Source: Geobacter sp. DSM 9736
GTDB taxonomy: Bacteria > Desulfobacterota > Desulfuromonadia > Geobacterales > Geobacteraceae
DNA length: 64,000 bases
Direction: 5' to 3'
NCBI RefSeq assembly: GCF_900187405.1
Contig: NZ_LT896716.1
Span: 1,550,001 to 1,614,000, forward strand
The translations under genes and the position numbers were made by a program. The notes below the pieces were generated by a model. That model ran no database searches and was not told the DNA's origin. It saw nothing but the letters and a program-made list of their open reading frames with translations. Below, piece after piece: positions 1-64,000 of the stretch (the stretch's first letter is position 1; every line of letters starts with the position of its first letter).

Positions 1-887
1 CCGGAGGGCGTTTCCTCGTAAAGATCGCGGGTGAAGTTCTCGACATGAATCTTCCATCCACTGTAAAGCCTGGAGAAACGGTGCCGCTCACCTTCATCGG
101 CGACAAGCCGCGTCTTACCTTCAGTCTCGGCGCGTCGGCCACCAGCGGACAACCCGCCAATGTCAGCGAAACAGCTCGGCTCCTTGCCCTCCTCTCCCGG
201 ACTCCACCGCAAAACGAGCCTTTATCCACGCTTCCACTCCTGTCGAAACAGGAAGTCTCGTCCGGAGGCGCCACTATGCTTGCGGCCCGATTACGTGAGG
301 CTCTTGGCGAGAGCGGAGTCTTCTACGAGAGCCACCTGGCGGAATGGGCGGCGGGTAAAAGGGATCTCGAAGAATTGCAGCGGGAGCCGCAGGGAAGACT
401 TTCCCAAAGAAAGCCCTCCTCGCCTGCGGCACTACCCGATGCCCCGGAGAGGCGCCGTTTGACGGTGATTCACGGAGAAGAACAGCAGAAGCCCCTGGCT
501 GCACAGGAGAGCCGAAGGACGGAAATTGCCGACCCGCAGACGCTTCCCCTCGTCCGCCAGCAGCTCACCCTTCTCCAGGGAGGATTATTCGCCTGGAACG
601 GTGAAGCATGGCCCGGTCAGCAGATGGAATGGACGGTGGGAGAACGTGAACCCGAGCCGGAAAAGGAGCAGGTTAAGCAGTGGCAGGCATCGGTTAAACT
701 GGACCTTCCAGAGCTGGGAAATGTGAAGGCGCACCTCGTTCTGATCGAGGGGAAACTGACGGTGGCGTTGAACGTAGAGAGGCCGGATACGGAAACGCGC
801 ATGGAACAGCACGAGGGGAAGCTGCGTTCCGAACTCTCTGCAAGGGGAATATGCCTGATGGAAATGGTGGTCAGCCGTGAGGGATGA
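1..887 (+). CDS. FliK-like flagellar hook-length control protein (5' partial)
   Basis: The reading frame is open from base 3 with no stop before the edge, so the N-terminus lies outside the window; the ATG at 45 is probably internal. The C-terminal 65 or so residues (LDLPELGNVKAHL, then GKLTVALNVE and a closing amphipathic segment) match the pattern of the FliK C-terminal domain (Flg_hook), which in the family controls the switch of export substrate once the hook reaches length. The middle is Glu/Gln/Pro-rich and low complexity, as usual for FliK. Its stop overlaps the GTG start of a FlhB-like gene, which supports a flagellar export role. The family call is by pattern; sequence conservation in FliK is weak. 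Confidence 0.72.
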   Translation, partial: GGRFLVKIAGEVLDMNLPSTVKPGETVPLTFIGDKPRLTFSLGASATSGQPANVSETARLLALLSRTPPQNEPLSTLPLLSKQEVSSGGATMLAARLREALGESGVFYESHLAEWAAGKRDLEELQREPQGRLSQRKPSSPAALPDAPERRRLTVIHGEEQQKPLAAQESRRTEIADPQTLPLVRQQLTLLQGGLFAWNGEAWPGQQMEWTVGEREPEPEKEQVKQWQASVKLDLPELGNVKAHLVLIEGKLTVALNVERPDTETRMEQHEGKLRSELSARGICLMEMVVSREG

Positions 888-1182
888 TTCCGGGAAAGGG
901 AAGAAAGCGGCGGCTCTCGCTTACAAGAAAGGGGACTATGCCCCACGTGTCGTGGCCAAGGGGCAGGGTGCTACAGCCGAAGCGATGATCGCACTCGCAC
1001 GCGAGAACGGCGTATACGTCCATGAATCTCCGGAGCTCGTAAGCCTGCTCATGCAGGTCGACCTCGATCGATTCATTCCCCCCGAACTCTATGTCGCCGT
1101 TGCAGAGCTTCTGGTCTGGATTTACTGGCTGGAGCACGGAGAGGCCCCGCAGGGAACGGCGCAGGAGGGCACGCTTATCTGA
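877..1182 (+). CDS. FlhB-like cytoplasmic domain protein
   Basis: 101 aa from a GTG that overlaps the preceding stop by 11 bases. The protein resembles the cytoplasmic C-terminal domain of FlhB/EscU export gate proteins without the membrane part: AALAYKKGDYAPRVVAKG, then ARENGVYVHESPELVSLLMQ and a closing amphipathic segment. The NPTH autocleavage motif of full FlhB is absent, as in stand-alone FlhB-like (FlhX/YlqH type) proteins. It is translationally coupled to the FliK-like gene, so a role in type III flagellar export specificity is likely. It is the last gene before a convergent terminator. Confidence 0.85.
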   Translation: MRDDSGKGKKAAALAYKKGDYAPRVVAKGQGATAEAMIALARENGVYVHESPELVSLLMQVDLDRFIPPELYVAVAELLVWIYWLEHGEAPQGTAQEGTLI

Positions 1183-1221
1183 AGTGTGCTTCCGAAAGAG
1201 GAGAATCCCGCACCCCAACGT

Positions 1222-1255
1222 AAAAAGGCCACCGGCACTGTACCGGCGGCCTTTC
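1222..1255. terminator. Bidirectional terminator between flhB-like gene and pta
   Basis: The arms AAAGGCCACCGG and CCGGCGGCCTTT pair with one G-U wobble around a short loop, with A-rich sequence before and T-rich sequence after. It lies between convergent genes and can serve both. Confidence 0.75.
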
Positions 1256-1286
1256 GTCTACAAAAATGCCTGAGGTGGTTCTTCGT

Positions 1287-2288
1287 CTACCCCTGTGCCT
1301 GGACAGCGGTAATCGCCGCCACGTTGACGATGTCATCCACCGAACAACCGCGGGAGAGGTCATTCACGGGCTTTGCAAGCCCCTGAATAACCGGACCGAT
1401 CGCCTCCGCCCCGGCCACACGCTCAACAAGCTTGTATGAAATGTTCCCGGCATCAAGATCGGGGAAAATGAGTACATTTGCTTTTCCGGCAACGGGGCTT
1501 CCCGGAGCCTTCTTCTCCCCGACCTTCGGAAGCAGCGCCGCATCGGCCTGCAGTTCGCCGTCGATCTGCAACGAAGGATCGATTCCCTTGGCGATATCCA
1601 TCGCCTTCAGCACCTTGTCAACGTCGCTGTGGCTCGCGCTTCCCTTGGTGGAAAAAGAGAGCATTGCAACACGCGCCGGCACATCGAGGAAGGAGCTGCA
1701 ATTGCGGGCTGTGGCAACGGCGATTTCCGCCAGCGCCTGAGCATCGGGATTGGGGTTGACTGCACAGTCGGCGAAGAGAACGACACCATTCTCCCCGAAT
1801 GTAGGGGTCTTCGTAATCATGAGGAAGAACGACGATACGGTCTTTATGCCCGGAGCGGTGCCGACAGTCTGGAAGGCAGCCTTGAGGACATTGCCGGTTG
1901 TGCTGGTGGCTCCCGCCACCTCCCCGCCTGCATCCCCGAGACGAACCATCATGCCTGCATAATAGAGGTTGTCCTTGGCCGTCAGGAGCTGCTTTGCTTC
2001 TTCCCTGGTAAGCCCTTTGCTCTTCCGCAGCTCGACAAAAGCATCTATGTACTGTTCGAGTTTAGGGGAATCTGCGGGATCAAGGAGATCGACCCCCGCG
2101 AGGTTCACTCCCTTGGCGGCAGCGGCCCCTTTTACTTCATCAACATTGCCGAGAATGACCACCTTCGCCAGCCCCTCTGCCGTAATCTGCTGAGCGGCGT
2201 ACAGCATCCGCTCGTCATAACTTTCCGGAAGAACGACGGTCTGGAGGCTCTTCTTCGCCTTAGCCTTGATTTGATCCATCAGATGCAT
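1287..2288 (-). CDS. pta: Phosphate acetyltransferase
   Basis: 333 aa, the length of the short single-domain Pta class, lacking the N-terminal DRTGG regulatory part of long Pta. It interconverts acetyl-CoA plus phosphate with acetyl-phosphate plus CoA. Family features include [20 protein letters not shown] from residue 171 and the C-terminal segment with [11 protein letters not shown] near 312-322. It follows ackA by 119 bases on the same strand, so the two probably form an acetate activation/excretion operon. In Geobacter relatives AckA-Pta is one route for taking acetate into the TCA cycle. The ATG used has a GAGG-type ribosome site; an ATG three codons in is also possible. Confidence 0.96.
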
Positions 2289-2407
2289 GGTGTTTCCCTC
2301 CTCAGTAAATGAATATCAGAAAAAGATGAAAAGAAAACTCCGAAAAAAGGAGCAACGGACTCCATATGTAATGGTATGGCTCCGATGCCCCATGTTGCTG
2401 CATATAA

Positions 2408-3673
2408 TCATTTGCGCACGAAATCGTTTTTCCCAAAGGAATATTCGAAGTGCATATGGTCGGTATAGGTTCCGGCGAGAATGGCCGCCACATCCTCGGT
2501 GAAGACGAGTTCCTCGTCGGTGGGAATGACAAAGACCTTAACCGGGGAATCGTCGGTCGTGATCAGCGTCTCACGCTTTCTGGTCATTGCGCTCTTGTTG
2601 CGCTCCTTGTCGAGATGAATCCCGATATGTTCCAGCCCTTCGATGGTCTTCTCGCGGATCGGCCATCCCATCTCACCTACGCCGGCGGTGAAGATAACGG
2701 CATCAAGTCGACCGATTGCGGCCATGTAGGAGCCGATATACTTGCGAAGGCGGTAGGCTTCAATATCGAGGGCGATCTTGCAGAGGCGGTCGCCGTTGTT
2801 GGCGTTTTCAATGACATCGCGACGGTCCGTGAAGCGACCGGTAATGCCCAGGACCCCACTCTTCTTATTCAGGATGCTGTCTATCTCCTTGGCGGAAAGA
2901 TTCTCCTTCTGCATCATGAAGGCGGGGATTGCCGGATCTATATCCCCGCAACGGGTACCCATCACGGCACCTTCCAGTGGAGTGAGACCCATACTGGTAT
3001 CCACGGAAACGCCACCCATTATGGCTGTGTGTGAAACGCCGTTGCCGATATGCATTGTAACAAGGTTGCACTCGCTCGGTTTTTTCCCGAGAAGTACGGC
3101 TGCCCTTTTAGAAACATAGAGATGAGATGTGCCATGGAAACCGTAACGGCGAACGCCGTGTTTTTCGTACCACTCGTACGGTACGGGATAAAGGTAGGCA
3201 TGTTCGGGCATCGTCTGATGAAACGCGGTATCGAAAATGGCTACGTGAGGAACTTTAGGCAGAAGAGCCTGCGCCGCCTCGATGCCGGCAATGTTGGGAG
3301 GATTGTGCAACGGAGCAAGGTGCTGAACCTCCTTTACTGCATCGAGGACCTGCTCGTCTATCATCACGGACCGGGTAAACTTCTCCCCGCCGTGGACCAC
3401 CCTGTGCCCGACTGCGGAGATCTGGTTCACGTCGGTCATGACGCCATGTACCGGATCTGTAAGGGTTTTGATGATGAGGTCGATGGCAACCTGGTGGTCC
3501 GGGCATTCCGATTCTTCCCGGTACGTTTCCCGTCCCGGCACTTCATGCAGAATGAAGGAGTCCCCGATAATGACTCGCTCTACCATCCCCTTTGCGATGA
3601 CCTCTTTCCGGTCCCAGTCGAACAGCTGGTATTTGACCGATGAGCTCCCGCAATTCAAGGCAAGAATATCCAT
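2408..3673 (-). CDS. ackA: Acetate kinase
   Basis: 421 aa. Phosphorylates acetate with ATP, reversibly. All ASKHA landmarks are visible: NCGSSSVK at 7-14, the substrate-binding GHRVVHGG at 89-96, FDTAFH at 147-152 carrying the catalytic Asp148, RRYGFHGTSH at 175-184 and the HIGNG phosphate loop at 208-212. It is the first gene of the ackA-pta pair. Its upstream region is AT-rich and shared with the divergent ferredoxin gene, which suggests that low-potential electron carrier supply and acetate activation may be read from one regulatory region. Start ATG is preceded by GGAGG at good spacing. Confidence 0.97.
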   Translation of the reverse strand: MDILALNCGSSSVKYQLFDWDRKEVIAKGMVERVIIGDSFILHEVPGRETYREESECPDHQVAIDLIIKTLTDPVHGVMTDVNQISAVGHRVVHGGEKFTRSVMIDEQVLDAVKEVQHLAPLHNPPNIAGIEAAQALLPKVPHVAIFDTAFHQTMPEHAYLYPVPYEWYEKHGVRRYGFHGTSHLYVSKRAAVLLGKKPSECNLVTMHIGNGVSHTAIMGGVSVDTSMGLTPLEGAVMGTRCGDIDPAIPAFMMQKENLSAKEIDSILNKKSGVLGITGRFTDRRDVIENANNGDRLCKIALDIEAYRLRKYIGSYMAAIGRLDAVIFTAGVGEMGWPIREKTIEGLEHIGIHLDKERNKSAMTRKRETLITTDDSPVKVFVIPTDEELVFTEDVAAILAGTYTDHMHFEYSFGKNDFVRK

Positions 3674-3929
3674 GAAAAACCCTCCTGATTTTAAACTGGC
3701 AAGAAGCCGATTATCTTCAATTTGATTGAATTATTTGCGTGTAGATAAAAAACCGAACACAAACTTTACCATAAATAAAACTGTATTTTATACTACAGGA
3801 GAGTCGGGGTCAATTCAAGTCTTTTATCGGGCATTTTCTGCCCAAAGCTTTCTGCTGGACATTTACTGCCGGCTATGCTAGTTTCTGCCAAAATCAAACG
3901 GTTAATCATCAAAAAAGGAGGTGACAACC
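3674..3929. other. Divergent intergenic region, ackA / ferredoxin
   Basis: 256 bases, AT-rich near ackA. I see no clear protein, riboswitch or strong consensus promoter; it must hold promoters for both genes. A strong ribosome site (AAGGAGGTGA, about 3915-3924) precedes the ferredoxin start. Confidence 0.5.
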
Positions 3930-4097
3930 TTGGCTCACAAAATTACCGACGAGTGCATCAACTGCGGCGCATGTGACGACTCCTGCCCTGTCAACGCCAT
4001 CAGCGAAGTAGGTGACAAGAGGGCGATCGACGCCGATACCTGCATCGATTGCGGCGCTTGCGTGGATACCTGCCCGACCAACGCGATCGTAGCCTGA
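3930..4097 (+). CDS. 2[4Fe-4S] ferredoxin
   Basis: A 55-aa clostridial-type ferredoxin starting at TTG (3930), chosen because AAGGAGGTGA sits just upstream and because translation from there gives a complete ferredoxin. Two cluster motifs are present, CINCGACDDSCP and CIDCGACVDTCP, each with the CxxCxxCxxxCP spacing for one [4Fe-4S] cluster. Such ferredoxins carry electrons at low potential for 2-oxoacid:ferredoxin oxidoreductases, which in Geobacter-type metabolism work in the TCA cycle and pyruvate synthesis; that partner is an inference. It is monocistronic, followed directly by a strong terminator. Confidence 0.95.
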   Translation: MAHKITDECINCGACDDSCPVNAISEVGDKRAIDADTCIDCGACVDTCPTNAIVA

Positions 4098-4113
4098 TCC
4101 GCTCCGCTACTTC

Positions 4114-4148
4114 ATAAAAAAGGCCGGCATTATGCCGGCCTTTTTTAT
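4114..4148. terminator. Bidirectional terminator after ferredoxin
   Basis: Perfect inverted repeat AGGCCGGCAT/ATGCCGGCCT bounded by A6 on the left and T7 on the right; serves the ferredoxin gene and the convergent zinc-ribbon gene. Confidence 0.9.
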
Positions 4149-4167
4149 TTCTTCATTTTCAAATCCC

Positions 4168-5301
4168 TCACTGACTCGCCACCGTCGAACCGGCAATCTC
4201 CACACCGAACTCCGCAGCTTCATTCGGCACCCTGCTGAATACCAGCACGAAGGGGATTGCCTTGCCCGGGGCCACTCCGAGATTGGACAGAGAATCACCG
4301 AACTGATTGTTCATCGCTGCTTCTATCTTATTTAAAGGAAGCGTAGCCAGCTGCTCCTTTGTCAGCACATTTCCGCAATAAGCCGTTTTGCGGGCAACCA
4401 CCTCCCCCTTCGGCCCATATAGCAAAGCACGTACCTGGATGGAAGCGCGAGGCTTGCGATAGTTATTGACCACGTCGCCGGTGATGACCAGCAATTCTCC
4501 AGCCTCCTTGTTGCTAACGAATGTCCCGCTGCTGGTACGGAGGGTTATCTTACCCTCTTCGGCAGGCTCGAGTCCCGCCCACTTGGCAACCGCGCTCAAC
4601 CCCAACCGGTCGAACCCGGCGGGACCCGCGTTGAGCAGATAGAAACCGGCGCCCGCCAGAGCAATCACGAAAGCAACCGATACTGCCATGACGGCAACAG
4701 GCAAAGCGGAGGATGTCCGTCGTGACGAGGCGGGCTGAGGGCCAGCATCCTCGGGAATCTCAATCCCTCCTGGAACCGCTGCCTCACTGGTGTCTACCGC
4801 ACGACCCGTGCCTTCCCCCTCCAACCCTCCCCTATCGAGGGCAAGGTTAAAAGATGCATCAGGGGGATCTACGAACGCATCTAACCCCGCAGCCGGAGCA
4901 GAATCGTCTTCAGTAGATGATTCCATATCCCCGTAATCGGCGGTATCTACGGCACTGCTGGGAAGGGATTCGGCGCTGGAGAAGAGTTGGGCATTGTCGT
5001 CCACACTGGTAGTATGGGAAAAGAAGCCCTCGCGTCCGGCGTCGCTACCGACTCCGGTCCGATCCTGCCGACTGAGCAGTCCTTCTTCCGACGCCGCCTC
5101 ACCGGATTCACACTTCTGCACTTCCTCCGGCTCCATCCCGGCCAGAATCCGCCCAAACTCGGATTCGGCGGAAGATGGTTCCCGATGAACGATAAAAACA
5201 TGCCTGCACCGGGAGCATCGCACCTTTACCCCGGAATCCTTTACCTTCGCGTCATCAAGCCTGAATTTGGTGGAGCATTGCCCACACTGGACTATCATCA
5301 A
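4168..5301 (-). CDS. Zinc-ribbon membrane protein with DUF3426 domain
   Basis: 377 aa. The N-terminus is an MJ0042-type zinc ribbon with paired cysteines at 6/9 and 29/32 (QCGQC and RCSRC). A long acidic, low-complexity linker follows to about residue 195, then one transmembrane helix at about 199-226, then a C-terminal DUF3426 domain (roughly 245-377) of the kind found outside the membrane. Function is unknown; the topology suggests a link between the cytoplasm and the periplasm. The start ATG overlaps the stop of hpt by four bases (ATGA), so the two genes are translationally coupled, hpt first. Confidence 0.85.
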   Translation of the reverse strand: MMIVQCGQCSTKFRLDDAKVKDSGVKVRCSRCRHVFIVHREPSSAESEFGRILAGMEPEEVQKCESGEAASEEGLLSRQDRTGVGSDAGREGFFSHTTSVDDNAQLFSSAESLPSSAVDTADYGDMESSTEDDSAPAAGLDAFVDPPDASFNLALDRGGLEGEGTGRAVDTSEAAVPGGIEIPEDAGPQPASSRRTSSALPVAVMAVSVAFVIALAGAGFYLLNAGPAGFDRLGLSAVAKWAGLEPAEEGKITLRTSSGTFVSNKEAGELLVITGDVVNNYRKPRASIQVRALLYGPKGEVVARKTAYCGNVLTKEQLATLPLNKIEAAMNNQFGDSLSNLGVAPGKAIPFVLVFSRVPNEAAEFGVEIAGSTVASQ

Positions 5302-5867
5302 TCCCTCCCTGCGGATACCGGTTCAGCATGGTAGATGTCAGGCAACTGGCGCCAGTCGCCGTTCAAATCAAGTCCGTAACCGACTACAAAACCGGACTCG
5401 CACACGATGCCAGCATAATCCACCCGGACATCCGCCCGACGCCGCTCATGCTTGTCTATGAGAGTGCAGACCCGCAGACTCGCCGGCCCCTCCTCCTGCA
5501 GATCGCGCAGGAGTGCGGAAAGGGAAATGCCTGTATCCACGATATCCTCGACAACAAGCAGGTGCCTTCCCCTGGCATAAGACTTAAGCTGCATGGTAGT
5601 AACAGGCTTGCCGGTGCTTTCAGTCCCCTGGTAGCTGGCAATACGCACGAAATCAAGGTTCAGCGGAACAGTAAGCTTTCTCACCAGATCCGCCGCAAAC
5701 ATGAATGCTCCCTGCAGCACGACAATGACGAGCAGCTCTCGCCCCGCATAATCTGCCGAAACCTCCGCAGCCAGCCGGTCAACGGCATCGGCAATTCTCT
5801 GCCGCGAATAGAGCAGCTGCAACTGCATTCCGTTCTTTTCGTCGTAAATAGGCTTCATGGCTGGCAT
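5298..5867 (-). CDS. hpt: Hypoxanthine phosphoribosyltransferase
   Basis: 189 aa from the first ATG, or 186 from an ATG three codons later that has better spacing to GGAG. Purine salvage enzyme: hypoxanthine or guanine plus PRPP gives IMP or GMP. The PRPP-binding motif VVEDIVDTG lies at 105-113 and the VLQGAFMFAADL segment near 50-62 is typical of bacterial Hpt. A sigma-70-like promoter ends only a few bases upstream, so the leader is very short. Coupled to the DUF3426 gene downstream. Confidence 0.95.
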   Translation of the reverse strand: MPAMKPIYDEKNGMQLQLLYSRQRIADAVDRLAAEVSADYAGRELLVIVVLQGAFMFAADLVRKLTVPLNLDFVRIASYQGTESTGKPVTTMQLKSYARGRHLLVVEDIVDTGISLSALLRDLQEEGPASLRVCTLIDKHERRRADVRVDYAGIVCESGFVVGYGLDLNGDWRQLPDIYHAEPVSAGRD

Positions 5868-5880
5868 TTCTCCGCTGGTT

Positions 5881-5910
5881 TCTATAACAGAAAGGCAGAT
5901 GGCGTGTCAA
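5881..5910 (-). promoter_or_regulatory. Sigma-70-type promoter for hpt
   Basis: On the minus strand TTGACA (5905-5910) and TATAGA (5881-5886) are separated by 18 bases. The predicted start of transcription is only about 7 bases before the first ATG of hpt. Confidence 0.6.
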
Positions 5911-6010
5911 ATCAATATGGCTTACCAGGGGAGGCTGTGTTATAATCCTGAACGCTTTCTCACAGTAACGGCAGTTCCCGCTGCCGAAATCCACTTGATG
6001 GAGCACTGCC

Positions 6011-6694
6011 ATGAGCAAAAATGTCGCGCTCGTAACAATCTTCTTCCTGTATCTGACAGCCACCGCGTTGGCTGCGCCGGCGATAGAGGTCAAGCAGCCT
6101 GTGTTCAATTTCGGCGCCATCACCGAAGGGGCAAAGATCGATCATGTCTTCACCATCAGAAATGCGGGAGATGCCCCCCTCAACATCCTGCACGTCAGGC
6201 CGGCATGCGGATGCACGGCAGCGAACGCCTCCTCGCCCGTCGTACAGCCTGGAAAAACAGCGGAGATCAAGACAACGTTCAATTCCACCAACTTTACAGG
6301 GAATATAACAAAAACCATTGCGCTGGAGACAAACGACCCGCAAACCCCAAACTACACGCTTACGATGAAGGGTGTTGTGAACAGCGAGGTACAAGCCAAC
6401 CCGAAGCAGCTGAATTTCGGTCAGGTTAAGGCCGGCACAGCCAAGACGCTGGTATTAAGCGTGGAGAACCGGGGAAAGAAGCCACTCAAACTGACATCAG
6501 TAAAGACTCCGATGCCGCAGGTGGTGATCAAGAGCGAAAATCAGCAGTTGCGGCCGGGCGAATCCGGGAAGATCCACATCACGGTGACCCCCCGTGCTGA
6601 GGACCGTATTCTAAGCGGCTATGTCACCATCGCAACAGATCATCCCACGAAGGCGGAGATAATGGTGCCGGTGTTCGGTTCGCCGGTGAAATAA
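6011..6694 (+). CDS. Exported DUF1573 domain protein
   Basis: 227 aa with a signal peptide (about residues 1-22, ending ALAAP). Two immunoglobulin-like DUF1573 repeats follow: the first with FNFGAITEGAKIDHVFTIRN and the CGCTAA motif, the second starting near LNFGQVKAGTAKTLVLSVEN. Proteins of this family are periplasmic or surface proteins of unknown role. A TATAAT sequence at about 5940 is a candidate -10. The gene converges with the following minus-strand gene with only 5 bases between them. Confidence 0.88.
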   Translation: MSKNVALVTIFFLYLTATALAAPAIEVKQPVFNFGAITEGAKIDHVFTIRNAGDAPLNILHVRPACGCTAANASSPVVQPGKTAEIKTTFNSTNFTGNITKTIALETNDPQTPNYTLTMKGVVNSEVQANPKQLNFGQVKAGTAKTLVLSVENRGKKPLKLTSVKTPMPQVVIKSENQQLRPGESGKIHITVTPRAEDRILSGYVTIATDHPTKAEIMVPVFGSPVK

Positions 6695-6699
6695 CAGGT

Positions 6700-7587
6700 T
6701 CAACGGGCGCTGGCGCCGGAAGCTTTCCCGTTCGTCTGGTCCGACTTGAATTCGCCATATGCCCTTTCGATGTTGACGTTAAAGAACGTCTTGTACCCCG
6801 GCAGCTGCTGATAGGCTGGGAGGGAGAAACCCTTCTTCGTCTGTGCCAGGTTCTCCCCCTTTTCCACGTGGCGCAGTACTTCCGTCAAGAATTCACGCAT
6901 AAAAACCAGAAAAGCGCTTATTCCCCCGCTGTCGGTAACCGAGCCGACACCTGGGATGACCGTAGCTGCAGTAAGACTCTCCAGCATCTCCAGGTTCATC
7001 ACCCAATCGCGCATGTAGCCGTTCCCCATATAGCCAACAACTCCGTTGAACAGCAGATCCGAAGTAAACAGAACATCCTCATTGGGTATGTACACGACCA
7101 CGTCGCCGGCACTGTGCCCTTTGCCGGTATTGCTGAGGACTATGGAGAGCTGTCCCCGCTGAAGGGTCAGAGCGTTTTCGAAGATGGTAACCGGATTTTT
7201 AACTCGCCTGTATTCGCTATTGAGTGACTGCCACGTCTGCCATGAGGTAAAGATTGACGCATTGACCGGCAGGTCGAGGTCAATATAGTTGTATCCGCTG
7301 TGGTGGTGGGTGAGGATGACTTCCTTCACGGGGAAGCTCGTTATCTGGGAGACCTCTGCAAGAAGCTCCTTGACGGCCTCCGGAACGAAATGTGATCCGG
7401 CAAGAATCACATGATTATCAGATATGATGACCATTGCGTTGCTCCCCGCCTTGCCGGCAGGCAGAGCGACAGCGGCATACACCGAATCCGAAACCTTCTT
7501 CATTTCGTAGTGAGCAGCCGGAGCAATGCGGGGGAGCATCAGAAAGAACAGCAAAAACGGGAACAGAATATTTAGTTTCTTCATCAT
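6700..7587 (-). CDS. Exported metallo-beta-lactamase-fold protein with incomplete metal site
   Basis: 295 aa with an N-terminal signal peptide (cleavage near APAAH). The fold is recognisable from ILTHHHSGYNYIDL, then GKGHSAGDVVVYIP, then LFTSDLLFNG. The canonical HxHxDH reads HHHSGY here, so the two first His remain but the Asp and last His of the second metal site are gone; the later PGHG His is Val (IPGVG). The GHSxGD His and the bridging-type Asp (SDL) remain. It may bind one metal or have lost hydrolase activity. It resembles the MBL proteins linked to quinoprotein systems, but no such genes are adjacent. Confidence 0.82.
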   Translation of the reverse strand: MMKKLNILFPFLLFFLMLPRIAPAAHYEMKKVSDSVYAAVALPAGKAGSNAMVIISDNHVILAGSHFVPEAVKELLAEVSQITSFPVKEVILTHHHSGYNYIDLDLPVNASIFTSWQTWQSLNSEYRRVKNPVTIFENALTLQRGQLSIVLSNTGKGHSAGDVVVYIPNEDVLFTSDLLFNGVVGYMGNGYMRDWVMNLEMLESLTAATVIPGVGSVTDSGGISAFLVFMREFLTEVLRHVEKGENLAQTKKGFSLPAYQQLPGYKTFFNVNIERAYGEFKSDQTNGKASGASAR

Positions 7588-7720
7588 CTTCTCCTAGGAA
7601 CGGCAAATTGTAGCAGAAGCGGCTGAAAATGGACAGATGTATGCCATACTTGCCTGAGGGCATGGGGAGGAAGATTTAACCTTGAGTAATGACGGAAAAT
7701 ATAGTAGTAATAGCCATCGT

Positions 7721-7797
7721 GGGCGGTTAGCTCAGTTGGATAGAGCGCAGGCCTCCGAAGCCTGAGGTCGCTGGTTCGAATCCAGTATCGCCCGCCA
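7721..7797 (+). tRNA. tRNA-Arg (anticodon CCG)
   Basis: 77 bases with a full cloverleaf: acceptor GGGCGGT/ATCGCCC with one G-U pair, D-arm GCTC/GAGC, anticodon stem CAGGC/GCCTG with loop CTCCGAA (anticodon CCG, reads CGG), T-arm CTGGTTCGAATCCAG, and encoded CCA. It stands alone and is followed at once by a terminator. Confidence 0.96.
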
Positions 7798-7804
7798 AAA
7801 ACTA

Positions 7805-7844
7805 CAAAAAGCGCAGAAGCCTAAGGCTCCTGCGCTTTTTTGTC
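7805..7844 (+). terminator. Terminator after tRNA-Arg
   Basis: Stem AAAAAGCGCAG(A)AGCC / GGCT(C)CTGCGCTTTTT with a TAA loop, followed by T-rich sequence. Also placed to serve the convergent HD-GYP gene. Confidence 0.88.
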
Positions 7845-7862
7845 TCTCTGAAGGCATTCCCC

Positions 7863-8816
7863 TCAGACATGCTTCGAAATCATCTCCACAAACCCTTCGA
7901 AGAGCATCGGGTTGAACACGGCGGACAGATTCCGCATCATGGCAAGAGCTTCTTCATGCGATGTTCCCCTTCGGAAAGGGCGGCTCGTGGTCAACGCGAA
8001 GTAGGTATCGCAAATGGCGGCCAGCTGTGCCGAAGGGTGGATCGAATCCCCCCTGAGGCAGTCAGGATAGCCACTGCCGTTGAACCGTTCATGATGCTGC
8101 CGGATTATCGCCAGTGCCGTTTCGCTGATCCCCTCGACCCCTGACATGAATTCATGACCTTTCTCCGGATGCTCCTTGACCAGCGAGTATTCGATATTCG
8201 AAAGTGCTTCCGGTTTTTCCAGTATCTCGTCGGAGATAAAAACCATTCCCACATCATGAAGAAGAGACCCCACCCCCACCTCGACCAGTGCCTCCTCCTC
8301 AAGGTTCAATAACTTCTCGTGAAGGAGCATCATGAGGGCGGATACCTGGACGCTGTGAACGAAGATATAGAAATTTTGAGGCATGATTGTCTTGAGAGGC
8401 TTGAGCGGATCCTGGTCGGAAGTCAGATAGCCCAGGAGGTGGCGGACGACGTTCCGGCAGCGTCCATGATCCATCACCTTGTCCGGCGTCTCGAAAATGT
8501 CGGTAAGATAGTAGGCGGAAGCCTGATAGATCATCGTTCCCTTGGCACTGCTGCCTATATCGTCCCGGGCTACAAGTGCGGGAAGATTATTTTCCAGATA
8601 GTCGGCAATGATATAAATGTCTATGACGCGAACGTAAAGAAATTCGAGCCGAGACCGCCGCAGCTTCGCCAGATCGTTGTCGGTCAGGCTCATGTCGTGC
8701 TTCCGGTAGAGGATGTAGTTCCCCAGGTTCTTGTTCCTGATGTAGAGCGCAACCTGCGGAAAGAACTCGGGAATGATACTTTCAATGGCTAGGGCTCTGA
8801 AATCTCGGTCCTTCAT
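7863..8816 (-). CDS. HD-GYP domain protein (probable c-di-GMP phosphodiesterase)
   Basis: 317 aa from ATG 8816, preferred over a GTG 18 bases upstream because AAAGGA lies 8 bases before it. The N-terminal 130 residues are a poorly conserved PilZ/DUF3391-like region; the rest is an HD-GYP domain with LLHDVGM, EHPEKGHEFM and QHHERFNGSGYP. The H, HD and HH metal ligands and the GYP signature are present, so hydrolysis of cyclic di-GMP is the expected activity. No receiver domain, so it is presumably controlled through the N-terminal part. Paired in theme with the diguanylate cyclase at 37 kb. Confidence 0.9.
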   Translation of the reverse strand: MKDRDFRALAIESIIPEFFPQVALYIRNKNLGNYILYRKHDMSLTDNDLAKLRRSRLEFLYVRVIDIYIIADYLENNLPALVARDDIGSSAKGTMIYQASAYYLTDIFETPDKVMDHGRCRNVVRHLLGYLTSDQDPLKPLKTIMPQNFYIFVHSVQVSALMMLLHEKLLNLEEEALVEVGVGSLLHDVGMVFISDEILEKPEALSNIEYSLVKEHPEKGHEFMSGVEGISETALAIIRQHHERFNGSGYPDCLRGDSIHPSAQLAAICDTYFALTTSRPFRRGTSHEEALAMMRNLSAVFNPMLFEGFVEMISKHV

Positions 8817-8904
8817 GGGGTGCATCCTTTCCACCCGCCGCGGCCGGGGCGGGTAACCTCAGATCCCAGCATCTTTCATACCACCGTGATCACCTAAGAA
8901 TCAA

Positions 8905-8928
8905 CATGTTGCACCTGAGCAAAACATG
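8905..8928. promoter_or_regulatory. Possible operator upstream of hydrogenase operon
   Basis: In the 230-base divergent gap, CATGTT and AACATG flank a core with TTGC...GCAA. The two dyads are offset by one base, so this is an imperfect palindrome of 24 bases. It lies about 120 bases before the hydrogenase start. A regulator is not identifiable. Confidence 0.3.
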
Positions 8929-9048
8929 AGCCTGTACTAAAGGTGGACAGACCAAGTGATTTTTTGAACCGCCATATGCACTGTGGAAGCCTTGTCCACC
9001 CCCCCTCCTGGTGGTAAGGTTAAAGTGTCAGCTTTGGAGGACGTTCCA

Positions 9049-10068
9049 ATGCGTTTCCTGCAGGACATCCACCTCCCACGATTCATCGAGCATCTTTCCG
9101 ACCACGGCGTACTGCACGGCCCCATCCGGACCGATGACGGCGTGCTGGCGTTTCGCCCTCTCCGGTCGCCCGGCGAAATACAGCACCATTATTCCCGCAC
9201 CCTTCTCCCCCCGAAGAAATACCTGCTGCCCCCCCGTGAAAAGATCCTCGAATGGAGCGAAGCAGCCGGATATATGCACGTTCTTGAGGAACATCCGCCC
9301 ATCGTACTCTACGGGCTACATCCCTGCGACGTAGCGGGGATCGCCTATCTTGACAAGATGTTTCTCCACTCCGACCAGTGCTACGAGGAGAAGAGAAAGG
9401 CTCTGATCCTCGTGTCGGTTTCGTGCGAACCTGACCAATTCTGCTTCTGCGGCGCAACCGGCAGTTGTTCCACTGCATGTGGCGATATTCATCTTGAAGC
9501 AGGCGAAGGCGGATTCTATATTCATCCAGCGGGGGAGATCGGCGACGTCCTCCTCGCTTCCTCCTCTTCATTTCTCGAAGATCGGGAGCCTCCTCGACAT
9601 GAAGAACGATCCTTTCCCGGAGAAGCTCCAATCAAGGAAGCAGTGGCCTGCGGCGAGAAGTTCAACCAGAGCCCGCTCTGGGATGAATTCGCCGACCGGT
9701 GCCTCTCATGCGGAGCCTGCTCCCTCTGTTGCCCGACCTGTTACTGCTTCGACATAAAGGAACATGGTGACTTGGATGGAAGCAGCGCCCCGCGCCTTCG
9801 GGAATGGGACAACTGCCTCTTCCGCTCCCACGGCGAGATCGCCGGGGGAACCAACTTCAGGCTCTCTCGCCGCGAGCGCTTCCGGTACCGGTACCAGCAC
9901 AAGTATCTCGGGTTCGGTCCGAGCCGCGGCCTCCTCTCCTGCGTTGGTTGTGGTCGTTGCCGGGAGGTCTGCCCCGTCGAGATTGATCTGCTTCGACTCT
10001 TCGAGGAATGGAAAGGTGGACAGACAGAGGGCATCTTCCGAAGGAGGATGCTGAATGACCGTGAATAG
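9049..10068 (+). CDS. hydB: Group 3b hydrogenase (sulfhydrogenase) beta subunit, iron-sulfur protein
   Basis: 339 aa from ATG 9049, chosen because GGAGG precedes it by 8 bases; the upstream in-frame ATG lacks this. It is the electron-transfer subunit that passes electrons between the hydrogenase module and the flavin subunit. Near the C-terminus are two [4Fe-4S] motifs, CLSCGACSLCCPTC and CVGCGRCREVCP; an earlier Cys group (CFCGATGSC) fits the family. First gene of a tight four-gene operon; overlaps the next gene by 14 bases. The symbol follows the Pyrococcus-type hydB-hydG-hydD-hydA nomenclature. Confidence 0.9.
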   Translation: MRFLQDIHLPRFIEHLSDHGVLHGPIRTDDGVLAFRPLRSPGEIQHHYSRTLLPPKKYLLPPREKILEWSEAAGYMHVLEEHPPIVLYGLHPCDVAGIAYLDKMFLHSDQCYEEKRKALILVSVSCEPDQFCFCGATGSCSTACGDIHLEAGEGGFYIHPAGEIGDVLLASSSSFLEDREPPRHEERSFPGEAPIKEAVACGEKFNQSPLWDEFADRCLSCGACSLCCPTCYCFDIKEHGDLDGSSAPRLREWDNCLFRSHGEIAGGTNFRLSRRERFRYRYQHKYLGFGPSRGLLSCVGCGRCREVCPVEIDLLRLFEEWKGGQTEGIFRRRMLNDRE

Positions 10069-10891
10069 GCCTATCTCAGTTCCTGCAACAGCGACAATAG
10101 AGGCCGTCCGTCGACTGACCGGTGACACGGCACTGTATCGACTCCGCCTGGAGGAGCAAAGATGCTTCTCCTTTTCGCCGGGGCAGTTCATCCAGCTATC
10201 GGTTCCCGCAGGGGGAGAAGTTCCCATTTCCCTCGCCGGAACGCCCGGGGACAGCCACCTGGAGCTCTGCGTCAGGCGTGCGGGACACGTGACGAACCTG
10301 CTCCACTGCCTTTCGGCCGACGCAAAGGTTGCAGTGAGGGGCCCCTTCGGAAATGGCTTTCCGGTGGAAAAATGGAAAGGAAAAGATGTCCTTATGCTGG
10401 CTGGAGGACTCGGAATGGCGCCACTCCGTTCCCTGCTCCGCTACCTTCTGGAGAGGCGTAGAGAGTATGGAGAGATTACGCTGATGTATGGCGCACGCCG
10501 GACCGACCTCCTCCTGTTCCGAGAGGAGCTTGCGGTACTGTCATGCCGTAAAGACCTGAAACTGTTCCTCACTGTTGATTTCCTCGAGGGGGAGGCGGCC
10601 GAGGGGCTGGCCTGCAGAAAGGGGCTCGTCACCGATATCCTCTCGGGAATTCGATTCCTGAGGCGGGATGCCGTCGCCGCCGTATGCGGCCCCCCGCCCC
10701 TCTACCGCTGCGTCATAGGCGAGCTGCAGCAAGCCGGAATCGAGGAGGAAAATATCCACCTCTCCCTGGAGCGCCGCATGAAGTGCGGAATCGGTCTTTG
10801 CTGTCACTGCGGGGTAGGAGATCAGTTCTGCTGCAGCGACGGCCCCGTGTTCACCTGGCTTCAACTCAGGCACATCGAAGGTGCGCTGTGA
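10055..10891 (+). CDS. hydG: Group 3b hydrogenase gamma subunit, FAD/NAD(P)-binding reductase
   Basis: 278 aa. A ferredoxin-NADP reductase/PyrK-like protein: the FAD-binding barrel with FSPGQFIQLSVP near 45-57, the nucleotide-binding part with MLAGGLGMAPLRSLL and CGPPPLY, and a C-terminal [2Fe-2S] site in KCGIGLCCHCGVGDQFCC. It exchanges electrons with NAD(P). Overlaps both neighbours (14 bases upstream, 4 bases downstream, GTGA), which indicates coupled translation of the complex. Confidence 0.92.
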   Translation: MTVNRPISVPATATIEAVRRLTGDTALYRLRLEEQRCFSFSPGQFIQLSVPAGGEVPISLAGTPGDSHLELCVRRAGHVTNLLHCLSADAKVAVRGPFGNGFPVEKWKGKDVLMLAGGLGMAPLRSLLRYLLERRREYGEITLMYGARRTDLLLFREELAVLSCRKDLKLFLTVDFLEGEAAEGLACRKGLVTDILSGIRFLRRDAVAAVCGPPPLYRCVIGELQQAGIEEENIHLSLERRMKCGIGLCCHCGVGDQFCCSDGPVFTWLQLRHIEGAL

Positions 10892-11643
10892 AAAGGCCGG
10901 TGGTAGCGTTTGCCGGGCTCACCGCCTGTTCCGGGTGCCAATTGACGCTTCTCAATTGCGAAGAAGAGCTTGCACGTCTCAGCGCCTCCTTCGACTTCGC
11001 CTACTTCCCATTGGGGAATTCCAGCCTGCGGGAATGTACGGAGTTCGACGCCGCATTCGTCGAAGGCGCGGTATCCACACCCGCTGATCTGGCAACCCTC
11101 ATGCAGTTGAGAAGCAGCAGTCGCTACCTTGTCGCATTCGGCACCTGCGCGCTGTGGGGAGGCATTGCCGCAATGGACAACGATCAGCCCCGGGAACTTC
11201 TTGCTGCCGCAGTGTACGGGGAAGCCGGCAGGCAGATGGCCACCTTCTCTCCTGCGCCATTTGATCGTTTTGTGCAGACGGACCTGTCAATTCCCGGGTG
11301 TCCACCTGAAAAAGGGGAACTCCTGGTCACCCTGGCCGCGCTACTCCGGGACACCTTGCCCGTACTACCCGTCTACCCGGTGTGCACCGAATGCCGAAAC
11401 CGCGAAAACAGATGCCTACTCATCGAGGACGACCTGCTCTGCCTCGGCCCTCTCATCCGGGCAGGCTGCAACGCACGCTGCCCGGCAGCGGGAATAGTAT
11501 GCGAGGGGTGCCGCGGCCCTGCGGCAGAAGTCAATGTGGCAGCAGAGGTGGACCTGCTCGTCGCGAAGGGATACGACCGGGAGACAATTGAAACAAGGCT
11601 GCGCCGTTTTTATCCGGAGTGGGATCATGAGCGACGTTATTGA
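10888..11643 (+). CDS. hydD: Group 3b hydrogenase delta subunit (small [NiFe] hydrogenase subunit)
   Basis: 251 aa from GTG 10888, which overlaps the preceding stop; an upstream open frame is only a shadow of hydG. Small-subunit cluster ligands are seen in LTACSGCQLTLLNCEEE near the start, SIPGCPPEKGEL in the middle and a Cys-rich tail (CTECRNRENRC, GCNARCPAAGIVCEGC), consistent with three [4Fe-4S] clusters. No twin-arginine signal, so the complex is cytoplasmic. Overlaps the large-subunit gene by 17 bases. Confidence 0.93.
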   Translation: MKRPVVAFAGLTACSGCQLTLLNCEEELARLSASFDFAYFPLGNSSLRECTEFDAAFVEGAVSTPADLATLMQLRSSSRYLVAFGTCALWGGIAAMDNDQPRELLAAAVYGEAGRQMATFSPAPFDRFVQTDLSIPGCPPEKGELLVTLAALLRDTLPVLPVYPVCTECRNRENRCLLIEDDLLCLGPLIRAGCNARCPAAGIVCEGCRGPAAEVNVAAEVDLLVAKGYDRETIETRLRRFYPEWDHERRY

Positions 11644-12904
11644 GATCAAGCCCTTGACGCGGGTCGAGGGGCACGGCCGCATCAAGGTACGAATGGCCGG
11701 TAAGAGAGTGGAAGATATCGAGCTCTCACTCTACGAGTCGCCTCGGCTCTTCGAGGCATTGCTGCTGGGGAAAACGTTCACCGACATCCCCGAAATCATC
11801 TGCCGTATCTGCTCCCTCTGCTCCACCGTCCACAGGATCACCGCCCTGCAGGCGGTGGAACGTGCTCTCGACATCCCCGTATCGGAACAGGTGCGTCTTT
11901 ACCGTGAACTGATCCTCAACGGCGGCCACATCCAGAGCCATGCACTCCACCTGTTCTGCCTGATACTTCCCGACTACCTGGGGGTAGAGGGGTTTCCCGA
12001 GCTGGCACGGGAAGCCCCGGAGCTCTTCAGGTCCGGGCTGCGGATAAAGGAAGCCGGAAACCTTGTTCAGGAAGTCGTGGGAGGAAGACTCATTCATCCG
12101 GTAACCCTTATTGTGGGAGGAATGGGTAAGCCGGCGGGCCGCGATGGGCTGTTGCGCCTGAAGGAAGCCCTGGAGTCCGTGCTGCCCGAAGTAAAGGAAG
12201 CCCTCTCCCACTTTTCTTCCAGCCCGTCGGCTATGGTCCCGACCCCCCTTCCGGCAGCGAATTTTCTCGCTCTGGAGCAGGAGTTTTTTCCGTTGTTCGG
12301 AAACAATTTTCGGACGGCTCACCACCGGTATCCCGTGGCGGAATATCGGCACCTGATCGCAGAGGACTGCATGGGGGCGGGCAACGCCAAAATGAGCCTT
12401 TTCGCGGGAAAACCGCCAACAGTCGGAGCCGTCGCCAGGCTGAACCTGGAATTCGCATTGACGGATAGCGCTGTGGCTGCACTGATGGAATCCGGTGATG
12501 ACAAGATGATGCAGGACATTCGGGGGAACACGTTCAGCCAGGCGATTGAGCTGATTCATGCCGTAGAGCGAAGCATATCACTCATCGACACGCTTCTCGC
12601 TGCCGGTTTTCCGCGGGAGGAAGCCCTCCCCCCTTCACCGCGGGGGGGAGCAGGCACCGCAGCCGTGGAAGCCCCACGCGGCACCCTCATCCACAGCTAT
12701 GCATTCGACAGCAGCGGCAGATGCACGTTCGCCGACATTATAACTCCTACTGCACTTAATCAATCCGCCATGAAACGGGACCTTTGGGCAGTGGCCCGAG
12801 CTTTGGAAGGAAGCGACGAGCCGGAACTGAAACTACAGCTCGAAATGCTGGTTCGAGCTTATGATCCCTGCATATCATGCTCTGTTCACGTAGTGAGGTT
12901 GTAG
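11627..12904 (+). CDS. hydA: Group 3b hydrogenase alpha subunit (large [NiFe] subunit)
   Basis: 425 aa from ATG 11627. Holds the Ni-Fe site: N-terminal RICSLCSTVH and C-terminal DPCISCSVH give the four Cys ligands. The usual Gly of RxCGxC is Ser, as I recall for the 3b group. Only four residues (VVRL) follow the last His, so any peptide removed during maturation is very short. The operon carries no hyp or endopeptidase gene, so maturation factors must be elsewhere. Likely role: NAD(P)-linked H2 uptake or evolution, perhaps with sulfur reductase activity; direction cannot be read from the sequence. Confidence 0.95.
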   Translation: MSDVIEIKPLTRVEGHGRIKVRMAGKRVEDIELSLYESPRLFEALLLGKTFTDIPEIICRICSLCSTVHRITALQAVERALDIPVSEQVRLYRELILNGGHIQSHALHLFCLILPDYLGVEGFPELAREAPELFRSGLRIKEAGNLVQEVVGGRLIHPVTLIVGGMGKPAGRDGLLRLKEALESVLPEVKEALSHFSSSPSAMVPTPLPAANFLALEQEFFPLFGNNFRTAHHRYPVAEYRHLIAEDCMGAGNAKMSLFAGKPPTVGAVARLNLEFALTDSAVAALMESGDDKMMQDIRGNTFSQAIELIHAVERSISLIDTLLAAGFPREEALPPSPRGGAGTAAVEAPRGTLIHSYAFDSSGRCTFADIITPTALNQSAMKRDLWAVARALEGSDEPELKLQLEMLVRAYDPCISCSVHVVRL

Positions 12905-12972
12905 AAACCGGCAGCGCCTTCATTGCCTCATCAGCACACTATTCCTTTACGGCCGCTTTTGATCCGCTTTTA

Positions 12973-13000
12973 TTGACACCCCGCCAAACTACATTAGCAT
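12973..13000 (+). promoter_or_regulatory. Sigma-70-type promoter for repeat lipoprotein
   Basis: TTGACA at 12973-12978 and TAGCAT at 12995-13000 with a 16-base spacer, 58 bases before the lipoprotein start. Confidence 0.45.
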
Positions 13001-13057
13001 TTTACCATGGCTTATCGCTCCATAATGCTGTGCAAAAACCAACGAATGGAGGTTCGT

Positions 13058-14362
13058 ATGAGGAAACAGCTACATATGGCTGCCTGGTTCGTCCTCGGCC
13101 TCGCGACATTCTTTTTGGCTGGTTGCGGAGATGATGACAATGGCGGCGGAGCTGCAGTTACCAACAGCATATCGGGAGTCGCAGTCGACGGTACGGTAAT
13201 AAGCGGTGCGGTTACAGCCAAGGATGCGGGAGGTGTGGAAGTTTCTGCGCCTATAGATCAACAGACGGGTGCCTTCGGCTTCGATGTCAGCGCCAGGCAG
13301 CCTCCGTTCATCCTCAAGGCGGATTCCCTCTACTCCATTACCGACAACTCCGGCACCGCCAACATCAACCCATTCTCCAACATCATGGTGGCGGAAGCGG
13401 CACGCTTCCGTAACATCTCCTCCATGGACTCCTTTTACCGCAACCCGGAGGGAGGAAGGCTTCAGTCAATCTTCACCAGCATGACAACAGCCCGGCGTAA
13501 TTTTCAGCAGAAGTTTGCGCCGCTACTGACGAGGTACAACCTGGGGTCACAGGACCCCATATCGACGCCTATGAGCCTGAATCAGGGATTCGGGCTGCTG
13601 TTCAGCGACATACGCACCACCGTGGGAAACAACGGCATCGTCACCATGCTCAACAGAAACAGTCAGCCGGTCTTCAGTGGGCCGCTGGGAGACATCCTGG
13701 CAGGAACGCTGATCACGGAAAATATCCTTGATCCGAGCAGCACCGGCACCACGGGAGCGGGAACGACAGGCGTGGGCACTCCCGGCATAGGAACGACGGG
13801 AACCGGGACTGTAGGTACCACGGGAACCATTGGTACAACAGGCACCGGCACAATCGGTACAACGGGGACAGGGACTGTCGGCATCGGAACCGGCGGCACG
13901 GGAACCGTCGGAACCACAGGGACAGGAACGATCGGCACCACCGGAACCGGCGGAGTCACAGGCACTGGAACAACAGGCACGACGACCGGAACAGGAACAA
14001 TCGGTACGACCATCGGGACCGGAATTCCGACAACTACCGGCACGACGGGCATAGGGACCACAGGTGTCGGTACAACTGGAACCGGGACAATCGGGACGAC
14101 GGGGACAATCGGAACCACAGGAACAGGCACAATCGGCACAACCATCGGAACAGGCACCCCAACAACCACCGGCACGACAGTCACGACCCCCATCGGCACC
14201 ACCGGGACGGGTACCACCACAATCGGAACCACCGGAACCACTGGAACCGGCATCACCGGCACGGGTACCGGCACAATCGGGACCACGGGCACGGGGATAA
14301 CGGGCACGGGGATAACGGGCACGACGACAACGACGCCGACCACAACCATCATCCTGCGTTAG
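13058..14362 (+). CDS. Lipoprotein with long Gly/Thr repeat tail
   Basis: 434 aa from ATG 13058 (GGAGG just upstream). Signal peptide with lipobox FFLAGC, then a GDDDNGGG linker. Residues about 30-225 form a globular part ([18 protein letters not shown] looks like a carboxypeptidase-regulatory-like beta sandwich start). From about residue 228 to 425 the protein is almost only Gly and Thr, built from an eight-residue unit GTTGTGTI with variants ([17 protein letters not shown]). It is not collagen, as Gly does not recur every third residue. Function unknown; probably a surface protein with an extended stalk. Confidence 0.85.
13741..14335 (+). repeat. Degenerate 24-bp tandem repeat encoding Gly/Thr octapeptides
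   Basis: About 600 bases of imperfect repeats with a 24-base main period (codons for Gly-Thr-Thr-Gly-Thr-Gly-Thr-Ile/Val), with third-position variation among copies and some shorter units. The amino acid pattern is better kept than the bases, which suggests selection on protein. Confidence 0.85.
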
Positions 14363-14377
14363 GGTCCCAAAACAGAA

Positions 14378-14402
14378 GGGGCGGCTTGAGTAAGCCGCCC
14401 CA
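14378..14402. terminator. Hairpin after repeat lipoprotein
   Basis: Perfect inverted repeat GGGGCGGCTT/AAGCCGCCCC with a GAGT loop, between convergent genes. It lacks a clear T-run. Confidence 0.65.
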
Positions 14403-14450
14403 CGGGGCCTCCGCGCCCCCTTTCCTTCGTTTACTTATCCACTACGGCCA

Positions 14451-15731
14451 TCAGTCGTCGAAGTCCCCTTCCGGACCCTTGTCGCTCGCGATCGATTTGG
14501 CTCGTTCGATGATCTGTGAATCGGACCACTCCGCAGGGTTCTCGACCCTGCTCCCCTTGGCCCCAAGGTCATGGCTTCCTGCCCTGAGAATGGCCTCGAT
14601 GGCTGCAGGCGCCGTGTCACGGGCATTGAAAACCTCTGTTATCAGCTTGTAGGTGAAATCTTCGACCCCTTTGCACATACGCTCCCTGATCTCACGCGGT
14701 TGCGCGAGGAGCTTGTTTTCGAAGGGAAGGTTGAGGTTCTTGTAGTCCCCTTTCTTCCACCCTTTCGAATCGGCATAGGCCACCATCTCAGCCCAGAGCT
14801 CATCGCTCATGCCGGCACCCTTCCGCTTGATGAAGTTCCCCTCCTGGTCAAGCTGCGCATTCCCGTAATCGTTCACCTCTAGGCCCCACGAGATCATCTG
14901 TAGGGCAGTGGCCACATTGGCCTTCGTGGTGGCAGTCTCGTTGGCGATCTGACGCAACCTCTCGGAGCTGTTTCCCGACGTCCCATGCTGTGCGCCATTC
15001 ACCTTGTACGGTACGAGTGACTTGTGAATTTCCGCGGTTAGCCCTACCTGTATACCCGCGTCGCTAGCTTCGATTCCGTGAGTCGTCCCGTTGTTGAGCG
15101 CAATCCAGTCGGGGAAGATGTCGCGTGCGTTGAGGCCCCGGATTAGGAACATAGCCTCATCCACCGTCGAGAGCCCCTGTGATCCCTTGATCTCCCCAAC
15201 TTCGGTTTCAAGGCCGGCCCACGAGGGGATGTAGGAGTTAATGGCGATGTTGGCCAGCAGGTTCTGGTCATCGGGAAGATGCGAAGCATCGATGGCGATG
15301 GAAGTGATTCCCGCTTCGAACATGGTCGGTATCTCGACCTTCGCAGCCGCAAGGTCCTTGTCGCTCTTGATCCCGTAGTGATCCGCATGGATCGCCACCG
15401 GAACGGTGATCCCGAGCTCGTTGCACAGCGCGTCGGTAATGCGCGCCATATTCCAGTAGTTTACCGGACAGTATGCCTTCTGCCCCCCTTCAGATTTGGC
15501 TATTTCGATGATGACGGGAGCATTGGCACGCTGGGCGGCTCGAAGAACGCCCCGGATGACGAAGTAGTTCCTGCCGTTGGCAGCCAGAGCGATGGCCTTG
15601 CCCCTGGAGAGCATGGCCCGGTCGATCACCTTGCCGCTGACGATGAGCGCCTTGGAATTGGGGAAGAGCTCACGGATGTTGGGCGGCCGCCCGACCTGGA
15701 GCGCCTTTTCGAAGTCTGCTGGATACGCCAT
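14451..15731 (-). CDS. fba: Class II fructose-bisphosphate aldolase family protein
   Basis: 426 aa from ATG 15731, with AAGGAG upstream. Cleaves fructose-1,6-bisphosphate or makes it in gluconeogenesis, using a divalent metal. Metal-site signatures include VAIHADHYGIK near residue 118 and NNGTTHGIEASDAG near 225. It is longer than the E. coli FbaA type (about 360 aa) and resembles the long class II enzymes seen in Geobacter relatives. Monocistronic; the gap to the ATPase gene upstream is about 94 bases. Gluconeogenic use fits an acetate-consuming lifestyle. Confidence 0.88.
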   Translation of the reverse strand: MAYPADFEKALQVGRPPNIRELFPNSKALIVSGKVIDRAMLSRGKAIALAANGRNYFVIRGVLRAAQRANAPVIIEIAKSEGGQKAYCPVNYWNMARITDALCNELGITVPVAIHADHYGIKSDKDLAAAKVEIPTMFEAGITSIAIDASHLPDDQNLLANIAINSYIPSWAGLETEVGEIKGSQGLSTVDEAMFLIRGLNARDIFPDWIALNNGTTHGIEASDAGIQVGLTAEIHKSLVPYKVNGAQHGTSGNSSERLRQIANETATTKANVATALQMISWGLEVNDYGNAQLDQEGNFIKRKGAGMSDELWAEMVAYADSKGWKKGDYKNLNLPFENKLLAQPREIRERMCKGVEDFTYKLITEVFNARDTAPAAIEAILRAGSHDLGAKGSRVENPAEWSDSQIIERAKSIASDKGPEGDFDD

Positions 15732-15825
15732 GCCTGTTCTCTCCTTTATGATTAATGATGTTAAGCCGGACAAACGCACATTAACTACCACTAAACAGTC
15801 TCAAAATCAAGGGCAACAGACACAA

Positions 15826-18507
15826 TTATGCCATGCGTTGCCGGATAATCCACCGCCTCGCCTCATCGAGAAGCACGAGAGCCACGGCGAAAGGCCAGGC
15901 GAGAAAAAACTCGTGAAGGGAAAGGGAAGCATTTCCGAAGATCGGATGCAGCGCATCGAGGCCGACGATTGTCCCTGCCAGCAGGAGTCCGACCCCGAGC
16001 CCGACCAGAAGGAGCGGGTTGGAGAAAAGACCCTGCCGGAGAAGTGATTGCCGGTGCGCCTTCGACACGAGGCCGTTGGCTACCTGGCAAAGGACGATTG
16101 CCGCGAAGAAAGCCGACACCCCCTTCAGATAGAGGGGATCTCCCGCGGCAAGGCTCGTCCCCCATCGCCAGCCGCCGGTCATTAGTACGCTGAAATAAGC
16201 GTAAAAGCCGGCAGCAGCCTCAATCGTACCGAACACGCCATAGGCAAGCAGCAGCAGATGAGGGCTCACGAGCCGCTCATCGCGCCGGCGCGGAGGCAGC
16301 AGCATGATGTCACGCTCCGGCTGCTCCTTGCCCAAGGCGATGGCCGGTAGCATGTCCGTGCCGAGATCGATGGCGAGAATCAGGGTAACTGTGAGCGGCA
16401 GGGGTATGCCGAAGAGAAGAAAGGCGAGATACGGCATGACTTCGGGCACCGCATGGCTTACCGTGTAGCGGATCGACTTCTTGAGATTCTCGAATATTCT
16501 GCGCCCTTCCTGGATCGCGGGGAAGATGGTGGCGAAGTTGTCATCGAGAAGGACGATGTCCGCCGCCTCCCGCGCAACGTCGGTACCCGAGCGTCCCATC
16601 GCAACCCCTATGTCGGCATGTTTCAGCGCAGGAGCATCGTTCACCCCGTCCCCCGTAACTGCCACCACCTCTCCCCGCCGTTGCAGGGCCTGCACGATAC
16701 GCAGCTTCTGCTCGGGAGAGGTCCTTGCGAAGATCACCTCCTCCCGCTCCAGCTCCCACTCCAGGGCTTCATCGCGCATGGTACGCAGCTGCTCGCCGGT
16801 GATGACGGCAGCATCGGCTCCGGAAACTATCCCCACCGTGCGAGCAATGGCGAGGGCAGTGGTCTGATAATCCCCGGTGATCATGACCACGCGGATGCCT
16901 GCTGCCCGGATGCCACGGACTGCCGCAGGCACTTCCTGACGAGGCGGATCAAACATGCCGATCAGTCCTATGAAGGTGTACCCCGAGGAAGGGAGGTCCT
17001 CGTCCTGCCAGCTCCCGCGCACCGGCACCTCCTGACAGGCAAGGAGAAGCACCCGTTCCCCTCGTCTCGCAAGGTCTTCGTAAGCGTTCAGGTAAGCACT
17101 CCGATGCTCCTGAGTAAAGGGAACTTCCTGCCCGTTGATGAGGATCGTGCCGCACCGCTCGATCACCACATCAGGGGCGCCTTTCATGCAGGCCACCTGC
17201 TTCCCCGCCACCTCGTTCACCGTCACCATCATCTTCGTCCTGCCGGTGAAGGGCTCCTCGTAAAGCCGCGGGAAGTCATGCCGCACCCGACGGATGTCTT
17301 GAAAGCGGGCGGCGAATTCGAGAAGGGCCGTCTCGGTCGGGTCGCCGAGGAACGACCTTCCGTCATCGCCGGCAGCATGGGCATTGTTGCAGAGGATCGC
17401 CACAAGGAGCAGTTTTTCGAGTTCCTCGGGCTCGAACGAAGCGTCTGCATCGCTGTGCATGCACTCGTTGAGAAAGAGCCGCTGTACCGCCATCCGGTTT
17501 ACGGTGAGCGTCCCGGTCTTGTCGGTGCAGACGACCGTGGTGCAGCCCAGGGTCTCCACCGATTCCAGGTTCTTTACGAGGGCCTTCTGGTCGGCCATCC
17601 GTCGGGCGGCTCCCGCGAGGCAGAGCGTGACCGTGGGGAGGAGCCCTTCAGGGACGTTGGCGACAATAATGCCGATGGCGAAGATGAGCTTTGCGGTAAC
17701 GGGATTGGCGACGACAAAGAGGCTGACCAAAAATACCGCTGCCCCCATTATCACGGCAATAAACGAAATGATCCGGGTGAACCGTGCGATTTCCCTCCGG
17801 ATCGGAATCTCCCGCGCCGTTACCGTCTGTGTCAGATCGGCAGTGCGGCCGATCTGGGTCTTCATGGCGGTAGCGAAAACGATTCCTTTCCCCTCCCCCG
17901 CCTGCACGGCGGTTCCGGAAAAGACGACGTTCCGGCTATCGAGAAGGTGCCGGTCGGTCGGGTATGTCGTTCGCAGTTGCGGCTCCGATTCCCCGGTAAG
18001 TGAGGCATTGTCTACCTTGAGCCCCGCCACATCGAACAGCCGGGCATCGGCTGGGACCTGCTCCCCTTCCTCAAGGAAAAGCACGTCCCCACGCACCACC
18101 TGCGCCGCTGGAATCTCCTGAATTTCACCACCGCGGACGACGCGGGCCAGCCGGGGGAGCATATTGCGGAACCCCGCCATTATCCGCTCCGCCTTCCGCT
18201 GCTGATACCAGCTGAAAGAACCGTTGAGAAGCATCACGACGAGGAGCGCAGCACCTATGTATGCGTTTCCCTGACCGGGCTCTACATAGTCGGCAATAAA
18301 GGAAAGGACGGAGCCGGCCAGAAGGAGCAGCGAAAACAGATTCGTCATCTGCCTCATGAATATTACTAATTCCGGTTCCCGCCTGCGCTGAATCAGTTCA
18401 TTCGGGCCGTCATGTTGAAGCCGGCGCGCCGCCTCGCCAGTAGTGAGTCCGGTGACTGGATCTACGCCGAGCCGGTGACAGAATTCATCGAAAGGAACCT
18501 GATGCAC
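15826..18507 (-). CDS. P-type cation-transporting ATPase (P2 type)
   Basis: 893 aa integral membrane pump. Cation_ATPase_N domain at 1-75, actuator domain with LTGESEPQ near 176, phosphorylation motif DKTGTLT near 330, and VTGDGVNDAPALKHADIGVAMG near 600, plus C-terminal membrane helices. The M4 segment reads NVPEGLLPTVTLCLA, closer to Na+/K+-type (P2C) pumps than to the AIPEGLP of Ca2+ pumps, so Ca2+ should not be assumed. Divergent from mnmH over 147 bases. Confidence 0.9.
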   Translation of the reverse strand: MHQVPFDEFCHRLGVDPVTGLTTGEAARRLQHDGPNELIQRRREPELVIFMRQMTNLFSLLLLAGSVLSFIADYVEPGQGNAYIGAALLVVMLLNGSFSWYQQRKAERIMAGFRNMLPRLARVVRGGEIQEIPAAQVVRGDVLFLEEGEQVPADARLFDVAGLKVDNASLTGESEPQLRTTYPTDRHLLDSRNVVFSGTAVQAGEGKGIVFATAMKTQIGRTADLTQTVTAREIPIRREIARFTRIISFIAVIMGAAVFLVSLFVVANPVTAKLIFAIGIIVANVPEGLLPTVTLCLAGAARRMADQKALVKNLESVETLGCTTVVCTDKTGTLTVNRMAVQRLFLNECMHSDADASFEPEELEKLLLVAILCNNAHAAGDDGRSFLGDPTETALLEFAARFQDIRRVRHDFPRLYEEPFTGRTKMMVTVNEVAGKQVACMKGAPDVVIERCGTILINGQEVPFTQEHRSAYLNAYEDLARRGERVLLLACQEVPVRGSWQDEDLPSSGYTFIGLIGMFDPPRQEVPAAVRGIRAAGIRVVMITGDYQTTALAIARTVGIVSGADAAVITGEQLRTMRDEALEWELEREEVIFARTSPEQKLRIVQALQRRGEVVAVTGDGVNDAPALKHADIGVAMGRSGTDVAREAADIVLLDDNFATIFPAIQEGRRIFENLKKSIRYTVSHAVPEVMPYLAFLLFGIPLPLTVTLILAIDLGTDMLPAIALGKEQPERDIMLLPPRRRDERLVSPHLLLLAYGVFGTIEAAAGFYAYFSVLMTGGWRWGTSLAAGDPLYLKGVSAFFAAIVLCQVANGLVSKAHRQSLLRQGLFSNPLLLVGLGVGLLLAGTIVGLDALHPIFGNASLSLHEFFLAWPFAVALVLLDEARRWIIRQRMA

Positions 18508-18602
18508 AGCTTACCTCCGTGATGCATGCTTCATCATTATAGCTTCTCCACCAGACATTCCCAGCCGGACGTTCCTTTCTGGCGAACTGTGCCATACCTC
18601 CC

Positions 18603-18631
18603 TTGCAATCGCCTCCCCACCCCACTATAAT
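18603..18631 (+). promoter_or_regulatory. Sigma-70-type promoter for mnmH
   Basis: TTGCAA (18603-18608) and a perfect TATAAT (18626-18631) with a 17-base spacer, 24 bases before the mnmH ATG. Confidence 0.75.
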
Positions 18632-18654
18632 GGCCCGTTCCAACGGAGAAACCG

Positions 18655-19689
18655 ATGAAGTCACTACCCTTCGATCCAGCCCTTCTCGATACCCACTGCA
18701 TCGTCGATGTCCGCTCACCGGCTGAGTTCGACGAAGACCATCTTCCCGGGGCAGTAAACGTTCCGCTCCTAGACAATGAAGAACGGGCCGAGATCGGCAC
18801 GATCCACAAGCATCAGGGGCCGCTGGAGGCCCGCAGGCGAGGGCTTGAACTGACTGCCCATCGTTTTCCGGCAATGGTCGCCCAGATCGGTGCACAAGCA
18901 TCAGGACGCCCCATCCTCGTCTACTGCTGGCGCGGAGGACTGCGCAGCAAGACCGTCGTTTCCATTCTCGATCTCACCGGTTACCCGGCCGTCCAGCTGA
19001 CCGGCGGCTACAAATCGTTCCGAGCGCAGGTTGTCTCCTACTTCGAACCGTTCAATCCACCCGCTCCCCTCGTGGTTTTCCACGGAATGACCGGAATCGG
19101 AAAGACGACTTTTCTGCAGAAGCTCGGCCACCGCTATCCCGTGGTGGACCTGGAAGGACTCGCCTGCCACCGCGGCTCCGCCTTCGGAGAAGTCGGACTT
19201 CGGCAGACGCTGTCGCAGAAGCGGTTCGAGACGCTCCTTTGGGATTCTTTTCGCCGCCTCCAGCCCGGCGTCCCGATCCTAGTCGAGGGAGAAAGCAGGC
19301 GGATCGGTAAAGTCTCTCTCCCCGGCGACATGTACGACCGTATGCGGCAGTCGGTGAAAGTATGGTGTCAGGCTTCACTGGAAACCAGGGTGACGCGGCT
19401 GATAGCGGAATATGGCTGTATCGAGTATAAAGAAGAGATGGAGCGCGCCCTTCAGCGTATCCGGAAAAAGCTGGGGGAAGAGAGATACCGGGAGATAGCA
19501 GAGCATCTCGATCGGTGGGAGCTAGAACCTTTCATGATGAGGCTCATGGCGGATTACTATGATAAAGTCTATTACAAGACCCGCGAGTGGCAGGAAGACG
19601 CAGTGATCTGCCTTGAGGACTTCACCGCGGCCGAAGGAGAGCTGGACCTCTTTCTAAATCAAATCCTGGGCCGGGACCGCAGCAGCTGA
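18655..19689 (+). CDS. mnmH: tRNA 2-selenouridine synthase
   Basis: 344 aa (also named selU or ybbB). Converts 2-thiouridine at the wobble base of tRNAs for Lys, Glu and Gln into 2-selenouridine by way of a geranylated intermediate, using selenophosphate. N-terminal rhodanese domain with the catalytic Cys91 in YCWRGGLRSKT; P-loop GMTGIGKTT at 144-152 in the C-terminal half. Together with yedF, its LysR regulator and the Sec-type rhodanese at 57 kb it shows an active selenium metabolism. The M48 protease gene follows after 20 bases. Confidence 0.95.
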   Translation: MKSLPFDPALLDTHCIVDVRSPAEFDEDHLPGAVNVPLLDNEERAEIGTIHKHQGPLEARRRGLELTAHRFPAMVAQIGAQASGRPILVYCWRGGLRSKTVVSILDLTGYPAVQLTGGYKSFRAQVVSYFEPFNPPAPLVVFHGMTGIGKTTFLQKLGHRYPVVDLEGLACHRGSAFGEVGLRQTLSQKRFETLLWDSFRRLQPGVPILVEGESRRIGKVSLPGDMYDRMRQSVKVWCQASLETRVTRLIAEYGCIEYKEEMERALQRIRKKLGEERYREIAEHLDRWELEPFMMRLMADYYDKVYYKTREWQEDAVICLEDFTAAEGELDLFLNQILGRDRSS

Positions 19690-19709
19690 CGGATTCGAGG
19701 AAGGCAACC

Positions 19710-20660
19710 ATGTCCGGATTCATGAGCCACCGCCTCACGAACCTTTTTCACACAATTATCCTCCTGGGTGCGCTCCTGTTGCTGCTGGCTCTGTTGGGCT
19801 GGTCCATCGCCGGGGTCTACGGGATCATCTGGGCGATCCTTGTTGGAATCCTTCCCCTGCTGGCAAGTCTGCGTATTTTTCCGGCCCTGACCCTCAAGAT
19901 GTTTAATGCACGTCCCCTCGATGAGTGCGAAGCGCCGAAACTTCACGCGATTCTCAGGGAAATCTGCCGCCGCGCCCGCCTGCCGGCACCCCGCCTGCAC
20001 TACATTGCCAGCGATGCTGCCCTCGTCTTTTCCATCGGCCATGGGGCAACCGCCGCCATATCCGTTTCCGATGGTATTCTTCGCCTTCTTACACTACGGG
20101 AACTGACATCGGTTCTCGCCCACGAAGTCAGCCATATCCTGCACAAGGATACATGGGTGATGAGCTTCGCCGACGTGGTGAGCCGTCTCACCCATACCAT
20201 CTCGATCTTCGGTCAGATCCTGATCCTCATCAACCTGCCGCTCCTTCTCTTGGGAAAATACTCCCTCCCCTGGCTCCCCCTCCTTCTAATGCTTACAGCC
20301 CCCCTCGTGAGTGCCCTTCTCCAACTGGCGCTGTCGAGAACCCGCGAATATAACGCCGACATGAATGCGGTGGAGCTTCTGGGGGATGGAGCGGGACTTG
20401 CCTCCGCCCTTGCAAAAATGGAAGAGTATCAGCGGAAGATTCAGCAGCATGGCTTCGCCGGGCACGGGAAGGGGGACCCGTCGCTCTTGCGAACCCACCC
20501 CCCCACTGAAGAACGGATACGGAGGCTCCATCAGTTAACCGCAGAACTGGATCTCCTCCACCCTCACATCAACCACACGGAGGAGTACGAAAACCTCCCC
20601 ACGAATTTGCAGAGGCCGCGCAGAAAGCCCCGCCGCCACTTCACCGGGCTCTGGCACTGA
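19710..20660 (+). CDS. M48 family membrane metalloprotease (HtpX-like)
   Basis: 316 aa. Two hydrophobic N-terminal segments (about 11-34 and 37-60) and another pair near 175-212 place it in the inner membrane. The zinc motif HEVSH is at 138-142 and a downstream EYNAD supplies the third ligand. Members degrade damaged or misfolded membrane proteins. The C-terminus has THPPTEERIRRL, typical of HtpX. Good ribosome site GAGGAAGG; 20 bases after mnmH. Confidence 0.92.
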   Translation: MSGFMSHRLTNLFHTIILLGALLLLLALLGWSIAGVYGIIWAILVGILPLLASLRIFPALTLKMFNARPLDECEAPKLHAILREICRRARLPAPRLHYIASDAALVFSIGHGATAAISVSDGILRLLTLRELTSVLAHEVSHILHKDTWVMSFADVVSRLTHTISIFGQILILINLPLLLLGKYSLPWLPLLLMLTAPLVSALLQLALSRTREYNADMNAVELLGDGAGLASALAKMEEYQRKIQQHGFAGHGKGDPSLLRTHPPTEERIRRLHQLTAELDLLHPHINHTEEYENLPTNLQRPRRKPRRHFTGLWH

Positions 20661-20920
20661 ACTTCCCCCTTCTTTACCTGCCGCCATCACCTCCTCCTTT
20701 TCCATATTGCAACAGGTGGACAACCTGATGGGTCCAACCCGAGCAGGAGTGGCTACCCTTCACATGCCGGCATTGCTTTCCTCAAAGGTGAGACTATACT
20801 TCAGTAAGAGCCGTTCAAGCCCGCAACATTCTTACCGATATGTCTGGAGAAGGATGACCGGGGCACAAGCCACATGTTATGACGATCCCGCCTTGGATTC
20901 TAGGAAATGGAGGAACGACA
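20661..20920. other. Intergenic region before PPC-domain gene
   Basis: 260 bases with no convincing gene, riboswitch or terminator seen. A GGAGG precedes the next start. Confidence 0.4.
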
Positions 20921-21340
20921 ATGATTATCGGCAAACTTCCCTACAGAACGGACCTGCTGCGAGAACTCAACAAGTTCGCCAAGGAGCATGATGTTACCGC
21001 CGGGTTCATCCAGCTGATAGGCTCTCTCTCAAGAGCCCGGCTCTCCTACTACGATCAGAAGACCCACGCATATCAGGTGCTCGATTTCGACGCGCCTTAC
21101 GAGATAGTCTCCGGAACCGGGAACATCTCGATACGGGACGGCGCTCCCTTCGTACATATCCACCTTGCGGTTTCGGACAAGGAGGGAACGGTCGTCGGCG
21201 GGCACTGTCTCGACGGGTGCACTATCTTCGCGGTGGAGTTCATCATCTGGCCGTTCCGGGGCCCTGCTCCACGCCGCACGCTCGACCCGACCACTGGCCT
21301 GCTCCTCTGGGAAAACGGCTCCTATACCGACCAGAGCTGA
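20921..21340 (+). CDS. PPC/DUF296 domain protein
   Basis: 139 aa from ATG 20921 (GGAGGAACGACA upstream). Single PPC (plants and prokaryotes conserved, DUF296) domain with GSLSRARLSYYDQ, then APFVHIHLAVSDKEGTVVGG near 80-99, where the His residues usually bind metal. In plants the domain is fused to AT-hooks; the bacterial stand-alone form has no established function, and DNA binding should not be assumed. Confidence 0.88.
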   Translation: MIIGKLPYRTDLLRELNKFAKEHDVTAGFIQLIGSLSRARLSYYDQKTHAYQVLDFDAPYEIVSGTGNISIRDGAPFVHIHLAVSDKEGTVVGGHCLDGCTIFAVEFIIWPFRGPAPRRTLDPTTGLLLWENGSYTDQS

Positions 21341-21375
21341 CCTGCAGCGAATTTAGTCGAGGGAGCCGGAAAAAC

Positions 21376-21404
21376 TTGTAACACGAGGTGACCTCTCCTA
21401 TACT
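21376..21404 (+). promoter_or_regulatory. Promoter of RluA-type gene, possibly leaderless, with palindrome in the spacer
   Basis: TTGTAA (21376-21381), 17-base spacer, TATACT (21399-21404), then only six bases to the ATG at 21411. The spacer holds GAGGTGACCTC, a perfect palindrome around one base. No ribosome site lies between promoter and ATG. Confidence 0.55.
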
Positions 21405-21410
21405 CGCTCC

Positions 21411-22313
21411 ATGATCATTTACGACATCACCGAAACCGACCACTGCCGGCGGGTAGAAAGCTTGCTGCAGAACATTCTTCCCGCCGCTCCTCTATCCTAC
21501 CTCAGAAAAATCATCCGATCGGGGCACGTAACCGTCAACGACACTGCTACGAACGCCGACTTCATCGTACAGCTCGGGGACCGGATCGGGCTCAAGGAGA
21601 CCGGGCGGACCAGGAAGCTTCTGGCACCCCAAAGACCGCGACTCGACATCCTCTTCGAAGACGACTGGATCGTAGTGATTGACAAGGAGCCGGGCATTGC
21701 CGTGCACCGGGCGGCGGAAGTAGATCATCACAACCTGGTGGAACTGGGGGAACTGATGCTCGGGTCAAGGGAGGTCCTGCCGATGCGGATCAAGCTGCGC
21801 CCAGTGAATCGCCTCGACCGCGGCACCTCCGGCGCCATTGTCCTAGCCAAAAGTCCTACCGCCGCGGGAATTTTCGGCAGGATGGTGAAAGAAGAAGGTT
21901 TCGGCAAACTTTATCTGGCGATAGTTCAGGGAACTCCCCCGCCGGCAGGAACTATTGAAATACCCCTCGAAGGAAAGGAATCACGAACCGAGTACCGCGT
22001 GCTCTTTCAGGGGAACGGTGCAGCCGTGGCTGCCGTAAACCCGCGAACAGGCAGGATGCACCAGATACGCCAGCACTTCAGGCTCGCGGGCCATCCTGTA
22101 ATTGGAGACAAGCGGTATGGTGGAAAACCTCTCCATGATTACCCCGGTATCGGTCTTCACTCATTCGTCACTTCTTTTACCCACCCGGTCACCAACACTT
22201 TTCACCTTGTTCCCGCTCCTCTCCCTGCAGGAATGTACGGGATCCTGAAGGACCTTTCAGATACGGAAACAACTCGTCTCATACGTGAGCTCCCGCAGCT
22301 CATCGGGAAATAA
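21411..22313 (+). CDS. RluA-family pseudouridine synthase
   Basis: 300 aa. N-terminal S4 RNA-binding domain (about 12-65), then the RluA catalytic domain with VNRLDRGTSG at 132-141, where Asp136 is the nucleophile, and RMHQIRQHFRLAGHPVIGDKRYGG later. Changes uridine to pseudouridine in rRNA or tRNA; which site cannot be told. The start has no ribosome site and lies six bases after a -10 box, suggesting leaderless translation. Confidence 0.92.
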   Translation: MIIYDITETDHCRRVESLLQNILPAAPLSYLRKIIRSGHVTVNDTATNADFIVQLGDRIGLKETGRTRKLLAPQRPRLDILFEDDWIVVIDKEPGIAVHRAAEVDHHNLVELGELMLGSREVLPMRIKLRPVNRLDRGTSGAIVLAKSPTAAGIFGRMVKEEGFGKLYLAIVQGTPPPAGTIEIPLEGKESRTEYRVLFQGNGAAVAAVNPRTGRMHQIRQHFRLAGHPVIGDKRYGGKPLHDYPGIGLHSFVTSFTHPVTNTFHLVPAPLPAGMYGILKDLSDTETTRLIRELPQLIGK

Positions 22314-22405
22314 GGAATCAGGCAGGTCCATTCACACACAACTCCCCTTTCCGCTCCGTAACCACTGCCCGCCTCAGCCTCTTCGAAATTTTCAACGGCC
22401 TGCAT

Positions 22406-22433
22406 TTGTATTTTCAATGGCATTCGGTATAAT
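22406..22433 (+). promoter_or_regulatory. Candidate promoter for asnB cluster
   Basis: TTGTAT (22406-22411), 16-base spacer, TATAAT (22428-22433), about 100 bases before asnB, followed by an AT-rich block at 22440-22462. Confidence 0.45.
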
Positions 22434-22532
22434 GATCAACGTTAATAATAATTAATTATTTTGCGCACGTGCAGCTGACCGCTGGCCTTACCTGCCGGGG
22501 AAAAGCTTGCAGCAAAAGGAGTAAGTACCCCT

Positions 22533-24566
22533 ATGTGCGGAATTGCCGGCATTTTCAATCTGGAGGCGCAGCTCCCCCCCGGTCTTGATCAAATAACGGC
22601 TATGGCTTCGATCTTCCGTTATAGAGGACCTAACGAATCTGGAGCCTATCTCGACGATGACGTAGCACTCGGGCATGTCCGCCTGAGCATAATCGGCATC
22701 GATGGCGGGATTCAGCCAATCTGCAACGAAACTGAAACTCTGTGGATAGTGTACAACGGTGAGGCCTTCAACTACCTCGAACTGAAAGATCAGCTGCTGG
22801 CGCGGGGGCATCGCTTCACGACCGAGACCGACACCGAAGTCGTTCTACACCTTTATGAGGAGTACGGTCCGCGCTGCCTCGACATGATAAATGGGCAGTT
22901 TGCACTGGCGATCTGGGATTCGACACGGCGCGAACTCTTCCTGGCACGGGACCGGGTAGGCATCCGACCCCTCTATTATACCTGTTCTAAAGGACGGCTC
23001 CTTTTCGCCTCGGAGATCAAGTCGATTTTGACCGTAGATGGAACCAGGCAGCTGGACATGCAGGGGCTCGCCCAGGTTTTCACCTTCTGGACCACCCTTC
23101 CCGGCAAAACCGTCTTCGAAGGTATCCATGAACTCCCCCCGGGACATTTCATGGGGGCAAGGGATGGAAAGCTTTCGACCGAGCGGTTCTGGAGCATTCC
23201 ATTCCATTCCTCTCCCACCGCGATGACACGGGAAAAAGCAGCGGAAGAGTTGCGAGAGCTTCTCACTGACGCGGTACGCCTGCGGCTGCGGGCTGATGTA
23301 CCGGTCGGCTCCTACCTGAGCGGCGGCCTCGACTCGTCCATCATCTCGATGTTGATCGCAAAGAACTTCAACAACCGCCTCAAGACCTTCTCAATCGGCT
23401 TCCAGGAAGACGCCTTCGACGAAAGCGACTATCAGGAAGAGCTTATCCGCTATCTGGGAGCGGACCATCGCCGGATCATGATCGATAACGGTGATATCAG
23501 GAGGCTTTTCCCGAAAACCATATGGCACTGCGAGAAGCCCCTTCTCCGGACGGCACCAGTCCCTCTTCTCGTCCTGTCGGGGTTGGTACAGTCGGAAGGG
23601 TTCCGGGTTGTACTTTCCGGTGAAGGAGCTGACGAGGTTTTCGGCGGGTACAACATATTCAGGGAGGCTAAGGTGCGCCGGTTCTGGGGGCGTGATGTGA
23701 CCTCCGAGCACAGGCCGCTTCTGCTGGAAAGGCTCTACCCGTACATTTTCCGCAATCCCTCGCGGGGGAGGCAGTTCCTGCAGAGCTTCTTCAGAGTCTC
23801 CACCGAAGATCTGGAAAACCCGCTCTTTTCCCATATGATCAGGTGGGAAGCGAGCATGAAGAACCTTATGTTCCTCTCGGACGAGTGCCGCAGCGCCCTC
23901 GCCGGCTACAACCCGATCGACGACCTCCTGTGCAGACTCCCGGAGGACTTCTTCGAGCGTGATGTGGTAGGCAAGGCACAGTTTCTCGAAACCGAAATAT
24001 TCCTGTCCAACTACCTGCTCTCATCCCAGGGGGACAGGGTCGGAATGGCGAATTCCGTGGAACTGCGCCACCCGTTCCTCGACTTCAGGGTAATCGACTT
24101 CGCGTACCGTCTTCCATCTCATTGGAAAATACGGGGCCTTGACGAGAAAAACATCCTCAAGAAAGCCTTCAGGGGAATGATCCCTGAGCGGATCGGGCGC
24201 CGTCCTAAAAAGCCTTACAGAGCGCCTATACGGGAACTCTTTTTCGCAGACGCGCCGACGGATTATGTGGATGATCAGCTTTCGGCTGCGGCTCTTCAGA
24301 AATCCGGCTATTTCAATCCCACAAAAGCTGGCCTTCTTTTCCGGAAGTTCCGCAACTCGCACCATGATTTTTCCAACGAATTCCAGAGCATGGCCTTGAT
24401 CGGCATCCTCTCCACACAACTCGTTCACCAACAGTTCGTAGAAGGGGTCTCACTGCGGGCGGTCGAACAGATCAGGGTACAACGGGTTGTATCCCGTGGT
24501 TCATTGGGACTTCGGGATCCGGCGCCGGGCTGTACAACAGAACGGCAGCACGCCGTAACGTTTTAA
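22533..24566 (+). CDS. asnB: Glutamine-dependent asparagine synthase family protein
   Basis: 677 aa. Cys2 is the N-terminal nucleophile of the glutaminase domain (MCGIAGIF; RGPNESG at 31-37; YNGE at 74-77). The synthetase half has the ATP PPi-loop SGGLDSS at 263-269 and GEGADEVFGG later. It would hydrolyse glutamine and transfer ammonia to an adenylated carboxylate. The C-terminal extension is Arg-rich. Instead of standing alone it starts a set with a NadE-like enzyme and an acyl carrier protein (gaps 21 and 15 bases), so the real substrate may be a carrier-bound or specialised acid rather than aspartate. Confidence 0.88.
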   Translation: MCGIAGIFNLEAQLPPGLDQITAMASIFRYRGPNESGAYLDDDVALGHVRLSIIGIDGGIQPICNETETLWIVYNGEAFNYLELKDQLLARGHRFTTETDTEVVLHLYEEYGPRCLDMINGQFALAIWDSTRRELFLARDRVGIRPLYYTCSKGRLLFASEIKSILTVDGTRQLDMQGLAQVFTFWTTLPGKTVFEGIHELPPGHFMGARDGKLSTERFWSIPFHSSPTAMTREKAAEELRELLTDAVRLRLRADVPVGSYLSGGLDSSIISMLIAKNFNNRLKTFSIGFQEDAFDESDYQEELIRYLGADHRRIMIDNGDIRRLFPKTIWHCEKPLLRTAPVPLLVLSGLVQSEGFRVVLSGEGADEVFGGYNIFREAKVRRFWGRDVTSEHRPLLLERLYPYIFRNPSRGRQFLQSFFRVSTEDLENPLFSHMIRWEASMKNLMFLSDECRSALAGYNPIDDLLCRLPEDFFERDVVGKAQFLETEIFLSNYLLSSQGDRVGMANSVELRHPFLDFRVIDFAYRLPSHWKIRGLDEKNILKKAFRGMIPERIGRRPKKPYRAPIRELFFADAPTDYVDDQLSAAALQKSGYFNPTKAGLLFRKFRNSHHDFSNEFQSMALIGILSTQLVHQQFVEGVSLRAVEQIRVQRVVSRGSLGLRDPAPGCTTERQHAVTF

Positions 24567-24587
24567 ATTCACGGAAAGGAACAGGAA

Positions 24588-25604
24588 ATGAACCAGACGA
24601 AGCACTTCTCGCAGGAAATGCTGCGCCTCGATCCGGAACGGGAAACCGAGCGGATCTGCAGCCGGATGCGCGCCATCATGGTGAACCAGCTGAAGCGGCG
24701 CGGCGTAGTCATCGGCCTCTCCGGGGGAATAGACAGCAGCGTCACGGCAGCACTCGCAGTACGGACGTTCGGCTCTGACCGAGTGCTCGGCCTGGAAATG
24801 CCCGAGCGCCACTCCTCAGACGACACGTTGGAATACAGCGGAATGGCCGCCTCCTCACTTGGGATCAACACCCTCAGGGAGGATATCTCGGCAATTCTGG
24901 ATGCACTCGGTTTCTACCGGAGGTACGACGACGCCATCAGGATGATCATCCCGGAGTATGGCGAAGGGTGGAAATCGAAAATCGTCTCCTCCAATGTACT
25001 CGAAAACAATGGTTTCACCCTGTTTTCGGTTGTCGTACAGTCCCCGGACGGGGAACTGATCAAACAGCGCCTTCCCCTCAACTGCTACCTGGAGATCGTC
25101 GCCGCGACCAACTTCAAGCAGCGGGTGCGCAAGATGCTGGAATATTATCATGCAGACCGGCTCAATTACTGCGTCGCCGGGACTCCGAACCGCCTTGAGT
25201 ACGATCAGGGGTTCTTTGTAAAGCTGGGGGACGGCGCGGCGGACATAAAGCCCATAGCGCACCTTTACAAAACCCAGGTTTACCAGTTGGCCGAATATCT
25301 CGGGGTTCCGGAACCGATCAGGCGCCGCAGGCCTACAACGGACACGTATTCACTGGATCAGGGGCAGGATGAGTTCTACTTCTCGCTCCCCTATGAAAAG
25401 ATGGATCTCTGCCTGTACGGAAAGAACAATTCCGTATCTCCGGAGCTTGTGGCTCCCGCCGTAGGGCTCGCCCCGGAGCAGGTTCGGAAGGTGTACCGCG
25501 ACATCGACACCAAACGCACCACAACCCGCTATCTCCATCTGCCACCGGTACTGGTGGAGGAAGCCGGTGAACAATTTCAGCATGCATGTTCTACTTCATT
25601 ATGA
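24588..25604 (+). CDS. NAD synthase-like PP-loop amidotransferase
   Basis: 338 aa. ATP PPi-loop SGGIDSS at 45-51, then features of NH3-dependent NAD synthase: the CVAGTPNRLEYDQGFFVKLGDG segment (NadE has GTxNxxE and a similar K-GDG) and IAHLYKTQVYQLAEYLGVP. It has no glutaminase or nitrilase domain and is about 65 residues longer than ordinary NadE. Position between asnB and an acyl carrier protein suggests a dedicated amide-forming step rather than housekeeping NAD synthesis, with ammonia possibly from AsnB; that is inference. Confidence 0.8.
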   Translation: MNQTKHFSQEMLRLDPERETERICSRMRAIMVNQLKRRGVVIGLSGGIDSSVTAALAVRTFGSDRVLGLEMPERHSSDDTLEYSGMAASSLGINTLREDISAILDALGFYRRYDDAIRMIIPEYGEGWKSKIVSSNVLENNGFTLFSVVVQSPDGELIKQRLPLNCYLEIVAATNFKQRVRKMLEYYHADRLNYCVAGTPNRLEYDQGFFVKLGDGAADIKPIAHLYKTQVYQLAEYLGVPEPIRRRRPTTDTYSLDQGQDEFYFSLPYEKMDLCLYGKNNSVSPELVAPAVGLAPEQVRKVYRDIDTKRTTTRYLHLPPVLVEEAGEQFQHACSTSL

Positions 25605-25619
25605 TCAGGAGGATGCTCC

Positions 25620-25901
25620 ATGAACTCTCGTGAAAAAATCCGCCATTTCGTAGTAGACAACTTTCTGTTCGGAGAGGATAGCAGCCTGAAGTGGGACACA
25701 TCCTTTCTCGACGACGGCATTGTAGACTCCACAGGCATTCTCGAACTGGTAGCGTTTCTTGAATCCGAGTTCGGCGTCCGGATTGCAGACGATGAGCTGG
25801 TTCCGGACAACCTGGACTCCATCAACAAGGTTGCACGATTCATCGACAGGAAACTGGGAGGAGAACCGCTCCAGCTCTCCCCATCGCTGATGATCGCTTA
25901 G
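25620..25901 (+). CDS. Acyl carrier protein
   Basis: 93 aa, acidic. Phosphopantetheine attachment site GIVDSTGILELVAFLE with Ser37. It is not the fatty acid ACP (no surrounding fab genes, divergent sequence), but a pathway-specific carrier. Preceded by an AGGAGG-type site and 15 bases after the NadE-like gene, so co-transcribed. It probably tethers an acyl or aminoacyl group handled by the two amidotransferase-like enzymes. Confidence 0.9.
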   Translation: MNSREKIRHFVVDNFLFGEDSSLKWDTSFLDDGIVDSTGILELVAFLESEFGVRIADDELVPDNLDSINKVARFIDRKLGGEPLQLSPSLMIA

Positions 25902-26228
25902 CAGGAACAATATCGGTAGATACGCCGCCGGACCGGGAGAACTGCGATACTTGCTGCAGCAGGGAGAATAAATTCAGGCAGATGCGGCCCGAGCAACTCC
26001 CGCACATACTCATTCAGCACGTCCAGCTTCTAGGCCCGGCTGAGGAAAAACCTGCCTGTTAATTAAAACAGGCAGTAATTTTATCAGGTACAGCTGAGGA
26101 AAGTCCGTCACAAGGAGGTTCTATAACGGTTCGGGGGTGACACCCGTTTCAGCAGAGGCCGGCATAACAAACGCATAACTGGAGCAGCATTTCTCAGCAG
26201 CCGCTTTTCTTTATTTGAAGGAGGGGGC
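25902..26228. other. 327-base gap between ACP and GNAT genes: terminator plus possible structured leader
   Basis: No gene is seen. A terminator hairpin lies at 26052-26075. Beyond it, 26090-26190 contains GAGGAAAGTCCG (26096-26107), TAACGG and a GGGGTGACACCC-type hairpin. The order is reminiscent of the core of bacterial RNase P RNA, but the segment is too short to be that RNA. It may be a structured leader of the GNAT gene. Confidence 0.4.
26052..26083 (+). terminator. Terminator after the ACP gene
   Basis: CTGCCTGTT/AACAGGCAG with a six-base loop, followed by TAATTTTAT. Confidence 0.7.
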
Positions 26229-26966
26229 ATGAAAGAACTGGACCAGAGCGGCATCTCCCTGGTAGGAGGTGATGGGTTGCCTGTGGCTGAAGAAGTGAAA
26301 CGTCCTGAAGTGGGAATAATCAGGAGCTGCAGTGCCAGGGTCGGCGAAGCTGCGAACATTCTGCAATCGCTAGGTCCGCTTGGCGCAGTGCGCCTCATGT
26401 CCGGGCTTCTCTTTTCCCTCAACCATTATTTCGTCATGGGAAGGAGCCTTGCCGCCCCCGTTGCGTATCCGTCACACAAAAAACCATCGCTGACATTCCT
26501 GCCGCTACGGGAAGAGGACATACCCAACCTTCGGAAACAGGTCGAAGCGCTCCCCTCCCGCGAGCGACGGGAGCTTCTGAGCCGACTCTATTTCCGTTCC
26601 TGCGGCTTCTCCAATTGCTACGCCATGAAGGCGGGTGAAGAGGTGGTTTACCTTCAATGGATCATTTTTCCGGAGGAGAACAGCGTAATCAAGAGCAGGT
26701 TCGCCCGCAAATTCTACCCTCTTTCAGAGCGGCAGGTAATGGTGGAGAATGTCTACACTTTTCCTCACTATCGTGGGCGCGGGCTGCTGCCCTTCGGCAC
26801 GCTGCAGCTCCTGGAGATAGCGAAGGAGAAGGGTTTCAGCTCGGCAATCTGCTACATCCGCAATGACAACATCACATCATTGAACGAGTTCTACAAGATG
26901 GGTTTCAAGATCGTCAAGATAATCCGGGAGTACAAGGTGCTCGGGAAGGTGTGGCGGACGCTTTGA
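26229..26966 (+). CDS. GNAT-family N-acyltransferase
   Basis: 245 aa. The C-terminal half is a GNAT domain: acyl-CoA pyrophosphate loop YRGRGL at 181-186, then CYIRNDNITSLNEFYKMGFK. The N-terminal 90 residues (with a hydrophobic stretch near 53-70) do not match anything I recognise. Ribosome site GAAGGAGGGGGC just upstream. It follows the ACP gene on the same strand but behind a terminator, so it is either separately transcribed or a loosely linked part of the same pathway. Substrate unknown. Confidence 0.8.
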   Translation: MKELDQSGISLVGGDGLPVAEEVKRPEVGIIRSCSARVGEAANILQSLGPLGAVRLMSGLLFSLNHYFVMGRSLAAPVAYPSHKKPSLTFLPLREEDIPNLRKQVEALPSRERRELLSRLYFRSCGFSNCYAMKAGEEVVYLQWIIFPEENSVIKSRFARKFYPLSERQVMVENVYTFPHYRGRGLLPFGTLQLLEIAKEKGFSSAICYIRNDNITSLNEFYKMGFKIVKIIREYKVLGKVWRTL

Positions 26967-26981
26967 AAGGTGCTTGGAAAT

Positions 26982-27158
26982 CTACTTAGTGATTCTCCGG
27001 TACCCGGTGATCCCCCTTATTATAAAAACTATGAGAAGAACCAGTAGGATGACGAAAAGGATTTTCGCCACGGAAGCAGCCAGCCCTGCAACTAGTTTGA
27101 AACCCAGCAGCCCTGCGACGATCGAGACGACCAGGAAAATCCCCGCCCATTTCAGCAT
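26982..27158 (-). CDS. DUF1328 small membrane protein (YtjA-like)
   Basis: 58 aa with two hydrophobic helices: MLKWAGIFLVVSIVAGLLGF, then a second helix and a basic tail (GYRRITK). Length, the MxxWAxIFLVxxxxAxxLGF start and the conserved AxxAKILFV match the DUF1328/YtjA family found across bacteria and often stress-induced; function unknown. GGAGG lies five bases before the ATG. Converges with the GNAT gene, 15 bases apart. Confidence 0.88.
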   Translation of the reverse strand: MLKWAGIFLVVSIVAGLLGFKLVAGLAASVAKILFVILLVLLIVFIIRGITGYRRITK

Positions 27159-27242
27159 CTCTGCCTCCAGAGGATCTTTTCCTTAATTGTCCCATGTTTT
27201 CATCCTGATGCAAAATGCAGGACTATAGGCGAGACGATGTGA

Positions 27243-28040
27243 TCAGTGATCGCGGTTGCTATGCAGTTTCAGCGTATCCGCAACGAGGTGAGACGTATCC
27301 TCCCCCTGCTCCGCCGCTTTCTGGCCCCACCTGGCAGCCTCTGCCGGGTCCTTCTCGACCCCCCAGCCGTTGGAGTAGAGAACGGCAAGGCTCATCTGGG
27401 CCTTGGCAAAGCCTTGCTCCGCGCCTTTACGGAACCATTTGGCAGCTTCTGCGAGATCCAGGTCGACCCCTTCGCTCTTCATGTACATCGAGCCAAGGAT
27501 GAACTGGGCCTGAGGGTCCCCCTGTTCGGCAGCAAGGCGACACCAGAAGGCGGCCTGCTCTTTGTCCTGCTCGACCCCCCAACCGTTGTAATACATACTC
27601 CCGAGACTGTACTGCGACTGGACATCACCCTGTTCCGCTGCCAGCCGAAACCACTCCGCCGCCTCTGCCAGATCCTTTTCGACCGGATCGCCATTGGCGT
27701 AGATGAAAGCCAGGCTCTTCTGCGATTCGACGTGCCCCTGCTCAGCCGCTTTCCGAAACCACTTTACCGCCGTCAGCTTGTCTTGCTGCACGCCCCACCC
27801 GTTGAAAAACGCACAGCCCAGGACATACTGCGCCTCCGGGTTCCCATGGCGAGCGGCCTGCTTGCACCATCCCGTCGGCCCTACTATCCCCCGCTCACGG
27901 TCTATAACCTGCGCCAGCTGTTTCTCGCCACGCTTTACCGAAGTTTCAAGACCCTGAATGGGACCGATGCCGGCGTCTGCCTGAACGAAAGAGATTCCAA
28001 GCGCAGCAAAAGCAACTATGATAACGAAGTTTCGTCTCAT
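27243..28040 (-). CDS. Exported Sel1-repeat (SLR) protein
   Basis: 265 aa from ATG 28040, which gives a proper signal peptide (MRRNFVIIVAFAALGISFVQ, cleaved near ADA). Five or more Sel1-like repeats of about 36 residues follow, with cores like AAEQGDVQSQYSLGSMYYNG and GVEQDKEQAAFWCRLAAEQG. Such repeats form alpha solenoids for protein binding. The repeats are very alike at DNA level. No enzymatic domain. Lies downstream of the RluB-type gene on the same strand, 275 bases away. Confidence 0.88.
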   Translation of the reverse strand: MRRNFVIIVAFAALGISFVQADAGIGPIQGLETSVKRGEKQLAQVIDRERGIVGPTGWCKQAARHGNPEAQYVLGCAFFNGWGVQQDKLTAVKWFRKAAEQGHVESQKSLAFIYANGDPVEKDLAEAAEWFRLAAEQGDVQSQYSLGSMYYNGWGVEQDKEQAAFWCRLAAEQGDPQAQFILGSMYMKSEGVDLDLAEAAKWFRKGAEQGFAKAQMSLAVLYSNGWGVEKDPAEAARWGQKAAEQGEDTSHLVADTLKLHSNRDH

Positions 28041-28315
28041 GCACCCACTATAGATTCTTGAGCGATTTATCAGCATTAACCACATACAGAGCCGGATGTG
28101 AAATAACCGGATGTTCTGCGAGATCACTACCTGAAAAGGCCGGCAGTGGAATATATTCTCCTTCTCCAGTCGGTAACCGACGGAAGCTGAGGCTCTTACG
28201 GCACCCTCACGGGAACTGCACGAGTTTGTTCATCCGAATATCTGCATGTAGCAACATACGTTCCAACTTATGAGGGGATGATGGGCTTTAGGGAATTGAA
28301 AAAGGGGATGCGGGC
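28041..28315. other. Intergenic region upstream of Sel1 gene
   Basis: 275 bases without a gene. Small perfect hairpins lie at 28169-28181 (GTCGG/CCGAC) and 28204-28213 (CCC/GGG). They could form a leader for the Sel1 transcript, but I recognise no riboswitch class. Confidence 0.35.
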
Positions 28316-29026
28316 TCAGGCCAGCATCTGCTCGGCTTCGCCCGGTGAAAGGAGACGGTACTGCCCCGGCCTTAGATCTCCCAGATCAAGGCTGCCGTAC
28401 CGGATACGCTTGAGCCGCACCACCGACAGGCCGACTGTTTCGCACATGCGACGGACCTGACGGTAGCGTCCTTCATGAATGGTTATGGAAAACCAGCTGT
28501 TCTTCTGGCTGGAATTCAACTGTCGGACTTTTGACGGAGCCGTTTTTCCGTCGTCAAGAACTACCCCTTCCTCCAGTTGACGAATCTGATCCGCCGACGG
28601 GAGTCCCTGGATTCTTACAAGATACTCCTTCTCCACTTCGTGACGCGGATGGGCCAGCGAATTTGCCCAGGCGCCGTCGTTGGTCAGAAGGAGCAACCCT
28701 TCGGTGTTGTAATCGAGGCGGCCTACCGGATATACCCGCTCACCGACCCCCTTCAGGAGGTCGGTCACGATGGGGCGCCCGGCAGGATCTTTCAGAGTGG
28801 TCATATACCCCGGTGGCTTGTAGAGAAGGACGTATACCTTGCGCCCAATCGGCTTTACCGGTTTCCCGTCGCAGGTAATGGTATCAGTGACCGGATCTGC
28901 CTTCGCACCAAGCTCGGTTACGACAGCGCCGTTAACCCGCACGCGTCCTGCAGTAATCAGGGCTTCCGCCTGACGCCGGGAGGCGATTCCCGCCTGTGAC
29001 AATATCTTCTGAAGACGCTCGGCCAT
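28316..29026 (-). CDS. RluB/RsuA-family pseudouridine synthase
   Basis: 236 aa from ATG 29026 (AAAGGA seven bases before; the upstream in-frame ATGs lack this). S4 domain at about 1-60 (AERLQKILSQAGIASRRQAE), catalytic domain with GRLDYNTEGLLLLTNDG containing the nucleophilic Asp, and the C-terminal EGRYRQVRRMCETVG. Probably acts on 23S rRNA as RluB does. The second pseudouridine synthase in the window. Confidence 0.93.
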   Translation of the reverse strand: MAERLQKILSQAGIASRRQAEALITAGRVRVNGAVVTELGAKADPVTDTITCDGKPVKPIGRKVYVLLYKPPGYMTTLKDPAGRPIVTDLLKGVGERVYPVGRLDYNTEGLLLLTNDGAWANSLAHPRHEVEKEYLVRIQGLPSADQIRQLEEGVVLDDGKTAPSKVRQLNSSQKNSWFSITIHEGRYRQVRRMCETVGLSVVRLKRIRYGSLDLGDLRPGQYRLLSPGEAEQMLA

Positions 29027-29225
29027 AAGGTGGTCCTTTGTTTTTACTATTGCCATAACCGGTACGGCGGCATTCGTCAAGGCAAAAGATGTCGGGTTGC
29101 ATCGGTGTACGTGCGAGTACGGGCGGGGAGCCTACGGGAAGCAATGCAACGGCTGCAGGTGTGAGGCAGAATAGACGGGTATGGATTACGGTGCCCGGCA
29201 AGTGGCGGGCCAGAAGCATAGGCGT

Positions 29226-29255
29226 CAAAAAAGGGGCCGGTCAACCGGCCCCTTC
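29226..29255 (-). terminator. Terminator after chemoreceptor gene
   Basis: AAGGGGCCGG/CCGGCCCCTT around a TCAA loop. Seen from the minus strand the stem is followed by TTTTTT, so it ends the chemoreceptor transcript. Confidence 0.85.
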
Positions 29256-29271
29256 GATTATCGATGCATCC

Positions 29272-30921
29272 TCAGGCAACCTTGAAGCGCGTCACAACGT
29301 CCTGGAGCTCCTCGGCAAGTTTAGCCAGCTGGTCGGCTGCAATTACCGATTCGTTGGCGCCACTTGCGGTGCGCTGCACTACATCGTTGATTGAAAGGAT
29401 GTTGCCGCTCATTTCGTTGGTAGTGGCTGTCTGCTCCTCGGCGGCAGTAGCGATCTGGTTCACCTGCATCGCAACGTTGCTGATCTGATCGAGTATCCGC
29501 ATCAGAGCATCACCCGATTTTGCAGCCTCCGACATGCCGGTTTCCACCTCCTTAACCCCCTCTTCCATGGCAACTACAGCACCTTTTGTTTCCGACTGGA
29601 TGGCCTTGATCATCTCACCGATCTCGCGGGTAGCCTTGGTCGTCCGTTCCGCCAGAGCCCGCACTTCATCTGCGACGACGGCAAAACCCCGCCCCTGTTC
29701 CCCTGCACGCGCCGCCTCGATGGCCGCGTTCAGGGCCAGCAGATTCGTCTGGTCGGCAATATCCTCAATGGTTCCAATGATGGTGCCGATCTGGTCGCTG
29801 CGTTCGCCGAGACTCTCGACGGTCTGAGCTGTCGATTGCACTTTCCCTGCAATCCTGTTCATGATGTCGACGGTCTTCTCTACCACTTCAGCGCCAGCTC
29901 TTGCTGCATCACTTGCCTGTTCAGCCCCGTGGGCAGCAGTGTGACAATTGTTGGCTATATCACCGGCAGTGGCGGCCATCTCTTCCCCGGCAGTGGAAAC
30001 GGTAGTCGCCTGCGCCGCCATCTCCTCCGCTCCCTCCGCCATCTCCTTGGAGGTAGCATGAAGCTGGGCGGAGGCGGCTGCCACTTGCTGGCTATTCTGC
30101 GAAACCAGTCCTATAACCTCCCTGAGCTCGTCCGCCATCCTGTTCACCTGAACTGCGAGCAGACCCATCTCGTCCTTGCTCTTCACATCGACTCGCGGCA
30201 CCAGATCTCCATTCGCTATCCGCTCCAGGACCCGAAACACCTCATTCAGTGGGCGGCTAACTGAATTCGCCGTCAGCAGCCCTATGGCAGCCGCCACCAG
30301 GAGCACCATGACCATGACGACCACCATGCCCACCACTGCGCCGAAATATGCTTTCTCGTCACGCTTGAACATCTCGTCCCCTTCTTTGACGTTCAGGCTG
30401 ACAAGTTCAGCAATGGCAGCTGCCGGTTTTTCATACAGAGGGGCCACCGTCGTTACGGCGAATTTCACTGCTTCCTCTACCTGTGCCTGGTCGCCGGCCG
30501 CATTGGCTGATCTGCTCATTTCCGCCAGCTTCGTCCCCTCGGCAAGGTACCGCTCGAAACCTTCGCGGAACTGAAGTGCAAGCTGTTTCTCAGAATCGTC
30601 CAGGTCCCACTTCTCGAATTCCTGAAGCTTCTCCTTGATGAACTTGGCGCGGCTTGCCATGTCCGCGCTCTTCTCGTCGATTTTCTGCTGGTCTTTCAAG
30701 GAGAGGAAATATACCAGGTCGAGGCGGATCGCGAGAAAGTTGTTTTTCAGGTCCTGAAGAAGAGCCACATGTCCGAGTCCGTCCTTCATCTCCCGTAAGT
30801 CGCTTCGCATTTTACTCATCTTAAAGAGCCCGAACCCAGCAATGGTCAGCATTCCCACGCAGCAGCACAAAATCAAGGTCACAATCTTGCTCTTGACTTT
30901 TAAGTCTGACCAAAAATTCAT
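29272..30921 (-). CDS. Methyl-accepting chemotaxis protein
   Basis: 549 aa. Transmembrane helix at about 11-32, a four-helix-bundle periplasmic sensor domain (about 35-190), second membrane helix near 190-217, HAMP (PLNEVFRVLERIANGDLVPR) and a long cytoplasmic signalling domain with the hairpin tip DQTNLLALNAAIEAARAGEQ and ERTTKATREIGEMI. No C-terminal CheR-docking pentapeptide. The ligand is not predictable. Monocistronic with its own terminator. Confidence 0.95.
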   Translation of the reverse strand: MNFWSDLKVKSKIVTLILCCCVGMLTIAGFGLFKMSKMRSDLREMKDGLGHVALLQDLKNNFLAIRLDLVYFLSLKDQQKIDEKSADMASRAKFIKEKLQEFEKWDLDDSEKQLALQFREGFERYLAEGTKLAEMSRSANAAGDQAQVEEAVKFAVTTVAPLYEKPAAAIAELVSLNVKEGDEMFKRDEKAYFGAVVGMVVVMVMVLLVAAAIGLLTANSVSRPLNEVFRVLERIANGDLVPRVDVKSKDEMGLLAVQVNRMADELREVIGLVSQNSQQVAAASAQLHATSKEMAEGAEEMAAQATTVSTAGEEMAATAGDIANNCHTAAHGAEQASDAARAGAEVVEKTVDIMNRIAGKVQSTAQTVESLGERSDQIGTIIGTIEDIADQTNLLALNAAIEAARAGEQGRGFAVVADEVRALAERTTKATREIGEMIKAIQSETKGAVVAMEEGVKEVETGMSEAAKSGDALMRILDQISNVAMQVNQIATAAEEQTATTNEMSGNILSINDVVQRTASGANESVIAADQLAKLAEELQDVVTRFKVA

Positions 30922-31040
30922 TTGTTCCTCCCGAAAAATGGTTTTTCAGTCACATCGTCATCGGGCAGACAAACTTTAATGTTGTATTGAAACTAAATTG
31001 TAATTTTACCTCTTGTGTGGGTTGTGCCTGTACGGCAACA

Positions 31041-31068
31041 AAAAAGCCGGGCGATTGCCCGGCTCATG
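31041..31068 (-). terminator. Terminator after accA
   Basis: AGCCGGGC/GCCCGGCT with a GATT loop, followed on the minus strand by TTTTTTGTTG. Ends the dnaE-accA transcript. Confidence 0.82.
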
Positions 31069-31096
31069 GTGATTCATCAAATAAACGCTTTAACGT

Positions 31097-32053
31097 CTAT
31101 TCCACAAACCGCGACATCTTGCGGAATTTCTCGTACCGCTCTTCAACGAGGCGATCGGCGGGGAGGTTTTTGAGCTCTTTAAGGTTACGTGCGAGAGCTT
31201 CATGAAGCGCTTCGGCCATGGCCTTGTGGTCTCGATGAGCGCCACCCATCGGCTCTTTCACGATCTCGTCGATCACTCCCAACTCCTTGATGTCACTGGC
31301 GGTGAGCTTGAGGGCTTCGGCAGCCTGCTCCCCCTTCGTCCCGTCGGACCAGAGGATCGCCGCACATCCCTCGGGGGAAATGACGGCATATACCGAGTGT
31401 TCCAGCATGAGAATCCGGTCGCCGACGGCGATGGCAAGGGCCCCGCCCGACCCCCCTTCGCCGGTGATGACGACTATGATGGGAACCGTCAGACACGCCA
31501 TCTCCCGCAGGTTGCGGGCAATCGCCTCGGCCTGCCCTCTCTCCTCTGCCCCTATGCCGGGGAAAGCGCCGGGTGTATCGACAAAGGTGATTATCGGGAG
31601 CTTGAACCGCTGAGCCATCTCCATGAGACGCAGCGCCTTGCGGTACCCCTCGGGGTTGGGCATTCCAAAGTTGCGAAAAACCTTCTCCTTGGTGTCGCGC
31701 CCCTTCTGGTGCCCTATCACCATGACTGGCTCTCCGTCAAGCCGCGCCAGGCCGCCGACAATGGCGTGGTCGTCGCCAAAATTGCGGTCGCCGTGGAGTT
31801 CGACGAATTCCGTAAAAATCAGGTTGAGGTAGTCCAAGGTAAACGGCCGGTTGACATGCCGCGCCACCTGGGCCGTCTGCCACCGTGTCAGATTCGCAAA
31901 GATCCGATGACGCATCTCCTCCGCCCGCTTTTCGAGCTTTCCTACCTCTTTGCTCAGATCGATGGTGTCGGTAGAAAGGGAGCGAAGTTCTTCTATTTTC
32001 TTGTCGAGCTCTACAAGCGGCTTTTCGAAATCCATGTAATATTGATTACCCAT
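31097..32053 (-). CDS. accA: Acetyl-CoA carboxylase carboxyltransferase subunit alpha
   Basis: 318 aa, the usual length. Catalyses transfer of carboxyl from biotin to acetyl-CoA to make malonyl-CoA, together with AccD (not in the window). N-terminal coiled segment ([15 protein letters not shown]) and the crotonase-fold core with [26 protein letters not shown] and the oxyanion region [20 protein letters not shown]. Lies downstream of dnaE on the same strand, the order also known from E. coli. Confidence 0.97.
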
Positions 32054-32212
32054 TTATCTCTATCTCCTTTTGTTTTAAATGCAATTGCCGCAGAGACACT
32101 AAGCAGCCAAAAAACTAAAGCTCCGCCTCAGTCTCGTCTAAATGCCGGTACTCGAATTTCTGTGTCTCCTACGAGCGTAGTGTCTCCGTAGCAAACCAAT
32201 ATTAAGCAAAGC

Positions 32213-35200
32213 TTATTCAAAGGAAACGGCATTATAGCCGAACAGGTTGTTCACTTCCAGGACCAATTCATCGCTGGCCGATACTCCGCTGGAAGCGGGA
32301 AGACTCACCGTTGCCCTGCTTCTGGACGGAATCTCGAAATGCAGAAGTGCGCGGCATGTCCCCTGATAGCGGTCGATGATCCGTTTCAGGTCGGTCAGCC
32401 GCTCCCGGTCAACCCCCTCGGCCTGTAATCTGAAATGGACATTTTTCGTCTGCCGCTCGTTCACTTCGCGAAGAAGCACGATATCGGTCGCAATTACCTT
32501 GCACGCTTTCTCTCCGACATCCAAGGTGCCGGTAACGAGGATCGGGTCGTCGTTTTTCAGGTACTCCGCAGCGCGCGCATATATCTCCGAGAAGACCACC
32601 ACCTCAACGGAGCCTGTCAGGTCCTCCACGGTGGCGAACCCCATCCGCTCTCCCTTTTTGTTGAGAATCTCCTTGAGCCCCGTAACGATACCGCATACCT
32701 TCACCTCGCTGCGGTCGGGGAGCTCAGAGAGCCCCGCCGTCTCCGCGTTGGCGAAGCGCTTCATATCCGCTGCATACCTGCCCAGGGGGTGCCCTGTGAT
32801 AAAGAAACCGAGCGCTTCCTTTTCGAGATTGAGAAGCAGCTTGTCGTCCCATTCGGGAATGTCGGGGAGTGTATGCCTCCCGTTGCCGCTGCCGGAGGTG
32901 CGAACGATCTCCTCCATGCCGAAGAGGGAAACCTGGTCGCTCGCCCGCTCCTGCTGGATCTTCTGACCGAGGTTCATGGCCTCCTCCAGCACGGCCATGA
33001 GCTGAGCGCGCTTGCCGCCGGTGGAGTCGTAGGCGCCGCACTTGATGAGCGATTCCACGACCCGCTTGTTCACCCGCCGCAGGTCGACCCGCTCGCAAAA
33101 GTCGAACAGTCCGGTGAAGGGCCCATCTTCCCTCGCCTCGATGATCGACTCGATGGCACCCTCCCCCACGTTCTTTACGGCGCCGAGCCCGAAGCGGATG
33201 GAGTTGCCGAGTACGCGGAAAGAGCGGTGGGACGCGTTGATATCCGGGGGTAGAACTTCAATCCCCATCTCCCGGCAGTCGGCGATGTTCTTGATGACCT
33301 TCTCGGTGCTCCCCATGTCCTCGGTGAGGAGGGCAGCCATGAACTCAACCGGGTAGTGGGCCTTGAGGTAGGCCGTCTGGTAAGCTACGAGGGCGTACGC
33401 CGCCGAGTGTGACTTGTTGAAGCCGTACTCGGCGAACTTGGCCATCAGGTCGAAGATCGCCCCCGCCTTCTTGAGGTCGACGCCACCCTTCTCGGCTCCA
33501 TCGAGGAAGATGTCTCGCTGCTTGGCCATCTCCGCAGGGTCCTTCTTACCCATGGCGCGGCGCAGGAGGTCCGCTCCCCCGAGGGAGTAGCCGGCAAGCG
33601 TCCGGGCGATCTGCATGACCTGCTCCTGGTAGACGATAACCCCATAGGTATCCTTGAGGATCGGCTCCAGTTGCGGCAGGTCGTAGACGACCTTCTGCTT
33701 CCCATGCTTGCGGGCAATAAAGTCATCCACCATCCCCGAGCCGAGGGGGCCGGGGCGGTAGAGGGCGCAGGCTGCGATGACGTCCTCGAAGCAGGATGGC
33801 TTGAGCTTTGTCAGCATCTCCTTCATCCCGGAGGACTCGAGTTGGAACACGCCAGTGGTGTTCCCGGCGGAGATGAGGTCGTAGCTGGCCTTGTCGTCAT
33901 CCCGCAGCGTGGTGATGTCGAAGTCCGGATCTGGGCCGCTGCGGATAAGCTTCACCGCATTGTCGATGACGGTCAGGTTCTTGAGGCCGAGGAAGTCGAA
34001 CTTGACTAACCCGATCTTCTCCACGTACTTCATTGAATACTGTGTGGTGATGGAACCGGTTTTCTGGTCCTTGTAGACGGGGCAGAATTCCTCGAGGACG
34101 TCGGGAGCCACGACGACACCTGCTGCATGGGTGGAGGCATGTCGAGCGAGACCTTCGAGACAGAGGCCCGTCTCAAGCAGATCCTTCACCCGGGGATCGG
34201 CATCCGCAGCCTCCTTGAGCTTCGGCTCCTGAGCAATCGCCTGCTCAAGGTTGATCCCGAGCACCTCGGGGACGAGCTTGGCGATCCGGTCCACATCCCC
34301 GTACGCCATATCCAGTGCACGCCCCACATCCCGGATGACCGCCCTCGCAGACATCGTCCCGAAGGTGATGATCTGGCACACCTTGTCGCGCCCGTACTTC
34401 TCGGTGACGTACTGGATAACCTCCTCGCGCCGGTCCTGGCAGAAATCGACGTCGATATCGGGCATCGAGATACGTTCCGGGTTGAGAAACCGCTCGAAGA
34501 GGAGGTTGTACGGGATCGGGTCCAGGTCGGTGATCTTGACGGCGTAGGCGACGAGCGAGCCTGCGGCCGACCCCCTCCCTGGCCCTACCGGAATTCCGTT
34601 ATCCTTCGCCCAGTTGATGAAGTCGGCAACGATGAGGAAGTAGCCGGGGAAACCCATCTGCTTGATGCAGTCGAGCTCGATCCGCAGCCGGTCGTGGTAC
34701 GCCTGCTCCTGGTCGAGGGTGAGATCGGGGTTCTTTGCACGGATGGTTACCAGCCGATCCCTGAGCCCCTCCAACGCCTGATCTTCGAGGACCTCGTCAA
34801 GGCTCTTCCCTTCCGGCTTCACGTACTGGGGAAAATGATATGTCTTGAAGTCGAATTCGATATCGCAGCGATTGGCGATGGCAACTGTGTTGGTGATGGC
34901 CTCGGGCGCGTAGTGGAAGGCCTTCGCCATCTCCTCCGGCGACTTGAAGTAGAACTCGTCCGCGGAGAGCCGCATCCGGTTCGGGTCGTTCATCGTCTTC
35001 CCGGTCTGGATGCAGAGAAGGACCTCGTGGGCCTTGGCGTCCTCGCGGTTGAGGTAGTGGCAGTCGTTGGTGGCGACGAGGGGAAGCGAGAGCTCCTTGG
35101 CCACTTCAAGAAGGCGCTTGTTTGCCACATCCTGCTCGGGGAGCGTGTTTTCCTGGAGCTCGATGTAGTAGCGGTCCCCGAAGAGCTCCGAATACCAGCG

Positions 35201-35689
35201 CGCTGCGGCCAGCGCATCCTCCATCTTGTTGCGCCCGCAGAGGTAGGCAACTTCTCCCTTCAGGCAGGCGGATAGACAGATGAGCCCCTCGTGGTGCTGG
35301 GCAAGGAGCTCCTTGTCGATGCGCGGCTTGTAGTAGAACCCGTCCTTGAAACCGGCGGAGACAAGGCGCGAAAGGTTCCTGTATCCCTGGAGGTTCTCAC
35401 AGAGGAGGATTAGGTGGTAGTTGGTGACGTTCTCGGGGCCGAACCCTTCCCTGCTGGTGCGGGAACCGGGGGCGATGTAGACCTCTGCCCCGATCACCGG
35501 TTTGATCCCCTTGTCCTTGCACTTGGTGTAGAACTCGACGGCGCCGAACATGCAGCCGTGGTCGGTCATCGCAACCGCAGGCATGTTGTACTTCTGTGCC
35601 TTCTTGATCAGGTCGCCGAGACGTATCGCGCCGTCCAGCAGGGAATATTGGGTATGTAGATGAAGATGTACGAAATTCGATTGTTCCAT
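32213..35689 (-). CDS. dnaE: DNA polymerase III subunit alpha
   Basis: 1158 aa from ATG 35689; a 37-residue longer frame exists but MEQSNFVHLHLHTQYSLLDG is the usual DnaE start. PHP domain at 1-280 (HLHLHTQYS, AMTDHG), polymerase core with PDIDVDFCQDRREEVI holding catalytic Asp residues, RHASTHAAGVV, helix-hairpin-helix region and a C-terminal OB fold (VKVCGIVTGLKEILNKKGER). Replicates the chromosome as part of the Pol III holoenzyme. The start lacks a strong ribosome site. accA follows. Confidence 0.97.
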   Translation of the reverse strand: MEQSNFVHLHLHTQYSLLDGAIRLGDLIKKAQKYNMPAVAMTDHGCMFGAVEFYTKCKDKGIKPVIGAEVYIAPGSRTSREGFGPENVTNYHLILLCENLQGYRNLSRLVSAGFKDGFYYKPRIDKELLAQHHEGLICLSACLKGEVAYLCGRNKMEDALAAARWYSELFGDRYYIELQENTLPEQDVANKRLLEVAKELSLPLVATNDCHYLNREDAKAHEVLLCIQTGKTMNDPNRMRLSADEFYFKSPEEMAKAFHYAPEAITNTVAIANRCDIEFDFKTYHFPQYVKPEGKSLDEVLEDQALEGLRDRLVTIRAKNPDLTLDQEQAYHDRLRIELDCIKQMGFPGYFLIVADFINWAKDNGIPVGPGRGSAAGSLVAYAVKITDLDPIPYNLLFERFLNPERISMPDIDVDFCQDRREEVIQYVTEKYGRDKVCQIITFGTMSARAVIRDVGRALDMAYGDVDRIAKLVPEVLGINLEQAIAQEPKLKEAADADPRVKDLLETGLCLEGLARHASTHAAGVVVAPDVLEEFCPVYKDQKTGSITTQYSMKYVEKIGLVKFDFLGLKNLTVIDNAVKLIRSGPDPDFDITTLRDDDKASYDLISAGNTTGVFQLESSGMKEMLTKLKPSCFEDVIAACALYRPGPLGSGMVDDFIARKHGKQKVVYDLPQLEPILKDTYGVIVYQEQVMQIARTLAGYSLGGADLLRRAMGKKDPAEMAKQRDIFLDGAEKGGVDLKKAGAIFDLMAKFAEYGFNKSHSAAYALVAYQTAYLKAHYPVEFMAALLTEDMGSTEKVIKNIADCREMGIEVLPPDINASHRSFRVLGNSIRFGLGAVKNVGEGAIESIIEAREDGPFTGLFDFCERVDLRRVNKRVVESLIKCGAYDSTGGKRAQLMAVLEEAMNLGQKIQQERASDQVSLFGMEEIVRTSGSGNGRHTLPDIPEWDDKLLLNLEKEALGFFITGHPLGRYAADMKRFANAETAGLSELPDRSEVKVCGIVTGLKEILNKKGERMGFATVEDLTGSVEVVVFSEIYARAAEYLKNDDPILVTGTLDVGEKACKVIATDIVLLREVNERQTKNVHFRLQAEGVDRERLTDLKRIIDRYQGTCRALLHFEIPSRSRATVSLPASSGVSASDELVLEVNNLFGYNAVSFE

Positions 35690-35868
35690 ATTTACCGGAG
35701 GCAGGCACAACGTTTTTAGTGAGGCTAAAAAATCCTGGCCGATTATGCCATGAATGGGTCCACGTGTCATTACCAAATTCGGAGCGGCAGGTGCCGCCAA
35801 AACCGCCTTGCCAGTATGCGGTCCGAGATGGTAACCTTTACAGAAACTAACGTCCGGGAAGGAAGGTC

Positions 35869-37257
35869 ATGTCACAGGCGCCACAATTCATCGACTCCCA
35901 CGCCCATATTTACGGCCACGAATTTGCTGCCGATTTCGATGCCATGCTGCTAAGAAGCGATGAGGCAGGTGTTTCACAGATCATAGCTGTAGGCGCAGAC
36001 ATAGAGACGAGCCGGGCTGCCTGCCAACTCGCGGAGCAGCACGACAATATCTGGTGTGCCGTCGGCATTCACCCGCATGACGCGGTGCGGGTAACCGATA
36101 AATGTTTCGATGTTATCCGGGAAATGGCAGTAGGCAGCAGAAAGACGGTCGCCATAGGAGAGATCGGCCTAGACTTCTTCCGAGATCGATCACCCCGCCC
36201 CGACCAGGAAAGGGTTTTCCGGCGTTTCATACGTCTGGCCAGACAGCTCTCCCTCCCGGTGATCGTCCATGACCGGGACGCTCACGAGAGGGTCATGCGT
36301 ATCCTGCGGGAAGAGAAGGCGTCCGAAGTGGGTGGGGTATTGCATTGCTTCTCGGGCGACCTTGAGATGGCCCTCGAATGTGTTGACATGGGATTCTATA
36401 TTTCGATCCCGGGCACCGTCACCTTTCCTGCAAACGAAGCCTTGCGTGAGGTGGTGCGCGGCATCAAGATCGAGAACCTTCTGATCGAAACCGATTGCCC
36501 CTACCTGGCCCCCGTCCCTCATCGCGGAAAGAGAAATGAACCCGCATATGTCCGGATCACAGCGGAAAAAGTTGCCGAATTGAAGGGACTCTCGCTGGAG
36601 GATGTGGGAAGGATAACCTCCCTCAACACTCGCCGCCTCTTCGGCATCGGGCGAGAGGACCAGAGCGCCATGATCGCTTACCGGATCAGAAATTCCCTCT
36701 ATCTCAACATAACCAACCGCTGTTCCAACCACTGCTCGTTCTGCGCCAAGTTCGATGATTTCACGGTCAAGGGACACTTTCTCAAACTGCTCCACGAGCC
36801 TAACTTCAGCGAGGTTATGGGAGCCATCGGAAATGCCGGAATGTTCGATGAGGTTGTCTTCTGCGGTTACGGTGAGCCACTGCTTCGGCTGGATCTGGTG
36901 AAGGCGGTCGCAGCAGAGCTTAAGAAACAGGGTGTAAAGGTACGGATCAATACCGACGGCCAGGCAAACCTTGTACATGGAAGGAATATCGTGCCGGAAC
37001 TGGAAGGGCTTGTGGATTGCGTTTCGGTGAGTCTCAATGCCCCGGACGCAGTCACCTATGCAAGGCTCTGCAACACGCCGTTCGGTGAAGGAGGATTCAA
37101 CGCCGTCTGTGACTTCCTTCGTGAGGCGAAGGGCAGGATTCCCAAAGTGGTGGCTTCCGCAGTCACCGTGCCGGGGGTCAATGTAGCAGCGGTTCGCCGG
37201 CTTGCGGAATCACTGGGAGTCGAATTCAGGGAACGGGAATATGCCGAAGTAGGCTAG
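35869..37257 (+). CDS. TatD-family hydrolase fused to a radical SAM domain
   Basis: 462 aa. Residues 1-262 are a TatD metal-dependent DNase-type hydrolase with all ligands: HAH at 11-13, Glu98 (GEIGLD), His134 (VHDR), His159 (LHCFSG) and Asp209 (ETDCPY). Residues 270-462 are a radical SAM domain with TNRCSNHCSFC, giving Cys285, Cys289 and Cys292 for the [4Fe-4S] cluster. Separate TatD and linked radical SAM genes are a known pairing; here they are one chain. The substrate of the radical step is unknown. Ends four bases into the convergent GGDEF gene. Confidence 0.92.
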   Translation: MSQAPQFIDSHAHIYGHEFAADFDAMLLRSDEAGVSQIIAVGADIETSRAACQLAEQHDNIWCAVGIHPHDAVRVTDKCFDVIREMAVGSRKTVAIGEIGLDFFRDRSPRPDQERVFRRFIRLARQLSLPVIVHDRDAHERVMRILREEKASEVGGVLHCFSGDLEMALECVDMGFYISIPGTVTFPANEALREVVRGIKIENLLIETDCPYLAPVPHRGKRNEPAYVRITAEKVAELKGLSLEDVGRITSLNTRRLFGIGREDQSAMIAYRIRNSLYLNITNRCSNHCSFCAKFDDFTVKGHFLKLLHEPNFSEVMGAIGNAGMFDEVVFCGYGEPLLRLDLVKAVAAELKKQGVKVRINTDGQANLVHGRNIVPELEGLVDCVSVSLNAPDAVTYARLCNTPFGEGGFNAVCDFLREAKGRIPKVVASAVTVPGVNVAAVRRLAESLGVEFREREYAEVG

Positions 37258-38438
37258 CACTCTGCAGGACCTCGCTGCTCCTCGTCATCGTCCCAGACGC
37301 ATATACGGTCGCGACCCGTCTTTTTCGCACGGTACAGCACACGGTCGGCCCGCTCGATCAGCTCATCTACGGAAACGAGTCCGCTCGGATCCGCTGCAGC
37401 AATCCCCATGCTGACCGTGATGCTTATTGAAGCGGCATCGGTCTGAACAACTCCGTCGATCCGTTCCTTGAGCCGCCTGCCGATCCGCACCGCAGTTTCG
37501 AGATCGGTGTCTGGGAGGAACACGGCAAACTCCTCTCCTCCGTAGCGACATGGTGTGTCCGAGCGCCGCATCGCCTCGCTGATCCTCCCTGCCACCTCGA
37601 GAAGCACCTGGTCTCCCGAGGTGTGCCCGTACAGGTCATTGACCCTCTTGAAGTGATCGATATCGATCATGACCAGGGCAATGCACTCGAAGGCCGCCCG
37701 TTCCTCGGCTACCGCGAAAAAATGCCTCCGGTTGTAAAGGTTCGTCAGCGGGTCGAGCTTAGATATCTCTTCCGCCTCATGACGTGCCCGCTCCACCTCA
37801 TTCAGGGCTATCGCCAGCTCTTCCCCTTTCTGCTGAATCAACCGTCTTTGCAGAAAGTCAAGCCGCATGTACCTTTCGATGGAATAGGCGGCGGACATGC
37901 CGGCAATATTGAAAGCCAGAAAGAAGAAGGTATTGTTGATGAGCACCGCCTGGGGAAGGACCCCCCGGACAAGACAGATGATCTCGTACATGATAAATAT
38001 GCCCCAGCAAAGGATGGTAGCCCCGATGAAGCGCAGCCTTGTAAAGGTATAGAAGAACATCAGGCAAAGGAGCAGCCCCACGTAATAAAGATAATTCCCG
38101 AAGAGGTAGGAACAGGCCAACATCACTATAATTCCCGCCGCCGCGACTGCCCCGTACATGAACAGCACGGGCTGCATCACCTTCGGAAAATGTCTCGAAT
38201 AGGTAAAGATATAGGATGCGAAAAGTAGGGGGCACACCAGACAGAAGCGGATGAACCATGCACCTTCCTTGAACTCGGGGATGATCTTTGGATCGAGAAA
38301 TCCGAATACCGCATAGAGCACGCAGCCCAGCATCAAGCTGGCCCGCACCTGCGTAAGGTTCCCCGCAAAATAGTCGGCACGGAACTCCTCTTCGCGTTTC
38401 CGGTCCCTGAATTTAAGAGTTAGCTTGTTCATGTCCAC
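37254..38438 (-). CDS. Membrane-bound diguanylate cyclase (GGDEF)
   Basis: 394 aa. Five or six membrane helices between about 33 and 185 form the sensor part, then a short coiled segment and a GGDEF domain (about 225-390). The active site is GGEEF at 300-304 and the inhibitory site RRSD at 291-294 is intact, so it should make cyclic di-GMP with product feedback. KLDPLTNLYNRRHF and DIDHFKRVND are the substrate and metal motifs. Signal unknown. Confidence 0.94.
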   Translation of the reverse strand: MDMNKLTLKFRDRKREEEFRADYFAGNLTQVRASLMLGCVLYAVFGFLDPKIIPEFKEGAWFIRFCLVCPLLFASYIFTYSRHFPKVMQPVLFMYGAVAAAGIIVMLACSYLFGNYLYYVGLLLCLMFFYTFTRLRFIGATILCWGIFIMYEIICLVRGVLPQAVLINNTFFFLAFNIAGMSAAYSIERYMRLDFLQRRLIQQKGEELAIALNEVERARHEAEEISKLDPLTNLYNRRHFFAVAEERAAFECIALVMIDIDHFKRVNDLYGHTSGDQVLLEVAGRISEAMRRSDTPCRYGGEEFAVFLPDTDLETAVRIGRRLKERIDGVVQTDAASISITVSMGIAAADPSGLVSVDELIERADRVLYRAKKTGRDRICVWDDDEEQRGPAEC

Positions 38439-38533
38439 TCAACGGAAAGATTGCACCACTTACAATTCATATCGTTCATATTTTCAGAATCTGTACATCG
38501 ATCAAATCTAACTCAAGACGAAAGCTCCAAACG

Positions 38534-38566
38534 GCAAAGGCCGCATCCGAGGATGCGGCCTTTGTA
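38534..38566 (-). terminator. Terminator of the DUF1566/dockerin operon
   Basis: Perfect stem CAAAGGCCGCATCC/GGATGCGGCCTTTG around a GA loop, 30 bases past the last stop of the operon. Confidence 0.85.
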
Positions 38567-38595
38567 CTACCTTCAGTTTCCGAACAGATCACCTG

Positions 38596-39123
38596 CTACT
38601 TGAGTTCCAGCGTGTGGGTCGGCGCAAGTCCGGCAACAGGCTCTCCTGCAAGGTTCACCGGCTGGAAGTTGGTCAACGTTATGTCAGTAGGATTGAGGTT
38701 GCTGACCGCTCCCTCAAGGTTGACGGTAACGAACTCGCCGGTGCGGAAACCAGCCTGATCGGTGCTTGCCAGTACGAACGTAAGTGTTCCCGGCGTGGTC
38801 GCGGTGGCAGGAACGTAATCGGCCGGCGCTATCGTTGCTTTGTCGGCTGTTACGCCGGACGGGGTTATGACGCTGCTGCTGACGGTGCCATCATTCTCCG
38901 TCTTTACCGTAACGCCGACAGGTATGCTGACCGTGATCCCGACGCCTGCAAGAGAGGTCGCTTCGGGAAGGTTTCCCTGGGTCGAAATTTTAACGACCGC
39001 AGCAGTCGGTGTAACCGGCACCGGATCCGGTTCTTTCTGTGTCGCACCGCCACCTCCGCCGCCTCCGCAACCGAACAGGGACAGGATCAAACCGAACAGC
39101 ATGAGATACTTGAAAGTTTTCAT
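38596..39123 (-). CDS. Lipoprotein with cohesin-like domain
   Basis: 175 aa. Signal peptide with lipobox LSLFGC followed by a Gly run, then a Pro/Val/Thr linker and one beta-rich domain at about 42-175. The domain shows a cohesin-like order: GITVSIPVGVTV early, then GTLTFVLASTDQAGFRTGEF, then VTVNLEGAVSNLNP and a final strand pair. The likeness is by eye and modest. It is the last gene of the operon, 24 bases after a gene for a protein ending in a dockerin-like module, which strengthens the idea that it is the surface anchor for that protein. Confidence 0.65.
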   Translation of the reverse strand: MKTFKYLMLFGLILSLFGCGGGGGGGATQKEPDPVPVTPTAAVVKISTQGNLPEATSLAGVGITVSIPVGVTVKTENDGTVSSSVITPSGVTADKATIAPADYVPATATTPGTLTFVLASTDQAGFRTGEFVTVNLEGAVSNLNPTDITLTNFQPVNLAGEPVAGLAPTHTLELK

Positions 39124-39147
39124 GTCTTTCCTCCAGAATATGTTTTG

Positions 39148-40566
39148 TTACAGGAGTCCCACCAGCCTGCGGAGCAGAATTACCACGTCTGCGGAATCGA
39201 CGCTGCCGTTGGGAGCGCCAACGGGGGCTACATCCAGACGGGTACGTTCTTCGGCAGTAAGTTCGGCTTTTCCGAGGGCTGCACGGAAAGCCCTCACCAC
39301 GTCGGCCATCCCCTGCGGATCACCACCCGGAGTGGTGACTTGTTCGAAGCTGAATACAACAGTGCAGTCGCCGGTCAGCGGGCCGGTGGTATAGACGTTG
39401 CCGTCGAAGGTGCCCGCGGGGCAGGTGCCGCCAACGGTGCCGGGCCTGAAGCCCTCTGCAGGGTTTACAGTAAAGCTTGCGCCTGCACCGCTCGCTACGA
39501 CCACCTCATTTGCGGCCAGAGTCCCGTTGCCGTTTACGGAGCCGGTGGCAGTGAAGCTAGCTTCTGCCTCGACCCCGGTGCCGGAAAGAGGCAGCTCAAG
39601 AGTCGGAGTGTTGCTGGCATTGGATACGATAACAAGAGCGGCGGCCTTTTCGCCGGCCGTGGCGGGAGTGAAGGCGAGCGACATTGTGCAGTTGCCGCCG
39701 GCGGGAACGGTTGGCGTGAGGCTGCCGCAGGTTCCGGCGGCTCCATCCCCCGGATTCAGCGTGAACATGGCGTTATCGGTGCCGGTGACGGTGATGCTGG
39801 TTACTTCGAGAGGGTCAATCCCGCCATTTGCGATGGTAAGAACCTGGGCCGGGGCCGCCTCCCCCACCGGTATTCCGGTGAAGGCCGCAGGCGCATTTAC
39901 GTTCACCGGAGCGTTGTAGCTGCGCACGAAGAGGGCATGGTTGGTCGGTGCGTCGTTAGGGCGGGTATCCCCTATGACATGCACTACCCAGCGTCTGGTG
40001 AAGGGGGTCACGCCGTCGATTTCACCCAGATACGTGTTGGACGTCCAGTAGAAAACGCCGTTGTTCCGGACATTCCTGAAGCCCTGGGTAGTCAGCCACT
40101 CGATGTTGAGCTCCTCCTCGGCAAAACTGAACTCCGGAAGATCTTCGTGGTGGGCAAGGCTGAGCAGCTCCTTGCGATTCGGCAGACGCCACTGACCGGC
40201 AAGCGAGCCGTCGTTTACATCGCAGACGCCGCTACGGATGGTCTCTGCATTATCAAGAGCTTGCTGCCAGGGTATGGACCCGAAGCAGTCCGCATTCCTC
40301 GTCCAGACCAGATCGGTCATCCGGTCGCTCATGATTCCGTTGGATGTGAAATTTCTGAAGCGGGGCTCCGGGGCCGGCACACCGGCTCTGATATCGCCGT
40401 CCTGTCCCCGAGTCCTGAAGACATCGTCGGCGCAACTGACCTCGTTGTTGGCGGCATCGTAGCAGGAGGTCTGGCCGGTTTGTGGCAGCTGAATTGCCGG
40501 AGCGGCAAGGGCGCCCGCCGGTACCAGCATGAGCAGGCTTAGAAGCATGTAGCGCAGATTCAACAT
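39148..40566 (-). CDS. Secreted DUF1566-like protein with choice-of-anchor repeat and dockerin-like C-terminus
   Basis: 472 aa. Signal peptide (about 1-21), then an N-terminal module QLPQTGQTSCYDAANNE, a DUF1566 (Lcl C-terminal-like) region with MTDLVWTRNADC and GQWRLPNRKELLSL, an Ig-like segment resembling choice-of-anchor/DUF1573 repeats (about 210-320), a Gly-rich bacterial repeat-type segment, and at 418-472 a dockerin-like pair of helices (MADVVRAFRAALG and ADVVILLRRLVGL) around an Asp/Asn-rich loop (PNGSVDSAD). Third gene of the operon. Confidence 0.8.
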   Translation of the reverse strand: MLNLRYMLLSLLMLVPAGALAAPAIQLPQTGQTSCYDAANNEVSCADDVFRTRGQDGDIRAGVPAPEPRFRNFTSNGIMSDRMTDLVWTRNADCFGSIPWQQALDNAETIRSGVCDVNDGSLAGQWRLPNRKELLSLAHHEDLPEFSFAEEELNIEWLTTQGFRNVRNNGVFYWTSNTYLGEIDGVTPFTRRWVVHVIGDTRPNDAPTNHALFVRSYNAPVNVNAPAAFTGIPVGEAAPAQVLTIANGGIDPLEVTSITVTGTDNAMFTLNPGDGAAGTCGSLTPTVPAGGNCTMSLAFTPATAGEKAAALVIVSNASNTPTLELPLSGTGVEAEASFTATGSVNGNGTLAANEVVVASGAGASFTVNPAEGFRPGTVGGTCPAGTFDGNVYTTGPLTGDCTVVFSFEQVTTPGGDPQGMADVVRAFRAALGKAELTAEERTRLDVAPVGAPNGSVDSADVVILLRRLVGLL

Positions 40567-40620
40567 AACTGTTCCTCCTCAAAAAGTATTCGGACCTTGA
40601 TGTTCACAGCGCCTGTTCCG

Positions 40621-41247
40621 TCACTCCGTCGGCAACTGCCCCCCACGCACCGGAAGAACCCTGTAATCTGTGGTGGTGTCCTTGGGAGCGCCCCTCACAT
40701 TGCCGTCATAAATATTGACCCCCCAGGCCAGGTTGGGAAAGTGTCCGTGAGTGGTTGACGTCCAGTAGCTTCCATCCGGAGCAGAGAAGGGATGGCCTTC
40801 AGGAAGCGCCGGAAGGGTGCGGGAGATATCGATGAGGCTCTCCATCTCCACTACGTTAGGAAGGCGCCAGTCGCCTGCGTTCGAACCGTCTGCCAGGCCG
40901 CACTCACCGGTGCTCAGTTCATTGGCCAGCCGGAGCGCGTCGGCCCAGTCGGTGGGCGCCAGACAGGTCGTGTTGGTAAGCCAGGTCAGGCCGGTAAGTT
41001 CGTCCGTCACCGTCCCGTCAGGAGTGACCCCATCGGCCTGCATATTGACGGTAAATCGCGGAGACGGCCACGCCACACCGGTCTGCAGTTCCCCATCCTG
41101 ACCGGTGCCTGCACATGTTGGAAGTAGTTCGCCTGCCTCGCTGTAGCAGGTTTTCTGCCCCGTCTGCGGAAGCTGGACCGTCGCAGCCCCTGCGGCAACC
41201 GGAAATGCAATCGACGCAACCAAGAGCAACAAGAGTTTTTTGCACAT
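40621..41247 (-). CDS. Secreted DUF1566-like protein
   Basis: 208 aa from ATG 41247 (GAGGAG seven bases before). Signal peptide ending near GAA, then the same N-terminal module (QLPQTGQKTCYSEAGE) and DUF1566 region (LTGLTWLTNTTC, AGDWRLPNVVEMESLID, YWTSTTH) as its neighbours, but it stops there and has no dockerin-like tail. It is the short paralogue between two long ones, so the three probably came from tandem duplication. Confidence 0.82.
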   Translation of the reverse strand: MCKKLLLLLVASIAFPVAAGAATVQLPQTGQKTCYSEAGELLPTCAGTGQDGELQTGVAWPSPRFTVNMQADGVTPDGTVTDELTGLTWLTNTTCLAPTDWADALRLANELSTGECGLADGSNAGDWRLPNVVEMESLIDISRTLPALPEGHPFSAPDGSYWTSTTHGHFPNLAWGVNIYDGNVRGAPKDTTTDYRVLPVRGGQLPTE

Positions 41248-41398
41248 GTAATTACTCCTCCTCGTCTGCGGCCGGCGGACACACCGGCCGTTTCGTTTTC
41301 GCGACCCCAGCGGGGCTCGCACCCTCCAGAAGAGCTGTCTGTCTTTCTACCCGTCTTTCATGTCTGTCCCTCCGTCAGAAAAGGATTTTTACTCCGGA

Positions 41399-42670
41399 TT
41401 ACAGTCCCACGAGCCTGCGTAGAAGTATCACCACGTCAGGAAAACCAACGCTGCCGTCCGGACGGGAAACGCCGTCCGGGCCGAGAGGCGCCAGGTCGTA
41501 TCGCGCCTTCTCCGAGTCGGTCAGTTGCAGCCGGCCCATGGCATGGCGGAAAACACGCACCACATCCCCCATCCCATAGGTGTCAGCGGCAAAGCTGGCT
41601 GTGATGGTTCGATTTGAGGCTATCTCCGTGACCACCAGAGGATTCGAGGTGCTCGTGAAGCCGGATGGTTCCGTCCATTGGACAAAGCGGAATCCGGGAT
41701 TCGGCACCGCAGCAACCGGAGTGGTATTTCCTCCCGGTGCTACCCTCTGTTCCATGGCGCCGCTGATGCTCCCCCCCTCACCGGCAATGAACGTCACCAT
41801 GTTCGGAGCCTGCTCGAAGGAGAACAGGAGGGAGCAATCGGCGGTGACGGGTCCTGTCGTGTATGTAGCGCCCTGGAAGGAGCCGGCGGGACACGTACCC
41901 CCTACCGTTTCCATGATGAGGTAGCCGGTTGCCGGGGCAAGATTGAAGGAGGCCGTTTCCCCCTGCCGGATAGCGATTGTAGTCTCGGGGGTTACGGTGC
42001 CGCTCCCAGCACCGACGGCGGCCGTTACCGTCACATTTACCCGCAGGGGGTCCCGTACGTAGAGGGCGTGGAGGACCCGGTCAGGCTGAGTGTCATCGGA
42101 ACTGGGCCACAGCGCTCCAGCAGGATGGTAGATCCATTTTGCTGCGGCATCCTGGATGTAGCTGTCCGATGTCCAGTACCAGTGATCTAGGGGGTCCGCG
42201 CCTGCCGGCAGGCTTCTCACCAGCCAGGTCCCGCCATCCCCCCGCTCGAAGTTCGTCAGAGAAAGCAGCTCCCTGCGGTTCGGCAGCCGCCATTGACCAG
42301 CACGGGAACCGTCCCCCAACCCGCATTCCGCATCAGCAAGCGTCTTCCCGCGGTCGAGCGCCTGCTGCCAGGAAGCGCCCGTGAGGCAGTTCAGGTCCTG
42401 CAGCCACACCAGATCGGTCTGATTGTCGGTCAACGTACCGTCACCGTTATCGGTGAAGCGAGTCGCCGGCGCCTGAACTCCGGCCTGAACAGCGCCATCC
42501 TGTCCGGCATGAGTATCGCCGCATGGAACAGGGCAGAAGAGATCAGGGCAAGCACCCTGCTCGTAGCACACGGTCTGCCCGGTCACAGGCAATTGCAGGG
42601 TGGCCGCGAGCGCCGCGGATGAAACAAGCAGCATGAGGCAAGCGAGCAATCCGGGAAAAATCTTCAGCAT
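41399..42670 (-). CDS. Secreted DUF1566-like protein with dockerin-like C-terminus
   Basis: 423 aa from ATG 42670. Signal peptide (MLKIFPGLLACLMLLVSS, cleaved near ALA), N-terminal module LQLPVTGQTVCYEQGACPD, DUF1566 part with QTDLVWLQDLNC, AGQWRLPNRRELLSL and YWTSDSYIQ, two Gly/Val-rich beta repeats (about 215-350, GSGTVTPETTIAIRQG and GGSISGAMEQRVAPGG), then a dockerin-like end with MGDVVRVFRHAMG, RPDGSVGFPD and VVILLRRLVGL. First gene of the four-gene operon; its C-terminus is a clear paralogue of the 39.1 kb protein. Confidence 0.8.
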   Translation of the reverse strand: MLKIFPGLLACLMLLVSSAALAATLQLPVTGQTVCYEQGACPDLFCPVPCGDTHAGQDGAVQAGVQAPATRFTDNGDGTLTDNQTDLVWLQDLNCLTGASWQQALDRGKTLADAECGLGDGSRAGQWRLPNRRELLSLTNFERGDGGTWLVRSLPAGADPLDHWYWTSDSYIQDAAAKWIYHPAGALWPSSDDTQPDRVLHALYVRDPLRVNVTVTAAVGAGSGTVTPETTIAIRQGETASFNLAPATGYLIMETVGGTCPAGSFQGATYTTGPVTADCSLLFSFEQAPNMVTFIAGEGGSISGAMEQRVAPGGNTTPVAAVPNPGFRFVQWTEPSGFTSTSNPLVVTEIASNRTITASFAADTYGMGDVVRVFRHAMGRLQLTDSEKARYDLAPLGPDGVSRPDGSVGFPDVVILLRRLVGL

Positions 42671-42968
42671 GTTGTGTCGCTCCTCGAAGAAAAGTACCGG
42701 CGGCCGAGCTGGTTGTGGCCGCGGCAGCCGCATCTGAATTGAAGATCGGGATAATTAGAGGATGCTAACAACAATAGCATTCAATTGAGGTCACGCAAGC
42801 TTGCTTATTAACTTTTTTTCATTGTTAGAAAGATAGTGTGCAGCGGGTTCCGGCACACCGGCCGGTATTGTGGGAAGAAAATCTTCTGTTGGGGAGGTCT
42901 GCAGAAATGCGGGGTAGCATAATGAGAGAAATGGGATACACTAAACCGAAGAGATGAGAGGAGACACC
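42671..42968. other. Divergent intergenic region
   Basis: About 300 bases between the DUF1566 operon and the CBS gene. AT-rich in the middle (42770-42835). I see no gene. It must hold both promoters. Confidence 0.4.
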
Positions 42969-43403
42969 ATGACGACCGTTGAACGTTGGATGACGAGAGG
43001 ACCGGTCACCATAGAGGCTGACGCTACGATAATAGAGGCGATCCACCTGCTCAAAGAGAAGAATGTCCGGCGGCTGCCGGTGATGGAAAAGGGAAAGTTC
43101 GTCGGGCTGCTCACGGAGCGTATGATAAAGGAGTTCACCCCAAGCAAGGCGACCGCCCTCGACACATGGGAGATGCACTACATCCTCTCCAAGACCCAGG
43201 TGCGTCAGGCGATGAACCCGAACCCCCTCACGGTCACTCCGGACACCGACCTGATCGAGGCGGCACAGCTGATTCACGACAGAAAGCTGTACGGCATCTG
43301 CGTCACCGACCGCAGGGGGAACCTGGTTGGGATCCTCACCACCACGAATATCCTGGAAGCACTCATCGCAATCTGCAGAAACCCCCAGATCTGCGGTCAG
43401 TAA
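42969..43403 (+). CDS. CBS-domain protein
   Basis: 144 aa from ATG 42969 (AGGAG five bases before; another in-frame ATG 15 bases upstream is less well placed). A tandem CBS pair: VERWMTRGPVTIEADATIIE and VRQAMNPNPLTVTPDTDLIE open the two motifs. Such Bateman modules bind adenine nucleotides and regulate partner proteins; nothing adjacent is an obvious partner. Monocistronic with a terminator. Confidence 0.92.
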   Translation: MTTVERWMTRGPVTIEADATIIEAIHLLKEKNVRRLPVMEKGKFVGLLTERMIKEFTPSKATALDTWEMHYILSKTQVRQAMNPNPLTVTPDTDLIEAAQLIHDRKLYGICVTDRRGNLVGILTTTNILEALIAICRNPQICGQ

Positions 43404-43416
43404 CCTTCGGAAACAG

Positions 43417-43449
43417 AAAGCCCGGCAATCCATGGACGCCGGGCTTTTC
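43417..43449. terminator. Terminator between CBS gene and hybrid kinase
   Basis: AAAGCCCGGC/GCCGGGCTTT with an 11-base loop followed by TCC; lies between convergent genes. Confidence 0.78.
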
Positions 43450-43485
43450 CTTCAGCCTCATTGGCAGCGGAATCGGTACTTCCGC

Positions 43486-45606
43486 CTAGCCTGGGACCTT
43501 TTTCCCGAGCAGAGACCTGATAACCTCCACCCCCTTCTTCAGATCCACCGGCTTGGGTAGAAAATCATCCATTCCGGCTTCCAGACACCGCTCCCGCTCT
43601 TCCTGATATGCATGCGCCGTCATCGCCAGAATGGGTGTGTGCGTGCCGCGAGCCTGCTCTTTACCACGTATCATGCGGGTGGCGGCAATCCCGTCCAGTT
43701 TCGGCATCTGCACGTCCATGATTATCAGATCGAACTCTTCCTTTTCCCACATCTCAACGGCTTCCCTCCCGGTCCTGGCAAGGTCCATCCGGAATCCCTG
43801 ATCCTCGAATATAGCCATCAGCAACTCGCTGGACAGCGGATCATCTTCGGCAACCAGGATTCGCGGGGTCTCTTTGGTTCCGGAAACCGGTGCAACGGCC
43901 TCAGCCGCCGCTGAAATGTCATAAGCGCTCTTTTTCGCCTCTTGGACCTCGTCCAGAGGCACGGTAAAGGAAAAGGTGCTCCCCGCCCCATCCTCACTTT
44001 CTACGGCGATGCTGCCACCCATCATGCCGATCATCCTGCTGCTGATGGCTAGCCCCAGACCCGTGCCGCCGTGCCTGCGGGTGTTCGTCTCGTCCAGCTG
44101 GCTGAACGGGCGAAAGAGAAGCTTCTGCTTCTCAGCCGGGATGCCGATGCCGGTGTCCGCCACCGTGAATGCGATCTCCAGCTTACCGTCCGGGGTTTTG
44201 CCTCCGGCCGCGACACGCATAGAAACGCTTCCCCGCTCGGTGAACTTGAACGCATTGCCGATCAGGTTGATGAGAACCTGCCTCAGCCGCACATAATCTC
44301 CGCGGACGGTCTCCGGCACTCCTTCTGCAATGGAAACCTCCAGCTCTAGTCCTTTCTGCTGGGCCTCTACCGAAAAGAGCTCCAGCGCGTCGGCAACGCA
44401 TTCTCTGACCTGGAAGGGCGCTTCCTCGATCTCCAGTTTCCCCGCCTCGATCTTCGACAGGTCTAGAATATCGTTGATGATCCCGATGAGAGCGCCCGCC
44501 GACCTGGCGGCTTTGGCCGTCATTTCCCGCTGTTTATCCTGAAGCGGTCCGGCGTATCCGTTCAGGAGCAGCTGGAGCATGCCGAGAACGCCGTTCAGGG
44601 GGGTCCGAAGCTCATGGCTCATGTTTGCGAGGAACTGGCTTTTCGCCCTGTTGGCGTTCTCCGCGGCCTCCTTGGCCGACCGCAGTTCCTCCTGGGCCTG
44701 CTTCTGGTCGGTAAGATCGGTGAGGGCAATGACGACGCCGCGGGGAGTTTCGCCGGGGCCGCCGTCGGGGACCATCGCGATGCGGAGAAACAGCATAGGA
44801 GAGACGCAGCCGGGGCATTCCGCCTGAGTCTCGAAGGCAAGCGGCTCCCCTGCCAGTGCCTGCGCAAACCTGTCCCTGATGGAGTAGAAGAAATCGACCC
44901 CATGCACCTCGGAAAAGGACTTGCCGATGATGCTCTCTTCGCTGCCGTGCAGCAGCTGCGCATAGGCGGGGTTGACGAACCGGAACCGCTGTTCCCCGTC
45001 CAGATAACCGATGGGTACCGGCGCAATCCCCATGACCAGCTGCAGCTGCCGTCTCGTCTCGTCCCGCGTCTCTTCCGCCCGCTTCAGGTCCGTCACATCG
45101 GTCACGGCCGTGCGAAACAGGATCGTGCGCCGCTGATAGTCGGGGACCGGCACACTGGCAAGCTGGATGTCCCGAAGGGAACCGTCCCGGCGCTTCAGGC
45201 GAAATTCGGTCACGACCCGGCTTTCACCCTTCATGCAACGTTCCAGATGCTTGAAGAAGATATCGAGGTCAGGACGGGCGACGAACATGGTGAAAGGCAG
45301 GTTTTGCATCGCGTGCTGGTCGTAGCCTGCCATACCGGCAAACGTCATGTTCGCTTCAACAAGTCTGCCCTCTCCGGTCAGGCTAATATAGCCGAGGGGA
45401 GCATAGTGGTAGAGGTCGGCGAATCGGTCCCGCGATTCTTCCAGAAGAATCTGGGCCTGTGACAGCTGGCCCGAAAGCAGTTCCAAGGTGGACTCACATT
45501 CCGCCAGCCTGTCGAGAGCCGCATTCTTCTCGGCCTCCAGGCGCGCGATAATGTCTTCCGTGCTTTGGCTGGCCTGACTGGTATCCCGATTTTTCCTGGC
45601 CATCAA
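43486..45606 (-). CDS. Hybrid sensor histidine kinase (PAS-PAS-HK-REC)
   Basis: 706 aa (or 705 from the second ATG). N-terminal coiled coil to about 60, two PAS/PAC domains (about 60-185 and 190-310), HisKA with phospho-acceptor His in NMSHELRTPLNG, HATPase with DTGIGIP and GGTGLGLAIS, and a C-terminal receiver domain (VAEDDPLSSELL, DVQMPKLDG, TAHAY, PKPVD). No membrane helix, so cytoplasmic. It follows the CheB-CheR-PAS gene on the same strand after 78 bases; a joint pathway is likely. Confidence 0.95.
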   Translation of the reverse strand: MMARKNRDTSQASQSTEDIIARLEAEKNAALDRLAECESTLELLSGQLSQAQILLEESRDRFADLYHYAPLGYISLTGEGRLVEANMTFAGMAGYDQHAMQNLPFTMFVARPDLDIFFKHLERCMKGESRVVTEFRLKRRDGSLRDIQLASVPVPDYQRRTILFRTAVTDVTDLKRAEETRDETRRQLQLVMGIAPVPIGYLDGEQRFRFVNPAYAQLLHGSEESIIGKSFSEVHGVDFFYSIRDRFAQALAGEPLAFETQAECPGCVSPMLFLRIAMVPDGGPGETPRGVVIALTDLTDQKQAQEELRSAKEAAENANRAKSQFLANMSHELRTPLNGVLGMLQLLLNGYAGPLQDKQREMTAKAARSAGALIGIINDILDLSKIEAGKLEIEEAPFQVRECVADALELFSVEAQQKGLELEVSIAEGVPETVRGDYVRLRQVLINLIGNAFKFTERGSVSMRVAAGGKTPDGKLEIAFTVADTGIGIPAEKQKLLFRPFSQLDETNTRRHGGTGLGLAISSRMIGMMGGSIAVESEDGAGSTFSFTVPLDEVQEAKKSAYDISAAAEAVAPVSGTKETPRILVAEDDPLSSELLMAIFEDQGFRMDLARTGREAVEMWEKEEFDLIIMDVQMPKLDGIAATRMIRGKEQARGTHTPILAMTAHAYQEERERCLEAGMDDFLPKPVDLKKGVEVIRSLLGKKVPG

Positions 45607-45684
45607 TTACCCCACCCCCCTTGTAGCTCATCCATCTTTTCCCGTAGAAAACGCCGGATGAACGGAAGGGGAATTTGTGCAGCA

Positions 45685-48216
45685 TCAGTCCTGCTTTTCT
45701 TCGAACGCCAGCAGTATTTTTTCATTGCCTTCGGCGCAATAAATCTTCCGGCCGTTCAGCAGCATGTGTCTCTTCCCCAGACTGGGGAACTCATGGCTCA
45801 CTTCAAACCTTTCGAAACCGCCATCCTCCTGTAACACCTTCTCCAGGAGCTTGCGGAGGGCCGGAATGTTCCACTGTCCGTTACCCAGGTTGAAGAGAAA
45901 ATTCCCTTCGGTTTCCTGCTGAGTCACCCGGAACCTCTCATAAAAAGCGCGATTGGCCTGCTCGACGATCAGATCTGTGCTCAGGATCAGGAACGGACCG
46001 GGCATCGATTCTACGATGGCGTTGGCAAATTCCTGGGCTTGCCGCAGGCTTTCGAGATGCAGCTTCATGTCGCTGATATCGAGGAGCGCTATCACCACGC
46101 CGTCGATCTTCTTGTCCAGCGTCATGTAGGGGCGTATGCGCAGCTGATACCAGCGGCCTTCGGCATCCTGCACCTCCAGCTCTTTCGGCACGAGAGTGTC
46201 GATCACCTCGTGGATCAACCCCTCCAGATTGGGAAAGTCGATTCTCAAGCGCAGATCTGAGAAAGGCCGCCCCACATCGCTTGGAATGAAGTTGAGGATC
46301 TTCTCGGCCATGGGGGTGAAGCGGCGGATCCGCAGATCGGTGGTAAGCATCACCACCGGGAAGCTGACGTTGTTGAGCAGGTTCGACAGGTCGTTGTTCA
46401 CCTGGGTCAGCTCGGCGTTCCTCGTCTGCAGCTCCTCGTTAACGGTGATCAGCTCCTCGTTGGTGGACTGCAGTTCCTCCTTGGCCGTTTCCAGCTCTTC
46501 GTTGGTCGACTGCAGCTCTTCGTTGCTCGACTGGATCTCCTCCACGGCAGCACGGAACTCCTCGTTCATGGAGTCCTTTTCCTCCAGGGTCGCCTGGAGG
46601 TATTCCCTCGTGTTCTGCAGATCGGTGCGCAGCAGCTCGAAATCCCGCAATTCCCGCTTTCGGCCCGTGGGCGCTTTGGGGGCCTCCGCATGCATCACGA
46701 CAGCACTGTCCCGAAAAATGACGAGGAAAAAATGCGGCTTCTTCTGATCCGGTGGGCGGACCGGCACCACGTCGAGGTTCACCCGCCTCTCTTCGCAGTT
46801 GCCGTGAAGAATTACCTCCCGCTTGTGTACCGGAACGTTTTGTTTTTTTGCCTGCAGCACCAGTGCACGCACCTCCAGCAGCAGCCCTTCGCGCAGCATT
46901 TTCATCAGGTTGAGGCTGCCCGATCCCGACATCGGTTCGATGAAATTGCCGGTTCGCCCCCGAAACTGTAGGATGTCCATGTGCTCGTTGATCAGCACCG
47001 CAGCCGGCGCGTAGGAAGCAAGAATCATCCGATCAGCTTCCTTCTGCACGTCGAATTCGCCGGGCATCTCCACCTGCGCTTTCTTTCCCGGCACCTGCTT
47101 TTCATCGTACCCGGCAAGCTGGAAGTCGGGGGAGACGCGGTACACCGCCTGCTTCTTCCGGTAAATCTTGTACTTCTTGTCCATGAGCATGAACAGGTCG
47201 GCAAAGCCGCCTATGGTTTCGGAAGAGCCGAGGATCAGCACGCCGTCGGGATTGAGGGCGTAGTGGAAGGTGGGGATGATCTTCTTCTGCAGTACCGGCG
47301 CCAGGTAGATGAGGACGTTTCGGCAACTGATCAGGTCCATCCGGGAGAAAGGGGGGTCCTTCGCCAGGTCCTGCCGGGCGAAGACGCAGACATCCCTGAT
47401 CGTTTTGCTCACCTGGTAGCCGCTCTCCACCTTGGTGAAAAAACGTCTGAGACGCTCCTTGGAGACCTCTGCGGCGATGCTCTCCGGATAGATCCCGACG
47501 CGGGCGCGTTCCACCGTCCATTCGCTGATGTCGGTGGCGAATATCTGGATCGGGACACGCAGATTCATCTCGGCGCAGCACTCCAGCATGCAGATCGCCA
47601 GCGAATAGGCCTCTTCTCCGGTGGAACAGCCGGGTACCCAGACGCGCAAAGGGGAAGTCCCCTTCTGCTTCAAGAGCTCGGGGAGCAGATTCGCCTTGAG
47701 GAGGTCGAAGATTTCCTGGTCGCGGAAAAAGCTCGTGACATTGATGAGGAGGTCCCCCGCCAGGGCATCCAGCTCCGCCGCGTTCTTCTTCAGATACTGT
47801 GTGTAGTCGGCGAGGGCCTCGACTTTGGTGACCACCATGCGCCGGGAGATCCGGCGGCGGATGGTGTTCAGCTTGTAGTTGGAAAAATCGATACCCGACG
47901 ACATGCGCAGCATGCGGAAAATATCATACAGCTCGGCCTGGTCGGCCCGCTCCGCCTGCTCCGTCCGCTCGATCTGGCCACCCGGTTCGGCAACAACTAT
48001 CAGCGGATGCTTGCCGATACGCGCCAGTTCATTGGCGATATGAGCGGGATGGAGCACGAAATCGACAATGCCGGCGGCGATGGCATTGCGCGGCATATCG
48101 GGATATTTGGCCGAAACCTCGTCCTGGGCGAAGGTGAGCCCGCCTTCCATCTTGATAGCCTTCAAGCCCTGGGTGCCGTCGTTGGCGGTTCCGGAAAGAA
48201 TGACGCCGATCGCCAT
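45685..48216 (-). CDS. CheB-CheR-PAS fusion protein, 3' part of a frame-shifted gene
   Basis: 843 aa from an ATG that is really internal. It begins within the CheB methylesterase catalytic domain (GVILSGTANDGTQGLKAIK), continues with a CheR methyltransferase (VWVPGCSTGEEAYSLAICML, CRNVLIYL), a coiled coil of repeated LQSTNEELETAKEELQSTN type, and two PAS domains at the C-terminus. The N-terminal CheB part is in another frame at 48162-48698; adding one base at the A7 run 48245-48251 restores one protein of about 1000 residues. Family members methylate and demethylate receptors or act as signalling hubs with PAS input. Confidence 0.88.
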   Translation of the reverse strand: MAIGVILSGTANDGTQGLKAIKMEGGLTFAQDEVSAKYPDMPRNAIAAGIVDFVLHPAHIANELARIGKHPLIVVAEPGGQIERTEQAERADQAELYDIFRMLRMSSGIDFSNYKLNTIRRRISRRMVVTKVEALADYTQYLKKNAAELDALAGDLLINVTSFFRDQEIFDLLKANLLPELLKQKGTSPLRVWVPGCSTGEEAYSLAICMLECCAEMNLRVPIQIFATDISEWTVERARVGIYPESIAAEVSKERLRRFFTKVESGYQVSKTIRDVCVFARQDLAKDPPFSRMDLISCRNVLIYLAPVLQKKIIPTFHYALNPDGVLILGSSETIGGFADLFMLMDKKYKIYRKKQAVYRVSPDFQLAGYDEKQVPGKKAQVEMPGEFDVQKEADRMILASYAPAAVLINEHMDILQFRGRTGNFIEPMSGSGSLNLMKMLREGLLLEVRALVLQAKKQNVPVHKREVILHGNCEERRVNLDVVPVRPPDQKKPHFFLVIFRDSAVVMHAEAPKAPTGRKRELRDFELLRTDLQNTREYLQATLEEKDSMNEEFRAAVEEIQSSNEELQSTNEELETAKEELQSTNEELITVNEELQTRNAELTQVNNDLSNLLNNVSFPVVMLTTDLRIRRFTPMAEKILNFIPSDVGRPFSDLRLRIDFPNLEGLIHEVIDTLVPKELEVQDAEGRWYQLRIRPYMTLDKKIDGVVIALLDISDMKLHLESLRQAQEFANAIVESMPGPFLILSTDLIVEQANRAFYERFRVTQQETEGNFLFNLGNGQWNIPALRKLLEKVLQEDGGFERFEVSHEFPSLGKRHMLLNGRKIYCAEGNEKILLAFEEKQD

Positions 48217-48698
48217 GTTTTTTCGTTCATCTGCCAGGGAATTGAAAAAAAGTCGATGGGCAAGAACTTGCCCGCCGTTTGATCACGGGGCGCCAGCTTC
48301 AGATGGCCCTGCTTGATGGTCATCTGGCTGTTGGGCGGTATGATGTAGACGCAGTTGGCCTTTACTTCGACCCCGTCCATCGCTTCTTTCACGGGGATGG
48401 CAGCCTTCCGCCCTACTATCTCGGGAAGCATGTTCGCATGGGTCGGGTCCAGGTGCTGGACGACGATGAATGCCATGCCGGTGTCGTGTGGAATAGCTTC
48501 AAACAGCTCGCTGAGCGCTTCGATCCCCCCCGCGGAGGCACCGAAACCCACTATGTAGAACGGTTTCACGGGTTGAGGTTCAGCGGCTGTCAGCTTTTTC
48601 GCCGGCGCTTTCTTTGCGACGGCTCCCTCTGCGCTCCCCCTGTTTGTCCTGGTTTCTTTGCTGTCTTTATTCTTTTTTGTTTCTTTTCTGGTAGCCAT
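48162..48698 (-). CDS. CheB methylesterase N-terminal fragment, 5' part of the frame-shifted CheB-CheR-PAS gene
   Basis: 178 aa from ATG 48698 (GAGGAAACG before it). Lys/Thr/Ala-rich N-terminal tail of about 45 residues, then CheB catalytic sequence FGASAGGIEALSELFEAIP with the catalytic Ser, and VVQHLDPTHANMLPEIVGRK with the catalytic His. After KFLPIDFF the frame goes wrong and ends with an unrelated tail. The other frame continues correctly as FNSLADERKNMAIGVILSG, so a single base is missing in the T7 run (minus strand). No receiver domain precedes CheB. Confidence 0.85.
   Translation of the reverse strand: MATRKETKKNKDSKETRTNRGSAEGAVAKKAPAKKLTAAEPQPVKPFYIVGFGASAGGIEALSELFEAIPHDTGMAFIVVQHLDPTHANMLPEIVGRKAAIPVKEAMDGVEVKANCVYIIPPNSQMTIKQGHLKLAPRDQTAGKFLPIDFFSIPWQMNEKTWRSASFFPEPPTTAPRA
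48245..48251 (-). other. Homopolymer frameshift site in cheB-cheR gene
   Basis: Seven T on the coding strand after GAC. Eight T would give DFFFNSLADERKNMAIGV, a normal CheB continuation. May be a sequencing error, a true mutation or a slippage site. Confidence 0.8.
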
Positions 48699-48974
48699 CG
48701 TTTCCTCGGAACCGGCGTTGTCGAACCGTCTGAAATCCCCTCGCAGGGCGCTGTGTGACCGTATGTAACCGTCCAACTACTACATCAAAAATTTGTAAAA
48801 GAAAATGAAAAGTTAAGGTTTTTGCAATGGTTTCACTTCCCTGTCTCATCAAGTATAGCAAAGTCGAAATCGCATCCGCGCATCGTTTGGGTAAGTAGCC
48901 GATCAGCCTAACCGGCAAACGCACATGTGATAGAATATTTCAAGAAACCGCTGCAACCGAGACCGGAGGCTAAT

Positions 48975-49949
48975 ATGAAAGGTCGCGACATCATCACAAT
49001 AGGTGCTTCGGCAGGGGGGGTGGAAGCCCTTCGGCAACTGGTTGCGGAGCTTCCGCACGATCTGCCGGCGGCCCTCTTTATTGTTCTTCATATTCCCGCG
49101 CACTCACCGAGCCTTCTCAGTTCTATTCTTGCAAAGAGGAGCAGGCTTCCCGTCATGTCTCCAGGTGACAGAACGACGATAGAGCATGGACATATCTACG
49201 TTGCGCCACCCGATCATCACCTGCTCGTCGAAGCAGACCATATGCGCGTCATGCGCGGTCCCAGGGAGAACCGGCACCGCCCGGCAATCGACCCCCTCTT
49301 CCGTTCGGCCGCCTGGTCATGCGGGCCGCGAGTTGTCGGCGTAGTTCTTTCCGGAACCATGGACGACGGCACTGCCGGCCTGTGGGCGGTGAAAACGTGC
49401 GGTGGCACAACGGTCGTGCAGGAGCCGTCCGATGCCCTGTTTCCCTGCATGCCGCTGAGTGCGCTTAACAATTTAGATATCGACCACTGCCTGCCGCTCC
49501 AAGACTTGCCCGAGCTCTTGAACAGCCTCGCGCGCAAGCCGCTGGAAACCGGCGTCACCCACCCCATGCCGGAAAAGATCCGGATAGAAGCGGAAGCGGC
49601 GATGCTCGAAAGGAGCATCGAGGATATGGATAAAATCGGCACCCCCTCGGTCTATACCTGCCCTGCCTGCAGGGGTTCGCTGTGGGAAGTGGAGGAAGGA
49701 AAGCTGACCCGCTATCGCTGTCACGTCGGCCACTCTTACATGCCGGGAAGCCTCGTGGCGGATCAGTCGGAACAGATCACGGCGGCACTCTACTCGGCAC
49801 TGACGGCGATGGAGGAAAAAATTGCTATGCTGCGCCGGATCGCTGAGCAGCTGGGAAATGACCTGCCGAAAGAGAAGAAACGGTATGAAGAGATGGCGGA
49901 CGAGCAGGAGAAGCAGGCAGAGCTGCTCCGGCGACTGATTCGAGGGTAG
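48975..49949 (+). CDS. Stand-alone CheB-type protein-glutamate methylesterase
   Basis: 324 aa from ATG 48975 (GGAGG five bases before). CheB catalytic domain at 1-190: TIGASAGGVEALRQLVAELP with Ser, VLHIPAHSPSLL with His, and VLSGTMDDGTAGL with Asp. There is no N-terminal receiver domain. The C-terminal 110 residues hold CPACRGSLWEVEEG and YRCHVGHSY, a probable metal-binding ribbon, then a helical tail. Divergent from the CheB-CheR fusion 276 bases away, so two CheB paralogues sit back to back. Confidence 0.9.
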   Translation: MKGRDIITIGASAGGVEALRQLVAELPHDLPAALFIVLHIPAHSPSLLSSILAKRSRLPVMSPGDRTTIEHGHIYVAPPDHHLLVEADHMRVMRGPRENRHRPAIDPLFRSAAWSCGPRVVGVVLSGTMDDGTAGLWAVKTCGGTTVVQEPSDALFPCMPLSALNNLDIDHCLPLQDLPELLNSLARKPLETGVTHPMPEKIRIEAEAAMLERSIEDMDKIGTPSVYTCPACRGSLWEVEEGKLTRYRCHVGHSYMPGSLVADQSEQITAALYSALTAMEEKIAMLRRIAEQLGNDLPKEKKRYEEMADEQEKQAELLRRLIRG

Positions 49950-49950
49950 G

Positions 49951-50071
49951 AGGTTGTTGAAAAACAGCCATCTCGCCGCCGTCCTCGAAAGCCGCCGTGT
50001 GCGGCGTAGCGCTGCTACGCCTCCGTGGGGCTTTCTGCGGGTGCGACGATCTGGCTATTTTTGAACAACCT
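49951..50071. repeat. Palindromic intergenic element, 121 bases
   Basis: Ends in 20-base inverted repeats matching at 18 positions (AGGTTGTTGAAAAACAGCCA and its counterpart). Inside are GAAAGCC/GGCTTTC and a central GCGTAGC/GCTACGC hairpin, so the whole element folds into one long imperfect hairpin. No protein is coded. It has the look of a MITE or REP-type repeat. Confidence 0.75.
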
Positions 50072-50091
50072 GAATTTTCCCGTTTTTCGAC

Positions 50092-50126
50092 AAAAAGCCC
50101 GAAGCAGCAACTGCTCCGGGCTTTTG
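50092..50126. terminator. Terminator-like hairpin
   Basis: AAAAGCCCG-AAGCAG / CTGCT-CCGGGCTTTT around CAA, followed by GTTTG; T-rich on the right and A-rich on the left. Confidence 0.65.
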
Positions 50127-50426
50127 TTTGCTGATAAAGCTGACAACGGTGATCCAAAGGGGGGGCGGAGGTTCTCGCGGGAAAGATACCCCGCGCGACC
50201 TCCATATTACGAGCGAGCAGAAACAGTTGATGTAACCGTTTAAAAGGTGCTACGGGAGGCGGCATGCTTTGCGTCGTAGCTTTCCTGCGAGAGCCTCCGC
50301 ACCCCCTACGATGGCGCTATCAATAACAAAGGGTGGTTTGTCAAAACAGCCTGAGTCCGGAGCAGCAACTGCTCCGGACATGCGGTCCTGCCTCATGACA
50401 GCGTCACGGTAATCTCGTTACATGAC
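50127..50426. other. Non-coding stretch with a long-range stem
   Basis: Bases 50161-50181 pair with 50284-50306 to give about 21 base pairs including G-U pairs and a two-base bulge, enclosing 100 bases that contain a further GCTACG/CGTAGC pairing. A second perfect hairpin GTCCGGAGCAG/CTGCTCCGGAC lies at 50354-50379 and shares its loop sequence with the terminator-like hairpin at 50.1 kb. No gene seen. May be a structured RNA or a mobile repeat. Confidence 0.5.
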
Positions 50427-51443
50427 TTATTTTTCCCGGTAACCGATGGTGTACTTGAAACTCTTCGCATCGTAGAAGTCGAGGGGTTTTCCTCCCACCT
50501 CTGCATAGGGATACCCGAACGTGTTGAGGGGCGCGCCCGCCTGGGGCGGGTTGAGCACGAGATCTCTTCCCACCGCGAGTTTGATCCGGTACGGATCGAT
50601 TCCTCCCCAGAAATATTCCCGATGCTCCTTCGCCTTGGGGTCCTGCGGACCGAGCTTTTCCACGAGCATCGCCTTACGCACGTCTGCCGGATCGGCAGGC
50701 ACCCACCCGTAGCCGGGAAGATAGAATTCGGCCCAGCAGTGCTGCCAGGTGGTGATGTCCTCGCCGGACTTCTTCCCGAGGCGGATGCCGAAGATCTCCC
50801 GTGCGGGTATCCCGGCAGCCCGGCATAGTGAGATGAAGACCGAAGAAATGTCGGTGCACTTCCCCCCCGGCTTCTTGAGCAGCTCGCAGACGTCCCCTTT
50901 TCCGCATCCCTTGGTGTCGGGGTCGCGATACATGTTGTCGCAGGTCCAGTCGTAGATGGCCCGCGCCCTGGCGAGCACCGTCCTCTTTCCTGCAGTGATC
51001 TTATCGGCCAGCTTCTTCACTTCACCGTCCGTGGGCCCGAGGCTCGAAGGCACGAGGTAGTGGCGATAGTCTGCCGTGTCCCACGCAGCTTCCTTCTCTG
51101 GGAAATCACGCAGGGCAAGCTCCTGCCGCTTTGCAGAAAACGACAGGCTGAGCTTGCGGCTGCGTGCATCCTCACCCCAACGGGCGTAGAGGATGGGTGT
51201 GCCGTTCTGCCGGTCGGTGTAAACCGCAGCCTCCGCATAATCGCCGCCGATCTTGATGTCGCCGATCTGCTGATCCCTGTCCGAAACAGGATAAGGTAGC
51301 CACAGCTTCACCTCCTTCCCTGCTTCCTGTCCTGACAGATCCATGTCAACGGTAATTACGCCGCCTGCGGACGCCGCCCCCCAGGCAGTCGCCCCTGCGC
51401 AGAGCAGGATCAGGGGCATCAGCATCACAAGTATCTTCTTCAT
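50427..51443 (-). CDS. Exported transglutaminase-like protein
   Basis: 338 aa with a signal peptide (cleavage near TAWGA). N-terminal beta domain of about 130 residues, then a transglutaminase-like core with the catalytic triad visible: Cys in GGKCTDISSVFISLCRAAGI, His in QHCWAEFYLPGYGWVP and Asp in the following ADPADVRKAM. Family members are usually periplasmic proteases or amidases rather than true crosslinkers. Second gene after the exported rhodanese, 47 bases apart on the minus strand. Confidence 0.9.
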   Translation of the reverse strand: MKKILVMLMPLILLCAGATAWGAASAGGVITVDMDLSGQEAGKEVKLWLPYPVSDRDQQIGDIKIGGDYAEAAVYTDRQNGTPILYARWGEDARSRKLSLSFSAKRQELALRDFPEKEAAWDTADYRHYLVPSSLGPTDGEVKKLADKITAGKRTVLARARAIYDWTCDNMYRDPDTKGCGKGDVCELLKKPGGKCTDISSVFISLCRAAGIPAREIFGIRLGKKSGEDITTWQHCWAEFYLPGYGWVPADPADVRKAMLVEKLGPQDPKAKEHREYFWGGIDPYRIKLAVGRDLVLNPPQAGAPLNTFGYPYAEVGGKPLDFYDAKSFKYTIGYREK

Positions 51444-51490
51444 AAAAGCCCTCCTTGATTAGAAGCCATGCACCTGCTAACCTTCCACAA

Positions 51491-51916
51491 CTAACGGCGC
51501 ACCGAAATTTCGGGATACGGCCACCCCTGCATCCCCTTTTCAAGGATGAAGAGGCGTTTTTCATCGATCCCCTTCTCTTTCAGGTAGTCGTAGGTTTTTT
51601 TCGCTCCACCGCCACCCCGCGGACACACTATCACGACCTCTTTGCCGGATGATGCCGCCACCTTAACCGCGCCATCGAGCTTCCGCCGCTCACTCTCGCT
51701 CTTGACAGGGAAAGCCTCGGTACGGATCGAGCCACGGAAATGATGCTTCTCGAAATCCGCCGGCTCCTGAATGTCGACGATGATGGTCGGCCTTCCGGTA
51801 AGGAGCCATTCGCGGAACTGGTCCTGCGTTACGTACTGGTAGCCCCACGCTCCCGCCGGAATGGCGGCAAGCACTGTCAGCAGCATTGCCATCGCAATAA
51901 TCTGTAGCCTTAGCAT
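51491..51916 (-). CDS. Exported rhodanese-like protein
   Basis: 141 aa. Signal peptide (about 1-23, AIPAGAWG), then one rhodanese domain: IIVDIQEPADFEKHHFRGSI and active-site loop VCPRGGGGAKKT with the catalytic Cys, then GMQGWPYP. Probably a periplasmic sulfurtransferase. Ribosome site AAAGGAA. Likely co-transcribed with the transglutaminase-like gene downstream. It keeps Cys, unlike the Sec-type rhodanese at 57 kb. Confidence 0.9.
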   Translation of the reverse strand: MLRLQIIAMAMLLTVLAAIPAGAWGYQYVTQDQFREWLLTGRPTIIVDIQEPADFEKHHFRGSIRTEAFPVKSESERRKLDGAVKVAASSGKEVVIVCPRGGGGAKKTYDYLKEKGIDEKRLFILEKGMQGWPYPEISVRR

Positions 51917-51968
51917 TGAGGTTCCTTTCTTAAGTGGTTAAAGCCTTAGGCCGGGTTCCGCGGCCTCT

Positions 51969-52168
51969 CCGTTACATTTCGCCGAGTGAGGAAGCCGGGC
52001 GGGAAGGGGAATTCTGTCCAGGAGCGAAGCGACTTTACAGAATTCCCCGCCCGACTGACGAGGGAGGGAATCCCGAAGGGACGAAATGTTCCGGGCGGAT
52101 CTTTCTTTGCGTACTTTCTTTGGAGCCGAGCCAAAGAAAGTACGTGGGGTACGGGGCAACGCCCCGAA
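51969..52168. repeat. Complex palindromic intergenic repeat
   Basis: The 334-base gap 51917-52250 has no gene but nested inverted repeats: an outer CATTTCG/CGAAATG pair (51975-51981 and 52083-52089), an inner GGGGAATTCTGT/ACAGAATTCCCC pair (52006-52017 and 52037-52048), a perfect 13-base stem GTACTTTCTTTGG/CCAAAGAAAGTAC (52111-52143) and GGGGC/GCCCC near 52154-52165. Typical of high-copy intergenic repeats. Confidence 0.7.
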
Positions 52169-52250
52169 GGCATCAGAAATAATAAAAGGGAGGTGTTGTC
52201 CGTTCCCTATACATATTTTTTTGCCTCTCCAAGCGACGGAAGTTAACCAA

Positions 52251-52832
52251 TTACAACCGAACAACAGGCCCCTGGAGGAGGCTCTCGGCAATCGTAAACA
52301 TATTGGTTACCGTTCCCGCCCGCAGCTCCTCCCTCCGCTCGAAAAAATCGAGGCAGACGCCGCACGACATGACCTCCACCCCTCGGTTCCCTAACTGATC
52401 GAGGGCTTCCAGAACTTCCGATCCTTCCGTAGTGAGGAGGACGCCACGATTGATAAAGAGCATCCTGTCGGGAAGGTCCGTGACATCGAGGAGGGTGATG
52501 ATGAAATTCTTCATGAGCAGCCTTCCCAGTTCTTCCGGCCCCTCCCCTAGCGCGTCGGAGGCAACGAGGATAACGTTTCTCCCTTTGCTCTCGGACCGTG
52601 TGAGGGAAGCGGTTGCGGTCCTCTCGGGCTGCAGCGTCAGTGAATATCCTCCCTCCACCTCCCGCTCCAGCACGGTGCAGCCTCGTGTAGTCGCGAAACG
52701 CGCGACGTTTTCACGGGGCGCTCCCCCATCCACTAGAATTTCCACCGGAGCTCCCGCCCCTTCTTCCAGCGCCCGCTTGGCCGTGACAACCGGCAGCGGA
52801 CATGCCATCTTCCTGCAGTCTATGGATCGCAT
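52251..52832 (-). CDS. yedF: YedF family sulfurtransferase-like selenium metabolism protein
   Basis: 193 aa from ATG 52832 (GAGGAG before it). N-terminal TusA-like domain with DCRKMACPLPVV near 5-16 and the conserved Cys-Pro; C-terminal DsrE-like domain with MLFINRGVLLTTEGSEVLEAL and the paired cysteines of VMSCGVCLDFF. This two-domain form is the selenium-associated YedF family, thought to handle reactive selenium or sulfur for selenophosphate use. Divergent from a LysR gene of the matching family over 135 bases. Confidence 0.92.
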   Translation of the reverse strand: MRSIDCRKMACPLPVVTAKRALEEGAGAPVEILVDGGAPRENVARFATTRGCTVLEREVEGGYSLTLQPERTATASLTRSESKGRNVILVASDALGEGPEELGRLLMKNFIITLLDVTDLPDRMLFINRGVLLTTEGSEVLEALDQLGNRGVEVMSCGVCLDFFERREELRAGTVTNMFTIAESLLQGPVVRL

Positions 52833-52967
52833 CTGCTCCTCATACCCCTTGACGTTGATAGACCGGTGTCGGCTGTTGTTAGTAAACCAGTTGACCCTTG
52901 CTTTGCAAATTGATAATTTCAATGAAACCGATTGGTACTATCGTTTTGGTAAATATGTGGAGACGAT

Positions 52968-53855
52968 ATGAATCTGAAGCAGCTTGAAGTATTCCAGGCG
53001 GTGGCGGAGAGCGGAAGTTTCTCCAAGGGAGCGGAAGCCTCCTTCATCACTCAATCCACTGTGAGCCAGCATATTGCGGCGCTGGAGCGGGAGTTCGGCG
53101 TAAAGCTTCTGGACCGGACAGGACGCGGAGCCCTGCTGACGGAAGGAGGAAAGGTCCTTCTCGAACAGGTGCAGCGGCTTGTAGCCGAGGCACGGGAGGT
53201 TTACAGGGTCATGGATCGGTTCAAAGGGCTCGACGACGTCCACCTGAGAATCGGAGGGAGCAACATTCCGGGCAGCTACCTGATCCCGGCGGCGCTCCCG
53301 CGTCTGCTCGCACGATTTCCAGGAATAAAGGTAACGGTGCTTCAGGGTGACAGCCGGGAAACGCTCCTTAGAGTAATCAAGGACGATGTTGAGATCGGTG
53401 TCGTCGGAAGCCGCTTCGCGACCGATGAATGCACCTTCCTCCCCGTCGGAAGGGATACGATCCGCCTGGTCGTAAACCGCCAGCATCCGTGGCGACGTCG
53501 CAGGAAAGTCCGGCTCGAAGAGCTGGCGGCCGAGGATTTCATCCTACGGGAGCCGGGCTCCGGCACGGGAAACGCAGTAATGGAAGCGCTGGAGCACGCC
53601 GGAGTACGGGTTCAGTCCCTCCGCGTCAGGGCATACTTTGGAAGCAACGAGGCGGTCAAGCATGCGGTAGCGGAAGGGGCCGGCATATCCTTTCTGTCCC
53701 TCGTTTCAGTGGCAAAGGAGATTGAGCGGGGAGAACTGGCTGCGGTTCACGTGGAGGGCCTCGCGATTACCAGGGAGTTCTTCCTCGTGGCGCGCGCGGG
53801 ACGCCAGTTGTCACCGGCTGCTGCGGCTTTCGAAAACGTGTTGCGGCTACAGTAA
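52968..53855 (+). CDS. LysR-family regulator, selenium metabolism type
   Basis: 295 aa. Winged helix-turn-helix at 1-60 (LKQLEVFQAVAESGSFSKGA, TQSTVSQHIAALEREFGVKL) and an effector-binding domain at about 90-295. The opening GSFSKGAEASFITQSTVSQH and the GSNIPGSYLIPAALP start of the effector domain fit the LysR group found beside yedF and Sec genes. Divergent placement suggests it controls yedF, as LysR regulators often do. Effector unknown. Confidence 0.9.
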   Translation: MNLKQLEVFQAVAESGSFSKGAEASFITQSTVSQHIAALEREFGVKLLDRTGRGALLTEGGKVLLEQVQRLVAEAREVYRVMDRFKGLDDVHLRIGGSNIPGSYLIPAALPRLLARFPGIKVTVLQGDSRETLLRVIKDDVEIGVVGSRFATDECTFLPVGRDTIRLVVNRQHPWRRRRKVRLEELAAEDFILREPGSGTGNAVMEALEHAGVRVQSLRVRAYFGSNEAVKHAVAEGAGISFLSLVSVAKEIERGELAAVHVEGLAITREFFLVARAGRQLSPAAAAFENVLRLQ

Positions 53856-53931
53856 TGGCCCGAATCCCTCTTGATTTATTAGTTAATATGTATTAAAGAT
53901 GGTGCGGCCTGAAACCTGAGGAGGGCACGTC

Positions 53932-56484
53932 TTGCCGGAAAGACTCCACATCCTGCACCTGGAAGATGACCCCCTCCATGCCGAGCTGGTGCGGGAGCAA
54001 CTGGAGCTCGAAGGCATTGCGGCCGACATCGTCTGGGTCGACGACCGATCACGGTTCCTCACCTCCCTTGGAAGTAAGAGTTTTCACCTTATCCTCGCAG
54101 ATTACCAGCTCCCCTCCTTCAGCGGACTCGAAGCGCTTTCACTCGTACGGGAAAGAAGGCTCGCCACCCCATTCATCCTTTTTACCGGACACATCGGAGA
54201 GGAAAAGGCGCTTGACGTCCTGCGGGCGGGAGCCACCGATTACATCCTCAAAGACCACCCGGCGCGGCTGGTGTCCGCGATACGGAGGGCGGTGCAGGAA
54301 TCGGCCGACAGGGAAGGCCTTCGCCGCGCAGAGGTCCGCCAGGCATACTTTGAGAGACTGAACCAGCTCGTAATCGTATCCACCACGCTCCTCGCGGAAA
54401 CAACCGTTGAGGGAATCCTCCAGAAGATCAGCGACGCCGCTCTCGAACTCACCGGAACCCGACATGCAACCGTCAGCGCAAAGCTTCGCGACGGCACACT
54501 CCGCATCTGCGCATCAGCTGACGGAGTGCCCGCCCTCTCTGCCGAACATCCTTTGTGCGACGAAACCGACGGGCTGTTGTCCCGCCGTTTGCAGGAGGAG
54601 ATTTCCTTCCATTTCTCCGATGCCGAACTGCGGAGGCATCCCGCATGGGAACGGCTCCCCGAGGAGCTGATCCAGCGGCTGCGCGGGCTGGCGGGTGCCA
54701 GGCTTGTTGCCAAGGACGGAACCGCTTCCGGTGTCATAATGGTAACGGACAGGGAGGATGGAGAGGAATTTTCCGCAGAGGATGAAGCGATACTCGTGCA
54801 GCTCGCCTCCCTCGCCTCCCTCGGAATCAGACATATCGAATCGGGAGACGAAGTCAAGCAGCGGGAAATATCGCTCCTGGCAAGCGAGGAGCGGCTCGAT
54901 CTGGCGCAGCGGGCGGGCCGGATCGGCATATTCGACTGGGACATGATCAGCGGCAAGTTCGTCTGGAGTTCTCAGATGGAGGAGCTTTTCGGGCTGTCTC
55001 CTGGCACCTTCGACGGCACATATGCGGACTGGATCGGCCGGATACACAGGCATGACCTGATGGGGCTGGAAGAACGGATTGAGCAGTGGACGAAGGAGCG
55101 CCTTGAGCGGGTAGTGTTCGACTACAGGATCGTACGACCTACCGGTGAAGTACGCTGGCTTGAGGCCCGGGCACGGTTCAGCTACCTGGAGGACGGCAGA
55201 GCCTCACGGATGATCGGTACCAACCTGGACATCACAGAGCGTAAGGTGGCCGAGGAAAGTCTTCGCAAGAGCGAGCAGCTTCTGCGTTTTCTGGCGGAAA
55301 AATCTCCGGACAACATCTTCATTCAGGACCGGGATCTTCGTTATGTATGGGTGGCCAAGCCCGACTCCCCTCTTACGGCACGCGAGTATAGGGGAAAGAC
55401 CGACTTCGACTTTCACTCCGCAGACGACGCACGGTTTCTGACGCACATCAAACAGAGAGTAATCGAAAAAGAGCAGGCAATGACGGTGGACGTCCCCCTT
55501 AACATCGGCGGAAGCGGGGTTGTGTTCGAAGCCACCTTCGAGCCCTGGCGGGATGCGTGGGGAAACGTAATAGGCCTGGCAGGATACGCACGCGACATAA
55601 CCGACAGGAAACGGGCTGAAGAGCAGCTGAAAGCAGCCAGGGACGAACTGGAAGTTCGGGTCTTCGAGCGGACAGCCGAGCTGGCGGAAGTCATACAGGC
55701 ACTCAAGGAGGAGGCGCTGGAAAGGCGCAAGGCGGAAGATGCCCAGCGAGCGGAAATGCAGACACGAATGCAGGCGGTGGAGGCCTTGCGTGAACGGGAA
55801 CGGGTTCTCATTCACCAGAGCCGTCTGGCAGCCATGGGTGAGATGATCGGAAACATCGCCCACCAGTGGCGGCAGCCCCTGAACACCCTCGGTCTGCTGG
55901 TACAGGAGATGCCGATCATTTACGAGGTGGGTGAATTCTCGAAAGGGTACCTGGACGGCAATGTCGCCAAGGCGATGCAGCTGATTCAACACATGTCGCA
56001 AACCATCGACGACTTCAGGAATTTCTTCCGGCCGAATAAAGAGAAGGTCCGTTTCGACCTGGAGGAAACAATCAGAAGAACCATAGCTCTCGTGGAAAAG
56101 AACTTTGTTACCCAGGGCATTCTCATCAACTTCGAATCCAGCCGGTCTATGCCTATAGATGGGTATCCCAACGAGTTCTCCCAAGTGCTGCTCAATATCC
56201 TGAACAACGCACGGGATGCATGCATTGAACGGCAGGTCACGAAACCGATGATCGCTATCCGGCTGTTCGGAGAAGGGGGGAAGATCATTGCCACCATAAG
56301 CGACAATGCCGGCGGCATACCGGCAGAGATCATCGAGAAGCTGTACGACCCCTATTTCACCACAAAGGGAAGCGGTACGGGAATCGGTCTTTTCATGTCG
56401 AAAGTCATCATCGAAAAGAATATGAACGGCTCACTGAGCGTGAGGAACACCGGAGAAGGTGCGGAGTTCCGGATCGAACTTTGA
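53932..56484 (+). CDS. Sensor histidine kinase with N-terminal receiver (REC-GAF-PAS-PAS-HK)
   Basis: 850 aa from TTG 53932 (GAGGAGG upstream). Receiver domain at 1-125 (HLEDDPLHAELV, ADYQLPSFSG, TGHIGEEK, LKDHP), GAF-like domain at about 140-305, two PAS/PAC domains (about 315-445 and 450-565), a long coiled coil and a HisKA of the NIAHQWRQPLN type with the phospho-His, then HATPase with DNAGGIP and GSGTGIGLFMSK. Cytoplasmic. Receiver-first kinases usually relay from another kinase. No cognate output regulator adjacent. Confidence 0.93.
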   Translation: MPERLHILHLEDDPLHAELVREQLELEGIAADIVWVDDRSRFLTSLGSKSFHLILADYQLPSFSGLEALSLVRERRLATPFILFTGHIGEEKALDVLRAGATDYILKDHPARLVSAIRRAVQESADREGLRRAEVRQAYFERLNQLVIVSTTLLAETTVEGILQKISDAALELTGTRHATVSAKLRDGTLRICASADGVPALSAEHPLCDETDGLLSRRLQEEISFHFSDAELRRHPAWERLPEELIQRLRGLAGARLVAKDGTASGVIMVTDREDGEEFSAEDEAILVQLASLASLGIRHIESGDEVKQREISLLASEERLDLAQRAGRIGIFDWDMISGKFVWSSQMEELFGLSPGTFDGTYADWIGRIHRHDLMGLEERIEQWTKERLERVVFDYRIVRPTGEVRWLEARARFSYLEDGRASRMIGTNLDITERKVAEESLRKSEQLLRFLAEKSPDNIFIQDRDLRYVWVAKPDSPLTAREYRGKTDFDFHSADDARFLTHIKQRVIEKEQAMTVDVPLNIGGSGVVFEATFEPWRDAWGNVIGLAGYARDITDRKRAEEQLKAARDELEVRVFERTAELAEVIQALKEEALERRKAEDAQRAEMQTRMQAVEALRERERVLIHQSRLAAMGEMIGNIAHQWRQPLNTLGLLVQEMPIIYEVGEFSKGYLDGNVAKAMQLIQHMSQTIDDFRNFFRPNKEKVRFDLEETIRRTIALVEKNFVTQGILINFESSRSMPIDGYPNEFSQVLLNILNNARDACIERQVTKPMIAIRLFGEGGKIIATISDNAGGIPAEIIEKLYDPYFTTKGSGTGIGLFMSKVIIEKNMNGSLSVRNTGEGAEFRIEL

Positions 56485-56527
56485 AACATTTTTTCAGGAT
56501 TAGCAGAATAATTTCGAGAAACACTCG

Positions 56528-57034
56528 CTACAGCTCCTTCAGGATCAAATCCTCAAGATTTTTCCGGCTCGACCGCTGATCCCTGTCTGCCGGATGCCCA
56601 AGAGCCACCACCGCCATCAATTCTTCCCCTTCAGGAAGTTCCAGAAGCTCCCGCACCCTGGACGCATTTTTCAGTATCTCCCCGAGCCATACCGCTCCGA
56701 GCCCAAGGGCGTGGGCTGCGAGAAGCATGTTCTGAAGGCAGGCCCCAATACCCTGGTGGTCCTTCACATCGTTATACATCGCGGCACGATCGCAGAACAC
56801 CGCAATCGCAACCGGCGCCCCTTCGAGCACGTGCCGGTAGCGCGTCAGCTTTGCCAGCTCTGCGCGCAGTTGCGGATCGCTTACCACAACGAACCGCCAC
56901 GGCTGGTTGTTAAGCCCCGATGGCGCCCATGACCCCGCCTTGAGCACTTCGAGTATGTGGTTGCGGCTCACCGTGTCCGCGGTGAAGGTACGAATGCTTC
57001 GCCGGCTGTAAATGGCCTCCAGAACATCCATCAT
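56528..57034 (-). CDS. Nitroreductase family FMN protein
   Basis: 168 aa (167 if the second ATG, with better spacing to GGAGG, is used). IYSRRSIRTFTADTVS near the start, SWAPSGLNNQPWRFVVV for FMN binding, and AHALGLGAVWLGEI with a basic tail. FMN-dependent, NAD(P)H-using oxidoreductases with wide substrate range. Divergent from the Sec-type rhodanese by 120 bases. Confidence 0.9.
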   Translation of the reverse strand: MMDVLEAIYSRRSIRTFTADTVSRNHILEVLKAGSWAPSGLNNQPWRFVVVSDPQLRAELAKLTRYRHVLEGAPVAIAVFCDRAAMYNDVKDHQGIGACLQNMLLAAHALGLGAVWLGEILKNASRVRELLELPEGEELMAVVALGHPADRDQRSSRKNLEDLILKEL

Positions 57035-57154
57035 GGTCCCTCCTTAGTTCGAAACGAATACCACCATCACGTTTCGCCGTCAAGCCGGCTCCTTGTCCCT
57101 GCTGCAGATTCCGATACACTTTATCCGAATACCTCTAACAAAGGAGGAACACCT

Positions 57155-57490
57155 ATGCCTGAGACAATGGAAATACGACGTGTCGATCCGACAGACGCAC
57201 GGCAGCGGACGCTTTCAGGGAAAGCGTTGTTAGCCTGCGCCTACGAAAGCGACGAGCTGTTCCGGAGAAATCGCCTCGAAGGGGCACTCTCCATGCAGGA
57301 ACTCACCTCACGCCTTCCGGGCCTCGACAAAAACCAGGAGATCATTCTCTACTGCGCCTGACCCGAAGAACATACATCTGCCGGTCTGGCAGCCAAACTA
57401 CAGAATGATGGTTACACAAATGTAAGTGCATTGCGTGGAGGGGTAGCCGCCTGGAAAGATGCAGGTCTTCCCTTCACGAGCGCACCGTAG
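57155..57490 (+). CDS. Selenocysteine-containing rhodanese-like protein (TGA read as Sec)
   Basis: 111 aa from ATG 57155 (AAAGGAGGAACACCT) to TAG 57488-57490, reading through TGA at 57359-57361 as residue 69. Up to the TGA the chain ends QEIILYCA, the strand before a rhodanese active-site loop; after it the frame continues PEEHTSAGLAAKLQNDGY and then NVSALRGGVAAWKDAGLPF, the standard end of a rhodanese domain. The Sec takes a place in the active loop where Cys occurs in homologues. A hairpin with a GGTCT loop starts 17 bases after the TGA. If read conventionally the gene would be a 68-aa stub without its C-terminal half. Confidence 0.85.
57359..57392 (+). promoter_or_regulatory. UGA(Sec) codon and bacterial SECIS-like hairpin
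   Basis: TGA at 57359-57361, then stem CTGCC (57378-57382), loop GGTCT (57383-57387) and GGCAG (57388-57392). The loop sequence and its 21-base distance from the TGA agree with the SelB-binding hairpin of E. coli fdhF, whose loop also carries GGUCU. Confidence 0.72.
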
Positions 57491-57595
57491 GCGTCTTTAT
57501 TGGGAGTAGCGGCAGAAGGAAATCGAGATACCGGGGTTGACAACACAGGTTCCTGTGCAAAAATTGGAGTTTGCAAATCCAGTGGAGGTGTGCTC

Positions 57596-57790
57596 TTGCT
57601 CATAAGGGTGATTTATGACAACAAGCGGATAGGACTCGTGGATGAGCGGGCTCTTTCGAACCATATTCTGAATGGAGAGCTCCTGGCTTTCAGGCGTCTC
57701 GATGGATGGGCGAAGATAGGGCAGGACGCAGTCCGGGGCTTCGGGGGAACCTACGAAGGCCCGGACCGCAGATCAACCCGGAGAAGATAA
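57596..57790 (+). CDS. Small GSU3473-family-like protein
   Basis: 64 aa from TTG 57596, seven bases after GGAGG; a longer frame upstream lacks a ribosome site. Sequence pattern: MLIRVIYDNKRIGLVDERAL, a central LLAFRRLDGWAKIG, and an ending YEGPDRRST. This short protein with the RVIYDN start and the Y-x-GP-x-RR end is a family I associate with Geobacter species, of unknown function. It lies after the selenoprotein on the same strand. Confidence 0.7.
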   Translation: MLIRVIYDNKRIGLVDERALSNHILNGELLAFRRLDGWAKIGQDAVRGFGGTYEGPDRRSTRRR

Positions 57791-57809
57791 TCGCAGTTCC
57801 GAAGCCCGC

Positions 57810-57959
57810 CTACAATGGCCTGTCCCCGCGAATCAGCCGCAGAAGTATCATGACGATGGCGATGACGAGCAGTACGTGTATGAACCCGCTGATGGTGTAC
57901 GAGGTAACGATTCCCAGAAGCCACAATACAAGGAGTATGATAGCGATGGTGTAAAGCAT
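57810..57959 (-). CDS. Small lmo0937-family membrane protein
   Basis: 49 aa, two hydrophobic helices: LYTIAIILLVLWLLGIVTSY and a second helix with HVLLVIAIVMILLRLI, tail RGDRPL. The pattern fits the lmo0937 (DUF5670) family of tiny membrane proteins, often stress-linked. AAAGGAGG lies five bases before the ATG. Convergent with the GSU3473-like gene and divergent from the Hsp20 pair. Confidence 0.88.
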   Translation of the reverse strand: MLYTIAIILLVLWLLGIVTSYTISGFIHVLLVIAIVMILLRLIRGDRPL

Positions 57960-58145
57960 GGCATCCTCCTTTCGCAGTCTCCGGCCCTCGTGCTCCGCGT
58001 CGTGCGGGGACGGGGCCGTATCCTCCTGATAAAAGTATATCCCGCGTATCCCCCCCTACAAGTCTGTTTCGGTCCCCTCTTGATTTTCCTTCCCCCCATG
58101 ATTACCTTTCGCATGAAGCATCGAAACGAAAGGAGGTATATCACA

Positions 58146-58592
58146 ATGGCAAGCTGGGATATGTTCAGAGAACTGGACAACCTGAGGAGGGAAATCGATG
58201 ATGCCTTTCGCAGTTTCGGCGGGAGCCGCCCCCTCAGCGGATTCCTTACCCCTGTCTCGCCACGCCGATTCCCCCTGATCAACCTGAGCGAAGATGAGGG
58301 ACATGTCTACCTGGATGCACTGCTTCCCGGAGTAGACCCTGCCGGAATCGACCTTTCCGTGCTGCGCAACACGGTAACCATTTCAGGAGAGCGGAAACCG
58401 CCTGCGGAAGAGAAAGGGCAGGTAGTCCATCGAAGCGAACTCGGTTTCGGCAGGTTTTCACGGACCATCGAAGTGCCGGTGGAGGTCGACTCGGAGAATG
58501 TGACGGCGGAGTATCGCGATGGGGTCATGCGCCTTAAATTCGGCAAACCTGAATCGGCAAAACCGAAAAAGATAGAGATTAAACCTTCCTGA
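58146..58592 (+). CDS. Hsp20/alpha-crystallin small heat shock protein
   Basis: 148 aa from ATG 58146 (AAAGGAGGTATATCACA before it). N-terminal arm WDMFRELDNLRREIDDAFRS, alpha-crystallin domain at about 40-140 (VYLDALLPGVDPAGIDLSVL, ELGFGRFSRTIEVP, AEYRDGVMRLKFGK), C-terminal I-x-I motif as IEIK. ATP-independent holdase for unfolding proteins. First of a pair, 21 bases before the second Hsp20. The upstream region 57960-58145 carries no visible CIRCE element. Confidence 0.95.
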   Translation: MASWDMFRELDNLRREIDDAFRSFGGSRPLSGFLTPVSPRRFPLINLSEDEGHVYLDALLPGVDPAGIDLSVLRNTVTISGERKPPAEEKGQVVHRSELGFGRFSRTIEVPVEVDSENVTAEYRDGVMRLKFGKPESAKPKKIEIKPS

Positions 58593-58613
58593 AATCGACA
58601 AGGAGAGCTAGCC

Positions 58614-59015
58614 ATGGCAAATGACACGATTACACGGCCCGGCGCACAGGGCACGGCCCAAGGACGTGAAGAAACCAGAGCCAGCGAGAAGTACCTGAAG
58701 CCCCCAGTGAATATATTCGAGGTCGAAGAAGGGCTGAGACTCGTAGCGGACCTGCCAGGAACCGGCAAAGACGGCCTCGATGTGAACGTGGAGAAGGGCA
58801 TTCTCACCATCAGCGCACAGGTCAAACGGGAAATGCCGGGACGTTCCATCTACACCGAGTTCGAGCTGGCCCCCTACTACCGGCAATTCCAGATACCGGA
58901 AACACTGGACCATGAGAAGGCTCACGCAAGCCTCGCCAACGGCGTCCTTACCCTCCATATTCCGAAAGCAGAAGTTGCGAAGCCGCGAAAGATAGAAGTC
59001 AAACTGGCAGGCTGA
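58614..59015 (+). CDS. Second Hsp20/alpha-crystallin protein
   Basis: 133 aa. Shorter N-terminal arm (polar, Ala/Thr/Arg-rich), alpha-crystallin domain at about 38-130: GLRLVADLPGTGKDGLDVNV, LTISAQVKREM, ASLANGVLTLHIPK, and a terminal KIEVKLAG with the I-x-V motif. Co-transcribed with the first Hsp20; such pairs often form mixed oligomers. Sequence is quite different from its partner, so not a recent duplicate. Confidence 0.95.
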   Translation: MANDTITRPGAQGTAQGREETRASEKYLKPPVNIFEVEEGLRLVADLPGTGKDGLDVNVEKGILTISAQVKREMPGRSIYTEFELAPYYRQFQIPETLDHEKAHASLANGVLTLHIPKAEVAKPRKIEVKLAG

Positions 59016-59029
59016 TGCTCTGCTGAAAC

Positions 59030-59074
59030 AGCAGGAGGGGGACCCCCGCTCGGCCTCGGGTCCCTCTCCTGAAT
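59030..59074 (+). terminator. Hairpin after Hsp20 pair
   Basis: AGGAGGGGGACCC pairs with GGGTCCCTCTCCT with one mismatch across a 12-base loop. No strong T-run. Confidence 0.6.
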
Positions 59075-59241
59075 AGGAACCGGTACCGTAAAATCATTCC
59101 TGCTGCTACTTTTTGCCAGTAATCCCCCCCACTTAACCAATTTTCAAAGGTTCCGCCCCCCTCCCCCCTTCGATTGTCTCTCTAAATTCAAAAGGTATAC
59201 TTTCTGTGGATCGACAATTCAAATTATCGGGAGGAAGAGCC

Positions 59242-59679
59242 ATGAGTCCACGCAACATCGTCGCGATTCTCGCATTTTGCAGCCTCGCCCTCACCACCGG
59301 CTGTACGACCGGAAGAAGCACGGGAAGCAGTCCGGGAGGGAGCAGTGATGCATACGGCAGAACCGGCACAGGTATGCCTGCCGACGTTGAGCATGGCAGG
59401 GGAACGGGAAGCCATACCGGAATCGGGACCATGGGTGGAGGCAGTACCGGTGGCTCCCAAACGGAGAGCGGACGGGGAAGCGGAGGCTCTCAGGGCAGCG
59501 AGGAGCGCAGCAGTTCCGAAACCGAGGATACACGCTCAATGTCCGGTTCCGGCACGACTGCAGGCGATGACGTCGATGAAAGCGGCGCAGGAGCGGGAGG
59601 AAGTTTCCGCGCCTACACCAGCAGCCGCACACCATCTTCCGGCAACAGAAACCACCGCACCGGCACCGGCGGCTTTTGA
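59242..59679 (+). CDS. Gly/Ser-rich lipoprotein
   Basis: 145 aa from ATG 59242 (GGGAGGAAGAGCC). Signal peptide SPRNIVAILAFCSLALTTGC with lipobox, then an almost unbroken Gly/Ser/Thr/Glu-rich chain with no defined fold. It recalls the Gly/Thr lipoprotein at 13 kb in style but not in sequence. Likely an intrinsically disordered surface lipoprotein; function unknown. Confidence 0.75.
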   Translation: MSPRNIVAILAFCSLALTTGCTTGRSTGSSPGGSSDAYGRTGTGMPADVEHGRGTGSHTGIGTMGGGSTGGSQTESGRGSGGSQGSEERSSSETEDTRSMSGSGTTAGDDVDESGAGAGGSFRAYTSSRTPSSGNRNHRTGTGGF

Positions 59680-59719
59680 TAGTTCGCTGAAAACACATAT
59701 TCTGGCAAGTGGGATAAAC

Positions 59720-59752
59720 CAGGCCTTTCGGCATCCGGCCGAAGGGCCTGCC
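59720..59752 (+). terminator. Hairpin after Gly/Ser-rich lipoprotein
   Basis: AGGCCTTTCGGC/GCCGAAGGGCCT with one G-T pair. T-run absent, so a weak terminator at best. Confidence 0.5.
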
Positions 59753-59896
59753 GCACCCTCTGCGGCATCGGAAGCTGCCGGACCTGAATCTCGTCAATTA
59801 CCTTCTCTCCTTCCGCTTCTTATCCGGCAGAATAATTATCTCTAGAAAAATTATTAGTTAACGATAAGATGTGGAGATTCCCGTTAAGGAGGTCCT

Positions 59897-61159
59897 ATGC
59901 CCCCCGATGAAACCACTAAAATCAACCCGTGGCAGATGGTACTCGCGCAGATCGAAAAAGCGGAAAAGCACCTGGATTGCAGTCTGGACATGCTGGAGAA
60001 GCTGCGGCATCCGGAACGGGCCTTGCTCGTATCGGTCCCCGTGCGGATGGACGACGGCAGGATCAGGGTGTTCAAAGGATTCCGGGTCCAGCACAGCACG
60101 GTGCGCGGTCCTGCTAAAGGGGGAATCAGGTACCACCCAAGTGTCGACCTGGACGAGGTCACCGCGCTGGCAGCGTGGATGACATGGAAGTGCGCGGTTA
60201 TGAACATCCCGTTCGGAGGCGCCAAAGGTGGGGTGGAATGCGATCCCGCCGAGCTTTCTCCGGGAGAGCTTGAACGGCTGACACGGCGCTACACTGCCGA
60301 GATCTTGAGCTTCATCGGGCCGGACAGGGACATACCCGCTCCCGATGTCAACACCAATTCCCAGGTAATGGCATGGCTGATGGACACATATTCGATGCAG
60401 ATCGGTCACGTAGTGCCGGGGGTGGTCACCGGGAAACCCCTTGCTATCGGCGGCTCAGAGGGGCGAAGTGAGGCAACGGGGCTTGGCGTGGTGTATATGG
60501 TGCTGGAAGCCGCACGCAAATTGGGAATGGATCTATCGCATGCAACGGCAGCCGTTCAGGGCTTCGGCAACGTAGGCAGTTCCGCCGCACGCAACCTTTT
60601 TCGTGAAGGGGTCAAACTGATAGCGGTCAGCGAGAAGAACGGAGGGTGCTACTCACCCCACGGCCTGGACCCGTTCCAGCTTCAGAAGCACTACGCCGAG
60701 ACCGGCACTCTTCATGGCTTTCCCGGCTCCGACCCTATCGGCAACGATGATCTGCTTGCACTTCCCTGCGACATTCTGGTGCCGGCTGCCCTTGAAAATG
60801 TCATACACCGGGAGAATGCGGGACAGGTAAAAGCGCGGATGATAGCCGAAGGAGCTAACGGCCCCGTCACGCCCATCGCTGACGAAATTCTCCGGGAGAA
60901 GGGGGTCTTCATCATACCCGACATCCTTGCCAATGCGGGAGGAGTAACCGTTTCCTACTTCGAATGGGTTCAGGACCTGCAGAATTACTTCTGGGACGAA
61001 GCGGAAATAAACAAGCGGCTGCGGCAGATCATGACTGCATCATTCAAGAAAGTCATGGCGATAGCCGAGGAGAAAGATGTTGATAACAGGACTGCGGCTC
61101 AGATCCTCGGGATCGGACGGGTTCTGGAAGCAGCCCAGTTACGTGGTCTCTACCCCTGA
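59897..61159 (+). CDS. gdhA: Glu/Leu/Phe/Val dehydrogenase, probably glutamate dehydrogenase
   Basis: 420 aa, the short hexameric class. Interconverts glutamate and 2-oxoglutarate plus ammonia with NAD(P). Substrate-binding region RVQHSTVRGPAKGGIRYHP and the catalytic Lys in PFGGAKGGV near 105-113; Rossmann part with AAVQGFGNVGSSAARNLF near 215. Start ATG follows AAGGAGGTCCT. Cofactor preference not readable with certainty. The lipoprotein gene follows after 30 bases. Confidence 0.93.
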   Translation: MPPDETTKINPWQMVLAQIEKAEKHLDCSLDMLEKLRHPERALLVSVPVRMDDGRIRVFKGFRVQHSTVRGPAKGGIRYHPSVDLDEVTALAAWMTWKCAVMNIPFGGAKGGVECDPAELSPGELERLTRRYTAEILSFIGPDRDIPAPDVNTNSQVMAWLMDTYSMQIGHVVPGVVTGKPLAIGGSEGRSEATGLGVVYMVLEAARKLGMDLSHATAAVQGFGNVGSSAARNLFREGVKLIAVSEKNGGCYSPHGLDPFQLQKHYAETGTLHGFPGSDPIGNDDLLALPCDILVPAALENVIHRENAGQVKARMIAEGANGPVTPIADEILREKGVFIIPDILANAGGVTVSYFEWVQDLQNYFWDEAEINKRLRQIMTASFKKVMAIAEEKDVDNRTAAQILGIGRVLEAAQLRGLYP

Positions 61160-61189
61160 ATCGATCTGAGATGAACGAAAGGACAAACT

Positions 61190-61741
61190 GTGAAGAATCG
61201 CCTTTTCCTGCTTTTGGTACCCATCCTCGCCACATTGACCGGATGTGCTGCTCTCGAAGATAGCCATGTAATGCCGGAACGTGAAGTCTGGCAGATGCAT
61301 CCCGCAGGCAATCCTCCCTCGAACCGTGCAGAGCGGGTGGCAGTGGAAGTTGCCCGGAACGGACGGCAGCCGGTGAAAAATAGCGGCATAAAGGGATATT
61401 TCGAGAACGAGGAACGTGGCTGCGCCGTCATTGCCGTCGAGGAGGCCGTGCTCGACCAGAAGAATGTCGTGAAGATGACCCGCTACCTGGTCCGGGACAA
61501 TCGCATCCAGGGAGAATCGTACCCCTCCTACATAACTCCGGTAGATAAAACACGGGAAGGGTTTGCCCGGGAGGTCGCCCATCAGGCACGGGACGGGAGG
61601 CAGCCCGACATCCCTCTTCTTTACGAGAGCAAGTACAGCTACTCGCCACGGTACGACGGGTTCTGCTCCGTCACCGTTCAGGAGTACGATATCCAGCGAA
61701 ATCCCGTGGCTACCTACACCTTCGACGTCTGCGAAAACTAG
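61190..61741 (+). CDS. Hypothetical lipoprotein
   Basis: 183 aa from GTG 61190 (GAAAGGA before it). Signal peptide with lipobox LATLTGC, then a soluble domain of about 160 residues with paired Cys (RGCAVIAVEE and the ending TFDVCEN, YDGFCSVTVQ). I do not recognise a family. The two later Cys could form a disulfide. It may be co-transcribed with gdhA. Confidence 0.78.
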   Translation: MKNRLFLLLVPILATLTGCAALEDSHVMPEREVWQMHPAGNPPSNRAERVAVEVARNGRQPVKNSGIKGYFENEERGCAVIAVEEAVLDQKNVVKMTRYLVRDNRIQGESYPSYITPVDKTREGFAREVAHQARDGRQPDIPLLYESKYSYSPRYDGFCSVTVQEYDIQRNPVATYTFDVCEN

Positions 61742-61776
61742 CGGTTATTCAACAACCCGTTTCTTCAAAAGCTTGT

Positions 61777-62562
61777 TCAGCCGGGGAGAATATTTCTACC
61801 CAGGACTGCAAGCATTTCCTCGTGAATGATCGAGTTTGAGGCGACTATCCGGTGATTGTAAATTGAATAGGTTTCGCCCGAATAGCCAGTCACCTCTCCA
61901 CCCGCCTCTTTCACCAGGAGCTGTCCTGCAGCCACATCCCAGGGCTTCAGCTTGCACTCCCAGTACCCGTCCAGCCTCCCGGCAGCGACATAGGCGAGAT
62001 CGAGGGCAGCGGCCCCTGCCCGACGGATGCCTCTCGCCTCCATGTGAAAGTTGACGAAATTCTCAAAATTGTTTTCGTTTTCCCGTGTGCGGTCATAGGG
62101 GAAACCCGTGGCCAGAAGAGTGTTCCGGATCGGTCCCCTGCCGGAGACCGAGATGCGGCTGCCGTTAAGAAAAGCCCCCTCCCCCTGTATGACCGTAAAG
62201 AGCTCGTCCATCATCGGGTGGTATATGACACCCATCCCGACAGTTCCCTCGATCTCCAGCGCGATGGAGACGCAGAACCAGGGAAAGCCGTGGGCGTAGT
62301 TGGTGGTGCCGTCCAGAGGATCTATGATCCACTTGTAAGCTGACTGCTGTGCCTGATGGCCGCTCTCCTCCGCAAGGATATCGTGATCCGGGAAGCTGCG
62401 GCTGATCCGCTCCGTGATAAGCGAATCGCACATCCGGTCCACCTCGGTGACGAGATCCGTCGCTCCCTTGAAGACAATATCGTGCTCCAGCCAGAGCCTC
62501 TGCCGCTGGAGCCCCCCCGCCTCCCGAGCCGCATCAATAGCGACTTCCAGATACTGCTGCAT
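61777..62562 (-). CDS. Inositol monophosphatase family protein
   Basis: 261 aa from ATG 62562 (GGGAGGAATA); a longer frame starts at 62619 without a better site. Metal-binding motifs in order: ILAEESGH with Glu, WIIDPLDGTTNYAHGFP with the two Asp, and the distal LKPWDVAAGQLLVKEAGG. Li+-sensitive Mg2+ phosphatase fold; could be a SuhB-like rRNA factor, an inositol or a PAP phosphatase. Convergent with the lipoprotein gene. Confidence 0.93.
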   Translation of the reverse strand: MQQYLEVAIDAAREAGGLQRQRLWLEHDIVFKGATDLVTEVDRMCDSLITERISRSFPDHDILAEESGHQAQQSAYKWIIDPLDGTTNYAHGFPWFCVSIALEIEGTVGMGVIYHPMMDELFTVIQGEGAFLNGSRISVSGRGPIRNTLLATGFPYDRTRENENNFENFVNFHMEARGIRRAGAAALDLAYVAAGRLDGYWECKLKPWDVAAGQLLVKEAGGEVTGYSGETYSIYNHRIVASNSIIHEEMLAVLGRNILPG

Positions 62563-62729
62563 TATTCCTCCCGCAATCATTCGATCAGGTGTTTGTCTAG
62601 TGCCGGCAAGCACAGACACCAGTTTGCAGATAGCATGCTCGCCCCATTTTGCCTATTCAAAAAAAAATTGCGACTTCATACAAATACCATCACGACAGGT
62701 TCTCGAAGCCAAAGCATTTGCAGCGCCAA

Positions 62730-62774
62730 CAAAAGAAGGCCGCTCATACTTTGATCTGAGCGGCCTTCTTTTGC
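62730..62774. terminator. Terminator between IMPase and ferritin-like genes
   Basis: AAAAGAAGGCCGCTCA/TGAGCGGCCTTCTTTT, a perfect 16-base stem with a ten-base loop. On the minus strand it lies just after the ferritin-like gene. Confidence 0.9.
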
Positions 62775-62790
62775 TGAAGCGTAGTGCGTG

Positions 62791-63273
62791 CTACAACTGC
62801 CCGAGGTTGCTGAACTCCCGCCATTCCAGGTAATACTTGGGGCGCAGGACGAAGTCGTAGAGGTTCTCCATGATGTTGAAGTGCTTTTTCTCCTCCTCTG
62901 CCAACTTCAGCAGCAGAGACCGGTTATCCGGGTCCAGCTCCTTTTCTGCGAGTCCTTCGTAGAGCCGGACGCTCTCCGCTTCGATCTCCTTGGCATGCTC
63001 GTAGGCATTCAGGTCTTCCTTTATCTCCCTGAGGAACTGGTCTCCCTTGAGGTCAGCAAAGACATTCCTGGCATCTTCGAGAACAGTGGTATCAGCCATC
63101 ACCGCCCCTGTACCCGCCTGAATATCCTTCACCACATCGTAGTGTTTCTGCTCGTCCGCGGCAAGACGGGAAAATATGGCTTTGAATCCCCCGATACTCG
63201 TGCTCGCCGCCAGCTTTTCATAGTATGCCTTCCCGTCCATCTCCATCTTCAATGCAAATTCGAAAAGGTCCAT
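62791..63273 (-). CDS. Ferritin-like diiron protein (rubrerythrin-related)
   Basis: 160 aa, all alpha. Two ExxH motifs in DEQKHYDVVKD and EEKKHFNIMEN plus Glu in KMEMDGKAYYEK and AEEIEAESVRLYEG-type helices give the diiron ligands of a four-helix ferritin-like fold. No rubredoxin domain is present, so it is not a full rubrerythrin. Probably peroxide or iron handling under oxidative stress. Good GGAGGG ribosome site; single gene with a terminator. Confidence 0.88.
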   Translation of the reverse strand: MDLFEFALKMEMDGKAYYEKLAASTSIGGFKAIFSRLAADEQKHYDVVKDIQAGTGAVMADTTVLEDARNVFADLKGDQFLREIKEDLNAYEHAKEIEAESVRLYEGLAEKELDPDNRSLLLKLAEEEKKHFNIMENLYDFVLRPKYYLEWREFSNLGQL

Positions 63274-63343
63274 ATTCCCTCCCCTGCTTCCTGGTAACTG
63301 TTGAGAAATTCTACCAGAACAGCCCGGTCTTGCAATGAGAGGG

Positions 63344-64000
63344 CTACAGCTTCTTATGGCAGCTCAGACAACTGACGCCGGTATCGTTCCAATTGACCGG
63401 TATGCCGAAGTGACATGCGATGTTGGCGCAGTTGCCCGCATTCCAGGTTGCTGTGGAAAGAAGCTTCTTGCTGGTGTCGAAAGCAGTCGCGCCGTTTTTG
63501 TAGTTCCCGCCGTTACGCCTCCACTCCTGGCCTGTATAGCTCGCAAAACTGGTCGGCCTGAGCTGCGCCTTGGATACAATTGCAATATTCGCGAAACTGA
63601 CCTCCACCACGCCGTTGACGTGCCTGCCCCGGTTATTGATCCGCGCCGTCTCGGAATAAGAGCTGTGACAGCCTGCGCAGGCGGTGTTCCGGTCGTTGCG
63701 GGGATATGTCACTGTAGCGTTGTGGCAGGTATGGCAGTTTATTGTAGTTGCCTGAGAGGAGACGCCGTGGCTTACGTTGCCGCTGCTTCCCGGTTCAAGC
63801 CGACCACCTTTGCCGGTGTAGATATCTTCCGGATGAATGCCGACGACGTGTACGGCATGAGCCGCTGACCCTGGAATGACGCTGTTGGGCGAATTGCCGT
63901 GACAGCAGGCGCATCTATCACCCGTGAATGCTCCACCGTACCATTCGGGAGTAGAAGCGTAGGCCAGATCGGGGAGGTAGCCGTTACTGTGGCAGTAGAG
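63344..64000 (-). CDS. Multi-haem c-type cytochrome with CxxxxCH and CxxCH motifs (5' partial)
   Basis: The frame is open to the right edge, giving 218 residues of the C-terminal part; the start lies outside. Haem motifs seen: CACCH, CHTCH, CAGCH, CANIACH (the four-spacer type) and CLSCH, and a cut one at the edge (YCHSNG). The mix of CxxxxCH and CxxCH with GAFTGDRCACCHG and the AAHAVHV spacing is the Geobacter-type repeated domain (TIGR01904 kind). Such proteins are outer-surface or periplasmic electron carriers. Number of haems in the whole protein is unknown. Confidence 0.9.
   Translation of the reverse strand, partial: LYCHSNGYLPDLAYASTPEWYGGAFTGDRCACCHGNSPNSVIPGSAAHAVHVVGIHPEDIYTGKGGRLEPGSSGNVSHGVSSQATTINCHTCHNATVTYPRNDRNTACAGCHSSYSETARINNRGRHVNGVVEVSFANIAIVSKAQLRPTSFASYTGQEWRRNGGNYKNGATAFDTSKKLLSTATWNAGNCANIACHFGIPVNWNDTGVSCLSCHKKL

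Follow-up and report, generated by a model that had tools for sequence, protein, structure and literature searches.

A probable selenocysteine-encoding rhodanese-fold gene of a distinct subfamily in Geobacter sp. DSM 9736

Rhodaneses typically carry a D-x-R signature in their N-terminal strand and have been proposed as selenium carriers. Some of them contain selenocysteine (Sec), and a 2026 review distinguishes five rhodanese forms of selenoprotein, with no UxU entry in its table (PMC13188914). Among them, rhodaneses with a CxU motif are already known as form 3, represented by NCBIfam NF041203 and by TKB26178.1 (table 1 of the same review). Here we describe a gene from a 64,000-nucleotide stretch of the Geobacter sp. 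DSM 9736 genome, hereafter the window. Like the proteins of NF041203, its predicted product combines a rhodanese domain with C-x-U, which in the window reads YCAU. We regard it as very probable that the gene encodes a Sec-containing rhodanese-fold protein and that this protein belongs to a distinct subfamily.

The gene and the selenium genes of its genome

The reading frame consists of 68 codons, a TGA, 42 sense codons and a TAG (Table 1), and the original prediction had located the ATG, the in-frame TGA and the 42 further open codons exactly. It had also foreseen that a conventional gene call would miss the gene or end it too early; under translation table 11 the frame stops at the TGA. Translated with TGA as Sec, the motif L-Y-C67-A-U69-P spans this codon, and the product passes the Pfam Rhodanese model (PF00581) with 37.8 bits against a gathering threshold of 22.2. 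By eye, AGGAG-type ribosome-binding sites precede many of the relatives' genes as well, in a set for which the choice of start favoured such sites. The UGA at 57359 almost certainly encodes Sec, as the comparisons below suggest.

Table 1. Features of the Sec rhodanese locus and nearby selenium genes (positions within the window)
Feature	Position	Strand	Basis or remark
Putative Sec-encoding rhodanese-domain gene	57155–57490	+	111 residues plus stop; open with TGA read as Sec
Ribosome-binding site AAAGGAGG	57140–57147	+	From sequence; 7 bases 5' of ATG 57155
TGA, probable Sec69 codon	57359–57361	+	TGA at the same codon in relatives
True stop TAG	57488–57490	+	Sequence
Cys67 codon, first residue of C-x-U	57353–57355	+	TGA instead in five relatives
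Cys28 codon, in the C-A-Y-[DE] motif where rhodaneses have D-x-R	57236–57238	+	Invariant in the group
SECIS hairpin CTGCC-GGTCT-GGCAG	57378–57392	+	Stem 5 bp, loop 5 nt; covariation
YedF selenium-metabolism protein	52251–52922	-	197 bits against a cut-off of 110
Selenium-metabolism LysR regulator	52968–53855	+	285 bits against a cut-off of 250

The search for selA, selB, selC and selD that had been proposed as a check found all four over their cut-offs in the host genome, a single contig of 3.96 Mb. The tRNA-Sec reaches 76 bits (gathering 47), SelB 378.6 bits (cut-off 242.25), SelA 609.3 bits (267.9) and SelD 351.6 bits (125), and SelD has an in-frame TGA of its own. Among 14 control genomes, the same cut-offs were passed by tRNA-Sec in 5, SelB in 2, SelA in 1 and SelD in 2. 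Decoding of UGA 57359 would be carried out by SelB with Sec-tRNA, aided by the hairpin just behind it, and would yield a single-domain selenoprotein of 111 residues with a predicted rhodanese fold. An ordinary residue (Trp or Cys) inserted by suppression or under a changed code would equally leave the frame open with TGA as a sense codon, but it is exceedingly improbable in a genome with Sec machinery and a TGA-containing SelD; moreover, several family members themselves end in TGA, and the 20 homologues without TGA have Cys, not Trp, at this position.

The window had also been said to hold other selenium genes, and this is the case: YedF and a LysR regulator are encoded 3.3–4.9 kb from the Sec rhodanese gene, adjoining each other in divergent orientation. 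A second rhodanese-domain protein, encoded without TGA at 51491–51916 on the reverse strand, lies about 5 kb away and scores 36.6 bits with Pfam. Rfam returned a single ordinary tRNA as its one hit in the window, and ARAGORN found the same tRNA.

Conservation of the TGA, of the frame behind it and of the hairpin

In a search of 97 genomes, all 33 closest matches (E-value of 2e-25 or better, spread over 32 of the genomes and including the window's own) have TGA at the codon of Sec69. One genome, G060, carries two Sec copies of the subfamily (L028 and L162). A scan of a genome collection, seeded with one peptide pattern in the C-A-Y motif and another across the C-x-C motif, retained 80 of 82 relatives; 57 of these loci have TGA, 20 a Cys codon, and 3 are cut off before the codon. 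All 57 loci that carry C-A-Y-[DE] and reach codon 69 have TGA there, while the motif occurs in none of the 20 Cys homologues. Because one seed was the C-A-Y pattern, the TGA rows contain C-A-Y by construction; what the scan can tell is that a Cys codon is absent from every motif-bearing locus. The two-pattern seeding also puts Sec rhodaneses free of C-A-Y outside the reach of the scan; such proteins exist (L132–L135, L137, L191–L194).

Since the scan was seeded partly with the C-A-Y motif itself, we added a profile search, in which a profile of 37 rows was run against 395 genomes of the phylum with stops read through. It gave 27 matches of at least 89 bits in 26 genomes, all 27 with TGA, the next score being 68 bits; 22 of the matches were read singly and four correspond to L001, L004, L006 and L023, G411:C32 being the exception. 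Glycine replaces alanine in L174, L177, L185 and L188, so that C-[AG]-Y describes the motif more accurately. The counts of 33, 57 and 27 overlap, as some genomes appear in more than one search. Neither the pattern scan of the genome collection nor the profile search of the 395 genomes brought up a Cys ortholog inside the clade. As had been expected, distant homologues have Cys opposite Sec69: all 20 homologues without TGA have TGC or TGT there, and none of the 20 lies inside the clade. Such a clade, for which Cys orthologs did not turn up, lends itself to the question of why a protein needs selenium.

Members come from Thermodesulfobacteriota, Nitrospirota, Planctomycetota and Synergistota, together with some metagenome-assembled genomes (MAGs) filed under Myxococcota. 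SelA was sought in 50 genomes, namely those of 35 among the 57 TGA loci and of 15 among the 20 Cys loci; it exceeds its cut-off in 33 of the 35 genomes with the Sec gene and in 6 of the 15 with the Cys form. The 35 genomes are mostly from outside the named Geobacter relatives. The two genomes that have the Sec gene and lack selA, G102 and G104, are both MAG assemblies.

Behind the TGA the frame is conserved in the relatives and not degraded, as the Sec reading had implied, with two broken exceptions among the 57 loci. In L106 (identical to L190) the frame breaks 2 codons past the TGA, and in L082 a TAA follows after 11 codons, perhaps through decay or assembly error. The ratio dN/dS is 0.15 before the TGA and 0.19 after it in 26 non-independent pairs of 80–97% identity (L082, L106, L087, L093 and the Sec-x-Sec rows left out); judged by these substitutions, both halves of the gene behave as coding sequence. 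It is accordingly very unlikely that the TGA is a sequencing error, or a true stop in a pseudogene or in a gene for a 68-residue fragment. Although the standard call does end at the TGA and two relatives are broken further on, the same TGA recurs in several phyla, the sequence behind it is under purifying selection, and the hairpin that follows covaries.

This hairpin had been predicted at exactly the place where we find it. It starts 17 bases past the TGA, leaving 21 nt between TGA and loop, and its GGTCT loop is presumably that of the E. coli fdhF SECIS. For bacterial SECIS elements, the review gives a loop of 3–9 nt, a stem of 4–16 bp, 16–37 nt from UGA to loop, a G within the first two loop positions and, in section 5, a minimum free energy of at most -7.5 kcal/mol (PMC13188914). 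Compared by hand with these geometric limits, those of bSECISearch, the element falls within all of them (loop 5, stem 5, GG, 21 nt), while its energy of -7.2 kcal/mol (ViennaRNA, 37 °C) narrowly misses the energy limit. Folding energy was dropped as evidence for a SECIS, as a 60-nt stretch prefers another fold and has a folding-energy z of -0.93.

Across 63 distinct TGA sequences (L106 left out), the five pairs of the stem are Watson-Crick in 97% of cells, and the second loop base is G in all 63. Between codons 75 and 79 the third positions, which are synonymous, combine as T-A in 38 sequences, C-G in 21, A-T in 1 and otherwise in 3; the pair thus forms in 60 of 63, compared with a mean of 32.5 and a maximum of 47 in 100,000 shuffles. 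Its mutual information, 0.81, is the highest of all pairs; the second-highest, 0.76, falls on non-pairing positions, and relatedness alone can give such a value. In the 20 Cys homologues the stem pairs, from the outermost inward, are Watson-Crick in 0, 9, 14, 18 and 9, so that the codon 75/79 pair forms in 9 and the pair outside it in none, while two inner pairs also form in most of them (14 and 18 of 20).

In a reduced set of 36 sequences less than 85% alike (L082 and L106 left out), 97.8% of cells are paired, against 15–59% in slid controls. Cells changed on both sides number 16, against 4.5 in shuffles and with none of 500 as high, and the covariation score lies above all 500 shuffles. Pairs changed on both sides (2) were matched by 170 of the 500 shuffles and further pair types (6) by 17; two of the five covariation measures did not go beyond the shuffles. 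It is the TGA in 33 of 33 closest matches, together with this covariation of the stem, that lifts the hairpin above chance. Judged from the alignments, the hairpin is under selection at the RNA level, and in our view the covariation outweighs the narrow energy miss. With its synonymous exchange of T-A and C-G, the hairpin illustrates cleanly how an energy cut-off would discard a bacterial SECIS. With selA to selD present, the frame conserved, the hairpin covarying and Cys found in distant homologues, the original reading of a Sec-encoded rhodanese is supported.

Active-site residues, candidate function and gene neighbourhood

An AF2 model with Cys in place of Sec (pLDDT 88.3) has the strand and helix order of a rhodanese domain, and among solved structures GlpE matches it best (Z 16.0, rmsd 2.5 over 105 residues). 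In this model Cys67 and residue 69 lie between strand 62–66 and helix 73–84, that is, in the active-site loop, where the TGA had been predicted to fall. From the strand side, sequence alignment pairs Cys67 with the usual rhodanese cysteine, in a loop that is two residues longer. Sec69 is the second residue of C-x-U, and it is Cys67, two positions before it, that aligns with the usual cysteine; it is thus not established that Sec replaces the catalytic Cys.

An alignment of 37 rows, in which Sec is written as C, has Cys at residue 28 in all rows, Cys or Sec at residue 67 and Sec at residue 69. D-x-R is absent in 37 of 37, and Cys28-[Ala/Gly]-Tyr stands there instead, with Cys28 at or beside the position of the rhodanese Asp, depending on the alignment. 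Five relatives (L096, L098, L104, L182 and L186) have a TGA at codon 67 as well, which would give Sec-x-Sec. Their first UGA lies 27 nt before the apical loop, within the 16–37 nt given in the review (PMC13188914), and one hairpin apparently serves both UGA codons. A quick tree of 71 rows requires 5 changes to account for these five, but well-supported branches force only 1; shuffled labels give 4.9. The replaceability of Cys67 by Sec would place residues 67 and 69 both in the redox chemistry, and these five natural variants bear on the question of selenium need. Outside the clade, L137 likewise has two UGA codons two residues apart.

Since Cys28 is invariant, residue 67 is Cys or Sec, residue 69 is Sec, D-x-R is absent in all 37 rows and Sec-x-Sec occurs in five relatives, we infer a selenocysteine thiol oxidoreductase, or an enzyme that handles persulfides, and not a classical sulfurtransferase. 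We give about even weight to a redox function, as a thiol oxidoreductase and not as a classical thiosulfate:cyanide sulfurtransferase. The active site would pair Sec69 with Cys67 and possibly with Cys28. Sec69 may act as the attacking or resolving selenol and form a selenenylsulfide to Cys67 or Cys28, so that the enzyme would cycle between a selenol/thiol state and a selenenylsulfide; small sulfur species (persulfide, polysulfide) or peroxides are candidate substrates. More tentatively, the subfamily may comprise obligate-Sec single-domain rhodaneses of four phyla (Thermodesulfobacteriota, Nitrospirota, Planctomycetota and Synergistota), in which D-x-R has given way to Cys28 and Cys/Sec-x-Sec forms a redox centre for the reduction of persulfides, polysulfides or peroxides. 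If so, a sulfurtransferase fold would have been turned into a selenium-dependent reductase with Cys28 as a third chalcogen.

The gene neighbourhood gives no pointer to a pathway through a conserved neighbour gene in the 58 copies with flanks of up to 4 kb. Clustering of neighbours around these 58 copies (57 TGA loci plus the window), reaching no more than 4 kb to either side and less at contig ends, revealed no conserved operon. The most widely recurring family, sensor-kinase-like by our reading, accompanies 7 of the 58 copies, and most other clusters join close relatives. When seven window neighbours were searched for in the 57 TGA loci and in L002–L030 (1.5 kb flanks), only the nitroreductase matched; it adjoins the Sec gene in the window and beside L100 only. 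The LysR regulator was looked for within the flanks. YedF, 4.2 kb away in the window and hence beyond the flank range, was searched for in whole genomes: among 31 relatives with the Sec gene it lies at least 243 kb away in 13 and on another contig in 18, and its nearness is peculiar to the window's genome.

These distances also bear on a role in sulfur or selenium transfer, in which Cys67 or Sec69 would carry a persulfide or perselenide and hand it on, for example to SelD; according to the review, the selenium donor systems for SelD are not settled (PMC13188914). The rhodanese fold (Pfam and the structural match to GlpE), the YedF and selenium LysR genes 3–5 kb upstream in the window and the presence of YedF in 32 of 32 genomes with the Sec gene would fit such an enzyme. 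We nevertheless hold it to be rather unlikely, given that D-x-R is missing in 37 of 37 rows with an extra invariant Cys, that YedF lies near the Sec gene in 0 of the 31 relatives and that the protein reaches 20.7 bits with the GlpE model, whose cut-off is 102.

Place among rhodanese families

Members of this group may well figure under 'rhodanese' or 'sulfurtransferase', without being set apart, in the 2007 selenoproteome of the Olavius symbionts, in the 2005 paper on bSECISearch or in PMC8318568, and we therefore make no claim of a first sighting. The open-access literature searched, which includes PMC9312934, PMC1088965, PMC1794560, PMC12013277, PMC2398784, PMC5029168, PMC8318568 and PMC13188914, showed no description of the subfamily. 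As gene calls end at the TGA and no NCBIfam model reaches its cut-off, many genomes probably have their copy cut short or overlooked.

None of the NCBIfam models of June 2026, the release used here, reaches its cut-off with the window's protein. NF041203 (rhodanese_LYCAU) scores 65 bits (E-value 5e-18), below its cut-off of 115; every one of the 37 members scanned gives a match to it, the best E-value being 5.1e-20. Its 5 matches over the cut-off in 97 genomes include no copy of the window's group. In a tree of 89 rows and 110 columns, a branch at 100/99 sets apart 56 rows of the group and a different one, also at 100/99, the 5 NF041203 rows, and the nearest row outside the clade is L107, a Cys protein of Dehalococcoidia (trees without L082 and L106; L087 is short there, its start being called too late). 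Filing under NF041203 was dropped in view of the score, the separate clade and the absence of group copies over the cut-off. Members of NF041203 include a form with Cys for Sec, L136, and of five members read, four keep D-x-R (L135 has D-V-D); a hydrophobic stretch can be made out at the N-terminus.

Several further Sec rhodaneses came up in the searches. L191–L194 and many weaker profile matches are C-x-U rhodaneses with an ordinary D-[VL]-R, L192 and L194 lying within open frames of more than 300 residues. By our reading of the sequence, the Sec rhodanese domain of L093 (3995–5383) continues in-frame into a patatin-like protein. L140, L141, L156 and L160 have the TGA motif C-[SN]-G-x-[ST]-U, with export probable from the look of their N-termini. 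Their Sec lies five residues past the Cys, unlike the window's C-x-U, and by our reading of the motif they belong with rhodanese form 1 (UxxS), whose selenoproteins likewise have Sec in the active-site loop. To judge from these sequences, the diversity of Sec rhodaneses seems to exceed the five published forms.

Outside form 3, the comparison extends to GlpE, the single-domain sulfurtransferase of E. coli (1gmx), which shares the whole-domain fold and which we take to be free of Sec; the window's protein stays below the equivalog cut-off of its model, NF001195. The CxC rhodaneses of Pseudomonadota (L109–L114, L116, L120–L125 and L128) have the same C-x-C-P loop, with Cys opposite Sec69. Unlike the window's group, they keep the usual V-D-[VL]-R in the strand (in L125, D-V-G), and the stem falls apart in them: its outermost pair forms in none of the 20 Cys homologues. 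TsoB (NF045694), a rhodanese/DsbD fusion, is also a rhodanese-related selenoprotein; its motif is U-x4-U (table 1 of PMC13188914), and its model gives 22.5 bits of 805 with the window's protein. C-x-U rhodanese selenoproteins are known; the window's protein very probably belongs to a distinct subfamily that current models do not separate.
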